Origin: a virus
Strand: one strand, 5' to 3'
Length of the DNA: 40,913 nucleotides
Virus record (IMG/VR): IMGVR_UViG_3300012683_000013
Location: 1-40,913 of that record
Below, piece after piece: positions 1-40,913 of the stretch (positions within the stretch are counted from its first letter, which is position 1; every line of letters begins with the position of its first letter). The notes under the pieces are model-generated. The model was not told where the DNA came from, did not search any database, and saw only the letters and a program-made list of their open reading frames with translations. The translations under genes and the position numbers were made by a program.

Positions 1-2
1 CT

Positions 3-260
3 TGGAACGCCGCCCGGTACGCAGTACTGGACGCCGCCCGATCTGCTGCCTGGACTGCTGCCTGGGGCTCCGTCTGGGGTGCCGTATGGGACGCCGTCCG
101 GGGTGCCGTATGGGACGCCGTCCGGGAAGAATCTCGGGACAGCATTTGGTATGCGGTCCGGGCTGCCACAATCGCTCTCGCAACCCAGGACCTGATCAGT
201 GAAGAGGACTTCAACACCCTGTACGGCCCGTGGGCAAGCGTGATGGAGGCGGGGAAGTGA
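3..260 (+). CDS. Tetrapeptide-repeat paralog B, 3' part (5' part is 40795-40913)
   Basis: This is the C-terminal part of a gene that begins at 40795 and crosses the window ends. After collapsing the 10-base end overlap the protein is 122 residues. It has the N-terminal block shared with its two neighbours (TAADFGPNGEAVAALI), then a variable run with a four-residue period in which Trp or Arg recurs (WDAV, RGAV), then the shared end DLISEEDFNTLYGPW...SVMEAGK. Bases 78-101 and 102-125 are an exact 24-base tandem repeat within the run. The last codons contain GGAGG, and the TGA overlaps the GTG of the next paralog, so translation is probably coupled. No function is recognised. The period-four pattern suggests a helical rod or repeat protein; this is inference. 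Confidence 0.8.
   Translation, partial: WNAARYAVLDAARSAAWTAAWGSVWGAVWDAVRGAVWDAVREESRDSIWYAVRAATIALATQDLISEEDFNTLYGPWASVMEAGK
78..125 (+). repeat. Exact 24-bp tandem duplication in paralog B
   Basis: Two identical in-frame copies (78-101, 102-125) each encode G-A-V-W-D-A-V-R. A change of one copy would change the protein by eight residues without a frameshift. Confidence 0.95.
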
Positions 261-610
261 ACTACACGGCAGCGGACTTCGGTCCCAACGGTGAAGCGGT
301 AGCCGCACTGATTGAGAGGGCGCGGAACCTCACCTCAGATCAGGCTTTTCTCCTAGGGGCAGCGTGGGACGCCACCCGAGACGCTGACAAAACTACCGCC
401 TGGTACGCCGCCCGACATGCTTCCCGGGGTTCCGTCTGGGGTGCTTCCCGGGACGCCGTCCGGGACGCCGTCCGAGAAAACTCTTGGGACGGCATTTGGT
501 ATGCGGTCCGGGCTGCCACGATCGCTGTTGTGGCCGGGGACCTGATCAGTGAAGAGGACTTCAACACCCTGTACGGTCCGTGGGCAAGCGTGATGGAGGC
601 GGGGAAGTGA
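257..610 (+). CDS. Tetrapeptide-repeat paralog C (117 aa)
   Basis: Third member of the tandem family. The GTG at 257 overlaps the previous TGA (GTGA) and lies 4-5 bases behind GGAGGCGGGG. The first ~28 residues match paralogs A and B almost exactly. The middle (~30-90) is the variable run rich in Trp, Arg and Ala (AWDATR, AWYAAR, RDAVRDAVR). The end DLISEEDFNTLYGPWASVMEAGK is again nearly identical. No signal peptide, membrane segment or catalytic motif is visible. It ends with the same GGAGG...GTGA junction, which here starts the HTH gene. An internal ATG at 230 was not used because it would read back into paralog B. Function unknown. Confidence 0.85.
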   Translation: MNYTAADFGPNGEAVAALIERARNLTSDQAFLLGAAWDATRDADKTTAWYAARHASRGSVWGASRDAVRDAVRENSWDGIWYAVRAATIAVVAGDLISEEDFNTLYGPWASVMEAGK

Positions 611-843
611 ACGACACCTACGACTCCCGCCAGTTCTACCGGCGGATGGGCCTGGTCATCAAGGACGCCCGACTCCGGAGGGAATACAGCCAGTTGGACC
701 TGGCACGGTTCATGAAAGTCTCTCAGGGGTCGGTGCAGTTCTGGGAGGCCGGCCTGCGCCGGCCGTCTGCCGAGAGCATTGTCCGGATGTGCAAGGTCCT
801 CCGGGTCACCCCGGAACAGCTCCTGGGGATGGAGGAGCAATGA
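607..843 (+). CDS. Cro/CI-type helix-turn-helix regulator (78 aa)
   Basis: A small protein with an XRE/Cro-CI fold: RREYSQLDLARFMKVSQGSVQFWEAG forms the helix-turn-helix (about residues 27-52), followed by the typical LxVTPEQLLGM end. The GTG start overlaps the stop of paralog C and uses its GGAGG. Such proteins bind operator DNA as dimers. No integrase accompanies it, so I do not infer lysogeny. Its targets could include the promoter regions near 975, 1292, 29130 and 34590. It ends in an ATGA overlap with the next gene. Confidence 0.85.
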   Translation: MNDTYDSRQFYRRMGLVIKDARLRREYSQLDLARFMKVSQGSVQFWEAGLRRPSAESIVRMCKVLRVTPEQLLGMEEQ

Positions 844-977
844 TCCTGGGAGCGATCCTGTGGGCGTTGGGGAAGCGCCGTGCGGATGTCATCGACGCTG
901 CGGCCACGGTCCTGTGGGCTCTCATGGGGGCCGGCCTGATCGGGGTTCTCTGGAAAGTGGTCACCGGACAGGACTAG
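840..977 (+). CDS. Small single-span membrane protein (45 aa)
   Basis: The ATG overlaps the HTH stop (ATGA), and GGAGG lies just upstream (GATGGAGGAGCA). The protein has a hydrophobic start (MILGAILWAL), a short basic stretch (GKRRAD), then a clear membrane helix (TVLWALMGAGLIGVLWKVV). Function unknown. The next promoter begins right at its stop codon. Confidence 0.65.
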   Translation: MILGAILWALGKRRADVIDAAATVLWALMGAGLIGVLWKVVTGQD

Positions 978-1037
978 ACAGGGCTCGCCACGTCGTGTAC
1001 TCTGAAAGAGAAGACAACGACGAAGGGGACACGATGA
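974..1037 (+). repeat. Promoter-leader-RBS repeat, copy 1
   Basis: About 64 bases from the promoter to the start codon are nearly identical to 1291-1355. Differences are the first base, one base after TAGACAGG, and one A inserted before CACGATG in the second copy. It carries the leader and the Shine-Dalgarno sequence GAAGGGGA. Confidence 0.95.
975..1003 (+). promoter_or_regulatory. Promoter, copy 1 (TAGACA-N17-TACTCT)
   Basis: The -35 TAGACA (975-980) and -10 TACTCT (998-1003) are exactly 17 bases apart and stand 31 bases before the ATG at 1034. The whole block is repeated at 1292. Confidence 0.65.
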
Positions 1038-1243
1038 GGATCACGGCACGCTGGACGACCGACACGGGTAAAAACGGGCGGATGCCGGGCAGGTTCGGGA
1101 CTGCCACGGACGCGGAGGATGCAGCGCGAGCGTTCATGGTCAAGTACCCCCAGGTAGTGACGGTGTCGATTTCCCACGAGACAGCTGGATGGCTAACGGA
1201 TGTGGACCGGGCCGGAGTGTCGTCTAACGGATGGCGCCCGTAG
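1034..1243 (+). CDS. Hypothetical protein (69 aa)
   Basis: Starts MRITARWTTDTGKNGRMPGRF behind GAAGGGGAC. It is soluble and moderately charged, with an Ala/Asp helix (TDAEDAARAFMVKY) followed by a predicted strand (QVVTVSISH). It has its own promoter at 975 and its own terminator at 1249, so it is a single-gene transcription unit. Function not recognised. Confidence 0.75.
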   Translation: MRITARWTTDTGKNGRMPGRFGTATDAEDAARAFMVKYPQVVTVSISHETAGWLTDVDRAGVSSNGWRP

Positions 1244-1248
1244 GACCC

Positions 1249-1274
1249 AACGGCCCCTCTCCGGAGGGGCCGTT
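1249..1274 (+). terminator. Intrinsic terminator after the 69-aa gene
   Basis: Perfect 11-bp stem (AACGGCCCCTC / GAGGGGCCGTT) with a TCCG tetraloop, followed by T-rich bases. It separates the two copies of the duplicated promoter. Confidence 0.85.
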
Positions 1275-1290
1275 TCCGTTGTAGCCAGGA

Positions 1291-1355
1291 GTAGACAGGA
1301 CTCGCCACGTCGTGTACTCTGAAAGAGAAGACAACGACGAAGGGGAACACGATGA
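1291..1355 (+). repeat. Promoter-leader-RBS repeat, copy 2
   Basis: Second copy of the block at 974-1037; see that entry. The genes behind the two copies are unrelated, so the regulatory unit rather than a whole gene was duplicated. Confidence 0.95.
1292..1320 (+). promoter_or_regulatory. Promoter, copy 2 (TAGACA-N17-TACTCT)
   Basis: Same -35 and -10 with 17-base spacing as copy 1. It drives the SWIM-finger gene and probably the small genes as far as 2138. Confidence 0.65.
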
Positions 1356-1654
1356 ACGCGAAGGCTCGCACCGCCCGCCAGATCCTCCGGAACCGTCGCA
1401 ACGGCACTGAGGTTCTGCCCGCGGCTAAGCCCCTTCCGGACCTGGCCGGATTCAAGTCCACCCAGATCGCGGACGCTGCGGAGCTGATCGCGGACGGTGG
1501 AGCTGTTCGCCTCCGGGGAGTCATCTTCCTGACCCTGTCCACCGACGGGACCGAGACACACCGGACCGCCCCCAACGCCTGCACCTGCAAGGCTGGCATC
1601 CGGGGAACCCACTGCTACCACACCGCCGCCGTCCGCATGCTTCTCGCGGCCTGA
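1352..1654 (+). CDS. SWIM-type zinc-finger protein (100 aa)
   Basis: The C-terminal third holds CTCKAGIRGTHCYHTAAVRML, which matches the CxC...CxH pattern of SWIM zinc fingers (about residues 77-90). The N-terminal half is basic (ARTARQILRNRRNG), suggesting nucleic-acid binding. SWIM domains bind DNA or proteins; the role here is unknown. The start lies behind GAAGGGGAACAC in the second copy of the duplicated leader. Confidence 0.8.
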   Translation: MNAKARTARQILRNRRNGTEVLPAAKPLPDLAGFKSTQIADAAELIADGGAVRLRGVIFLTLSTDGTETHRTAPNACTCKAGIRGTHCYHTAAVRMLLAA

Positions 1655-1668
1655 AGGGACTGGACGAC

Positions 1669-1788
1669 ATGAGGTTCATCTGCGTATTGATCGGCTTCTG
1701 GTTCGCCCTGGTCGTCATGCTCCCGCACCACACGTCGTACCAGGTGACCGACCCGGCCCCCGCCGTGTCGTCAACGCAAACCAAGTAG
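1669..1788 (+). CDS. Small membrane or secreted peptide (39 aa)
   Basis: Begins MRFICVLIGFWFALVVMLPHH, a basic residue followed by a ~16-residue hydrophobic helix, then a short hydrophilic tail rich in Ser, Thr and Pro. GAAGGGAC stands upstream of the ATG. Fits a signal-anchor peptide; function unknown. Confidence 0.55.
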   Translation: MRFICVLIGFWFALVVMLPHHTSYQVTDPAPAVSSTQTK

Positions 1789-1800
1789 AGAGGCAAGGCC

Positions 1801-1947
1801 GTGGGAATCTTCAGCCGGAGCGGGAGCTCCACCCCGCCCCCGGACTACGACACCGACATCTGCGAAGGCTGCGGTGGAACGATCATCGTAGACAAACAGG
1901 GCCGGGGCAACTGCACCCGGTGCGAGCGACTTTCCAACGAGCATTGA
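1801..1947 (+). CDS. Small zinc-ribbon protein (48 aa)
   Basis: GTG start behind AGAGAGGCAAGG. Two knuckles, CEGC and CTRC, are about 20 residues apart and form a four-cysteine zinc ribbon. The N-terminus is a Ser/Pro-rich linker. Likely a small nucleic-acid- or protein-binding factor; partner unknown. Confidence 0.65.
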   Translation: MGIFSRSGSSTPPPDYDTDICEGCGGTIIVDKQGRGNCTRCERLSNEH

Positions 1948-1958
1948 GGAGAACAGAC

Positions 1959-2138
1959 ATGGGCAAGCACAACGCACCCCCGCCCCCGCCTACCGGGCCG
2001 GGTCCGTACCCTTCCGCAGAAGAGAGCCAGGCTAAGGCGGACGCATTCGACGCGCAGTGGGAGGCCAACCAGAACGACGGCAAGTCGCCTCCCATGCCGC
2101 CCACCCCTGACATGCGCGGTGGAAACTTCAAGCTCTGA
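1959..2138 (+). CDS. Proline-rich small protein (59 aa)
   Basis: Starts behind GAGGAGAACAGAC. A poly-proline stretch (APPPPPTGPGPYP) is followed by a short charged helix and another Pro-rich end. Probably disordered. Last gene of the rightward transcription unit before the bidirectional terminator. Function unknown. Confidence 0.6.
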   Translation: MGKHNAPPPPPTGPGPYPSAEESQAKADAFDAQWEANQNDGKSPPMPPTPDMRGGNFKL

Positions 2139-2143
2139 ACAGA

Positions 2144-2181
2144 CGAAAGCCCTGAAGAATTTCAACTCTTCAGGGCTTTCG
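2144..2181. terminator. Bidirectional terminator between converging units
   Basis: 15-bp perfect stem (CGAAAGCCCTGAAGA / TCTTCAGGGCTTTCG) with an 8-base loop, A-rich on one side and T-rich on the other. It lies between the end of the rightward genes (2138) and the end of the leftward genes (2208). Confidence 0.9.
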
Positions 2182-2207
2182 TGTGTCCTGTCCGTGACGA
2201 GAGAACC

Positions 2208-2426
2208 TTACCTGGTCCGGGGCGTTCCCGCCAAAGGGACCCCGAACTGTTCCAGAGACGCGCTGTGAGCTGCCAGGTAGAGCGCTACGCGGTGGGATTC
2301 GGCCAGACGGGCAGAGGAAGCCTTGTACTCACGTTGCGCCCGGAGGTGGGATGCGGAGGTGCGGAGCTTAGCCTCCTGGAGCTCTCGCTCCAAGACGCGT
2401 CGCTTGGCGTTCCTCCGGCGGATCAC
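2208..2426 (-). CDS. Basic coiled-coil protein, end of lysis cassette (72 aa)
   Basis: The GTG overlaps the stop of the preceding membrane protein (GTGA). It is strongly basic at the start (VIRRRNAKRRVLERELQEAK), then a long amphipathic helix with heptad-like Leu/Ala spacing. No membrane segment. It is translationally coupled to a membrane/coiled-coil protein and may work with it in lysis; that is inference from position. No family recognised. Confidence 0.65.
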   Translation of the reverse strand: MIRRRNAKRRVLERELQEAKLRTSASHLRAQREYKASSARLAESHRVALYLAAHSASLEQFGVPLAGTPRTR

Positions 2427-2728
2427 GCCGTTCCACCGCCAGTTGCCGGGAAGGGACGCGATCCGAGAGCGCTTAGGAGAGCGGTGACGGTTCGTCCCGA
2501 TTCCATACTCGCGTCCATCCGCTCCCGCTCCCGTTGCAACGCCTGGAGTGTAAGGCCATGAGCCTCCGACTCCCGTGTGTACTGCGCTTTCCATTCGTCT
2601 GCCCTGTCGTTGGCCCGGTCTAGTTCCCGCCTGCTAGCGATCATCCCTGTAAGCCAGAGGACCAGGACAACGCCCAGTACCCCAACGTTTACCAGGTAAG
2701 TCAAGGGGTCGGCTGCAGCCTGGTCCAT
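2423..2728 (-). CDS. Membrane protein with coiled-coil tail (lysis-associated, 101 aa)
   Basis: One N-terminal membrane helix (LTYLVNVGVLGVVLVLWLTGMIA, about residues 8-30) is followed by a long charged helix (RRELDRANDRADEWKAQY...LQALQRERERM), probably a coiled coil, and a Gly/Thr-rich end. It sits directly downstream of the holin. This layout is common in actinophage lysis cassettes. Possible roles are a second holin, an antiholin or an envelope-disrupting partner. Confidence 0.75.
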   Translation of the reverse strand: MDQAAADPLTYLVNVGVLGVVLVLWLTGMIASRRELDRANDRADEWKAQYTRESEAHGLTLQALQRERERMDASMESGRTVTALLSALGSRPFPATGGGTA

Positions 2729-2742
2729 TCTTCACTAACCCT

Positions 2743-2985
2743 TCACTGTTCCCGTGATGCGGACTGCGCCGGAAGGGTGCGCGGGGTGTGCTTGGCGGAC
2801 CAGCCGGCCAGGAAGCTGGCCAGCGGGGGAAGGAGGATGAGGATCACGGACTGCAGGGGGGCCGGTACGGAGCCCAGGAGAGCGTGGTCGTTCTCCACCT
2901 GGTTGAGAATCGCGACGGCCACGCCAATGCCCGCGGACGCGAGAGCGGAAGCAATGACCTTGACCTCTACGGAGAGCTTGCTCAT
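2743..2985 (-). CDS. Holin (80 aa)
   Basis: Two hydrophobic helices (about residues 7-28, KVIASALASAGIGVAVAIL, and 42-63, LQSVILILLPPLASFLAGW) with a short loop and a charged C-terminal tail fit a two-span holin that opens the cytoplasmic membrane for the endolysin. The ATG overlaps the endolysin stop by four bases, the usual lysin-holin coupling. Assignment rests on topology and position. Confidence 0.8.
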   Translation of the reverse strand: MSKLSVEVKVIASALASAGIGVAVAILNQVENDHALLGSVPAPLQSVILILLPPLASFLAGWSAKHTPRTLPAQSASREQ

Positions 2986-3857
2986 GCCGTGGGACCTCCA
3001 AGCTTGGTGAGTGCAGTGCCGGCCGCGACCAGGTCCGCAATCTGCGCGGGAGTCAGACCAGCACCCTTGGGGAGAGCGGCGATCGCGGTGAGGACTGAGT
3101 TGATCTGGGTACGGAGCTCCGCGAAGTGCTGGTCACTCCACACCTGGTAGACACCCATTTGGGTGGCCTTCTGAGTGGTCGGGGACTTCCACTCGTAGTG
3201 CCACGTCTGGTTGGCGCATTCCTTGGCGATAGCTACAATCTCTGCCTGAGTCAGAGGCACGTTTTCCTCCTGGGGAGTCTTACCGGGCATCCATTGCCCG
3301 TAGTCGTGGGCGTAGGCGAAATCCTTGTCGCAGGAAACGCCGTTGATCTTCACAGTGGCCGCAAGCTGCCGGATCACGGCGCGGTCATCCCACTTGCCCG
3401 CGGACCAGGCAACTGTCTGCCAGGCCCAACGGACAGTCTTGGAGTCGAGTAGGGCCTTGACGACCCGGTACCCGCCGTACACACCGGTACGGGCCGGCGT
3501 GAGAACGGAAGCCACACCCTGGAAGTACGCGGCCACAGCCGCGGCGGGAGCGTCGTAGTCCACCGCGAAGTAAATGGGGCGGTCCGCCGGGATTCCGCAT
3601 GCCCTGGCCTGGACCAGGGCAGTACGTGCATCAGCCTGCCCTGCTGCCAGGCCAGCTCCGGCGCGGTTGGCGGTTGTCTCCCACACCACGACCGACCAGA
3701 CATCGTGTGCGGCCAGGTCGTCGGCTTCAGTCCGGCTGAGGTTTTTCTTCACATCCGAACTAAGGTACCGGCAGGCGAACTTCATACCTGCGGACTGGAG
3801 ATGCGCGCCCCCGGGATGTGACCAGGCGTAGTCAACGCCGTTGAGGATGTCTGTCAT
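2982..3857 (-). CDS. Endolysin with DUF1906 (glycoside-hydrolase-like) domain (291 aa)
   Basis: Residues ~5-195 match the DUF1906/Rv2525c-like TIM-barrel family related to GH25: NGVDYAWSHPGG, FACRYLS, then IYFAVDYDAP with acidic residues at the strand ends, GVYGGYRVV, and a late WAWQTVAWSAGKW segment. The C-terminal ~90 residues are a helical tail (LTQAEIVAIAKECANQTWHYEW...) that may bind the cell wall. There is no signal peptide, so export would depend on the holin. I chose the ATG at 3857 (MTDILNGVDY) because AAGGCAGGCGG precedes it; an upstream in-frame ATG adds a stretch with no domain match. Confidence 0.85.
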   Translation of the reverse strand: MTDILNGVDYAWSHPGGAHLQSAGMKFACRYLSSDVKKNLSRTEADDLAAHDVWSVVVWETTANRAGAGLAAGQADARTALVQARACGIPADRPIYFAVDYDAPAAAVAAYFQGVASVLTPARTGVYGGYRVVKALLDSKTVRWAWQTVAWSAGKWDDRAVIRQLAATVKINGVSCDKDFAYAHDYGQWMPGKTPQEENVPLTQAEIVAIAKECANQTWHYEWKSPTTQKATQMGVYQVWSDQHFAELRTQINSVLTAIAALPKGAGLTPAQIADLVAAGTALTKLGGPTA

Positions 3858-3919
3858 TCCGCCTGCCTTGGTCCGTAGGTGTTGCTCGGTTTCTGTAGCA
3901 CACGGTAACCCCTGAAGGC

Positions 3920-3948
3920 TAAACAAGCTACCCGAGACGTAGTACAGT
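3920..3948 (+). promoter_or_regulatory. Rightward promoter inside the lysis region (TAAACA-N17-TACAGT)
   Basis: -35 TAAACA (3920-3925) and -10 TACAGT (3943-3948) are 17 bases apart on the plus strand, opposite the surrounding genes. It points into the hairpin at 3957 and the small gene at 4016. The -35 is weak, so the call is moderate. Confidence 0.45.
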
Positions 3949-3956
3949 GACGGTTC

Positions 3957-3987
3957 AGCGGGCGGTCCGGGAAGGGGACCGCCCGCT
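3957..3987. terminator. Hairpin terminator or attenuator upstream of the endolysin
   Basis: 12-bp perfect stem (AGCGGGCGGTCC / GGACCGCCCGCT) with a 7-base loop, followed on the plus strand by GTTTA. For leftward transcription it lies between the glycosidase and endolysin genes; for rightward transcription it lies just behind the 3920 promoter. It could act in either direction. Confidence 0.7.
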
Positions 3988-4015
3988 GTTTACTTGGATC
4001 TACGAGAGGCAAACC

Positions 4016-4189
4016 GTGAAGGACTTCGCCCGACCCCTGGTGGTAGCAGTGGCCATTGTCGCTGTGGCCGTTCTGGCTACGCGCGGTAACGAGGCTCCGG
4101 CCGTCCCGCCTGCCACCGTACTGCCGATCCCCGCGACGCTACCGGCCCCGGTTCAGCACGAGTACGCCACGGGCGGGACCCACAGCTGA
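4016..4189 (+). CDS. Small membrane protein on the opposite strand (57 aa)
   Basis: The GTG lies behind GAGAGGCAAACC. It has a short basic start (VKDFARP), a strong membrane helix (LVVAVAIVAVAVLATRG) and a Pro/Ala-rich tail ending near EYATGGTHS. It is the only plus-strand gene in the 32-kb leftward block, has a promoter-like sequence and a hairpin upstream, and overlaps the 3' end of the glycosidase gene by 37 bases tail to tail. This looks like a moron insertion. Function unknown; it could affect lysis timing or superinfection, which is inference. Confidence 0.5.
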   Translation: MKDFARPLVVAVAIVAVAVLATRGNEAPAVPPATVLPIPATLPAPVQHEYATGGTHS

Positions 4190-5259
4190 CCGTCCCCGGC
4201 GGTACCAACTGCCGGGTTGTAGGTCAGCGGGGTGAGAACGGTGCCGGCGTTCGTCTCGTTGCGGGCGCCGGTCCACAGGTCGATTCCCTGGTAAGGGGAA
4301 CCGTCCACCATCGAGACCGTACGCGGCTGACCTCCGCAGGAAGTCGCTGTGATGTCGCGCCGGCCGTTGGCGGGGGCGGTGAACCCGACGTTGGCGGGGG
4401 CGGTCCAGGGGCCCATCATGGTGGGGGCGGTCATGTACCCGGTACCGGTGCCCGCGCAGTAGCCGCACAGAGGGTCGGAGAACGTCATCACCCAGGTACC
4501 CGTCACCGCATCCTGCCAGGCCCCGGGACCCTCAGCCACACCCGTCAGACCACCCAGAGCGTTGGAACCGGTGTTGTTCCCGTTGGCCCAATTGGAGTCG
4601 AGGTGCTCTTCAGCCAGCGTCCCTCCGTACGAACAGACGATGGCGCCCGCGCCCGCGGAATCCTTCAGAAGAGCGAAATCCCCGTTGTTCCCGTTGCACT
4701 GATGGAGCACTGGCTTGTGCGTGCTGCCGTGCGGAAGACCGGCGGAAGCTCCGCACGGTCCGGCCGGCCCGTTGCACCCCATGATCCAGTAGGCGTTGGT
4801 GGTGGCGGACGATCGCCCGTTGACCTCGTTGAACCACAGCACCCACACGCCGTCGTTGCGAACCGCCATGCGCGGGTTGAAACAGCCGTGGCCGTCGTTG
4901 GTACCGCACTCAGCGGAGAACGTGGAACCCGTGAGGGGATCGGTCTCGGTAGGCGGGAACAGGGCGGTAGGGGTCGACCAGGGGCCGTTGATGCTCGTTG
5001 CCGTCGACACCCCGAACCCGCACCACGGGGAGGCTACGTACCACTGGTACCCGCACCCGTACATGCTGCCGACCATGTAGTAGGTCCCGCCGGAGGAGTA
5101 CGTCATGCCGTCGTGTAGGTCCACGCCGGCAACGACGGTGGACGCTCGTACCGTGGCGGACGACCGGGGCGGAGTGTGACCGTCAGCCGGGATGACGACG
5201 GCCGCAACAAGCCCCAGCGCGAGCGCCAGGGCGGACAAGATCTTTCGTGCGCGGTTCAT
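4153..5259 (-). CDS. Secreted GH43-like five-bladed beta-propeller glycosidase (368 aa)
   Basis: A clear signal peptide (RARK, then the hydrophobic ILSALALALGLVAAVVIP) is followed by a propeller pattern: VDLHDGMTYSSGGTYYMVGS with candidate catalytic Asp50, repeated W/F-rich strands (NGPWSTPTALFP, GVWVLWFN), and VAEGPGAW with Glu243 in the EGP motif typical of GH43-type enzymes. At least ten cysteines suit an extracytoplasmic protein. GH43-type enzymes cleave arabinose- or xylose-containing glycans. A phage copy with a signal peptide, directly upstream of endolysin and holin, suggests attack on host wall or capsule polysaccharide at lysis. Substrate is unknown. It could instead be a lectin-like propeller. 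Confidence 0.65.
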   Translation of the reverse strand: MNRARKILSALALALGLVAAVVIPADGHTPPRSSATVRASTVVAGVDLHDGMTYSSGGTYYMVGSMYGCGYQWYVASPWCGFGVSTATSINGPWSTPTALFPPTETDPLTGSTFSAECGTNDGHGCFNPRMAVRNDGVWVLWFNEVNGRSSATTNAYWIMGCNGPAGPCGASAGLPHGSTHKPVLHQCNGNNGDFALLKDSAGAGAIVCSYGGTLAEEHLDSNWANGNNTGSNALGGLTGVAEGPGAWQDAVTGTWVMTFSDPLCGYCAGTGTGYMTAPTMMGPWTAPANVGFTAPANGRRDITATSCGGQPRTVSMVDGSPYQGIDLWTGARNETNAGTVLTPLTYNPAVGTAGDGQLWVPPVAYSC

Positions 5260-5287
5260 GATTCGTTCCTGCCTTACGGGGTTGAGG

Positions 5288-5545
5288 TCACTCGAAAACG
5301 GGAGGGGTTACACCCAGGTTGGCGTACGCGTACTCGTGCGACTGTTCGTCCCTCTGCAGGGTCCAATTCAGGGAGAACCCAGAGGGAGGAGTCACACTCT
5401 TGATGGCTTCGGCCAGAGCTATAACGTAGGCATCCGCGGCGGGAATATCACTCCCACCGTAAAAGGCCATGATTCGGGCCTGTTGCCCACCATCCCCAAA
5501 ATATCCGTCGAAGGTGTACTGAACACCGGATGTGGTTTCGCTCAT
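5288..5545 (-). CDS. Hypothetical protein between tail and lysis genes (85 aa)
   Basis: Starts MSETTSGVQYTFDGYFGDGG and ends NLGVTPPVFE, with a central helix (ADAYVIALAEAIKSV). Soluble and acidic, with no signal or membrane segment. Position suggests a tail-tip or virion accessory protein. No family recognised. Confidence 0.65.
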   Translation of the reverse strand: MSETTSGVQYTFDGYFGDGGQQARIMAFYGGSDIPAADAYVIALAEAIKSVTPPSGFSLNWTLQRDEQSHEYAYANLGVTPPVFE

Positions 5546-5556
5546 GTTTTTATTCC

Positions 5557-6003
5557 TTAGGATACGAGTGCTTGAAGGACGATAGACCGATAGAGGAAGT
5601 TGGCCACGTCCAAGTTAATGGACTCTCTGTGTTGGGAGGTTACGGTTACTGTCTCCCCCGCAACGCAGGTCAACTGTCGCTGAGTGATGAAAGGCCCCGC
5701 GCTGAAAGTCTGATTCCACTGGATTGCCGCAGCGTCCGTGGGGGAGTACAACGTACCGCTGGAACTCCCCGTGATCAGCATATCAGAAAGGGCGTTTCCG
5801 GCTGTGGATACGTTGCACCGGACGGAGAGGATAGCCTCAATCCGTCCAGAGAACGGGGCAGTGATGGTAGCTGCTAGCGTGCGGGTAGAGTTGTTGTAAA
5901 CATTGGAGTTAGTAGTAGCCAGTGTTACATCCTCCACAAAACTCGACTGAAGATTGATCTTGCTGGCGAGGATGAGGTCCCCCGGGGACCAGGTATTGGG
6001 CAT
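5557..6003 (-). CDS. Beta-rich tail fibre/tip protein (148 aa)
   Basis: Opens with PNTWSPGDLILASKIN, the kind of N-terminus seen in phage fibre and receptor-binding proteins, and continues with alternating beta strands rich in Thr, Ser and Val (VTLATTNSNVYNN, TLAATITAPFSGRIEAILSVRC). It lies directly downstream of the large minor tail protein. Probably a host-contacting tail appendage; the receptor is unknown. Confidence 0.65.
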   Translation of the reverse strand: MPNTWSPGDLILASKINLQSSFVEDVTLATTNSNVYNNSTRTLAATITAPFSGRIEAILSVRCNVSTAGNALSDMLITGSSSGTLYSPTDAAAIQWNQTFSAGPFITQRQLTCVAGETVTVTSQHRESINLDVANFLYRSIVLQALVS

Positions 6004-6013
6004 GTCCTACCTC

Positions 6014-8665
6014 CTAAAGGGAAACAACGGCGGGGTCGGTAAGCGTCAGAAGCTCCCCGGATTGATGGGTCTTTACCACCCCGTTGGAGGACCGGGCGAC
6101 TGTGAACGTCTGGGGCACCCCTGAGATCTGAGTTGCGGTCGTGTTGTCGATCAGCATGATCTGATCACCGTACAGGTTGAACCCGGCCCCGGGCGTCCCG
6201 GTCACAGAGAACAGGATAGACGCAAACGCCGCGGTCGCGGGAGCGACGAACGTCGTCCGGAAGTGAAGCCACTGGTTGGTAGGGATCGGGGACGCGCCTA
6301 CGGAGGTGCTGATGAGCACGTGTGCAGCCGTGTACCAACTGATGCTCAGAGCGGGGGAGGTAGGGAGGATGTCCGGGGTCCGCAGGAACCCCACTTCCCA
6401 ATAGGTGTTCCCTGCGATGACCGGAACCTGATCCGAGATCACCTGGGGGACCGCGCCGGCCCCGGTCACCAGGTGACCCGAGAAGAACCCGAAGTCCGTG
6501 AGGGAACTGTCCGCTGTGACGGTCCCGTTGACTGCGGTCCATCCTGCGGTCCCGAACTCGAATCCGGGGTTGGAGTTGAGGACGGAGCCCAGCGACACGA
6601 CAGACATCTGTTCTCCGGCAACCGTCACGTCGTAGGGCATCTGGAGCTGGTCGATGGACCACGGGAAACCGTCCGTGGCCAGGACAGAGACCGTGGTGGA
6701 TGTCGGGGTCATGTCGCTGGCCAACTGGGATGCGGAAGAACCTACCCGGCCGTGCGTCAGACTTTCGATGATGCCGACCTCGTACGGGGATTCCGGGACG
6801 CACACGTAAGTGATCCGGTGCTCGAAGATCGTGAGGGTTTCCTGGATGCCGATCACGATCAGTTCCAGGTCGCCACCCAGCCGGGACGGGACCCCGGATA
6901 CAGCGATCTTCTGCCCGAACAGGATGTTGAGAGCGTCCAACCGAACGGGCCCCGCCAGCTCTGTCCGGGCCAGGTTAATGGAGATCTCTGGGTATCGGGG
7001 TTCGTCCACGGTACCCAGGTGAAGACTCCACGCAGCGTGGGCAGAAAGGTCACTGTCCAGCATGACGTTGATCGACTCGGAGGCCGCGTACGGACCCACC
7101 CCTACCGGGGGAGGGTTGACAGACAGTGGTCCCGTGAGTTGCGTAGCTGTGAACGACGACCCAAGGGGACGGCTAGCTGTGATCGTGTTCTGAACTAGCT
7201 TGGCATCCGGCATGGGCTTGGGGATGTTCGAGAGCTGGCCGGTGTCGTAGGCCAGGGACAGGAACGTCCCCTGGTTGTACATCGCGGTGCGGCAGCGGAA
7301 CGCCAACCCTAGCGCGGTCTCCCGTTCGAAGAACGTCCCCTGGTCTACGTCGATCCCCTCCTGCAGGAGCTGAAGGAACTGACCCGGACGCTGGGGGCCC
7401 ATTTTGTCATTGGAGAACGTGGTTACATCCGCGTAGTCCACACCCTCTTCCGCGCACAGCCGGCGCATACGGGCCGACACGGTCTCGCCGTTGTACGCGA
7501 TCACCTGATTGATCAGGTCGAAAACGTTGGTCACGTCGTTCTGCACAGAGACGTGCCCGAAGATGACATCCGTCAGGTTGCGGGAGGGGCCCATCCGGAC
7601 AATAGTCATCCGGCCGACCGTGATGGATGCGAACGTCCCGCTGAGTCCCAGGACTGCCCCGGTGACGACATCGATCGTGTTGAAAGCCCAGTTGACGCTG
7701 CCCCCGCTTTGAGTAAGCTCCATCGACATCCGCAAGCGAATCCCTACCGGGAAACTGAATGCGATGGCTCCCGATGAAGCCAGCACGGCGCCCGTGGAAT
7801 CGATGCCCCGGAGAGTGATGCCCCCTCCGGTGTTGTAGAGGACTTGCCACTGATAGACCGTGCCCGTGGCTTCAACTTCCATGAGAACCGTGTTGTCCGG
7901 GAGCGCCGTGGGCAAGCCCACCAGGAAGCGGACCTGGGACTGTCCAGTCACCTGGTACGGGGGGATGGTCCCGAAGAATTCCCCGTTGTTCATGACTGGG
8001 AGGGGTTCAGAGCAATTGAAACCGTTGTCGCTGGCAAGGGACGGGGGTCCGCCCACCAGCCCCATAGCGGGTCCGTCCGTGGCGGAAGCGAGCGAGGTAG
8101 CCTGTGAGCCGTCCTCGCATGGCCAGTAGGCCACGGGAGGGGTCGTGACGGCCGCATTGACCGTGCCCCGGTACAACGTCGAATGCAGCGGCGTGGTGCT
8201 CTGCCGGAGACGTTGAAGCAGGCCGGCCGCAGTGATGTCCACCCAGCGGTCCGTGTCGGTCGGGTCCCAATCTTCGGGCCACTGGGAGACCTCACCCCAG
8301 AAACGGTATGCCTTGTCGTCACCCTTGGGAACGGACACCCTGATCTGAGTGTTGCGGCCGATCTTCCCGTAATAGAGACCGACCGGGTTGTTAGGGGAGA
8401 ACCGCCCATCGCGGTTGTTGAGCTGGAGCGTGCACTGACCGGGGTCGGGGTTGGCACCCTCGGAGGACATCCCCCGCCGGATCGAGATGTTCCCGGATTC
8501 ACGGACCATGACCAGCGGGGTAATGTCCTGCCACCCGCCGTCGATCAGAAGTTCCACCATGACCAGCTCGTTGCTGGAAACACCGGTAGCGGACGCGCCA
8601 GAGTAGGGGCCTGCCTGACCCCCTAGCTTTCGCTGCCACCCTGCTACGCGTGCCGCTACCGACAT
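6014..8665 (-). CDS. Large minor tail protein with carbohydrate-binding-like module (883 aa)
   Basis: The N-terminal part (VELLIDGGWQDITPLV...RGMSSEGANPDPGQCTLQL...) is the common actinophage minor-tail beginning. A region after PVAYWPCEDGS resembles a LamG/concanavalin-like insert (about 180-370). A middle block (about 530-630) resembles baseplate-hub domains. Near 720-850, NPGFEFGTAGWTAVNG...GNTYWEVGFL...NLYGDQIMLID looks like a CBM4/9-type jelly roll. These features fit a tail-tip protein that binds host surface sugars. Length and its place after the tape measure agree. Domain limits are approximate. Confidence 0.8.
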   Translation of the reverse strand: MSVAARVAGWQRKLGGQAGPYSGASATGVSSNELVMVELLIDGGWQDITPLVMVRESGNISIRRGMSSEGANPDPGQCTLQLNNRDGRFSPNNPVGLYYGKIGRNTQIRVSVPKGDDKAYRFWGEVSQWPEDWDPTDTDRWVDITAAGLLQRLRQSTTPLHSTLYRGTVNAAVTTPPVAYWPCEDGSQATSLASATDGPAMGLVGGPPSLASDNGFNCSEPLPVMNNGEFFGTIPPYQVTGQSQVRFLVGLPTALPDNTVLMEVEATGTVYQWQVLYNTGGGITLRGIDSTGAVLASSGAIAFSFPVGIRLRMSMELTQSGGSVNWAFNTIDVVTGAVLGLSGTFASITVGRMTIVRMGPSRNLTDVIFGHVSVQNDVTNVFDLINQVIAYNGETVSARMRRLCAEEGVDYADVTTFSNDKMGPQRPGQFLQLLQEGIDVDQGTFFERETALGLAFRCRTAMYNQGTFLSLAYDTGQLSNIPKPMPDAKLVQNTITASRPLGSSFTATQLTGPLSVNPPPVGVGPYAASESINVMLDSDLSAHAAWSLHLGTVDEPRYPEISINLARTELAGPVRLDALNILFGQKIAVSGVPSRLGGDLELIVIGIQETLTIFEHRITYVCVPESPYEVGIIESLTHGRVGSSASQLASDMTPTSTTVSVLATDGFPWSIDQLQMPYDVTVAGEQMSVVSLGSVLNSNPGFEFGTAGWTAVNGTVTADSSLTDFGFFSGHLVTGAGAVPQVISDQVPVIAGNTYWEVGFLRTPDILPTSPALSISWYTAAHVLISTSVGASPIPTNQWLHFRTTFVAPATAAFASILFSVTGTPGAGFNLYGDQIMLIDNTTATQISGVPQTFTVARSSNGVVKTHQSGELLTLTDPAVVSL

Positions 8666-8679
8666 CTGCTACCCCCTGC

Positions 8680-9183
8680 CTACTCATCCCACGTTACGTA
8701 ACAGGTCATGTTGACTGCCGTGGTGAACGTAGCACGCACCCGGAGGAACTTGCTGGTACCGATGATCGGGCGCTCATCCGGCATCCACTGGTAATCGTAG
8801 GTCAGATCGGTGGCGCCGGCCGTGAGCGGGATTTGCACCACGTCGAACACCCGAGCCGCAGTGGTGGCTCCTTCCACGGATGCGCTGAACCCCGTGTTGG
8901 CCGTTCCCAGGGTCACCAGGGACGCAGGGGCGTTAGGGTCCAACGGCTGGACCCCGGAAGCTACCGCGGCTGTGACAGTAGCGGCCACGTCCGTCTGAAG
9001 GAGCTCGATTACTCCCGCTGCGCTGGGGACGGAGGAGATGCTGAATCCCCAGGAGATCGGCTGGAGCTGACGGCTGGACGGGGTGGAAATCTGAAGCATT
9101 GTCTTGATAGCCGTACCGGTGGTGACCGAAGCCTGTGCGGCAGTGGTCGGCATCGGGCCGTTCCAAGTCGTGTAGCGATGCAT
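8680..9183 (-). CDS. Tail-associated hypothetical protein (167 aa)
   Basis: Lies between the tape measure and the large minor tail protein, behind AGGAGAACCGCA. It is beta-rich with a Thr/Ala-rich middle and ends RVRATFTTAVNMTCYVTWDE, a pattern seen in small virion proteins. Probably a tail-tip component. No motif identifies a function. Confidence 0.65.
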   Translation of the reverse strand: MHRYTTWNGPMPTTAAQASVTTGTAIKTMLQISTPSSRQLQPISWGFSISSVPSAAGVIELLQTDVAATVTAAVASGVQPLDPNAPASLVTLGTANTGFSASVEGATTAARVFDVVQIPLTAGATDLTYDYQWMPDERPIIGTSKFLRVRATFTTAVNMTCYVTWDE

Positions 9184-9193
9184 TGCGGTTCTC

Positions 9194-11326
9194 CTAGGTC
9201 CCTAGTGCGGCCTGAACGCTACCGCTGCCGGTACCGCCGATATGCCGAATGGTCCGCCGTAGCGGGTTGATCAGAAGTTTGGACATAACCTGTCCATCCA
9301 TTTGGAGGACCACGACCATCGGGGTACCGTCCCCGCCACCCCCACCACCCATAGCACGCATGGTATCGGGGTTGCTCATTACGTGACTGCCGGCCGGGAG
9401 GTGAACCAGTTCGGGCCCTTGTTCCCCGACCATGGTCAGACCACTCCGGGTACCTCCGGACGCTGCCGCTCCCACCGTTCCACCGTGGGCGAATCCAAGG
9501 AAACCACCCACAGAGTTGGCAGCACCCGAGATCTTCCCCACCAGACCTGAGACCTTGCCCAGCGTGTTGCTTATGAGGCTGTTGATACTGCCTAGTACAC
9601 CCTTGATCACGTTATATGCCGAAGTGAACGGGGACGACAAGATGTGGTTGAGACCCTTCCAAGCGCCCTCGATCCAGTGGACGACGTTCTGCGCCCCGCT
9701 GAGAATCTGCTTCCAGTAGCGGGTGATCAGGTAGACCGCGGGGGCGAACGGCCCGGAGAGAAGCGTGGCCACGAGTTTCCAGTGGTCCCGGACCCAGTTG
9801 AACGCGGACTGGGCCGCTCCAGATATCTGTTTCCAGTACTTGACGACCAGGAGAACCGCGATCCCGATGGGGCCTCCGATGATGAGCGTCAGGAGCTTCC
9901 AGTGGTCTTTGATCCAGTTGAAAGCAGCCACGGCTGCATTGACCACAGCCCGGAACGCGATGACAGCGACCTTGCCAATGTCGTTGATGATGTCGCGGAA
10001 AGTCTTGGAGTGCTTGTACGCCTCGATGAACCCGATCACGAGAGCTGCAATGGCCAGGACGATCAGCATGATCGGGTTAGCGTCCATGACTGCGTTCAGG
10101 ACGCTCTCCTCCCCAATGAACAGGGTGGTCACCAACGCCGCGGTCTTCATAGCGATCGTGTAGGCGACCAATGCCCCCATCAAGGCGACGATCCCAATCA
10201 CCAGAAGTTCAGTGATCGTCTTGTGTTTGGTCATCCAGCTGACTACCGCGGTGAGGACCGGGATCAGCTTGTTTCCCAACTCGATCATCAATGCCCCGAG
10301 ACCGGCCGTCAGTTCCGCAGTCTGCTGATGGAGAGTTTTCTGCGCCAGCGCAAACCCTTCTACCTTCCCATTGGCATCCGCGGTCGCACCGGTCACATCC
10401 TTGATGGTCTGAGACGTGGCAGCGAAGTTCTCCCCCACCGTGGACAGGGCAGCGTTGGCACCGGTCGCGGTGCCCATGAGCCGCTTCAGGGCTGCAGCGA
10501 ACTCCGGGGTACCTTCCTTGCCTGCCTTGGACGCCTTGGACGCCAGGTACTCCATAGCGTCTGTAAGACCGTTGGCACCGTGGAGCTTGGTCTGAAGTTC
10601 GGCGGTGCTCACCCCAAACTCCTCGAAAGCACCCTTCATCACATGCGTAGGGTTGAGTAGCGATCGGAGAGCCTGCGCGAGGTTCTGCGCCGCACGGTTG
10701 GCCGTAAACCCGTGGTTGGTCATCTGGGACAGGGCCGACATGACATCTTCCATCGAGATGCCGGCCGCGGAAGCCGCGGGCACGATGTTGGCGAACGACT
10801 TGGAAAAGTCCTGAAGATTCGTCTTACCGTGGGAGATGGCTTCCACCATCTTGGAAGTGACATCCGCTGCGCTACTGGCCTTCAGGTGGTAGTCCACCAG
10901 GATGTCAGTCAGCGCCTTAGCCACCTGAGTAGTGTCCGCGCCTTCCGCTGCCGCTCCCTGCGCTGCAGCCTTCAGTGCCAGGAGACCGTCTGCCCCGTGG
11001 AACCCGGCTGCTTCCACGTAGTACATGGCTTTCGACAGATCGTTGGCGGAAACGCCAACCTGCCCCGCCATGTCCAACATGCCCTTACGGACCTTGTCGA
11101 TCTGGTCGACCGACTCCCCTGCGGAGGTGACGAGTCGGGAAGTGGAGGACTGGTACGTACTGGCCATCTTGACCGACTCAATGGCGATACCCGCGAGCGC
11201 TGCCGTAGACACGGCTGCAGCCTGGTTCATCACCCCGGACAGTCCACGCGCGCCGGCCGTCGCGGAAGCGAAACCAGGCGTGGCCAGGTTTCGGCTGGTC
11301 ACGAGGATTTCCACAATGTTCGGCAC
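9194..11326 (-). CDS. Tape measure protein (710 aa)
   Basis: Starts MPNIVEILVTSRNLATPGFASATAGARGL. The N-terminal half has the TP901/PhageMin_Tail tape-measure pattern (ESVDQIDKVRKGMLDMAGQVGVSANDLSKAMYYVEAAG). Hydrophobic segments lie at ~370-430. Three related Trp-rich units (FNWIKDHWKLL, FNWVRDHWKLV, VHWIEGAWKGL) follow at ~460-570, then a Gly-rich end with FAHGGTVG...VGEQGPELVHLP. It sets tail length and is carried in the tail tube; by the usual rule 710 residues imply a tail of roughly 100 nm. The GTG start overlaps the chaperone stop by one base (TAGTG) behind GGAGG. Confidence 0.95.
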   Translation of the reverse strand: MPNIVEILVTSRNLATPGFASATAGARGLSGVMNQAAAVSTAALAGIAIESVKMASTYQSSTSRLVTSAGESVDQIDKVRKGMLDMAGQVGVSANDLSKAMYYVEAAGFHGADGLLALKAAAQGAAAEGADTTQVAKALTDILVDYHLKASSAADVTSKMVEAISHGKTNLQDFSKSFANIVPAASAAGISMEDVMSALSQMTNHGFTANRAAQNLAQALRSLLNPTHVMKGAFEEFGVSTAELQTKLHGANGLTDAMEYLASKASKAGKEGTPEFAAALKRLMGTATGANAALSTVGENFAATSQTIKDVTGATADANGKVEGFALAQKTLHQQTAELTAGLGALMIELGNKLIPVLTAVVSWMTKHKTITELLVIGIVALMGALVAYTIAMKTAALVTTLFIGEESVLNAVMDANPIMLIVLAIAALVIGFIEAYKHSKTFRDIINDIGKVAVIAFRAVVNAAVAAFNWIKDHWKLLTLIIGGPIGIAVLLVVKYWKQISGAAQSAFNWVRDHWKLVATLLSGPFAPAVYLITRYWKQILSGAQNVVHWIEGAWKGLNHILSSPFTSAYNVIKGVLGSINSLISNTLGKVSGLVGKISGAANSVGGFLGFAHGGTVGAAASGGTRSGLTMVGEQGPELVHLPAGSHVMSNPDTMRAMGGGGGGDGTPMVVVLQMDGQVMSKLLINPLRRTIRHIGGTGSGSVQAALGT

Positions 11327-11870
11327 TAGTCCTCCATCTCCTCTCCCTTGCCCATGTTCTCTATGTTCATCAGCTGCAACAGCCCTGCGTCCTCATCCAA
11401 GAGGGTTTGTAGCGTGTAGCCTCCGAACCTTTCCAGAGCTCCGAGAACGAATCGGGCGTACTTCAGTTCCCGTGGTTCGGAGACAACGCCTCCATCGGGA
11501 GTTGCACCTCCTGGAACGTCTCGCCAGAGTTGGAGCTTACGGGCAAAGGGGGCGCCACTCCCGAAATGGCCTCCGTCCATGCGGAAATGATCGACATGAT
11601 CATGTACATGTCCTGTTCCCGTAGACCTTCCAGGGTCGCAGGCACCGGAGAACCGTTCTCGTACTCCAGATTCCAAGAAACGAGCGAATCAGCCAGCACG
11701 CTCAGCGAGGTGCCTAGACTCGACATAGAGTCTTTGGCGGTGTCTGCAGAGAAGTTGCTCATGTTCATCAGTGCCCCGATGCTGGCCGATCCCATCAGGA
11801 CCTCCAAACCGTTCAGTTCCTCATCCTGGAACTTCAATCGGAACTGCTTTCGCTGCGGTGTGAATCCCAT
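11326..11870 (-). CDS. Tail assembly chaperone, -1 frameshift fusion (about 181 aa)
   Basis: Shares residues 1-109 with the short form, shifts -1 at the slippery heptamer 11550-11544, then continues ARKLQLWRDVPGG...LKYARFVLGALERFGGYTLQ...GKGEEMED to the TAG that touches the tape-measure GTG. The extra domain has no good start codon of its own and is acidic and helical, as in GT-type fusions. The arrangement is conserved in most siphoviruses. The slip site is inferred from the X-XXY-YYZ pattern. Confidence 0.75.
11463..11870 (-). CDS. Tail assembly chaperone, short form (135 aa)
   Basis: Unshifted product of the chaperone pair upstream of the tape measure. It is acidic and helical (FQDEELNGLEVLMGSASIGALMNM...), as expected for the G-like protein of siphoviruses, which binds the tape measure during tail assembly. 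Starts MGFTPQRKQF behind GAGAGGCAGG. Codons 108-109 read CCT TTG inside a CCCTTTG heptamer where ribosomes can slip back one base to make the long form. Confidence 0.85.
   Translation of the reverse strand: MGFTPQRKQFRLKFQDEELNGLEVLMGSASIGALMNMSNFSADTAKDSMSSLGTSLSVLADSLVSWNLEYENGSPVPATLEGLREQDMYMIMSIISAWTEAISGVAPPLPVSSNSGETFQEVQLPMEALSPNHGN
11544..11550 (-). promoter_or_regulatory. Programmed -1 frameshift site (CCCTTTG)
   Basis: On the minus strand the frame-0 codons CCT TTG preceded by C form C-CCT-TTG, a canonical X-XXY-YYZ heptamer. It lies within the overlap of the two reading frames. A less canonical alternative is CGGGAAC close to the frame-0 stop. Confidence 0.6.
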
Positions 11871-11908
11871 AGCAGCCTGCCTCTCAGTAGTCGGTGGTGA
11901 ACAGGGGA

Positions 11909-12316
11909 TCAGGACCAGACGGGCGCGGTGCCGTCTGCCAGGACCGCCGGAACGGACCAGGTCAGTTCACCGGTGTTGCTCCGGGTCAGAGCGTAGTCGG
12001 TAAGCAGGGTTTCCGCAGACAGGAACGGAGTGGACCCCGAAATGGGCTGGATCTTCACCGTGCGGATGACCCGGGTGCTCGGGATGGTGGCGAACACGAC
12101 GTGGCTGGAAGCGGTGTTGAACACGCCGTTGAACGTAGCCGAGTAGTCAGCCAGAAGCAGCAGACGCTCATGCGCGAACTTGTCGACGCCGGTCGTGTCC
12201 TGAACCGCGAACGGGGTGGAGAACTGGAAGTTGGTGACGTCGTTGCTGATGGTCTGGGGGGAGCCCGCGCTGTCGTCAATGAGGACCGCCGCGCCAAGTC
12301 CGGTTACCTTTGCCAT
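11909..12316 (-). CDS. Tail tube-like protein, short paralog (135 aa)
   Basis: Begins MAKVTGLGAAVLIDDSAGS and shares with the 248-aa protein at 12754 the spaced residues MAKxTGLG, FAHERL/LAHERL, a hydrophobic VxxxxPxTxVI strand, then DYALTR/DYAPTR and a final LTxxxxVxA. This is the common actinophage tail-tube fold. It is either a second tube subunit or a tail terminator/completion protein. It lacks the C-terminal ~110 residues of its paralog. Confidence 0.7.
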   Translation of the reverse strand: MAKVTGLGAAVLIDDSAGSPQTISNDVTNFQFSTPFAVQDTTGVDKFAHERLLLLADYSATFNGVFNTASSHVVFATIPSTRVIRTVKIQPISGSTPFLSAETLLTDYALTRSNTGELTWSVPAVLADGTAPVWS

Positions 12317-12319
12317 GGC

Positions 12320-12754
12320 CTAGCCTTTCTGAATCTCTGAGTTGATCCGGTCTTGGTTCGCCCGGAAGTCTTCGGTCCAGTCTGCAGCATTGGCGTGGTG
12401 GAAACGCTGCCCGGACGGGTTGCCTCTCCAGTCCCCGTGCCGCCGCAGATACACGTCGGGCCGGGTACGGTGTTCTGCGAAACAACGCTGGAACGACTCG
12501 AAACGGAACACGGTCAAACCGGCCCCGGTCTTTGCCTCTGTGAACGTGCGGCCCGACCCGGTGCGGATGTACCGCGCCTGGTTCAAGCCCAACGGGGTGG
12601 ACTCGTCCACGGTGGTTTCCCAACCGTGCTGCCACGCCTGGCATCCCGCGTCCTTGCAGGCTGTGATGATGCCGGTGTCCTTAGATGCGGAGATACCGTA
12701 CGTGACGTAGTTCTCCACCGGCATCATCGGCTGAACTCGAAATGGCTGCTGCAT
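12320..12754 (-). CDS. Conserved actinophage tail-region protein (144 aa)
   Basis: Contains VENYVTYGI, CKDAGC followed by a Trp-rich stretch, FTEAKTGAGLTVFRFESFQRCF and HGDWRGNPSG...DWTEDFRANQ. This spacing of Cys, His and Trp is familiar from proteins beside actinophage tail-tube genes. Two close cysteines plus C and H residues could bind metal. It lies between the two tube paralogs, overlapping the upstream stop (TGATG). Probably a virion or assembly protein; function not established. Confidence 0.7.
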   Translation of the reverse strand: MQQPFRVQPMMPVENYVTYGISASKDTGIITACKDAGCQAWQHGWETTVDESTPLGLNQARYIRTGSGRTFTEAKTGAGLTVFRFESFQRCFAEHRTRPDVYLRRHGDWRGNPSGQRFHHANAADWTEDFRANQDRINSEIQKG

Positions 12755-13500
12755 CAGAACTCCGGGGCAGTCAGGTTGCGGGTGAAGGACACAGCGAAGA
12801 TCAGGGAGGAGAATCCGCCCGTGGTCACCGTGCTGACCCGGACGTACTGCCGGACCGTGGCGGTACCGCCAACGGCGATACGCTGCGCCTGAGGGGTGTT
12901 GGTGGTCACCTGGGTGAAGGCGCCGGAGGCCAGATCAGCGAACGTGACGTTGTCCGCACTGTCCTGGATTTTCACCGTCGCATCGGTACCGGTGAAGCTG
13001 AACACGTGAAGGTACGCCTGAAAGCCGAAGGAGGATGCAGCCGTGTTGTTCACCGACGTGCCCAGCGTGGCCGCAACGTCGGTCCGCTTGCCGGCCGTGA
13101 GCTGCTGCCCCCACTCCAGCCCGTAAGTGTTGGCCTGGACGCTGATCGCGTTGGTCAGCATCCCGTCTGTGGCCCGGGTCGGAGCGTAGTCGATCTGCTT
13201 CCCGTTGAGATTCGCGGCCGCGCCTCCGAGTACCGGGGTGATGTAGTAACTGGTGATCACGTCGGTCCGGGGAAGAGCGGATAGCACGGCGTGCTCAGCG
13301 TTGGCCGCGTTGTCAAACACCGTGGTGAATTCCATCGTCCCGTCCCGCAAGCCACCCAGCCGCTCATGAGCCAGCTTGTTGATGGCCGTAACGTCCAGCG
13401 TGGCGATAGACCCGGAGACGCTGCCCAGAGCGTTGACGTCACCCGACAAGTCATACCCGCTGATAAAGAACGCGTCCCCTAGGCCAGTCTGCTTAGCCAT
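12754..13500 (-). CDS. Major tail tube protein, long paralog (248 aa)
   Basis: Starts MAKQTGLGDAFFISGYDLSGD behind GAGAGGCGGTAGCA. The first ~140 residues parallel the 135-aa protein at 11909. The last ~110 residues are an added beta domain (SSFGFQAYLHVFSFTGTDATVKIQDSADNVTF...) of the kind that decorates tail tubes. Order before the chaperones and tape measure supports the main tube subunit. The added domain may project from the tail and bind the host surface; that part is inference. Confidence 0.8.
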   Translation of the reverse strand: MAKQTGLGDAFFISGYDLSGDVNALGSVSGSIATLDVTAINKLAHERLGGLRDGTMEFTTVFDNAANAEHAVLSALPRTDVITSYYITPVLGGAAANLNGKQIDYAPTRATDGMLTNAISVQANTYGLEWGQQLTAGKRTDVAATLGTSVNNTAASSFGFQAYLHVFSFTGTDATVKIQDSADNVTFADLASGAFTQVTTNTPQAQRIAVGGTATVRQYVRVSTVTTGGFSSLIFAVSFTRNLTAPEF

Positions 13501-13502
13501 TG

Positions 13503-13757
13503 CTACCGCCTCTCTTCCTTGATCTCCGCTGCGCTCGGTGCGCCGGTCGGGTGGTGCTTACTGCATACGTAGAATCCGCTGCCGTCCCCAAGAGGAAACT
13601 TGCCGATCCGGTTGCACTTCTTTACGGGACAGTTGTGCTTCCATACCACGGTGAGAGCCGCAGCGATCAAGCCCAGGTCACTTCCGAATCCGGACCACCA
13701 CAGATACCAGTAACTACCCGAACTATCGAGTCCGAGTACGTGCGCGACCCAGTCCAC
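13503..13757 (-). CDS. Small conserved protein with membrane-like segment and Cys/His cluster (84 aa)
   Basis: I start at GTG 13757 because GGCGGAGG precedes it and the GTG shares a base with the upstream TAG; a GTG 18 bases earlier has no ribosome-binding site. A Trp-rich hydrophobic stretch (YWYLWWSGFGSDLGLIAAALTVVW) is followed by CPVKKCNRIGKFPL...YVCSKHHPT, which could hold a metal. Common in actinophages between tail terminator and tube genes. Function unknown. Confidence 0.7.
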   Translation of the reverse strand: MDWVAHVLGLDSSGSYWYLWWSGFGSDLGLIAAALTVVWKHNCPVKKCNRIGKFPLGDGSGFYVCSKHHPTGAPSAAEIKEERR

Positions 13758-14215
13758 TACGGAGCCTCCGCCCACACGTCGTTGACGATCAGGGGGAGGG
13801 TGATGACGAACACCCGGAACTTCTTACCGTCCTGGTCCAGGTAGCCGGCCGTGCACTTCAGCTTGTTCCCGGACTCCCCGAACAGGTCCACGTCCCGGAC
13901 CTCTCCGCCCAACTGGAAGTCCCCTGAGTACCGGGTCATGAGCGCGTCAGCAGCCTTGATGATGGCGGGGTCAATCGAGTCGTACGGCTGGGACTGGAAG
14001 TTCAGGTAAATCCGGATGGTGAACGTCAGACAGATCGTCACAGCGTTGAGACCGCTGCCACCCGGGAACGGCTCAATGGACTGAAGCCAGATAGCCGCAT
14101 TGAGGCCGTTGCCGGGCGCGTTCTTCGGCTCATGCCCGTTGACCGACTCGAACATCCCGGTAGCGCCCGCGTGGGAGATCACCTGGGCAGAGATGGCGTC
14201 CGCGTTGATGGCCAT
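13757..14215 (-). CDS. Tail terminator-like protein (152 aa)
   Basis: The ATG at 14215 overlaps the upstream TGA and follows GGAGGATGAACTG. Soluble, with a hydrophobic strand (NAVTICLTFTIRIYLNF), then a helix (DPAIIKAADALMTRYSG) and VRDVDLFG. Position after the gp10-like protein and before the tube genes matches the tail terminator/head-tail completion slot. Assigned by order and overall shape. Confidence 0.65.
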   Translation of the reverse strand: MAINADAISAQVISHAGATGMFESVNGHEPKNAPGNGLNAAIWLQSIEPFPGGSGLNAVTICLTFTIRIYLNFQSQPYDSIDPAIIKAADALMTRYSGDFQLGGEVRDVDLFGESGNKLKCTAGYLDQDGKKFRVFVITLPLIVNDVWAEAP

Positions 14216-14604
14216 CAGTTCATCCTCCGTACGTACTCGGGGAGGAATCGGAGCGCCAATCCCACAGCTTCGGAGTTGAGCTTGTCCCGGACCTTGCGGA
14301 AGGTGCCGTAGCCCTTGAATCGCGTCGTCTGGTTCCGGCTGGAAGTGCCTTCCAGCCACGGGCCGTAGATCACCCCGCCGTCCGTGACCACGTCCACGTA
14401 GTTCGCTCGTCCTTCTACGCGTACTTGGGATTCGTAGTACCCGGTCGGGTTCTGCAAGACCTCGTGAAGGGTCTCCAGAACCATTTCCTTGCCCTTCTCG
14501 GCAATCCGGTACCGCATCTCCAGCTCGTAAGCCTTCAGGGTGGCGGACGCCCGGCCGTCGAACATGGGGCCTGTTGGGACGGCTGTGAATTCAGGCATCG
14601 TCAC
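14215..14604 (-). CDS. HK97 gp10-like head-tail joining protein (129 aa)
   Basis: Helical start (ATLKAYELEMRYRIAEKGKEMVLETLHEVL) followed by strands with VIYGPWLEGTSSRNQTTRFKGYGTFR, the GPWLEG/F-G region seen in HK97 gp10-type proteins. These join the completed head to the tail. The start is GTG 14604, overlapping the upstream TGA; ATG 14598 is a close alternative. Confidence 0.75.
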   Translation of the reverse strand: MTMPEFTAVPTGPMFDGRASATLKAYELEMRYRIAEKGKEMVLETLHEVLQNPTGYYESQVRVEGRANYVDVVTDGGVIYGPWLEGTSSRNQTTRFKGYGTFRKVRDKLNSEAVGLALRFLPEYVRRMN

Positions 14605-15671
14605 ACCGTCCTGGATCGGTGCTTGCGTCCGTACAACCGCTGCGCCTGCATCCGCAAGCCGATCAGACCAGTACCGATGTTCGCCTCCTTGGTGGGCCCG
14701 CTGCCCTGGACAGTGGCGTACGCCCCCTGCTCCAGGCTCAGTTCAGCGGTAGCCTCCCCCACGGCGAGCTGACGGATAAGGGACGGAACAGCGTGCACGC
14801 TGACCGGGGAGGAGATCAGGTGGGTCGACGCGGTGGTTCCCTGCGCGCCCCGGGTGACTGTGAGGACTCGGCTCACGAAAACCGTGGCACTCGTGTGCGC
14901 GGACAGTACCGTCCCGTCCCAGGCACGTTTGACGATCAGGTTGTTTCCCGTAACGTCCACGATCAGCATCCGCTCCGAATCGAGCGTGACGACCTCGTTC
15001 ACAAAGAACTTGGTCCCGTCCGTCACAGTCAGGAGGGTGTCGGAGTTGAGGACCGTTCCGGCCCCCGCGCCCTGCTGCGTCTGCCCGCTGGTGACGTTGG
15101 CACGCTCGGTGACCAGGAGCCTTTCCGTGCCGATCAGGAGTAGGTCTCCGACCCCGATGGCCGCGCCGTTGGTGACCGTGGCCAGCGTTCCCGTGGTATC
15201 GGTCATCGCTACCGCCAGCGTCCCGCCGGCCCGGGTGTCTATGTTGAACCCGAAGGTCCCCGTGATGACCACGTCTCGCTGCGGAGTGTCCCCGCGCCCG
15301 AAGGAAGCACTACTGGACCTGTTGAGCTCCAGGTAGGTGAACGGGGGGGAGTACTGGGGGTGCCCCCAGAAGATCAGGGAATTGTCGATGACCTGGCCTC
15401 CGCTGGTGACCACCGGAACATTCACGGTGACATCAGCGATCTCGGATTCATCGAACCAGATGCGCCACGGGTAGGCGTACTGGAAGTTGGGCCAGTCCCA
15501 TGACTTGACCGTGTTGGTCGGGTAGAAGACACGGTGCATCAGTCCGTCGACGGTCCGCGAAGCGGCCTCGATGGCTCGGTCAAGCTGCACGTTGTTGCGC
15601 GCCGTCTGCTTATAGTCCAAAGCAGACTTCACGTCCTCACGCGTGCAGTACACGGGTGTACTGATGGTCAC
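14601..15671 (-). CDS. Head-tail connector protein with beta insertion (356 aa)
   Basis: N-terminal CTREDVKSALDY...LDRAIEAASRTVDGLMHRVFYP is the usual start of gp6-like head-tail adaptors. Strand-rich blocks with repeated LLIGTERLLVTE and LDSERMLIVDV motifs (about 165-260) look like an inserted beta domain, and the end (LIRQLAVGEATAELS...RMQAQRLYGRKHRSRTV) returns to helices. GTG start behind AGGGGACGCA. It forms the ring under the portal. Confidence 0.75.
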   Translation of the reverse strand: MTISTPVYCTREDVKSALDYKQTARNNVQLDRAIEAASRTVDGLMHRVFYPTNTVKSWDWPNFQYAYPWRIWFDESEIADVTVNVPVVTSGGQVIDNSLIFWGHPQYSPPFTYLELNRSSSASFGRGDTPQRDVVITGTFGFNIDTRAGGTLAVAMTDTTGTLATVTNGAAIGVGDLLLIGTERLLVTERANVTSGQTQQGAGAGTVLNSDTLLTVTDGTKFFVNEVVTLDSERMLIVDVTGNNLIVKRAWDGTVLSAHTSATVFVSRVLTVTRGAQGTTASTHLISSPVSVHAVPSLIRQLAVGEATAELSLEQGAYATVQGSGPTKEANIGTGLIGLRMQAQRLYGRKHRSRTV

Positions 15672-15763
15672 TGCGTCCCCTACCGTTGACTCGCTTACTG
15701 TCCTAGGGCACCCGGCCCCGGATCAGGGATGGAATGAAGTTGTTGCACACAGAGTAGCGCGGA

Positions 15764-16099
15764 TCAGGCAGGATCGACTATCAGCCAAGCGATGGTGGAC
15801 GTATCGCCGATGGTGAGGCTCTTAACCCCGAAGGAAGTGCCCGCGATACGGGACGACACGTAGGCCAGACCACCCACGGTTCCGCCCGGGGTCTCCACTG
15901 ACAGGAAGACCCGGGACGTAGCCGTTACCCCGGTCGTAGCAACGGTGACCTCCGTGATCCCGTTGAGAACGGCCGTGCCCATTTTGGCGTTGGTACCCTC
16001 TTTTACCTGTAGACCTTTCCCGGCCGTGCCGATGATGAGGTTGCCATTGCTGGCAGTCACGTCTCCGGCCGGGATGCCGGTCGGGTTGAAGAGGGGCAT
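15764..16099 (-). CDS. Capsid-associated beta protein (111 aa)
   Basis: I use ATG 16099 (MPLFNPTGIPAGDV) behind AACAGGATGGACAC. The C-terminal part (KMGTAVLNGITEVTVATTGVTATSRVFLS...GTSFGVKSLTIGDTSTIAWLIVDP) is a beta domain common in phage head-fibre or decoration proteins. It probably decorates the capsid. The preceding 92 bases (15672-15763, downstream in the transcript) hold no gene I can support. Confidence 0.65.
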   Translation of the reverse strand: MPLFNPTGIPAGDVTASNGNLIIGTAGKGLQVKEGTNAKMGTAVLNGITEVTVATTGVTATSRVFLSVETPGGTVGGLAYVSSRIAGTSFGVKSLTIGDTSTIAWLIVDPA

Positions 16100-16122
16100 G
16101 TGTCCATCCTGTTGTTCGGGAT

Positions 16123-16797
16123 CTACGATTCGGACCAGGCTATCGCGAGGTTCCACAGTTGGTTGACATCGCCCGACGCAGTACGGATCACCAGACCTTG
16201 CCCTGCGGCCATGACGAAACTCGCACTGTTCGGAGCGATAGCGGGGGTGGGCACGTTGGCACCCGTTTTAGCCGCACTCAGGGCCGGCGGGAACGCGCTC
16301 AGCATGGTGCCCACCGTGGTTACGGTCGGGTTGCCCGTCCGCACTTCTGCTACCGGGTTGGCACTGGTCGTGTCCATCCGATTCACGTTGGCTGCAGCGA
16401 TCAGCGTCCCTACGCTGGCCGCGGACACCCGAAACAGGCTCATGGAAACCGCGGATGCAGTCAAAGCGCTGGCCCAAGGTACGACGTTCAACGCGTACAG
16501 AGTGATGGTCTTCCCGCTACCGACCGGGTTGAACAGAGACAGGAAGTTGTTGGCAGCAACGACCCCGGGAAGATCTGCCAGGGCAGTGCTGTAGAAACTG
16601 ACCCCTGAGAGCATTCCCGGGACCGTGCTCACGGTCCCGCTCACCACCTGCGTACCCGTGGGCGTGGCGGTGACGGTCCCGCTCACCGGCAGCGTGGCCG
16701 GGGAGGTGATGGCTACGTTCTGGGTACCGCTGGGGCTGGTGGTCACCGTTCCGGTAACCATGGTGGGAGCCACTACCGCGGTAGCGAACAGAGGCAT
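16123..16797 (-). CDS. Virion structural protein, beta-rich (224 aa)
   Basis: Starts MPLFATAVVAPTMVTGTVTTSPSGTQ and has Thr/Val repeats in the first 60 residues (VTGTVTTSP, VSGTVTATP, VSGTVSTVP), then a globular beta domain with GKTITLYALNVVPW and a C-terminal GQGLVIRTASGDVNQLWNLAIAW. The repeat-plus-head layout suggests a short fibre. Located in the head-decoration cluster. Confidence 0.65.
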   Translation of the reverse strand: MPLFATAVVAPTMVTGTVTTSPSGTQNVAITSPATLPVSGTVTATPTGTQVVSGTVSTVPGMLSGVSFYSTALADLPGVVAANNFLSLFNPVGSGKTITLYALNVVPWASALTASAVSMSLFRVSAASVGTLIAAANVNRMDTTSANPVAEVRTGNPTVTTVGTMLSAFPPALSAAKTGANVPTPAIAPNSASFVMAAGQGLVIRTASGDVNQLWNLAIAWSES

Positions 16798-16801
16798 TAC
16801 G

Positions 16802-17080
16802 TCACCAACTCGTCAGTCGTGCGGTTCCGTTGGCACTTGCCCAGATGCCGTCTACCTGACCCGCATACAGCGGGGTGGGGAATTCGAAGAACGCGCCGGC
16901 TGCGAGCTGCACCGTGTAACTCGTGAGCGACGCAGTCGCCCCGAACTTCACATACAGGACCGCCGTGCTCTCATTGAAGATCATTCGCATGCGGTCGTTC
17001 CCGGCAGCGAACAGGTTCACGTTGGTTGCGGATGAGGCGACGTTGGCTGTAACAGCGGTTGTCGCCTGGGTAACGGTCAT
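16802..17080 (-). CDS. Conserved small virion protein (92 aa)
   Basis: Contains SSATNVNLFAAGNDRMRMIFNESTAVLYVKFG, then YTVQLAAGAFFEFPTPLYAGQVDGIW, a pattern repeated in many phage structural modules. All beta, no cysteines. Probably a capsid decoration or fibre-base protein. Confidence 0.7.
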   Translation of the reverse strand: MTVTQATTAVTANVASSATNVNLFAAGNDRMRMIFNESTAVLYVKFGATASLTSYTVQLAAGAFFEFPTPLYAGQVDGIWASANGTARLTSW

Positions 17081-17092
17081 TCGTGCTCCCTG

Positions 17093-17308
17093 CTACATGC
17101 CGGAGTGGATCTCCGGGTCCCAGTCTTGCGGATACGACCAGCCGTCGTACGGACAGAACCACACACCCGGCTGGTTCGGGGGGCCCAACCGAAGCGGCTC
17201 ACCGTCGTTGGGGCAGGCGAGCGGGGGCTGTGTCCGGTAGTAATCGACGTAGGACGCCTGAAGGACGAGGGTCGAATACAAGTCCCATCCGGTAACCCCG
17301 CCGGCCAT
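17093..17308 (-). CDS. Small protein with four-cysteine cluster (71 aa)
   Basis: MAGGVTGWDLYSTLVLQASYVDYYR is followed by ACPNDGEPLRLGPP...VWFCPYDGW. CPNDGEPL and CPYDGW together look like a partial zinc ribbon with Asp in place of Cys. Known in actinophage head operons without assigned function. Starts in a TGATG overlap with the upstream gene. Confidence 0.7.
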   Translation of the reverse strand: MAGGVTGWDLYSTLVLQASYVDYYRTQPPLACPNDGEPLRLGPPNQPGVWFCPYDGWSYPQDWDPEIHSGM

Positions 17309-17517
17309 CAGACTGCCTCAGGGCCCTCGAACTTGTCGGACATGGATGCCGACTCCTCAACCGGGACAGGCTTGGGCTTGCGGTTGTAGGCGCGCTTGAC
17401 GGTCGCCTTGGCATCTTCCACCACCCGGGGGGTGATGACGCTCTGGACGACGCTGGCTGCTTCCGCTTCCAGCTCCTCCCAGGCGTTCGTAGCACCGCTG
17501 TGATTCGCCTTGGGCAT
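17308..17517 (-). CDS. Hypothetical small acidic/basic protein (69 aa)
   Basis: Starts behind CAGAGAGGAGCACGAA. A helix (AWEELEAEAASVVQSVIT) and a Lys/Pro-rich part (KRAYNRKPKPVPVEE) precede a short acidic end. Probably largely helical and partly disordered. No function recognised. The hairpin at 17537 lies just upstream. Confidence 0.6.
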   Translation of the reverse strand: MPKANHSGATNAWEELEAEAASVVQSVITPRVVEDAKATVKRAYNRKPKPVPVEESASMSDKFEGPEAV

Positions 17518-17536
17518 TTCGTGCTCCTCTCTGAGA

Positions 17537-17568
17537 AGGGCGGATGTTCCACGTGGAACATCCGCCCT
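17537..17568. terminator. Perfect 32-base palindrome: terminator, with parS-like core
   Basis: The two 16-base arms (17537-17552, 17553-17568) are exact inverses with no unpaired loop. It lies between the structural gene ending at 17588 and the gene starting at 17517, so it can work as a terminator/attenuator hairpin. Its centre, TGTTCCACGTGGAACA (17545-17560), differs from parS variants such as TGTTCCACGTGAAACA at one base. Confidence 0.7.
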
Positions 17569-17587
17569 ACCAGTCTGTCACGTTCGA

Positions 17588-18091
17588 TCAGGCGACCGAA
17601 GCGCCAGTGTCCAGCGGGACATACGACAGGTACCAAGCGATGGTCCCCGTGGCAGCGGTGCCCGTGGTGGTCCACGTGATAGTCCCTGCGGAGACTGTGA
17701 AGTCTGCCGTTTCGAACATCACGTTTCCCGCGCCAGAAGCGCCGCTCACAGCCAGTTTGCCCAGAGTGTAAACGTCCGGGGTACCAGCCACCACGCTTGC
17801 AGCCTGGATACCGATCCACGTACCCGCCTGAAGGCTGGCAGTGGACTCTGCAGTAGCGATACCTGCAGTAGCCGCGGTGCCCACCGTGGGGGCGGTACCG
17901 AGAGCCAGGGTGTTCGCTGTGGCCGGAGTAGCCACAGTCACCAGCCCGAACAGGGAGGTGACGAGGATGGCACCACCGGTAACCGTGAACAGGGTTCCGG
18001 TCCCCGTTGCCGGCTGAAGAGTAGCCGAACGAACGACCTGGTTACCGAACAGGAGGGTCCGCTGCTGCGTTCCCTTGATGAAGTCAGCCAT
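17588..18091 (-). CDS. Virion structural protein (167 aa)
   Basis: Starts MADFIKGTQQRTLLFGNQVVRSATLQP. The rest is Thr/Ala/Gly-rich beta structure ending WYLSYVPLDTGASVA. It belongs to the cluster of small beta proteins directly downstream of the major capsid gene, probably decoration or accessory capsid proteins. The hairpin at 17537 follows it. Confidence 0.65.
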   Translation of the reverse strand: MADFIKGTQQRTLLFGNQVVRSATLQPATGTGTLFTVTGGAILVTSLFGLVTVATPATANTLALGTAPTVGTAATAGIATAESTASLQAGTWIGIQAASVVAGTPDVYTLGKLAVSGASGAGNVMFETADFTVSAGTITWTTTGTAATGTIAWYLSYVPLDTGASVA

Positions 18092-18094
18092 GAC

Positions 18095-18553
18095 TCACGC
18101 ACCCAGAATCTGAAGATTGGCCGGAGTACGGCCGACCGTCAGATCATGCGTAACGACAACCAGCGTCGCGTTGGTCGCGGTTACCTTGATGTACTTGTAA
18201 CCGTCCGCCAGCTGAGTGCCGAAGATGTCGAACACAGACATGAACCCAGTGGTACCGGCCAGGGCAAGCGATGCGGTGGCGGTGTTGGTCCACACTGCGG
18301 CCTGCTTAGTCCAGCCAGCGGTTCCGTTGGTTGCAGTGGACTGGTACCAACGAGTGGACTGACCGAAACCGTTAGCCGGGAGGAACGCGTCATACGTCCC
18401 GCTGAACGTCTTGGCAGCAGAGACCAGAACGCTAGATGCACCGGAGGACGTGGCGATGATCGAGACAGCGGAAGCCTCGTTCATCAGGAAACCGTTACCG
18501 CTACCGACCGAAATCACATTGAAGACTCGGCCGAGACCTTCCATACCCGACAT
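18095..18553 (-). CDS. Virion structural protein (152 aa)
   Basis: First gene after the major capsid gene. Starts MSGMEGLGRVFNVISVGSG behind a strong GGAGGT; the start codon lies in the loop of a small hairpin (ACCCG/CGGGT), which may tune initiation. Beta-rich throughout (ATNATLVVVTHDLTVGR). Probably a capsid decoration protein. Confidence 0.65.
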   Translation of the reverse strand: MSGMEGLGRVFNVISVGSGNGFLMNEASAVSIIATSSGASSVLVSAAKTFSGTYDAFLPANGFGQSTRWYQSTATNGTAGWTKQAAVWTNTATASLALAGTTGFMSVFDIFGTQLADGYKYIKVTATNATLVVVTHDLTVGRTPANLQILGA

Positions 18554-18788
18554 GACGGGTACCTCCTACTTGTTGGCGGGGTCTTGGGCCGGGGGCGCCA
18601 CTGCCCGACTTGCTTACTCGGAGCCCGGAAGGCTCCTACTCGGATATTTCGTGCTGCACCCGGCATCGGACCGGTGTCCGTGCCGCTTTGATGCGGCATG
18701 GCGGGGATTCCTTTCCCCGTGCAGCTCCCTCCGGTTAACCAGTCGGAGTCTGGTTGTCGCTCACGCTACACAACAGGTTGTCCGACAC
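18554..18788 (-). other. Gene-free stretch with a chain of hairpins downstream of the capsid gene
   Basis: About 235 bases. Reading leftward there are several short stems in a row: AACCAG/CTGGTT, CGGGGA/TCCCCG, GCCGC/GCGGC, GGAC/GTCC and GGAGCC/GGCTCC. One open frame (18514-18699) exists but is Arg/Pro-rich and overlaps the next gene, so I do not call it. The chain may end or thin out transcription after the capsid gene, or protect the capsid mRNA 3' end. Confidence 0.5.
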
Positions 18789-20225
18789 CTAGCGAGAAGC
18801 GATTTGTACGAACGGGCTTAGCGTCGAACTTGATCCATTGTGGGGCGTGAGTGCACTCTGCAGCCACGGCCGACCGTCGACCCTGCTGATCAAGCGGAAC
18901 GCAACCTGATTGTTCTGGAAGAGGAAGTGCTCGGAAGAGTCCACGCGGACCTGCTGCCGGTCACCAATCAGGTAGTACGAAAGGTCCACGAAGTTGATGT
19001 CACCCGTGGTACCCAGCGCCGGAGTCTTCTCAGTGAAGATCACCGGACGACCAAGGATGGTCATCGGGGGGATCTCCGAACCAGGCTGGCTCCAGCCACC
19101 GATCCATACCGGACCGCCACCGGTACCGACCGAGAGCGCCATGGTGGCCAGCTCCGGGAAGGTGTCAATGGACGCGATCCAGTAGGCGTTCTTGAGCGAC
19201 GTCGGAAGCATCCGGGAGTACATCTTGACGATGTTCTCCCAGACGATGGTCTTCGTGGTCTGGCCCGATTCCTTGGCGACCTGGACGGAAGCCTCGGAGT
19301 TGATGAATCCCTCAGGCTCGCCCACACCGGAACCGGTCATGAACGAGACATCCTCGAACCACGCGAGACCCTTGGGCACGCGCGAGTCGAACCAGCCTGC
19401 GAACGCCGGCGCGTCGTCCAGAAGTTCGGCCGGAACCTTGAAGAATCCGGTGAGCTTCTTAGCGTCCAGGACGACCTTACCGAAGGTGGCAGTGGACTCA
19501 GTGAGCTGTGCAGCTTCCTCGGTCCAGTAGAACTGGACGCCACCGAACAGCGAGCTGACGTGGCTGGTGTCGTCCACGGTCGGGATCGGGACGCGAAGCG
19601 TGCTCATGGGGATCACGGTCGCCTTGGATCGGACGATCGTGTCCTCCAGCGCAAGCTGGTAGATCTCGGAGCGCATGAGTTCCGGGATCAGGAAGCCACC
19701 AGCGCCCGGCTCCTCCGAGCCGAAACTGTTCTGGAACTCCTGGATGTGGCCCAGTTTGGCCACCATCTCTGCTCGGCCCGGGCGGGTGCTCGGGGCGCGA
19801 AGCTCGAAGATCGCCTTGCAGTACTCACCGATGTTCGAGAAGCGCTGATCCTGGGGGAGGTCACGCTCCATCGCGGCACCCATGGAAGTCTTGTTGTAGA
19901 CCGTGCCGCGGCCCTTGCTGACGGCCGCGGTACCCTCCGGGGAGAGGTCGCCAGTGCCGCCGTTGTTCAGCTTGCCGCCAAGTTTGGCCTCGCCCTTGTT
20001 GCCACCGTCGCGCACCATGTCGAAAAGAACAGACTGGACCTGGTTGCGCATGTCCGCAACGGTGTCCGGGTTGTTCTTGACGTAGTGGCCGGCGTAGGCG
20101 TCAAGGAACTCCTTGGTCGAACCATCCGCGACAGCGGACGCCGAAAAATAGTCCTTCAGCTTCGAGTGGTTACCCAGAACTTCAAGCAAACCCTCAGAGT
20201 CTCCGGGAACAGTCATCTTGACCAT
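18789..20225 (-). CDS. Major capsid protein, HK97 fold (478 aa)
   Basis: Residues ~170 onward match HK97-type major capsid proteins: NSFGSEEPGAGGFLIPELMRSEIYQLAL, then STLRVPIPTVDDT, WTEEAAQLTESTATFGKVVL, and a late YLIGDRQQVRVDSSEHFLF...FRLISRVDG. The first ~165 residues are helical and charged and fit a scaffolding delta domain removed by the upstream protease. The start has an excellent AAGGGAGG site. It forms the icosahedral shell. Confidence 0.95.
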   Translation of the reverse strand: MVKMTVPGDSEGLLEVLGNHSKLKDYFSASAVADGSTKEFLDAYAGHYVKNNPDTVADMRNQVQSVLFDMVRDGGNKGEAKLGGKLNNGGTGDLSPEGTAAVSKGRGTVYNKTSMGAAMERDLPQDQRFSNIGEYCKAIFELRAPSTRPGRAEMVAKLGHIQEFQNSFGSEEPGAGGFLIPELMRSEIYQLALEDTIVRSKATVIPMSTLRVPIPTVDDTSHVSSLFGGVQFYWTEEAAQLTESTATFGKVVLDAKKLTGFFKVPAELLDDAPAFAGWFDSRVPKGLAWFEDVSFMTGSGVGEPEGFINSEASVQVAKESGQTTKTIVWENIVKMYSRMLPTSLKNAYWIASIDTFPELATMALSVGTGGGPVWIGGWSQPGSEIPPMTILGRPVIFTEKTPALGTTGDINFVDLSYYLIGDRQQVRVDSSEHFLFQNNQVAFRLISRVDGRPWLQSALTPHNGSSSTLSPFVQIASR

Positions 20226-21437
20226 TTAGTTGCCTCCCTTCAAGGCGTCACGCATGGCGGTCGCCAACAGCGTGTAATCGGTCGAGTCGTCAGGAGCATA
20301 GTCCGGATTGACCCTCTTCATCAGCCCTTCCAGTTTGGATCGGGCTTCCGAAGCATTCTTCAGCCCTTCCGTCTGGGAGAGCCTGGCCAGCGCGTTGCGA
20401 ACGCCTGCAGCATTGGGGGGAGAGTCGGGGGTGTAGCGGTACGGCAGCGCCCAATGCGCCTGGGTACCGGGGTCGCCCGAATTCTTCTCTCCGGCAGTGA
20501 TGGCGCGGTAGAACGCCGCGGGGTCAGACGCTTCGGAACCGTTGTGCCACGCCTTTGCGGCGTCCCACGGGGAGTTGTCGACGTCCGCGTTACTGATCAC
20601 AGTATCGGACTTGGCAGTCTTCTTTGACCCGGGCATGGGCGGGATGTCCTTGATCTGCTTCCCGTCCGCGTCGAAGTAGTCGTGGTCCGTGTCGCCTTCG
20701 GGGGTCGAGTCGTCGTCGCCGTCCCCGTCCGGGTCGAACCGCGCCTTACCGTCCGCTCCCATGACCCATCCGTCACCCATGGGCTTGTCGCCATCGGTGT
20801 CGACGTTGAACACGGTCATGTCCCAAGTGTTCTTGGGATCATCCTGGCCGCGCACCCGGTCGGCCAGGCCATCGGCCACAGCCTCCGAGTCCTTGTACCA
20901 GGTGGTTGCCTTCATCTTGGCGCGCCAGTAGTCCGCGGACTTTCCGGACCGCTCAGCGTAGATGGCCGCAATGTTGTCGGATGCCGAATCGAGCTGATCA
21001 GCCAGGTCCCGCATGTCCGCAGCGTTGCCGATGCCGGCCGCGAAACCGTCGTGGATCATCATGGTCGAGAACGGCGCCATTTCCAGCATGCCGGGGGAGG
21101 CAGCCTGGGCAATGAACGATGCAGCTGAGGCAGCGAGACCGTCAATGGTGATCGCTACCGTGCCGCGCCGCGCCTTTAGGCTGTTGTAGATGGCGATGGC
21201 ATCGAACACGTCTCCGCCAGGCGAATTGACATGTACATCCAGGTCCCCGTCGACTCCCGCCAGTTCAGCCAGGAATTCCCCGGCCGACACGCCATAGAAC
21301 CCGATCTCGTCATAGATGCTGACGAGGGATGGGGCGTTGTCCGCCTTACGGTTCTCGATCTTCCACCAGCGCGGTGCAGCGCTGGTGAGGTTCTGAAGCC
21401 GTCGCGTGGACCGCAACGGCCGTGCTCCGCGACTCAT
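20226..21437 (-). CDS. Prohead protease, ClpP-type (S14), with long C-terminal extension (403 aa)
   Basis: ClpP/S49-like fold at ~35-200: VHVNSPGGDVFDAIAIYNSL, GLAASAAS with candidate catalytic Ser104, and MMIHDG with His129. The remaining ~200 residues hold an Asp-rich linker (DPDGDGDDD...) and a helical end (ARSKLEGLMKRVNPDY) that may act as scaffold or binding region. It would cleave the capsid delta domain during head maturation. ATGA overlap with the portal gene. Confidence 0.9.
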   Translation of the reverse strand: MSRGARPLRSTRRLQNLTSAAPRWWKIENRKADNAPSLVSIYDEIGFYGVSAGEFLAELAGVDGDLDVHVNSPGGDVFDAIAIYNSLKARRGTVAITIDGLAASAASFIAQAASPGMLEMAPFSTMMIHDGFAAGIGNAADMRDLADQLDSASDNIAAIYAERSGKSADYWRAKMKATTWYKDSEAVADGLADRVRGQDDPKNTWDMTVFNVDTDGDKPMGDGWVMGADGKARFDPDGDGDDDSTPEGDTDHDYFDADGKQIKDIPPMPGSKKTAKSDTVISNADVDNSPWDAAKAWHNGSEASDPAAFYRAITAGEKNSGDPGTQAHWALPYRYTPDSPPNAAGVRNALARLSQTEGLKNASEARSKLEGLMKRVNPDYAPDDSTDYTLLATAMRDALKGGN

Positions 21438-22858
21438 TTGCGGCCTCCGGTTTCTATGGGCATGTATCCGTCGCTCATCACCTTGCGGAGGAGCGACGAC
21501 AGTTCAGCGGTGTCCGGTGCTTTGGCCCGGAGAGTGATGGATTCGCGGTTCTCCGGCTGGACCTGGGTCTCAGTCTGGTCCGCGCTTTCCGGGGGAACGG
21601 CGGGGTTCATGCCGGGAAGGGCCGGGGTCGGTTTGGCCGGCTCCTTGAAGTCCATCCCGGGAAGCCCCACGACTTCCAGCACGTCATCCGGCTCGAACCC
21701 GGCGTCGATCAGTGTCTTGGCGGCGTTCGCCTTGGCTACCATCTCAGACGCAGCGTTCTCAGCGTTTACGGGACTGGGATCGTCGTAGTCGAACTCCACC
21801 CCTTTGCCGGCCGCGCCGAACAGGGGCAGAAGCTTGTGGTTGAGCGTGTCCCGACGACGCTTCAGCCGGGGGAGAACCTGCCAGGTGGTGAAGACTTCCT
21901 CACCCGTCTCGGCATTGGCCCGGTTGACATCTTCGGACGAACCCATCATGGCCTTGTGCACGCGCCATGCTTCCCGAAGTTCGTCACGGTTGGCCAGTCG
22001 GAGGTTCCCGTACTCCATATCCTTGTTCGTGGTGGTGGAAGGCTGCCAGGTCATGCCATCTTCCAGCACGCCCACATGGCCGGCCCGCGCTACGCCCCGG
22101 TGCGACTCGCGCCACCGTTCGATGAGCTCGTCAAACTCGCGCTCGGTCAGGTGGTTGGGGACAGTGATCACACCGCCCGGGTCCGCGCCGTTCAGGAACA
22201 GGTTGCGCTGGTACTCAGTGGCGTAGCGCTGCTGCTGAATGTTGGGCATGATCGACTGGACCGGCCCCGCGCCCCGGTAGGGGTCCATCGGGTCCGGTCG
22301 CTTTTCCAGGATCACTTCGTTGCGCTTCAGGGGTACCTGTTCCCCGGTCGGGCCCGTGTAGATCCAACCGATCAGGTAGTCGTCGGGGTCCGGCACCGGT
22401 TCCATACGGTCGGGACGGACGTACCACATCGACGTGGGGAAACCGATCTCGGTGTCCAGGACCCAGAACGTCTCACCGGTCAGTTCCTCGTGCTGCTGCG
22501 CACCCTCGCGGAACTCGAACCCGGAGTGAAAGGAGTTGGGATCGTTCCACAGTTGAATGGCAGCGTGCTGAACTACCTCGATACGCTGGTCACTGCCCGT
22601 GTCCCCCGTGCTGTAACGGCGCCGGCCGTCCGTAGGCGCCTTCTTGTACAGGTGCCAGCTAGGGGTGGCGGACGCTTCGGCCAGAAGGCTGATGATGCCG
22701 TAGAGGGTTCCGCTCATGCCGTACTGGCGCATGAACGTCTCTCGGTCCTGCTTACCGGCACCGAGGTTGTAGCTGAGACCGCGGGAGCGGGATGCGGGCT
22801 CACCGATCGGGATAGGGGGCTTGTTCCCGTTCAGGAGCCGGCGCAGTCCCGGTTTCAC
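21434..22858 (-). CDS. Portal protein, HK97 family (474 aa)
   Basis: YGIISLLAEASATPSWHLYK near the start, WVLDTEIGFPTSMWYVRPDRMEPV and IGWIYTGPTGEQVPLKRNEVI in the middle, and the helical RYATEYQRNLFLNGADPGGVI followed by LIERWRESHRG are typical phage_portal features. It forms the dodecameric ring through which DNA enters. Start GTG overlaps the upstream TGA. Confidence 0.93.
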   Translation of the reverse strand: MKPGLRRLLNGNKPPIPIGEPASRSRGLSYNLGAGKQDRETFMRQYGMSGTLYGIISLLAEASATPSWHLYKKAPTDGRRRYSTGDTGSDQRIEVVQHAAIQLWNDPNSFHSGFEFREGAQQHEELTGETFWVLDTEIGFPTSMWYVRPDRMEPVPDPDDYLIGWIYTGPTGEQVPLKRNEVILEKRPDPMDPYRGAGPVQSIMPNIQQQRYATEYQRNLFLNGADPGGVITVPNHLTEREFDELIERWRESHRGVARAGHVGVLEDGMTWQPSTTTNKDMEYGNLRLANRDELREAWRVHKAMMGSSEDVNRANAETGEEVFTTWQVLPRLKRRRDTLNHKLLPLFGAAGKGVEFDYDDPSPVNAENAASEMVAKANAAKTLIDAGFEPDDVLEVVGLPGMDFKEPAKPTPALPGMNPAVPPESADQTETQVQPENRESITLRAKAPDTAELSSLLRKVMSDGYMPIETGGRK

Positions 22859-23124
22859 TCTTCATCCGCGATGATCAGTTCAAGAACCAGGAGGCTGGCA
22901 CCGATGGCCAGCCACCCGAGACCTGAATTCAGGTGCCAGGCTGCGTAATCGATGCAGCCTGCACCTGCCACTGTCAGCGGAACGGCCCGTAGGTTGGCGA
23001 GTGAAGCCTTGTGCGGTGCGACGATCTTCTTTGCCACGCTCCGGACCACTCCCACGACAGCGGTGATAACGGGGAGGAGACTCAGGGGCTTTCGCTGCGC
23101 CCCGTTATGCGTAAGTACAGCCAT
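22855..23124 (-). CDS. Small membrane protein upstream of portal (89 aa)
   Basis: I use ATG 23124 (MAVLTHNGAQRKPLSLL) because GGAGGAGG precedes it. Two hydrophobic stretches (LPVITAVVGVVRSV and LGWLAIGASLLVLELII) flank a basic middle (AKKIVAPHKASLANLRAVP). Similar small proteins occur between terminase and portal in actinophages; function unknown. Confidence 0.7.
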   Translation of the reverse strand: MAVLTHNGAQRKPLSLLPVITAVVGVVRSVAKKIVAPHKASLANLRAVPLTVAGAGCIDYAAWHLNSGLGWLAIGASLLVLELIIADEE

Positions 23125-23185
23125 GGTGTTTGCCTCCTCCGCCGTCAGTATGACTCTGTGTGGCCGAACTGTCCATCCGACTGGA

Positions 23186-23308
23186 TCAGCGACCGCCGCA
23201 CGTGGTGCAAGTGTGCCACGTCTGTCGGATGACGGTCTTCCCGCCCACGATCTCAACGGTTTCTTCGATCTTACCGCCGGCCCCGCCACATGCGGTGCAC
23301 GTGCTCAT
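23186..23308 (-). CDS. Zinc-finger peptide, DnaJ-like Cys motif (40 aa)
   Basis: MSTCTACGGAGGKIEET...WHTCTTCGGR holds CxxCGGxGG and CxxCGG, half of a DnaJ-type zinc finger. Behind GGCGGCAGGCAGAC, a leader shared with the next two small genes. Probably folds only with zinc; partner unknown. Confidence 0.65.
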   Translation of the reverse strand: MSTCTACGGAGGKIEETVEIVGGKTVIRQTWHTCTTCGGR

Positions 23309-23321
23309 GTCTGCCTGCCGC

Positions 23322-23498
23322 CTAGTCGAAAGTCGTTTCGATCCGGATCTTTCCGTCGTGGAGGATGACCCCGGCCACTCCCTGACTCGGCTCACAGTTG
23401 TAGTGGCCTCCACACCCGTTGTCGTAGATGCGGATCTCCAGGTCTCCGTGGGCGTGGACAAGGATCTCCAGTTGGCGGATCAGTTCCGCAACTTTCAT
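23322..23498 (-). CDS. Small hypothetical protein (58 aa)
   Basis: MKVAELIRQLEILVHAHGDLEIRI, then YDNGCGGHYNC and GVILHDGKIRIETTFD. A helix followed by strands, in the style of small regulatory or accessory proteins seen in many phages. The ATG lies behind GGGGCAGGCAGAC. Confidence 0.65.
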   Translation of the reverse strand: MKVAELIRQLEILVHAHGDLEIRIYDNGCGGHYNCEPSQGVAGVILHDGKIRIETTFD

Positions 23499-23510
23499 GT
23501 CTGCCTGCCC

Positions 23511-23735
23511 CTACTTCCGAATGGAGTCGAGAGCGGCCCGGACGAAACAGTCCTTGGCTTCCAGCAGTTTCCGCAGGCCCGCTGTCAGCTCCGGGCAGTC
23601 CGGAAGTTGCTGGATCATCTCGTCTGCCAGGTCATGGCACGCCTGCGAAGTGTACTTGAGAGGGATCGGGAGGTGATCGTACGCGAAGTGCCTGGCAACC
23701 GCGGTAGTGCCCGGGTGCCTGTCGGATGTGTCCAT
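23511..23735 (-). CDS. Acb2/Tad1-like hairpin protein, candidate cyclic-nucleotide sponge (74 aa)
   Basis: After HPGTTAVARHFAYDHLP comes a long two-helix pattern: SQACHDLADEMIQQLPDCPELTAGLRKLLEAKDCFVRAAL. The spacing LAxxM...LPxxPELTxxLRxLLEAKDxxVRAA resembles the hairpin family that includes Acb2 and Tad1, phage proteins that sequester cyclic oligonucleotide signals of CBASS and Thoeris defence. I recognise the family by pattern only. Relatives are frequent in actinophages between terminase and portal. The ligand here, if any, is unknown. Start behind TAGGAGGCAGAC. Confidence 0.55.
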   Translation of the reverse strand: MDTSDRHPGTTAVARHFAYDHLPIPLKYTSQACHDLADEMIQQLPDCPELTAGLRKLLEAKDCFVRAALDSIRK

Positions 23736-23744
23736 GTCTGCCTC

Positions 23745-25073
23745 CTAGTATCGGAATGATCTGTACTGCGGTCGCCGTCCCAAGTCTACGTGCGCCACGG
23801 CGTACCGCATGGCATCCATGCCGTGATCGTTGTCCTTGACCGGCGCTTCCTTGGGAGCCTGGTTCCCTGTCCGGTCCCAGACGTAACCCACGATCTCGTC
23901 CATAGTGCTGGTCGGCCGGCGCGCATCGTCCAGGGACTGATCCCGCATCTCCAGTGCATCACGGCACAGGTACAGCCCTGGTTTGCCGTCACCCCTGGGG
24001 CGCATCCGCGCCTGTACCGCCTGGATGCCCAGTGACACATCCTTCTTTGCTGCGATCGTGCTGCGCCCCAGATGCCGTTCCAGGGTGGCGCGCCCCTCAG
24101 CGTCGTGGTCGCAGATGATCGCCTCAGGGGCCGACTCCCGGGTGCGCCCCCGGAACGCCTTGATGATCGCCTTGGCGTGGTCCTCCACCAACGTCTTGGT
24201 CTGGTAGATCTCCTTGTACAGGTACATGCGGCCGTCGGGGTCAACGGCCCACGCCTGCCAGACGAACGGGTTGGTGTACCCGAAGTCGATGGACCAGAAC
24301 CGGCGCCACGTCTGAGGCGGTTCCCCAATGTGCTTGTGAATGTGCAAGGCGGGGTCGAATTCGTCATAAACGAGACCTTCAGCCGCGGCCCACACCCCGC
24401 CACGCAGGCGAAGTTTCCGCACCCCGGTCAAGGCGTCGAGTTTCTCCATGTACGCCGCGCCGTACTCGGTCAGCGTGCTGCCCTGGTAGATGCGCGGGTT
24501 GTCCGTGTGCTGCGAATTGAGCATCTTGGTGCGCCCGCGGTCCGACCTGAGTTTCAGCCAGTGGTTCGGAACGTCGGGGTTGCAGTCCGCGATCAGTTGC
24601 TGGAACGAGATCCGACCATTGCGCAGTCGGGACGTGATCGCTTCCCAGTCGCTCTCGGACAGTTCGGTGGCTTCCTGGACGTAGGCGACGTCGTACTCAC
24701 TGGACATGATCCTTGTGGCCTTGTCGAGACCTCCGATGGAGATCGTGCTCCCGTTGGCATATCTGTACTGCGCAGCGTCCTGGGACGATCCTCCGTACCA
24801 GACCACTTCCCCCGACTCCAGCGCCTCTTTCGCCACGTGTTCCTTGAACGTGACCAGGGCTGTGGAGGTGAGGGAGACCGCGGTCTTGCGCAGCATCACA
24901 CCCCGGGCGTTGGGGTTGGAGATCATCATGGCGTGGAGCTTTTCCAGGGCCGCCCGGGATTTGCCCGTGCCGGCCGGCCCGGAGAGCAAGATCTCCGGGC
25001 CGCGGTACTGGAACAGTTCCAGCGCCGTGCCGTAGGGGCGGTATACGTGCTTACCCCCGGTCTCAGTCGTCAT
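23745..25073 (-). CDS. Terminase large subunit (442 aa)
   Basis: ATPase domain with Walker A GPAGTGKS (32-39) and Walker B VAYVQEATE (129-137), then the RNase H-like nuclease with SIDFGYTNPF (Asp263), ICDHDAEGRA (Asp322/Asp324) and DNDHGMDAMRYAV near the end. It matches the terminase_3/PBSX type, which cuts concatemers and pumps DNA through the portal. The ATG overlaps the preceding small gene. Confidence 0.95.
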   Translation of the reverse strand: MTTETGGKHVYRPYGTALELFQYRGPEILLSGPAGTGKSRAALEKLHAMMISNPNARGVMLRKTAVSLTSTALVTFKEHVAKEALESGEVVWYGGSSQDAAQYRYANGSTISIGGLDKATRIMSSEYDVAYVQEATELSESDWEAITSRLRNGRISFQQLIADCNPDVPNHWLKLRSDRGRTKMLNSQHTDNPRIYQGSTLTEYGAAYMEKLDALTGVRKLRLRGGVWAAAEGLVYDEFDPALHIHKHIGEPPQTWRRFWSIDFGYTNPFVWQAWAVDPDGRMYLYKEIYQTKTLVEDHAKAIIKAFRGRTRESAPEAIICDHDAEGRATLERHLGRSTIAAKKDVSLGIQAVQARMRPRGDGKPGLYLCRDALEMRDQSLDDARRPTSTMDEIVGYVWDRTGNQAPKEAPVKDNDHGMDAMRYAVAHVDLGRRPQYRSFRY

Positions 25074-25218
25074 GCTGCGCCCCTGCGTCCTGCCGCGCCT
25101 TCCACGCGCAGTCGGTACGGTGCCATTTGTAGTTCATCTCCCCGTGACCGCAGTCGCACCCCGGGGTAGGTTGCCCGCTCTGGCCGAAGTACAGATCTAC
25201 GAACTCCCCGTCATCCAT
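25063..25218 (-). CDS. Small Cys/His protein before terminase (51 aa)
   Basis: MDDGEFVDLYFGQSGQPTPGC, then CDCGHGEMNYKWHRTDCAW. Cys21, Cys23, His25, His33 and Cys37 could form a zinc site. It overlaps the gene before by 8 bases and the terminase by 11. Function unknown. Confidence 0.6.
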   Translation of the reverse strand: MDDGEFVDLYFGQSGQPTPGCDCGHGEMNYKWHRTDCAWKARQDAGAQHDD

Positions 25219-25312
25219 TGAGCCACGCGGCCGGCCGCAGGGACAGCGTCCCGTCCTCGTTCGTGCCCCACCAGTACCACTTGCCGAAGTAACTGACGAC
25301 CTTGACCTTCAC
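25211..25312 (-). CDS. Very small Trp-rich protein (33 aa)
   Basis: VKVKVVSYFGKWYWWGTNED and a short end; the GTG overlaps the upstream TGA (GTGA). The strand pattern KVKVVSYFGKWYWWGT suggests a small beta hairpin. Real mainly because of the exact stop-start coupling on both sides. Confidence 0.5.
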   Translation of the reverse strand: MKVKVVSYFGKWYWWGTNEDGTLSLRPAAWLNG

Positions 25313-25452
25313 CGCTCCTGCCTCTCTGCCTGCGCCCTGGCGTAGTCGTACGCCTGGCGCCACGTGACGAACTGTGCCGACTGGGGGCCGAACGCCCACC
25401 ACGGTTTAGCGCTGGGGAGGTGGGACCGCATCTTGTACACGGTCCACTTCAC
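25309..25452 (-). CDS. Small hypothetical protein (47 aa)
   Basis: VKWTVYKMRSHLPSAKPWW, then a helix FVTWRQAYDYARAQAERQER. The GTG overlaps the TGA of the upstream gene (GTGA). The strand-then-helix shape and conserved Trp residues recall short WxV...sWxxAxxYA phage proteins. Function unknown. Confidence 0.55.
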   Translation of the reverse strand: MKWTVYKMRSHLPSAKPWWAFGPQSAQFVTWRQAYDYARAQAERQER

Positions 25453-25757
25453 GATTTCTGAACCCCGGGGCAAAAACCGGACGGAGCCGAGAAGAACTCC
25501 TCCTTGTGCGGGGCATGAGCCAGACTCGACCCGCATCCGCGCACAGGAAGGGGCTCGGGCGCCGGCTGCTTCGGGGTCCCCAGGTGGTACGTAACCGCTC
25601 CACTTTCGCCCACCGAGATCTCCCCCAGGTAAATGGTTACCGTGGCCGTGGCCGTGGCCAGGTCGCCTGGCTCATGGGAGACTCCGATCTTGGCGACCTG
25701 GTTCGTGATGTCGGCCCCGTTCAGGATCACTCGAACGGGGATCAGTCGTTTGCTCAC
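25449..25757 (-). CDS. Hypothetical protein (102 aa)
   Basis: MSKRLIPVRVILNGADITNQVAKI begins a small beta domain up to ~60 (VTIYLGEISVGES); the rest is Pro/Gly/Ser-rich and looks disordered. Starts in an ATGA overlap with the small terminase. No function recognised. Confidence 0.6.
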   Translation of the reverse strand: MSKRLIPVRVILNGADITNQVAKIGVSHEPGDLATATATVTIYLGEISVGESGAVTYHLGTPKQPAPEPLPVRGCGSSLAHAPHKEEFFSAPSGFCPGVQKS

Positions 25758-26302
25758 GTCAGCTCCTCCGGGTTCACGCCGATGATGATGTGCTCAACCG
25801 GGGTCACGGTCACGTTCACCTTGGCTGGCAACTGGCCCAACTCTTCCGCGACCGCGCGCAGGAACGATCCCTTGACGCGCATCATGTCCGCTTCCGCCAT
25901 CGTCGCGCCGTCCTTCTGCGCCTTAGCCTCAATCGCCTCGATGTCGGCCTCGTACGTCGCGATGCGGTTCAACTTGTCCGCCACCCACAGGCCGGCGTAC
26001 TTGTCGTCAACGTTGGCCTTGATCTTGGCGATGGCCACGGCGTGCTTCTGTTTGAACTCAGTGATCACACTGGGGACCACGCCGTACTCCCGCGCCATGT
26101 CCAACTGGGTCCGTTGTGGATCAGCCAACTCACGCATCAGGCCCAGTTTCCGCCACGGGGGGATCATGGTTTTCGGCTTGCGACCCCTGTTTGCAGGAAC
26201 GTTCGACAGCTTCTGACCAGGCTCCGCGATGGCGGGCAAGAGAGCCGGCTCATCCGGATCGGGCTCAGGAGCGGCGTCATTCACGCCTCTGATCAGCACC
26301 AT
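25754..26302 (-). CDS. Terminase small subunit (182 aa)
   Basis: A basic linker (NRGRKPKTMIPP) precedes a helix-turn-helix-like region (LADPQRTQLDMAREYGVVPSVITEFKQKH), then long helices (KLNRIATYEADIEAIEAKAQ) and a C-terminal VNVTVTPVEHIIIGVNPEEL. This fits the DNA-recognition subunit that brings the genome to the large terminase. One gene cluster upstream of the large subunit. A weak ribosome site precedes the ATG. Confidence 0.75.
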   Translation of the reverse strand: MVLIRGVNDAAPEPDPDEPALLPAIAEPGQKLSNVPANRGRKPKTMIPPWRKLGLMRELADPQRTQLDMAREYGVVPSVITEFKQKHAVAIAKIKANVDDKYAGLWVADKLNRIATYEADIEAIEAKAQKDGATMAEADMMRVKGSFLRAVAEELGQLPAKVNVTVTPVEHIIIGVNPEELT

Positions 26303-26357
26303 TGTTCACACCCCGGTTCACGTACGGACTTGACGAATCTCATGCTACGGCATGGGA

Positions 26358-26384
26358 AGGGCCCCGAGTCAGCCCCGGGGCCCT
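26358..26384. terminator. Hairpin upstream of small terminase
   Basis: 8-bp stem AGGGCCCC / GGGGCCCT with an 11-base loop, between the small acidic genes and the small terminase gene. Possible partial terminator. Confidence 0.5.
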
Positions 26385-26389
26385 GATCC

Positions 26390-26479
26390 CTACTCCTCGT
26401 TGTGCCCGCCTTCCCTGGCCGGCTGGTCCTCCCACTGCGGAGGGGCCTCATCGTCGGTTTCCTCGTGCTCCCGGCCCAT
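26390..26479 (-). CDS. Acidic peptide (29 aa)
   Basis: MGREHEETDDEAPPQWEDQP and a short end. The start overlaps the upstream TGA (TGATG). Very acidic and probably disordered. Support is the coupling and its place in a continuous operon. Confidence 0.4.
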   Translation of the reverse strand: MGREHEETDDEAPPQWEDQPAREGGHNEE

Positions 26480-26586
26480 CAGTCGTCGTCCTCACTGGTC
26501 GGGAAAGGCTCCGGTGCCTGGTCCTGGGTGTCGGTCCAGACAACCTCCCCGGGGTGCTGGGGGTCCTCGTTCGCCTTGGCGCTCAT
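26479..26586 (-). CDS. Acidic small protein (35 aa)
   Basis: MSAKANEDPQHPGEVVWTDT...PFPTSEDDD. The ATG overlaps the stop of the zinc-finger gene (ATGA). Acidic and disordered, function unknown. Confidence 0.5.
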   Translation of the reverse strand: MSAKANEDPQHPGEVVWTDTQDQAPEPFPTSEDDD

Positions 26587-26723
26587 CGCCCGATCCCCTT
26601 CTCTCTGAAGTCCTTGCAATAGCACAGGTGGCACGCGGTCTTGCTGCCGTTCTTGTGCTCGGCTGTGTGCTTCACCCGCCAGTGCCCGCACTTGACGCAC
26701 TTCGTCTGGTCCCACAGTTTCAC
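26583..26723 (-). CDS. CGH-type zinc-finger protein (46 aa)
   Basis: CVKCGHWRVKH...ACHLCYCKDF. The spacing CxxCGHxxxxH...ACxxCYCxxF is the same as at the C-terminus of the nuclease at 28154. The GTG overlaps the stop of the last LIDPEV paralog and sits three bases behind GGAGGT. A stand-alone zinc module, maybe an adaptor for nucleic acid or protein. Confidence 0.7.
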   Translation of the reverse strand: MKLWDQTKCVKCGHWRVKHTAEHKNGSKTACHLCYCKDFREKGIGR

Positions 26724-26965
26724 GGGACCTCCGGATCGATCAGGTCGATCAGATGGTCTACTCGCCACATGTCCACCATGTTCCCCGCGCCCCACTCTCC
26801 GACCTTTGCCCTTTGCTTCTCTGCCAGTTCGTGTGCGTGCTGGTTCAGGATTCGGTCCACGTCGGCGTCATCTTCGGGTCGGGCGATCCATATACCTGTG
26901 CCGCGGTACCTGAGCGAAATCAACAGTTCCTCTTTCGCGCTCAGTTTCTCGTGCCACGAGTCCAC
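26720..26965 (-). CDS. LIDPEV-family tandem paralog f (81 aa)
   Basis: Last of six. Variable N-terminus (MDSWHEKLSAKEELLISLRY), then the family helix QHAHELAEKQRAK and the end HLIDLIDPEVP. The GTG lies inside the 3' end of paralog e because e has lost the usual stop. The last codons contain GGAGGT for the zinc-finger gene. Function unknown. Confidence 0.8.
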   Translation of the reverse strand: MDSWHEKLSAKEELLISLRYRGTGIWIARPEDDADVDRILNQHAHELAEKQRAKVGEWGAGNMVDMWRVDHLIDLIDPEVP

Positions 26966-27195
26966 TTCGCTCCCTCCGGATCGATCAGGTTGGCAGCATC
27001 GTCCGAGCCATCCCGGTAGGCACTTACCCCCGGGCCATAGAAGACACCGAACTTGCCGGGCATACCAGAACTCCGGATCTTCTCTGCCAGTTCGTGTGCG
27101 TAGGCGTCGATCAGGGCTGAGGCCCGTTCGCTTCGGTCGGGACTGTGGGTGCCACCGCTCATTACTTCGGCGTACAACTCGTCTCGTGCGCTCAC
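26941..27195 (-). CDS. LIDPEV-family tandem paralog e, with lost stop (84 aa)
   Basis: MSARDELYAEVMSGGTHS, DAYAHELAEKIRSSG and AANLIDPEGAK, then seven extra residues (WTRGTRN). In the other copies AAG is followed by TGA; here it is TGG, so the reading frame runs on and overlaps the next gene by 25 bases. The GTG of the next gene is kept. Starts at GTG overlapping the stop of d behind GGAGGTAGCGAA. Confidence 0.8.
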   Translation of the reverse strand: MSARDELYAEVMSGGTHSPDRSERASALIDAYAHELAEKIRSSGMPGKFGVFYGPGVSAYRDGSDDAANLIDPEGAKWTRGTRN

Positions 27196-27521
27196 TTCGC
27201 TACCTCCGGGTCGATCAGGAATGCCGCGCGGTTCATGCCCACGCTGTACTGGCCCGGGTCGTTCTGTAGGTCCCTGTCCGCCCGGATCTTCTCTGCCAAC
27301 TCGTGTGCGTGCTCGTTCAGTGCTGTTTCCAGGAACCCCCTAGCGTGTCCGGGGGTCATGGCTGCGGTACTGGTGATGATCCTAAGAAGTTCTCCCCTGT
27401 AGGAAATCACTTCGCTCGTTCCACTGGTGAGGGTGCACTCCGGGTGCGGGTGCACTTCCTCCCCGTTCTCCTCGTAGCACAAACCGCAAACCAGCAGCCG
27501 TGCGTAGGGTTGCTCACTCAC
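27192..27521 (-). CDS. LIDPEV-family tandem paralog d, with Cys/His N-terminus (109 aa)
   Basis: The longest member. An extra N-terminal part holds LLVCGLCYEENGEEVHPHPEC, which could bind zinc, then NEHAHELAEKIRAD and AAFLIDPEVAK. GTG overlaps the TGA of paralog c. The last codons again give GGAGGTAGCGAAGTGA for the next copy. Function unknown. Confidence 0.8.
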   Translation of the reverse strand: MSEQPYARLLVCGLCYEENGEEVHPHPECTLTSGTSEVISYRGELLRIITSTAAMTPGHARGFLETALNEHAHELAEKIRADRDLQNDPGQYSVGMNRAAFLIDPEVAK

Positions 27522-27748
27522 TTCTGTACCTCCGGGTCGATCAGGTCTGCAGCATCGTCCAGCCCCGCCATGTGGGTGAGAAACCCATGAGCGTAGGACC
27601 CGTCAGCCTTCACCGGGAGGGGCATCCCCCGGGTCTTCTCTGCTGCCCTATGAAGCGTGTTGTTATGGATCTCTATCAGAGCTTCGTTGCACAACTCCAG
27701 CCATTCGTCGCCGTCACGGGAGTTGATGAATTCTTCCCATGTGCTCAC
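27518..27748 (-). CDS. LIDPEV-family tandem paralog c (76 aa)
   Basis: MSTWEEFINSRDGDEWLELC, a divergent helix LHRAAEKTRGM in place of HELAEKIR, and AADLIDPEVQK. The end codes GGAGGTACAGAAGTGA. GTG start overlaps the stop of b. Function unknown. Confidence 0.8.
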   Translation of the reverse strand: MSTWEEFINSRDGDEWLELCNEALIEIHNNTLHRAAEKTRGMPLPVKADGSYAHGFLTHMAGLDDAADLIDPEVQK

Positions 27749-27969
27749 TTCGCTACCTCCGGATCGATCAGGTCGGCTGAACCGCTCATGTGCCGGTGTT
27801 CCGCGCTGTCGGGGTCGTACTTGCAGGCGTCTCGCATCCCCCGGATTTTCTCTGCCAGTCCGTGTGCGTAGGCGTCGATCTTTGCTGCTGCTTCGCGCCG
27901 TGCCTCGTCGTCATCGGCACTCGGCACGGACCCGAACAACAGCTCTACCAATTCGTCTCGCTCACTCAC
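27745..27969 (-). CDS. LIDPEV-family tandem paralog b (74 aa)
   Basis: VSERDELVELLFGSVPSADD, then DAYAHGLAEKIRGM and SADLIDPEVAK. GTG 27969 overlaps the TGA of a; upstream in-frame codons were rejected because they read into that gene. Function unknown. Confidence 0.8.
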   Translation of the reverse strand: MSERDELVELLFGSVPSADDDEARREAAAKIDAYAHGLAEKIRGMRDACKYDPDSAEHRHMSGSADLIDPEVAK

Positions 27970-28151
27970 TTCTGTACCTCCGGGTCGATCAGGTCTGCCA
28001 GCCGGTTCCGGCCGGAACGCCATCCGTTGGCGTAGTACCAGCCATAGTGGTCCAGCACGTCGTTGTAGCCCTGTTCGGTGGCGCGTCGCTGCTGTTCTGC
28101 CAACTCGTGCACGAACGCCCGGGATTCGGTGTCCAGGTCCGCGAAGGTCAT
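27966..28151 (-). CDS. LIDPEV-family tandem paralog a (61 aa)
   Basis: First of the array and the only one with ATG: MTFADLDTESRAFVHELAEQ, then a Trp/Tyr-rich middle (HYGWYYANGWRSG) and LADLIDPEVQK. It lies two bases after the stop of the nuclease gene. The end supplies GGAGGT for paralog b. The pattern (variable start, HELAEK helix, LIDPEV end) is familiar in actinophages without known function. Confidence 0.8.
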   Translation of the reverse strand: MTFADLDTESRAFVHELAEQQRRATEQGYNDVLDHYGWYYANGWRSGRNRLADLIDPEVQK

Positions 28152-28153
28152 CG

Positions 28154-28738
28154 TCACCACTCCTTGAACGTGTCGCAGTAGCAGGACTCGCAAGCCTTCA
28201 GGTCAGCCATGAAATGCTCATCGCGGCTGTGGCCGCAGGAACAGAGTTGCGGTGGAAGGTCCCGGGTCACGTGCACGTGGGGCCTTCGTGTCAGGTGGGG
28301 AAGCGGCAGCGGTGCCTGCAGGGTGTCTCCGGGGAGTGGTACGTCCACCACCGTGATGCCGGGGTTCTTGCGGAGCGGCCAGGGAATCCAGGGCTTGTGA
28401 CGACCCCGCGGGGTCCGGGTGGCCGTGATCTCCCAGAGATCCGCCTCCAAAGTCCGGCCGTCCCGCTTCTGCGCCACCAGGGCGAGGCATCCAGCCGCGT
28501 CCGCGATGGAGTAGAAGTGGTTCCACGCCTCGACACCTAGGCCGTTCTTCCCGCGCTTGCACTGGATCATGACCGGTACCGGGTGACGGGTGATGCGGTC
28601 CGCCATCAGGTCGAAAGCGACCAGGTCGGCTACGCCCTTGCTGCCCGCGGATCGGACGACGTAGTAGCCCACTTCCTCAAAACGTTCACGTGTGCGGTTC
28701 TCAAAGTCCGCACCTAGCCTGTACTGTGAACTTGCCAT
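28154..28738 (-). CDS. Holliday-junction-resolvase-like nuclease with C-terminal zinc finger (194 aa)
   Basis: Starts at ATG 28738 (MASSQYRLGADFENRTRERF). Residues ~5-75 fit an archaeal Hjc/VRR-type PD-(D/E)xK fold: GADFENR, VVRSAGSKGVADLVAFD and PVMIQCKRGK (catalytic D...QxK). The C-terminus adds CSCGHSRDEH...ACESCYCDTF, the same zinc module as the 46-aa gene at 26583. It probably resolves branched DNA during replication or packaging. The in-frame start upstream at 28780 lies in the terminator hairpin. Confidence 0.75.
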   Translation of the reverse strand: MASSQYRLGADFENRTRERFEEVGYYVVRSAGSKGVADLVAFDLMADRITRHPVPVMIQCKRGKNGLGVEAWNHFYSIADAAGCLALVAQKRDGRTLEADLWEITATRTPRGRHKPWIPWPLRKNPGITVVDVPLPGDTLQAPLPLPHLTRRPHVHVTRDLPPQLCSCGHSRDEHFMADLKACESCYCDTFKEW

Positions 28739-28763
28739 CTGAGCCTGCCTCTCGGATCGGTTC

Positions 28764-28793
28764 CCGGCCCCGGTATCCACGTACCGGGGCCGG
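28764..28793. terminator. Terminator hairpin between 86-aa gene and nuclease gene
   Basis: 12-bp perfect stem CCGGCCCCGGTA / TACCGGGGCCGG with a 6-base loop. It ends the short unit started by the promoter at 29106-29134. Confidence 0.8.
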
Positions 28794-28801
28794 TCTCGTT
28801 G

Positions 28802-29062
28802 TCAGACGAGCCGGATCGACTCAGCGGGGGCGTTGATGCTGGACTGTGCCGCACCTTCACCGATGTAGAACCGGACTGTGAACACGTGGGGACCGTTGCC
28901 CGCCATGGAACTGGTCGGGTGCACGAGACCCTTGACCTTGTAGCCAACCTCCCCAATAACCCAGTGCCCATCGATGGTTCCCGCATAGGTCTTGCCGTAC
29001 TCCGTGGTAGCCACGACCGGCGTGCCGTTCACCATCGCGTTCACGGCTTCCTGAGTGTTCAT
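28802..29062 (-). CDS. Hypothetical protein with own promoter and terminator (86 aa)
   Basis: I use ATG 29062 (MNTQEAVNAMVNG) behind AAGGAGCCGGAC. A small beta-rich protein: TPVVATTEYGKTYAGTIDG, then HVFTVRFYIG and ESIRLV. Stands alone between a promoter (29106-29134) and the hairpin at 28764, so it may be expressed at a different time from its neighbours. Function unknown. Confidence 0.7.
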   Translation of the reverse strand: MNTQEAVNAMVNGTPVVATTEYGKTYAGTIDGHWVIGEVGYKVKGLVHPTSSMAGNGPHVFTVRFYIGEGAAQSSINAPAESIRLV

Positions 29063-29105
29063 GTCCGGCTCCTTCGTTTTCCGCTTCCCTGTCCTTCTGG
29101 GGTAA

Positions 29106-29134
29106 ATCCTCCTCCGTCTGGCTAGGAGTGTCAA
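29106..29134 (-). promoter_or_regulatory. Leftward promoter (TTGACA-N17-GAGGAT)
   Basis: Perfect -35 TTGACA (29134-29129) and a TAGRRT-like -10 GAGGAT (29111-29106) 17 bases apart, about 45 bases before the ATG at 29062. Just upstream, TAGACAGGGG joins the -35 in the same way as at 34606-34591. Confidence 0.55.
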
Positions 29135-29144
29135 CCCCTGTCTA

Positions 29145-29207
29145 CTACTTGTTCCGGGCAGGGGTGGTGGAACACCCCATCTTCCGGCAATCCGGGTTCG
29201 TGCACAT
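29145..29207 (-). CDS. Cys-rich micro-protein (20 aa)
   Basis: MCTNPDCRKMGCSTTPARNK, with three cysteines, begins two bases after the HTH gene stop behind AGAGGGGGTGC. Possibly a small metal-binding peptide. Very short, so weak support. Confidence 0.35.
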   Translation of the reverse strand: MCTNPDCRKMGCSTTPARNK

Positions 29208-29209
29208 GG

Positions 29210-29464
29210 TCAGCACCCCCTCTCTTGGTTCTGGATGATCCTTCGGTACCGGACCACGGAACGACTGGAGACTCCCAGCCGGCGCGCGATGTCCGGGACG
29301 GTCTCCCCGCGAGCCGTGAGGACTCGTGTCGCCTCGATGCGATCCTTCCATGCCAGGCGGACCGCTCCGTACCCGGGGTGGCTGGTGAGGACCGTGTCCA
29401 GGTCGAACGGGTCCGACTCCGTGTAGAAGTCGGGGCTCCGCCAGTTCGCCTCACCCTTTCGCAT
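29210..29464 (-). CDS. Helix-turn-helix DNA-binding protein (84 aa)
   Basis: The ATG at 29464 lies inside the end of the polymerase gene (14-base overlap). An N-terminal part (YTESDPFDLDTVL) is followed by a homeodomain-like HTH: RVLTARGETVPDIARRLGVSSRSVVRYRRIIQ (about 49-80). Could regulate promoters such as 29106-29134 just downstream; inference. Confidence 0.75.
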   Translation of the reverse strand: MRKGEANWRSPDFYTESDPFDLDTVLTSHPGYGAVRLAWKDRIEATRVLTARGETVPDIARRLGVSSRSVVRYRRIIQNQERGC

Positions 29465-31160
29465 AGCACGCTGCCCAATCGTCCGCGGCCTTGCTGGCAC
29501 CTGCAGTGATCTTGACGCCCATCCACTCGAACGACAGGGCCGACAGGACGTGGTCCCGGACCTCTGCCAACCGCTTCCGCGGGACGCTGCAGACGATCTC
29601 ATCGTGCACAACGGCCCGGAGCATCGGGTGAACGGCGGGGTCCAACCGGAGGAGACCTTCGCACATCAGGTCCCGCGCCCCACCCTGGCCCATCAGTGCC
29701 GGAGCCTGGGTGTGCGCCCGGTACGGATCGCAGCGCATCATGCGGCCGAAACCGTTGTCCAGGAGCGCCCCCGCGGCACCTATGGACCTGATCCGCTCCC
29801 GCCACTCGCACAGTACGGGGAACCGGTTGGTCATCTGCTGGTCGAATGCCTGAGCCACCTGGGGGTCCACGCCGGACTTGATCAGGCCGTTGACGCTCAT
29901 GCCGTAGTTCCAGCCGTGCCCGCATCGCTTGGCGTTGTCCCGCCAACCCCCGTCGTGCCGGCCGAACACCAGGTCGGCAATCTCAGCGTGGGCGTCCCGT
30001 CCGGGGGTGAACAGTTCCATGTACGCCCGGTCCTGGGACAGTGCCGCGATGGCGCGCATGTCGACCTGGTCGAGGTCAAACGTGATCAGGACCTCGCCCG
30101 GTTCGGGGAGGAAGACCCCGCGTTGGGCGACCTTTTTCTCCCCGCGCTTACCGATGTTGGTCAGGGACGGGCGTGTCATGGCCCAGCGCCCCGAAGCCTG
30201 GTCGGCCCCGATACCGCCGTGCACCCGGTCACCGATCAGGTGGTTCTGAATCTCCTGGTACTTGGCGGTGACTCCGGCAACTTCCTGCATCAGGGTGAGC
30301 ATGGATGACGCCCCCGGGGACACCCCGGGACGGGACTTGAGCGCCTTCAGGGCGTCCCCCGAGACCGAGACGGAGCCCTTGTCCGTGAGCACCGGTTCCA
30401 GGCCGTCGCGGGACAGCATGTGCTCGAACCATTCCTTGCCCAACTTGGAGCCCAACGGGGCCTTCCCGCCGGTCCGGGGGAGTCCGTAGGAGTCGTGCAG
30501 GGACTCCAGGGCGTTGACCCGGTTCATCTCCTCCCACCGGACACGCTGATCCAGGAGATCGGTGTCAATGCGCCATCCGTTGAAGGTCATGCGGTTCTGC
30601 AGGGAGACGACACGCATCTCCCGGCGTGCGTACGGGGTCAGGGCAGGGATCAGCGCATCGTAGACGGCTCGGGTAGCGGCCAGGTCCCCCCGGAGGTACG
30701 AGCGGTAGTCCGGGTCGTCCACGGGGATCTTGTCGTATCCTCCGTGCCGGTCCGCCAGCCCCTTCAGGTCGTCAGTCTTCCCCGCGACACCCAGACGGGC
30801 CGCTACCGCGTCCAGGGAGTAGTAGCCGGGAGTGGACCAGGGTTTCTGCCCCCGGGCTCCCGGGGGGTCAGCGAGCCTCGCCAGGACCATCGTGTCGACG
30901 GCTCCGGCGGAGAGTTTGGCGTAGTCGCCGCCTTCGTGCCGGGCCAGGGCCGGAATGTCGAACGCGAGGATGTTGTGGCCGACCTTGACGGGTGCGGCCT
31001 GGATGGAGTGGACCGCGGCCCGCTTTGCCCCCGGGTCGGAAGACACGGTCACGGGTGGCTGTGACACGCCCACCAGGCGGACGAACGGACCCTCGTGCTG
31101 GCCTTTGTACAACTGGTCGGCCGATGCGCCTTCCAGGTCGAACACCAGGGCCTCAGACAC
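29451..31160 (-). CDS. polA: Family A DNA polymerase with 3'-5' exonuclease domain (569 aa)
   Basis: Exonuclease motifs: I FDLEG (Asp8, Glu10), II GHNILAFD (61-68), III YLRGDLAATRAVYD (~155-168). Polymerase motifs: A FDLDQVDMR (361-369, Asp362), B R407-x3-K411...Y419-G420, C VVHDEIVCSV (HDE near 519). The position matching Phe762 of E. coli Pol I (Tyr526 of T7) is His415 here. No 5' nuclease domain. It replicates the phage genome with the primase-helicase. The GTG start overlaps the upstream stop by 8 bases. Confidence 0.93.
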   Translation of the reverse strand: MSEALVFDLEGASADQLYKGQHEGPFVRLVGVSQPPVTVSSDPGAKRAAVHSIQAAPVKVGHNILAFDIPALARHEGGDYAKLSAGAVDTMVLARLADPPGARGQKPWSTPGYYSLDAVAARLGVAGKTDDLKGLADRHGGYDKIPVDDPDYRSYLRGDLAATRAVYDALIPALTPYARREMRVVSLQNRMTFNGWRIDTDLLDQRVRWEEMNRVNALESLHDSYGLPRTGGKAPLGSKLGKEWFEHMLSRDGLEPVLTDKGSVSVSGDALKALKSRPGVSPGASSMLTLMQEVAGVTAKYQEIQNHLIGDRVHGGIGADQASGRWAMTRPSLTNIGKRGEKKVAQRGVFLPEPGEVLITFDLDQVDMRAIAALSQDRAYMELFTPGRDAHAEIADLVFGRHDGGWRDNAKRCGHGWNYGMSVNGLIKSGVDPQVAQAFDQQMTNRFPVLCEWRERIRSIGAAGALLDNGFGRMMRCDPYRAHTQAPALMGQGGARDLMCEGLLRLDPAVHPMLRAVVHDEIVCSVPRKRLAEVRDHVLSALSFEWMGVKITAGASKAADDWAACYAKG

Positions 31161-31611
31161 CGGTTACCCCCAACTCGCTCATCCTGTTGCGAACCGCCTG
31201 GACCTCCGTGGACGCCATGATCAGTTCGGCGTCCTGAAGGTCGAAGTTACCTGCCAGGCAAGCCGTAGCGGACCGCTGCAGGTGGTTCAGGGAGGCTACC
31301 CAGTGGTATTGCATGTTGCCGTCCGGGAGCGCCTTGTGGCCCAGGATGGTGCTGACATCGGAGTCCAGCGAGGTGCAGTCGTAGAAGAACCCCTCAAAGT
31401 CCTGGGACGCCCGGTCGGAGTTGACGTTCGCCATGTCGTTACCGAGCACCCCCAGGTCGTGACTGCCGCCGTTGGCCATCCAGGTGGTCACCCGGTGGGA
31501 CATCTCAGCGGGTGTCGGGGGGAGAGGGTGGGCGTGCAGGGTAGCGGCCAGGAGGATGCCGCCTGCGGCTGCAGCCAGTACAAGGGTCGTGGTGGAAGCG
31601 GAGCGTTTCAC
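31153..31611 (-). CDS. Secreted or membrane-anchored small protein (152 aa)
   Basis: N-terminal KRSASTTTLVLAAAAGGILLAA is a signal peptide or membrane anchor. The mature part has a few motifs (DFEGFFYDCTSLDSDV and, later, TACLAGNFDLQDAELIM) with two cysteines that could pair. GTG start behind AGGCAGGCAAACC. Placed between primase and polymerase. No family recognised; could act at the envelope, for example in exclusion. Confidence 0.65.
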   Translation of the reverse strand: MKRSASTTTLVLAAAAGGILLAATLHAHPLPPTPAEMSHRVTTWMANGGSHDLGVLGNDMANVNSDRASQDFEGFFYDCTSLDSDVSTILGHKALPDGNMQYHWVASLNHLQRSATACLAGNFDLQDAELIMASTEVQAVRNRMSELGVTGV

Positions 31612-31659
31612 GGTTTGCCTGCCTTGGTTCCGTGTGTCGATGGGTGTCTAGCACTGACC

Positions 31660-31690
31660 ACTATACACGTTCTGTGGTCCGGTCAGTCAA
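31660..31690 (-). promoter_or_regulatory. Leftward promoter with surrounding inverted repeat (TTGACT-N19-TATAGT)
   Basis: -10 TATAGT (31665-31660) is strong, -35 TTGACT (31690-31685) with a long 19-base spacer. ACTGACC and GGTCAGT arms flank the -10, and GACCAC/GTGGTC lies inside. Looks like an operator over a promoter for the secreted protein and polymerase. Confidence 0.45.
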
Positions 31691-32150
31691 GGGGACCAGG
31701 TCGGATCTTGAGAAAGGCCGTCGACCATACCGATCGGTGCCGGGTGTTGTAGGGGCCGGCCGGCGCGGGGTCGACGGTCGCCGCGTAGGTGCCGACGCGC
31801 CGGAGGTAGCCAGGGGACTGGTTCCGGCTGTGGGCCACAGCGAAGCTCCGAGCCGTCGTGTGGCTAGGTGGGATCTTCGCGGCCGGCTGGGTGGTGATGC
31901 CGACCTTCGCCATCTCGATACGTACCGCCAGTTCCCACGTAGGCATTGGCATCAGCAGGTTCCGCCCGACGTACTGGGGGTTGGAAGCCAGGTGGGTGAG
32001 GCGGGGAGAGCACGCGTTGCGCTGGTCCATCTCGATCTTGTACTGAACCGCCTTCGCTCGACGGGTGATCTTGCCAGTGGGCCAGTTCAGGACCGGGGGC
32101 AGGGGGTTGGTTTCGAGGTAGGTGTTGAGGCTCATCAGGACGGGGGACAT
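31683..32150 (-). CDS. Hypothetical protein (155 aa)
   Basis: ATG 32150 behind CCCAGGAGTGATCCAG, just after the primase stop. MSPVLMSLNTYLETN..., basic middle (GKITRRAKAVQYKIEM), then VGRNLLMPMPTWELAVRIEMAKVG and a basic C-terminus (YNTRHRSVWSTAFLKIRPG). No motif recognised. In the replication operon, so perhaps a replication accessory protein. Confidence 0.65.
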   Translation of the reverse strand: MSPVLMSLNTYLETNPLPPVLNWPTGKITRRAKAVQYKIEMDQRNACSPRLTHLASNPQYVGRNLLMPMPTWELAVRIEMAKVGITTQPAAKIPPSHTTARSFAVAHSRNQSPGYLRRVGTYAATVDPAPAGPYNTRHRSVWSTAFLKIRPGPLD

Positions 32151-32155
32151 CTGGA

Positions 32156-34261
32156 TCACTCCTGGGGGGTCGTTGCGAGGGTGAAGGGCAGGAACGGATT
32201 CAGGGGCGCGGTGGCAGAAGTGGCACTTCCGCCACACTCCTGCTCCACATCGTTTCTCGGCTCAAAAATCTCTTTACCTTCTTTACTGTTCGTCACGTCT
32301 GGAGCTCCCGGGGAGAAAACTGCCACTTCTGCCACCGACCCCCCGGAAGGCTCGAACCCCTGTTCCCCTACCGGGCGGATGATCACGTTCAACCCCCGGT
32401 CCTTAGTCGGGGCAATTCGGACACGCTCCACACCATCGATGCTGGTCAGACGCGCGATGAGCTTGTTGCGGCCAATCGTGTGCCCGCCGTTCTCCTTCGC
32501 CCAAGCCGCGAACAGGGCGGAGAGTTGGGTGGCAGTTGTTGCCTCCGTGGGTGGCAGTATCGTGCGGCCCAGAACTGCCACCACCGACAGCATTTCTGCC
32601 ACCCACTGCCGGACCCGGTCGCTGCCTTGCTCAAACTCGTCCCCTACCCGGGTGTCCGTAGGGGCGTAGTTCCCGCGCAACAGGTACCGCTGATACGCCC
32701 GCACCCATCGCTGGACGATGCCCGGCAACTCCTCCCGGAGCTTGGCTTCCAGGGAGGCATCCTCACGCCCCTCGAAGCTGTGCCGGAAGTGGAAGGGCTT
32801 CATACGGTTCGCGTAGGCGCGACTACTCTCCCCCACAGCCGGGAGCTCGTTGGCGCTGAAGGCGAACAGTGCGGTGTTGGTGAACTTGAACTGACCCCCG
32901 TACTTGCGGTTGCCCGTGATCGGGTCCTCGCCCGTCATCATCTTGAACACCGAAAGGTCCGCTACATCCTTGGGGCTCAGGTCCGCCGCGGTGTTCAGCA
33001 CCTTGCCGTAGACGTTGGCCGCAGCGAACCGGTCATCGGCCAGGGCGTGAAGGGTTACCGCGCTGGTGTTCTCCCCGCCGGCCACGGCGTCCAGGAGCCG
33101 CAGGAACGTGGACTTACCGCTATGGGACGGGCCGTAGGCGAACAGCGCCTTACCGGGAGTCCGGGAGGGATCGAGCATCGTGCCCGCCACTTCCTCCAAG
33201 TCGTCAGCCTGTTCCGGGATGACCTCCATCAGCCACCGCTCATAGACGGGGCAGGAGGCATCCGGGTCCCAGTCGACCGGGTGCTGGGTACGGGACATGT
33301 AAGAGGGGTCGTGCGGGAGCATGGCGCCGGTTCTCAGATCGACCATGGTGTTGAGGAAGTTGGCCAGCGGTTCGAGCATCCGCTCCGGGAGGACGCGCTT
33401 GTCCCGGTACAGGATCGACTTCACCGACTGTTCCGCCGACGACGTGTGCGCGGACCGGTGCTGTTCACCCAGTCGCAGCGACACCTCCGACATCAGCGCC
33501 ATGGAATCGGGGCGGTACACACCTCCCGTGTAGATGGAGACGTGCTGTTCCGCTGTGAGCGCTGCCGGCTGGGCAGAGAGGATGTCGGTCGCCAGGGTCT
33601 GAACCATGAGCCCATTCTTGTCGAAGAACGGACTCGCCTGGCGATGGGCAGGTGCCTTGCCGGGCGAAGCCTTGGCGCGGCCGATCCAGCGCGACAGCGA
33701 CTTGGACCGCTGACCCTCCGGCATCGTGGCCAGAACGTCGTCAACGCCCTGCTTCCCCTGAGCGGGGGTCCGGGCGAACGCAACCGCCACCGCGCCCGCC
33801 ATCTCCAGCTCCTCCCGGAACTGGGTGGCAGCGTCATGGACATCCCGGTTGGTGCCCATGTCCCCGTCGAACATCACGACAATGTCCCGGTCGTCCACCC
33901 AGTTGAGCGGGAGCTTGGACCACGCCCGGCACCCTGCGATGCCGTATACCGCATAGTGCCGGGGAGCCCAGGACAGCACGGCAAGGGCTTGCTTGGTCCC
34001 CTCCACCATGAGGATCGGAGACGTGTCGTCGTCATCCCTCAGCCTGTTGAACGGGAGCTGGACCCCCTTGGGGCCGATGTACTTGGGGCCTTCCCCGGGG
34101 TTGTCGGGGCGCATCTGGTACGCGCCGTTCTCAAGACCGGGGCCCCTCCACGGGAACGCCAATCCATCAGGAGTGGAGATGATCCCTGAACTGTCGATCA
34201 CGGCGTCAGTGATCGCTCCGGAGTCTTTTAGATACGCCCGGTGATCAGGGGTTACTGTCAT
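32156..34261 (-). CDS. Primase-helicase, TOPRIM/DUF3854 plus SF3 helicase (701 aa)
   Basis: N-terminal TOPRIM-like part: ILMVEGTKQALAVLS (Glu87) and VVMFDGDMG (Asp132/Asp134). A D5_N-like linker follows, then an SF3/P4-type ATPase with Walker A GPSHSGKS (377-384) and sensor-like ALFAFSANELPAVG (~466-478). The C-terminal ~100 residues hold a winged-helix-like segment and a disordered end. It would make primers and unwind DNA for the family A polymerase. Start behind GAGAGGCAGGCACCA. Confidence 0.9.
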   Translation of the reverse strand: MTVTPDHRAYLKDSGAITDAVIDSSGIISTPDGLAFPWRGPGLENGAYQMRPDNPGEGPKYIGPKGVQLPFNRLRDDDDTSPILMVEGTKQALAVLSWAPRHYAVYGIAGCRAWSKLPLNWVDDRDIVVMFDGDMGTNRDVHDAATQFREELEMAGAVAVAFARTPAQGKQGVDDVLATMPEGQRSKSLSRWIGRAKASPGKAPAHRQASPFFDKNGLMVQTLATDILSAQPAALTAEQHVSIYTGGVYRPDSMALMSEVSLRLGEQHRSAHTSSAEQSVKSILYRDKRVLPERMLEPLANFLNTMVDLRTGAMLPHDPSYMSRTQHPVDWDPDASCPVYERWLMEVIPEQADDLEEVAGTMLDPSRTPGKALFAYGPSHSGKSTFLRLLDAVAGGENTSAVTLHALADDRFAAANVYGKVLNTAADLSPKDVADLSVFKMMTGEDPITGNRKYGGQFKFTNTALFAFSANELPAVGESSRAYANRMKPFHFRHSFEGREDASLEAKLREELPGIVQRWVRAYQRYLLRGNYAPTDTRVGDEFEQGSDRVRQWVAEMLSVVAVLGRTILPPTEATTATQLSALFAAWAKENGGHTIGRNKLIARLTSIDGVERVRIAPTKDRGLNVIIRPVGEQGFEPSGGSVAEVAVFSPGAPDVTNSKEGKEIFEPRNDVEQECGGSATSATAPLNPFLPFTLATTPQE

Positions 34262-34299
34262 TGGTGCCTGCCTCTCAGTAACGGTTGTCCGGGACCGGT

Positions 34300-34560
34300 T
34301 CAGGAACCCTCGCGGGTGCCGTCCCGACCGGGTGCCCCATCATCACCCCCGTTACCCTCTGTCGTCACCTTCACGGCATCCAGGTAGGCGGTCAGCGACG
34401 CCTCCGAGACACGGACCGCGCCGGTCAACGGCCTACGGGTCGTGCTGTACTTGTGCGCGACCAGCCGGCCGTCACGGATGTATCGGTCCAGGGTGCGCAT
34501 AGAGACACCCAGCCGGGCAGCGGCCTCGGTCCGGGTGATGAGCTTATCGGTGGTGTTCAT
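34300..34560 (-). CDS. HTH regulator, MerR/excisionase-like, leaderless (86 aa)
   Basis: ITRTEAAARLGVSMRTLDRYIRDGRL is a helix-turn-helix of the MerR/Xis type (about residues 8-33), then a wing (TTRRPLTGAVRVSEASLTAYL) and a Gly/Asp-rich end. No ribosome site precedes the ATG; the -10 at 34573-34568 ends 7 bases before it, so the mRNA probably begins at or next to the start codon. It sits in the divergent control region and may regulate it. An upstream GTG/ATG at 34596 lies inside the promoter. Confidence 0.8.
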   Translation of the reverse strand: MNTTDKLITRTEAAARLGVSMRTLDRYIRDGRLVAHKYSTTRRPLTGAVRVSEASLTAYLDAVKVTTEGNGGDDGAPGRDGTREGS

Positions 34561-34567
34561 GAGGATC

Positions 34568-34596
34568 ACAGTACATGGCGTGTCTCGACTTGACAA
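34568..34596 (-). promoter_or_regulatory. Leftward promoter for the replication and late block (TTGTCA-N17-TACTGT)
   Basis: -35 TTGTCA (34596-34591), spacer 17, -10 TACTGT (34573-34568). Predicted start falls at the ATG at 34560, giving a leaderless message. TAGACAGGAG stands just upstream of the -35. Confidence 0.6.
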
Positions 34597-34618
34597 CTCC
34601 TGTCTAGTGGAGGAGAGT
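34590..34618 (+). promoter_or_regulatory. Rightward promoter (TTGACA-N17-GAGAGT)
   Basis: Perfect -35 TTGACA (34590-34595) overlapping the -35 of the leftward promoter on the other strand. -10 GAGAGT (34613-34618) fits TAGRRT except the first base. Predicted start ~34625 coincides with the 5' arm of the leader hairpin. Confidence 0.55.
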
Positions 34619-34625
34619 GGTTCTC

Positions 34626-34680
34626 AGAGGGGCCGGGACGACGAAAGCCACCGGATGGCAGCGCAAGTTCCGGCCCCTCT
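34626..34680 (+). promoter_or_regulatory. Large 5'-leader hairpin of the rightward unit
   Basis: AGAGGGGCCGG (34626-34636) pairs with CCGGCCCCTCT (34670-34680), an 11-bp perfect stem at the predicted 5' end. The loop holds a smaller GCCA/TGGC stem. It may protect the mRNA or control readthrough. Confidence 0.6.
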
Positions 34681-34712
34681 CACCGACAACGAAAAGAAGG
34701 CAGGTAGAGATC

Positions 34713-35684
34713 ATGACAAAGATCAAGCTCAGCGACACGATGGAAGAGGCTCTGGTCTACCTTGGTCGCGGCGTTTACCGTGCCCATTTGGAGCCGGGTA
34801 ACCGTACGCTGGCAGCCCTGGAATCCCGCGGGATGATCGTCTGGCACACAGAGGCTTTCACTTCCCCCGTCCACGATTCCACTCGACTCTGGAACGTCAC
34901 GCTGGCCGGTTGGGCGTGGCTGGCGGACCAGGGCATCGACCGCCCGGCGGACGCTGGCCGGATGACGCTGGAAGAGGCGTGGAGCGACGCGGAGGCGGAA
35001 ACCGCCTGCGACGCGTGGATCGCTGCAATCGACCGGAGCCTTGCGAACTCCGCAAAGGAAGATGCCGAAGCCCTGATGGACGCTACGTTCGATGACGGCC
35101 GCTACACCCTGGAAGAGGCGTGGAGCGACGCCTACCCGATGCTGGCGGACGAAATCCTGATCAACACGACCGGGGTGGACATCACGGGTGTAACTGAAGC
35201 TCTGGCGGACGACCCTCGCGGATACGAGCGCGGTTGGGATGAAGGCCGCTACACCCTGACCGAAGCCCTGGCATACGCATACACGCCCGGGGGCCAGGTC
35301 GCATGCAAGCACGGCCGGGGAATGGCGGACACGTGCGACCCCTGTTCTGACGCGCGGTTCGAGAAGGTCCACGGTCTCCGGGCCGGGCACACCGCAGGGC
35401 AGATCTACGAGGAGGTCATGCTGAGTTACGGATTTGACCCTGACTCTTTGACCTTCGGTATGTACAAGGGCGTCCCGATCCCCATGGACGTGATGAACGA
35501 CTGGCGCGGTCCATTGGGCGGCGTGTGGCGTAGAGGCGTCCAGTCCGCTCAGGGAGCGCCGCAGATGGCCTTGTCCGCCGCGCTGCCCGCGTTGGGCGAC
35601 CCTGCGTACGAGTGCTGGTCATGCCACTGGAAGTTCACCAGCCAGGCCAACCTGGAGAACCACCTGAAGGGGCACCAGAAGTGA
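34713..35684 (+). CDS. Winged-helix-like protein with EAWSDA repeats and C2H2 zinc finger (323 aa)
   Basis: First rightward gene, ATG behind CAGGTAGAGATC. N-terminal ~75 residues look like a winged helix (TLAALESRGMIVW...WNVTLAGWAWL). A motif recurs three times: RMTLEEAWSDA, RYTLEEAWSDA, RYTLTEALAYA. A CKHGRGMADTCDPC cluster and a final C2H2 finger (YECWSCHWKFTSQANLENH) could bind zinc. Probably a DNA-binding early regulator; target unknown. Its TGA overlaps the helicase GTG. Confidence 0.75.
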   Translation: MTKIKLSDTMEEALVYLGRGVYRAHLEPGNRTLAALESRGMIVWHTEAFTSPVHDSTRLWNVTLAGWAWLADQGIDRPADAGRMTLEEAWSDAEAETACDAWIAAIDRSLANSAKEDAEALMDATFDDGRYTLEEAWSDAYPMLADEILINTTGVDITGVTEALADDPRGYERGWDEGRYTLTEALAYAYTPGGQVACKHGRGMADTCDPCSDARFEKVHGLRAGHTAGQIYEEVMLSYGFDPDSLTFGMYKGVPIPMDVMNDWRGPLGGVWRRGVQSAQGAPQMALSAALPALGDPAYECWSCHWKFTSQANLENHLKGHQK

Positions 35685-37354
35685 GTAAGGAACTGCTGAC
35701 GCTCCGTCCGTACCAGCGAGAGGCTATCGACGCTGTCACCTCTGCCTGGTCGGACGGGGTCAAGCGGCCTGCGGTGGTTCTCCCGACCGGGATGGGGAAG
35801 ACCGTGGTCTTCTCTCACCTGGCCGCGGAATTCCACAAGGCCAACGGGGGCCGGGCCCTAGTCCTGGTCCACCGTGACGAGCTGGCGGACCAGGCCGTAT
35901 CCAAGCTCCGGTCCGTGGCGCCCCACCTCTGGGTGGGGAAGGTCAAGGCGGGGGAGAACGACGTAAACGCTGACCTGGTGGTGGCCAGCGTCCAGACCCT
36001 GGCCAGCGAGAAGCGACGGAACGAACTGCTGAACGCCCGCGCCGGCGGGATCGGCCTGGTCATCACGGACGAGTGCCACCACGCCGTAGCCCCCACGTAC
36101 GGCAAGGTCTACGCAGGCATGGGGAACGCGTTCCACGTCGGCTTCACAGCGACGCTGGCCCGGTCGGACGGCATCGGCCTGGGCTCCGTGTGGGAGGACG
36201 TGGTCTACTCCAAGACTCTCGCCTACGCGGTGAAGCACGGATTCCTGGTGGCTCCCCGCGGCCGGTCGGTCAAAGTGGACGACCTGAACCTGGGGGGCGT
36301 AAAGAAATCCCGGGGTGACTTCCAGTCCGGGGACCTGGGAGAGGCTCTGGAGCACTCCAGCGCACTTACCGTGGCTGCTGACGCCTACCTGGAACACGCG
36401 AAGGACCGGCCCGGGGTCGTGTTCACCCCGACCGTGGCCACGGCTACCGTGATGGCTCAGGAGCTCACCCGGCGGGGCATCGCGTCCGCTGTGATCTCCG
36501 GGTCGACCCCGCGCACCGAACGCCTGCGGATCTACGATGCATACCGGCGGGGAGAGATCCGGGTCCTGTCGAACTGTATGGTCCTGACTGAGGGATTCGA
36601 CGCGCCGTGGGCATCGTGCGCTGTCATCGTCCGGCCCACCCAGTCAAATCCGCTGTACATCCAGATGGTTGGCCGGGTACTGCGCCCCTTCCCGGGAAAG
36701 ACAGACGCGCTGATCCTGGATGTCGTGGGGGCATCGCAGGTCAACAAGCTGTCGACCCTGATCGACCTGGAAGAGGGGTTCTTCAAGGAACGCCAGCCGT
36801 GCCCGAACTGTGACTGCCTTCCCTGCGAGTGCCTGTGCTCCGAGTGCTACCAGCCGAAGCCCTGTTCCTGCCCCCCGAAAGCGCAAGCCGAACTGATAGC
36901 GGTAGGGTCGGGCAAGGACTTCGACCTGTTCGCCGCATCGAAATCCGCGTGGGGACAGACTGCCCGGGGAGTCTGGTTCGTGTCCTGTGGAACGGCCGGA
37001 TACGTTTTCCTGTGGCCTACCCGGTCGGGGGAGTCGGGGACCTGGGATGTGTACCTGGCGCCCCTGGACGACCACGGGGCCCCGCTGAAGTGGCAGGGTA
37101 CCGACTACGCCGGCATGCCCCTGGGAACCGCCATGGCATGGGCGGAAGCAGAAGCGGAGGAGTTGGGTGCCTACCTCACCCGTAAGGGAGCCAGGTGGCG
37201 CAAGGGAAAGCCTTCCGACTCCCAACTCAACTACGCGCGGGCTCTAGGGTGCGTCGTCCCGGAAGGGGCAGCCAAGGGAGACTTGGCGGACCTGATCAGC
37301 AAAGCCAAAGCAACCCGGATTTTCGACCAATACGCAGAAGGAACCCCCTCATGA
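35681..37354 (+). CDS. DEAD/DEAH-type SF2 helicase with Cys-rich insert (557 aa)
   Basis: GTG overlaps the previous stop (GTGA). Motif Q/I: LRPYQREAID, LPTGMGKT (34-41); II DECHH (130-134); III FTATLARSD; IV-VI GVVFTPTVATA, MVLTEGFDAP, QMVGRVLRP. After the helicase core comes a Cys-rich stretch (CPNCDCLPCECLCSECYQPK) and a C-terminal domain (~390-557). Resembles restriction-type or XPB-like phage helicases that act in replication or recombination with the exonuclease downstream. Confidence 0.9.
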   Translation: MSKELLTLRPYQREAIDAVTSAWSDGVKRPAVVLPTGMGKTVVFSHLAAEFHKANGGRALVLVHRDELADQAVSKLRSVAPHLWVGKVKAGENDVNADLVVASVQTLASEKRRNELLNARAGGIGLVITDECHHAVAPTYGKVYAGMGNAFHVGFTATLARSDGIGLGSVWEDVVYSKTLAYAVKHGFLVAPRGRSVKVDDLNLGGVKKSRGDFQSGDLGEALEHSSALTVAADAYLEHAKDRPGVVFTPTVATATVMAQELTRRGIASAVISGSTPRTERLRIYDAYRRGEIRVLSNCMVLTEGFDAPWASCAVIVRPTQSNPLYIQMVGRVLRPFPGKTDALILDVVGASQVNKLSTLIDLEEGFFKERQPCPNCDCLPCECLCSECYQPKPCSCPPKAQAELIAVGSGKDFDLFAASKSAWGQTARGVWFVSCGTAGYVFLWPTRSGESGTWDVYLAPLDDHGAPLKWQGTDYAGMPLGTAMAWAEAEAEELGAYLTRKGARWRKGKPSDSQLNYARALGCVVPEGAAKGDLADLISKAKATRIFDQYAEGTPS

Positions 37355-37539
37355 CCTGGGACACGGAGAGCGGGACCATGATGATCTTGTCGCTTATCTT
37401 CACGGTGGCTGCAGCGCTGATGCTGATCGGATCAGCGCTGGCGCACCGGATCGAGAACAGGGCGGATCGGGAGTGGCGGGAGTACATGGACTCCTACGCC
37501 CCTGGATGGAGGGACCGAGATGGCGAATCTGGGTCCTGA
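37351..37539 (+). CDS. Small membrane protein (62 aa)
   Basis: ATGA overlap with the helicase stop. MMILSLIFTVAAALMLIGSALAH is a membrane helix, followed by a charged tail (RIENRADREWREYMDSY). Function unknown. Confidence 0.7.
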   Translation: MTWDTESGTMMILSLIFTVAAALMLIGSALAHRIENRADREWREYMDSYAPGWRDRDGESGS

Positions 37540-37741
37540 AGAGGAACAGGTACCGCTGCACACCCGGGAAAAGTTCGCGTTCGCGAGCATCGTCCAGGTA
37601 GCGACCTACACGGGGCCGCGGATGCTCCTCAGTCAGTGGGCGACCCCGGGCGACACAAACCCTCACGCTGAACATGCGTTGACCGTTACCCTCGCTGCCA
37701 TGTGGCGGGACACCGAGAGGCAGGAAGAGATCAATGACTGA
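37520..37741 (+). CDS. Hypothetical protein (73 aa)
   Basis: Starts MANLGPEEEQVPLHTREKFA behind ATGGAGGGACCGAG. Soluble and helical (AEHALTVTLAAMWRDTERQEE). Overlaps the membrane-protein gene by 20 bases and the exonuclease gene by 8. Function unknown. Confidence 0.7.
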   Translation: MANLGPEEEQVPLHTREKFAFASIVQVATYTGPRMLLSQWATPGDTNPHAEHALTVTLAAMWRDTERQEEIND

Positions 37742-39332
37742 ACGACGGAACCTCGGACGCGGGACATGCCGGGTATGCGGTGAGGAGTACAACCTGACCA
37801 GCAACCGGCGCATCAGGTCCCACGGGCCGCGGGACAACCGGTGCGCCGGCGGGAGTGACCACCCCGTGGATGTGGAGGTCATCAGTAGCGATGGGACCTC
37901 CACCCCGGTACTCGACAACCCCAACCCGCATCGCGCCCCGCTCACCCCAGAGGAGATGCGGCCGGTTGCTCCGACCGTTCAGGAGGCTCCGTCTGCCAAC
38001 CCTGACCCGGCCCCGTTCACCACCGCGGTTCCCGTGTCCGCGACCCCGACCATCCGCGGCGGGGAATCCGTTCGGACCGGCCCGGAAAAGAGTGACTTCG
38101 ACCAGTGGGGCCGGTACAAGATCCCGGACCCGGCAACGGGCAAGGTCTCCGGCCGGCAGCGCGTGACCACGTTCGTCAAGATGATCAGCGACCAGTGGGG
38201 GTTGTCCCAGTGGCAGCAGCGCGTCCTGCTGGTTGGTGCAGCCTACAACCCGGCCATCGCAGCGACCGCTGCAGGCAGGGACGCCAAGGCGGACAAGGCT
38301 TTCCTCGACGGCGTGGTGACCATCCTGAAGGATGCTGCAGGGTCCAAGGAAGCTGCAGCGTTCGGAACCCGGATGCACACGCACACCGAGCGCCTTGACC
38401 TGGGGATCATGACCGAACAGGAATTCGCTGCGCTGCCCGACTCGGAAGCGCGGGACCTGTTCGCCTACAAGGAAGCCGTAGAGGCTGCTGGCCTGGTGGT
38501 GGAGCGGGAGATGGTCGAGCGGACCACGATGGTTCGCTCCCTGGATGTCACGGGGACCATGGACCGGGTATTCAAGCTCCCCAACGGTGACTACGTCATC
38601 GGAGATGTGAAGACCGGCCAGGACCTCTCTTACGGCTGGCTGGACATCGGGATGCAGCTCGCCTGCTACGCCCAAGGCATCAACGAGAACGGAGTTTTTG
38701 ACTGGGCCTCCCGGCAGTGGATTCCCGGCCCCAAGGTGCGCACGGACTTTGCGATCGTGATGCACATGCCCGCAGGTAAGGGGACATGCACGCTGTACCG
38801 GGTGGACATCAACCAGGGTTGGGCGAACTGTGCTCTGGCCCGGTCCGTCCGCGACGCACGCAAGGTCCGCAACCACGCGGAAGTCCTGGACCTGAGTGCG
38901 GTTGCGATGCGGCCGGAAGTTTCACTCCCAGGTGACTACATTCAGGAGTCGGCCAACCGTGCGGACGAAAACGACCGCAAGGAAGCCCACAGGAACCGGT
39001 GCCCTGTGTGCGACTACTTCACAGAGACCTTCACGGACATGGACCATCACATGGCGGTCCAGCACCCTGGTATTTGGGAGGACACGTCCGGGGAAGATGA
39101 GCGCATGGTCATGCCCCTCGAAGTGCAGCCGCACAGCGAATCGTTCGGGTCGCAGGCCGTCCCGGAACCCGCCCCGGACCCCCGGGACAAGGCCCGTGCG
39201 GCCATGCACGCAGTGAAGGACAAGGGAGCGGCGGCCCAGGTCTACCGGTTCGCTGCGGAGGTCTGGCCGGCGGACACGGCGTTCCTGGCCGAACTGGTAG
39301 AGATCGGGAAGACTGCCATCATCCCGTTCTGA
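37734..39332 (+). CDS. Cas4/RecB-type exonuclease with two zinc fingers (532 aa)
   Basis: N-terminal CRVCGEEYNLTSNRRIRSHGP...NRC is a zinc finger (~12-37), then a Pro-rich linker. The PD-(D/E)xK core has GTRMHTHTE (His215), GTMDRVF (Asp277), GDVKTG (Asp291, Lys293) and MQLACYAQ (Gln308). C-terminal CPVCDYFTETFTDMDHHMAVQH is a C2H2 finger. This is the phage exonuclease that resects DNA ends for recombination. Start behind GAGAGGCAGGAAGAGATC. Confidence 0.9.
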   Translation: MTERRNLGRGTCRVCGEEYNLTSNRRIRSHGPRDNRCAGGSDHPVDVEVISSDGTSTPVLDNPNPHRAPLTPEEMRPVAPTVQEAPSANPDPAPFTTAVPVSATPTIRGGESVRTGPEKSDFDQWGRYKIPDPATGKVSGRQRVTTFVKMISDQWGLSQWQQRVLLVGAAYNPAIAATAAGRDAKADKAFLDGVVTILKDAAGSKEAAAFGTRMHTHTERLDLGIMTEQEFAALPDSEARDLFAYKEAVEAAGLVVEREMVERTTMVRSLDVTGTMDRVFKLPNGDYVIGDVKTGQDLSYGWLDIGMQLACYAQGINENGVFDWASRQWIPGPKVRTDFAIVMHMPAGKGTCTLYRVDINQGWANCALARSVRDARKVRNHAEVLDLSAVAMRPEVSLPGDYIQESANRADENDRKEAHRNRCPVCDYFTETFTDMDHHMAVQHPGIWEDTSGEDERMVMPLEVQPHSESFGSQAVPEPAPDPRDKARAAMHAVKDKGAAAQVYRFAAEVWPADTAFLAELVEIGKTAIIPF

Positions 39333-39353
39333 GAAGTCACCCGTAGGCAAGAC

Positions 39354-39383
39354 TTGACGCGGGGAGACAACCCGTGCCATGCT
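39354..39383 (+). promoter_or_regulatory. Rightward promoter before the structured region (TTGACG-N18-CATGCT)
   Basis: -35 TTGACG (39354-39359), 18-base spacer, -10 CATGCT (39378-39383). Predicted start ~39390 at the foot of the first hairpin. Confidence 0.5.
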
Positions 39384-39522
39384 GAAGGTCCTGGGGGAGA
39401 TGGTCGAGGGTCCGGATCTCCCGGTGTGGCGACCCCTGAGTTGAGGACTCCCCCGCTTCCTTAGGGGTCGCCACTGCAAAAGGTTTCGGAGACTGATCCT
39501 CTCCGGGGCAACGAGTTTCGAC

Positions 39523-39552
39523 GGAGACTCGTGGAGACTCGTGGTGACTGTT
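39523..39552 (+). repeat. Tandem GGAGACTCGT repeats in the structured region
   Basis: GGAGACTCGT at 39523-39532 and 39533-39542, then a diverged copy GGTGACTGTT at 39543-39552. Both exact copies can pair with ACGAGT at 39511, giving alternative hairpins. Iteron-like. Confidence 0.75.
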
Positions 39553-39710
39553 GGTATAGCCTCCCTTAGGGGAGGGGGCAGGGTCCGATTCCCTGATCAT
39601 CAGCGCGGAACAACAGGAGGGGACCGTTGAGAGACGGTATGCACCAAATGTTTACCGCTTACGGTCGATGAGTAGGCCATCCCTAGGCTCGCCTCCCATC
39701 CTCCGTAAGA

Positions 39711-39746
39711 GCTGAACGGTACCCGGCGTCGAAGGTACCGTTCAGC
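39711..39746 (+). terminator. Hairpin in the leader of the 178-aa gene
   Basis: 13-bp perfect stem GCTGAACGGTACC / GGTACCGTTCAGC with a 10-base loop, 37 bases before the ATG. No T-run follows, so an attenuator or processing site is as likely as a terminator. Confidence 0.55.
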
Positions 39747-39783
39747 CAACAACCGAAACGACTCGAAGGAAACCGAAACCAAA

Positions 39784-40320
39784 ATGACTTCCCCGTTCAG
39801 CACTGCCCCCGGAGACAACCCGTTCTCGGTCGCTGTCTCCCCCCCGTCTGTCTTCCCGAAGATGGTCCAGCTCAACGGTATTCTCCTCCTGATCCGTCCG
39901 GTCAAGTTGGAAGAGAACCTGATCAACACCCGGTTCATGAAACCCGGCCAGGCTCCCCAGATGTACGACCGTCTGACGGCCGATGTGGAGACCATTGACC
40001 ACATCCCGGCGGGTTTCGACACTAACGTGTTCCCGTCCATGTACATCAGCGGTACCCGGATCATCACCCAGGTCCGGGGAAACCTGGCCACTGGGCAGCC
40101 CATGCTCGGTCGCCTGTCGCTGTACAAGCCCAACGAGGCAGCGGGCGCCGGTAACCCGTGGGGCCTGTTGGAGCCGACCCCGGAGGATGTGCAGCTCGCG
40201 CTCCGGTACGTCAACGGCACTCACAAGCCGTCCCCGGTCGCGGCTCCGGTCGCGGCTCCGCAGTACACGGCTCCGATCGCTGCCCAGCCGCTCCACCAGG
40301 GAACCAACCCGTTCGCGTAG
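39784..40320 (+). CDS. Possible ssDNA-binding or recombination protein (178 aa)
   Basis: Starts MTSPFSTAPGDNPFSVAVSPP behind AAGGAAACCGAAACCAAA. The core (~25-135) is beta-rich (LNGILLLIRPVKLEENL...TRIITQVRGNL...LGRLSLYKP) and could be an OB-like fold. The C-terminal Pro/Ala-rich tail ends TNPFA and echoes an NPF motif near the start. Position after a RecB-type exonuclease favours an ssDNA-binding role, but the usual acidic tail is absent. Its own leader is heavily structured. Confidence 0.65.
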   Translation: MTSPFSTAPGDNPFSVAVSPPSVFPKMVQLNGILLLIRPVKLEENLINTRFMKPGQAPQMYDRLTADVETIDHIPAGFDTNVFPSMYISGTRIITQVRGNLATGQPMLGRLSLYKPNEAAGAGNPWGLLEPTPEDVQLALRYVNGTHKPSPVAAPVAAPQYTAPIAAQPLHQGTNPFA

Positions 40321-40327
40321 TACCCCC

Positions 40328-40358
40328 GGCCCCGCCACATCTCCCAGGTGGCGGGGCC
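40328..40358 (+). terminator. Terminator after the 178-aa gene
   Basis: 11-bp perfect stem GGCCCCGCCAC / GTGGCGGGGCC with a 9-base loop, eight bases after the stop codon. It separates the 178-aa gene from the paralog array. Confidence 0.75.
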
Positions 40359-40402
40359 CGTTCCGGCTCACGAATACCACAGAATGTGATGGAGGCAGGG
40401 AA

Positions 40403-40798
40403 GTGAAGAACTACACGGCAGCGGACTTCGGTCCCAACGGTGAAGCGGTAGCAGCTCTGATCGAGGCTGCGCGGAACCTCACCTCAGATCAGGTGACAGA
40501 GTTGGGGGCAGTTTGGCGTGACATCGGGAAGAGTGCCCCGAATGCTGCCTGGGATGCAGCTTGGATGGCAACCCGGGGGACCGCCTGGGCTACCGCCAGG
40601 GGCGCCGTCCGGGGCTCCGTCCGGGACGCAGTCCGGGATGAAATCTGGTACGCATCCCAAGGTTCCGCCTGGAACTATCTCACCAGATACGCAGTACTGG
40701 ACGCCACAATCGCTCTCGCAACCCAGGACCTGATCAGCGAGGAGCACTTCAACACCCTGTACGGCCCGTGGTCGAGCGTGATGGAGGCAGGAAAGTGA
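40403..40798 (+). CDS. Tetrapeptide-repeat paralog A (131 aa)
   Basis: GTG 40403 behind GTGATGGAGGCAGGGAA, the same sequence that ends each paralog (coding SVMEAGK), although no paralog precedes it here. N-terminal block KNYTAADFGPNGEAVAALIE, variable run with AAWDAAWMATRGTAWATARGA and RGSVRDAVRDEIW, then DLISEEHFNTLYGPW. Ends with GTGA into paralog B. Function unknown. Confidence 0.85.
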   Translation: MKNYTAADFGPNGEAVAALIEAARNLTSDQVTELGAVWRDIGKSAPNAAWDAAWMATRGTAWATARGAVRGSVRDAVRDEIWYASQGSAWNYLTRYAVLDATIALATQDLISEEHFNTLYGPWSSVMEAGK

Positions 40799-40913
40799 AG
40801 AACTACACGGCAGCGGACTTCGGTCCCAACGGCGAAGCGGTAGCAGCTCTGATCGATAGGGCGAGGAACCTCACCTCGGATCAGGTGAAAAGTCTGGGTG
40901 AAGCTTGGAACGC
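40795..40913 (+). CDS. Tetrapeptide-repeat paralog B, 5' part (continues at 3-260)
   Basis: VKNYTAADFGPNGEAVAALI and on to SLGEAWNA at the window end. The last 10 bases equal bases 1-10; with one copy removed the frame runs on as AWNAARYAVLDAAR. GTG overlaps the TGA of A and uses its GGAGGCAGGAAA. See the entry at 3-260. Confidence 0.85.
   Translation, partial: MKNYTAADFGPNGEAVAALIDRARNLTSDQVKSLGEAWN

Follow-up and report, generated by a model that had tools for sequence, protein, structure and literature searches.

In mycobacteriophage Tweety, the protein gp54 has constant ends around a tetrapeptide repeat with a 12-bp unit; the number of repeats differs between Tweety gp54, Che8 gp57 and PMC gp51 (48, 26 and 15, respectively), and the repeat is absent from the relative Llij, which keeps the flanks (PMC2884959). 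Following mutations that change the number of repeats, gp54 is reported to counter the defences of the prophage Phrann (and of MichelleMyBell; reviews PMC9262239, PMC8549241): one phage adjusts its counter-defence by repeat number, through a mechanism that is obscure. A second point of reference is the protein family PHROG 8332, with named members in Propionibacterium phages E6, B3, B22, G4, Doucette, Anatole and PFR1 (P. freudenreichii phages) and in Clavibacter phage CN1A. Tandem copies are recurrent in Propionibacterium phages (PMC5831693). In the P. freudenreichii phages RecE/RecT follow immediately after the family gene, or after one intervening tandem copy or gene, and phage G4 carries a second, distant copy besides the one linked to RecE/RecT.

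The locus described here is a tandem set of three genes in an IMG/VR virus record of 40,913 bases, the whole of which is referred to as the window. The set runs across the window ends. The same 10-mer, CTTGGAACGC, occupies positions 1-10 and 40904-40913, an overlap with a chance expectation of ~3e-6, and when it is merged two half genes become one open frame (paralog C, 122 aa). A sister phage, L138, supports the join independently: its homologues of the two genes that flank the array, the upstream gene and the helix-turn-helix (HTH) gene downstream, are direct neighbours in that order. The break inside paralog C most likely stems from assembly or permutation of a circularly joined record and is no biological end; the record is classed as linear, though it is probably a complete, circularly joined genome. 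Searches for the integrase families PF00589 and PF00239 found no match, so the phage may be lytic or have an unrecognised enzyme.

Table 1. Features of the tandem array and its surroundings (window positions).
Feature	Position	Strand	Remarks
Paralog A	40403..40798	+	131 aa, GTG start, TGA stop; truncated PHROG 8332 member, E=1.5e-23, profile 128-241 of 248
Paralog C, 5' part, to window end	40795..40913	+	In frame with 11-260 after merging of the 10-base end overlap
Paralog C, 3' part	11..260	+	Window bases 1-10 duplicate 40904-40913; PHROG 8332 E=4.7e-14 (this part)
Paralog B	257..610	+	117 aa; truncated PHROG 8332 member, E=6.6e-24
Variable middle of A, period-4	40499..40696	+	66 residues
Core of the variable middle of C	52..143	+	Includes the 2.7-copy 24-bp array at 63-126
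Variable middle of B, period-4	350..508	+	53 residues
Shine-Dalgarno-like GGAGGCAGGGA ahead of A	40391..40401	+	Near-identical copies ahead of C, B and the HTH gene
Cro/CI-type HTH protein directly 3' of B	607..843	+	PF01381 E=2.2e-12; start overlaps stop of B
Gene directly upstream of the array	39784..40320	+	Conserved in both sister phages; no family match
Phage exonuclease, same early gene block	37734..39332	+	phrog_466 E=4.8e-72

The three overlapping genes stand in the order A, C, B (Table 1) and encode products of 131, 122 and 117 aa with common ends and a middle of period four. The start of each successive gene overlaps the preceding stop (GTGA); the ribosome-binding sequence GGAGGC(A/G)GG is found ahead of each array gene and of the HTH gene, and a scan for promoters and terminators found none between the array genes. 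Virion genes occupy the minus strand at ~5-25 kb; the array genes are read from the plus strand and belong to the early half of the genome, that of DNA metabolism. The array proteins have a net charge of -4 to -5, a maximum 19-residue hydropathy of 0.9-1.4 and no segment resembling a transmembrane (TM) or signal sequence. Minus-strand open frames across the repeat were set aside as a side effect of codon composition. Separately, the gene directly upstream of the array carries a tail rich in Pro and Ala whose length varies from one sister phage to the next (window 40234-40320; L138 12824-12950; L071 3750-3914), with the conserved end LHQGTNPFA.

Two features reported in a sequence-only reading of this DNA, namely near-identical starts and ends in the three paralogs and a period-four middle of differing length and order, were both borne out. 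All three copies start with [N]YTAADFGPNGEAVAALI and end with DLISEE[HD]FNTLYGPW; the middles measure 66, 57 and 53 residues in A, C and B, and the order of Trp and Arg differs between them. Identity at a lag of four residues is 0.24-0.36 in the middles vs 0.09-0.12 in residue shuffles (p 0.0002-0.0004). At the DNA level, TRF detected 12- and 24-bp arrays within the middles, the best being the 24-bp array in C, and an 18-nt block, TACGCAGTACTGGACGCC, is located late in the middle of A and early in that of C. The Tweety gp54-type arrangement of a tetrapeptide run in 12-nt units between constant ends is therefore present in the window copies, among which differences in repeat number are differences between paralogs only.

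Searches of Pfam with A, B and C gave nothing above cut-off, PADLOC gave no match to A and B, the PDB, searched by sequence and fold, held nothing usable, and phage records searched by DNA, and with the A protein at E 0.01, returned no match; relatives in the phage records were retrieved with the B protein at a looser threshold. The match to PHROG 8332 covers the C-terminal half only (profile ~128-241). Window copies and family members have in common the segment GPxGxxVAALIE, the tetrad run and the closing DLI..E.F..L.GPW, and the Propionibacterium members lie in the early region near RecE/RecT, as the window array lies near an exonuclease. They differ in that full-length members have ~100 additional N-terminal residues, forming an alpha/beta domain (profile ~1-127) that is absent from A, B and C, which begin at the GPNGEAV segment, and in the arrangement of the window copies as a triple tandem array. 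In the explanation that we favour, A, B and C derive from PHROG 8332 proteins that lost this domain. One further member was found in a Brevibacterium casei genome; members occur in only 4 of 395 sampled genomes of the class to which B. casei belongs, as is expected for a phage gene.

Some information on the missing domain and on the form of the repeat is provided by an AlphaFold2 model of a full-length member from a sister phage, built from 19 sequences (pLDDT 82, pTM 0.60). It comprises a confident alpha/beta N-domain, a single 53-residue helix over the repeat, and then two helices; a model of A alone, with an uncertain middle (pLDDT 54-73), carries no weight. Against a viral model library the N-domain matched RIIB 'protector from prophage-induced early lysis' and DUF7666 (prob 1.00, E ~1e-3), and full-length relatives show a weak match to PF24703 (E=0.018). 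The predicted fold of this domain in full-length members thus appears to resemble that of RIIB/DUF7666 phage proteins; the domain is absent from all three window copies. In more distant relatives (L077, L078, L079, L081 and L083) the same N-terminal domain occurs with other repeats before or after it, including SVWDSVRD tetrads and an 8-residue SAHVEARG run, which suggests that the domain has been joined to different repeat arrays.

Two sister contigs are collinear with the window at ~70-86% nucleotide identity, L138 (IMGVR 3300012351_000018) and L071 (IMGVR 3300046511_000380). In L138 the array site is empty and the exonuclease is kept. L071 has one full-length member at the array site (3995-4639, N-terminal domain present) and two truncated tandem copies further downstream, with nearly the same start, VKEYTAEDFGPNGEAV. 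Copy number across the three sister phages is thus 0 (L138), 1+2 (L071) and 3 (window), and the copies differ in where they lie and in whether they are truncated. The start that the truncated copies share is a sign of a single origin of the short form. Nevertheless, copies resemble one another more closely within a phage than across phages: dN of the end blocks is 0.04-0.15 within each phage vs 0.27-0.34 between phages, and the exact blocks common to A, C and B are mosaic, including the 18-nt block that sits at differing places in A and C. Exchange between copies best accounts for these observations; independent truncation or transfer is a less likely alternative. With dN/dS of ~0.3 within a phage, the constant ends evolve under purifying selection.

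Across the family the 12-nt unit reads GCN-NGG-NNY-GCN, and the tetrads of distinct repeat stretches conform to [A/V]-[W/R/G/L]-[D/G/A/N/V/Y]-[A/S]. Codon 2 is NGG in 87% of cases and codon 3 is NNY in 95%. Arg at residue 2 is nearly always CGG or AGG (CGC accounts for 0.4%, vs 30% in the same loci), and Gly is encoded in opposite ways at the two adjacent residues, as GGG in 31 of 33 cases at residue 2 and as GGC, GGT or GGA in 95 of 96 at residue 3 (GGG 1/96; Fisher p ~3e-26). Pairs of tetrads within a gene differ at the first base of codon 2 (2.1), the second base of codon 3 (3.2) and the first base of codon 3 (3.1) in 53%, 51% and 35% of comparisons, vs 16.5% at synonymous Ala sites. The excess over the Ala sites was seen in 37 v 4 genes for 2.1, 38 v 1 for 3.2 and 29 v 6 for 3.1; it is 2-3 times in magnitude, with Wilcoxon p values over 42 genes, related ones among them being non-independent, of 8e-8, 6e-8 and 7e-6, respectively. 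Since slippage alone copies all bases equally, this pattern indicates either diversifying selection or a base-specific mutation process.

Changes in repeat number are apparent between close relatives among the P. freudenreichii phages, in steps of 12 or 24 nt at 90-97% identity: B22 gp38 and Doucette gp39 are 97% identical and differ by exactly one tetrad (12 nt), and E6 gp39 and Doucette gp38 are exactly two tetrads (24 nt) apart. Such change is not always fast: E6, G4, B22, B3, Anatole and related prophages carry an allele of 15 tetrads with hardly any differences. The sequence-only reading had proposed rapid change by slippage and gene conversion under selection for variety, and had held that identical repeat patterns in distant relatives would refute it. 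The 12- and 24-nt steps, the within-phage likeness, the mosaic blocks and the excess at exposed residues argue for the processes proposed; the 15-tetrad allele, nearly unchanged in several Propionibacterium phages, goes part of the way towards such a refutation, as it shows that the repeat does not always change fast. That slippage, point mutation and exchange between copies diversify the repeat is well supported.

Whether selection for variety need be invoked is a separate matter. If the repeat is merely a GC-rich 12-nt tract under weak constraint to stay helical, then its variation could be a by-product of replication slippage. The presence of 12- and 24-bp arrays and the allele frozen across phages are consistent with this, as are the window copies, where variation at third bases is about equal to that at exposed residues. 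For that reason the window copies show no exposed-residue excess of their own; their repeats look older, given that third bases have also diverged, and the signal is stronger in the family than at the locus. However, slippage copies all 12 bases alike and so cannot produce a threefold excess of variation at 2.1 and 3.2 over synonymous sites, as seen in 37-38 of the 42 genes, or the opposite choice of Gly and Arg codons at adjacent residues; moreover, the ends are under purifying selection. We consider slippage without selection for variety unlikely.

On the basis of these data, our preferred reading, to which we give a probability of about 0.5, is that the array encodes early, intracellular, length-tuned helical proteins of counter-defence. 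Early location, dispensability in a sister phage and the diversifying pattern together make counter-defence the function that fits best, and the closest analogy is with Tweety gp54. The gp54 repeat follows the NGG rule (GGG 34, TGG 11, CAG 3), shares with PHROG 8332 the A-(NGG)-x-A grammar and the architecture of constant ends around a 12-nt run, and varies in number among close relatives, as does that of the P. freudenreichii phages (12/24 nt). It differs in being a single copy with a more uniform repeat, and in that its two flanks match PHROG 3416, which those of A, B and C do not: a search of PHROG 3416 with the window proteins gave no hit, and with the L071 copies weak hits over the repeat only. 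Because the end domains differ (PHROG 3416 vs 8332), the present family is an analogue of gp54 and not a member of its family. The sequence-only reading had offered surface, receptor or anti-defence proteins; the last stands as the best guess, by this analogy, and the first two are at odds with the early location and the lack of a TM-like segment.

In this reading the array is a set of three early, cytoplasmic and mostly helical proteins, in each of which the tetrad run joins conserved ends. The run may serve as both spacer and contact surface, with its length and its pattern of Trp, Arg and Gly determining how well it fits a target in the host. As is reported for Tweety gp54, that target would most likely be a defence protein encoded by the host or by a prophage. 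By carrying several different copies, one phage could cover several targets. Diversification proceeds by slippage in 12-nt steps, by point mutation at the exposed residues 2 and 3, and by exchange between copies. A mechanism of tuning between two end domains may not apply to the window copies, in which the N-domain is missing.

The vicinity of the exonuclease raises the possibility that the proteins are instead accessories of the recombination/replication module, for instance by helping the exonuclease or, like Gam, by inhibiting a recombination nuclease of the host, with the repeat as a spacer helix whose exact sequence is of little import. Close linkage to an exonuclease or to RecE/RecT in two unrelated phage groups is as expected for such a role, and so is a helix rich in Trp and Arg. 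Yet L138 retains its exonuclease and has no copy where the array would be; in G4, gp55 and RecET are apart, and CN1A gp10 is found among hypothetical genes ahead of a helicase. Neither the excess variation at exposed residues, unexpected of a plain spacer, nor the net negative charge sits well with an accessory function, which we regard as rather improbable. Still more doubtful is a role as virion-surface or receptor-binding proteins that vary to shift host range: constant ends around a variable middle, with exchange of sequence between copies, are a typical mark of surface variation, but the array stands apart from the virion genes in both strand and region, has the low hydropathy noted above, and matches no tail or fibre family. 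We rejected this role on the location outside the structural module. Targeted mutagenesis, as by a diversity-generating retroelement, can practically be discarded: variation is concentrated at 2.1, 3.1 and 3.2, and the NGG and NNY codons recall adenine-mutated AGG and AAY codons, but base 3.1 is mostly G and not random, the variation extends over long runs, with change of length, in three separate genes, and a search of the record for a reverse transcriptase (PF00078) found no match, on which ground the retroelement was rejected.

Returning to counter-defence, it is tempting to extend the reading beyond this locus. Tentatively, phages of many lineages might share one device, a helical run encoded by GCN-NGG-NNY-GCN that is flanked by end domains of differing kinds and works as a counter-defence adaptor open to adjustment: a single base toggles between Trp, Arg and Gly, neighbouring bases alter another exposed residue, and slippage by 12 nt alters the length. 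The window would then hold a stand-alone tandem set devoid of the N-domain. If the family works as gp54 does, the phenomenon reaches another protein family, one carried by phages that infect several actinobacterial hosts. The codon signature would then make it simple to search for such genes and to predict the residues that touch the target, and the truncated copies would make the repeat plus C-terminal part a sufficient module.

The window contains other repeated sequences. A second tandem array, on the minus strand at 26720-28193, comprises six small ORFs, each overlapping its neighbour; they share (Y/H)AHELAEKIR and end in LIDPEV(A/Q)K, have differing linkers and are 29-39% identical to the first. 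This, too, looks like a family of early genes that has been duplicated and keeps constant motifs. Finally, an exact 38-bp repeat, CGCCACGTCGTGTACTCTGAAAGAGAAGACAACGACGA, occurs at 986-1023 and 1303-1340, each time ahead of a small gene. The core of this repeat is also present twice in L071 (5026-5047 and 5383-5404) and is more conserved than its surroundings; the repeat is likely a promoter and leader element.
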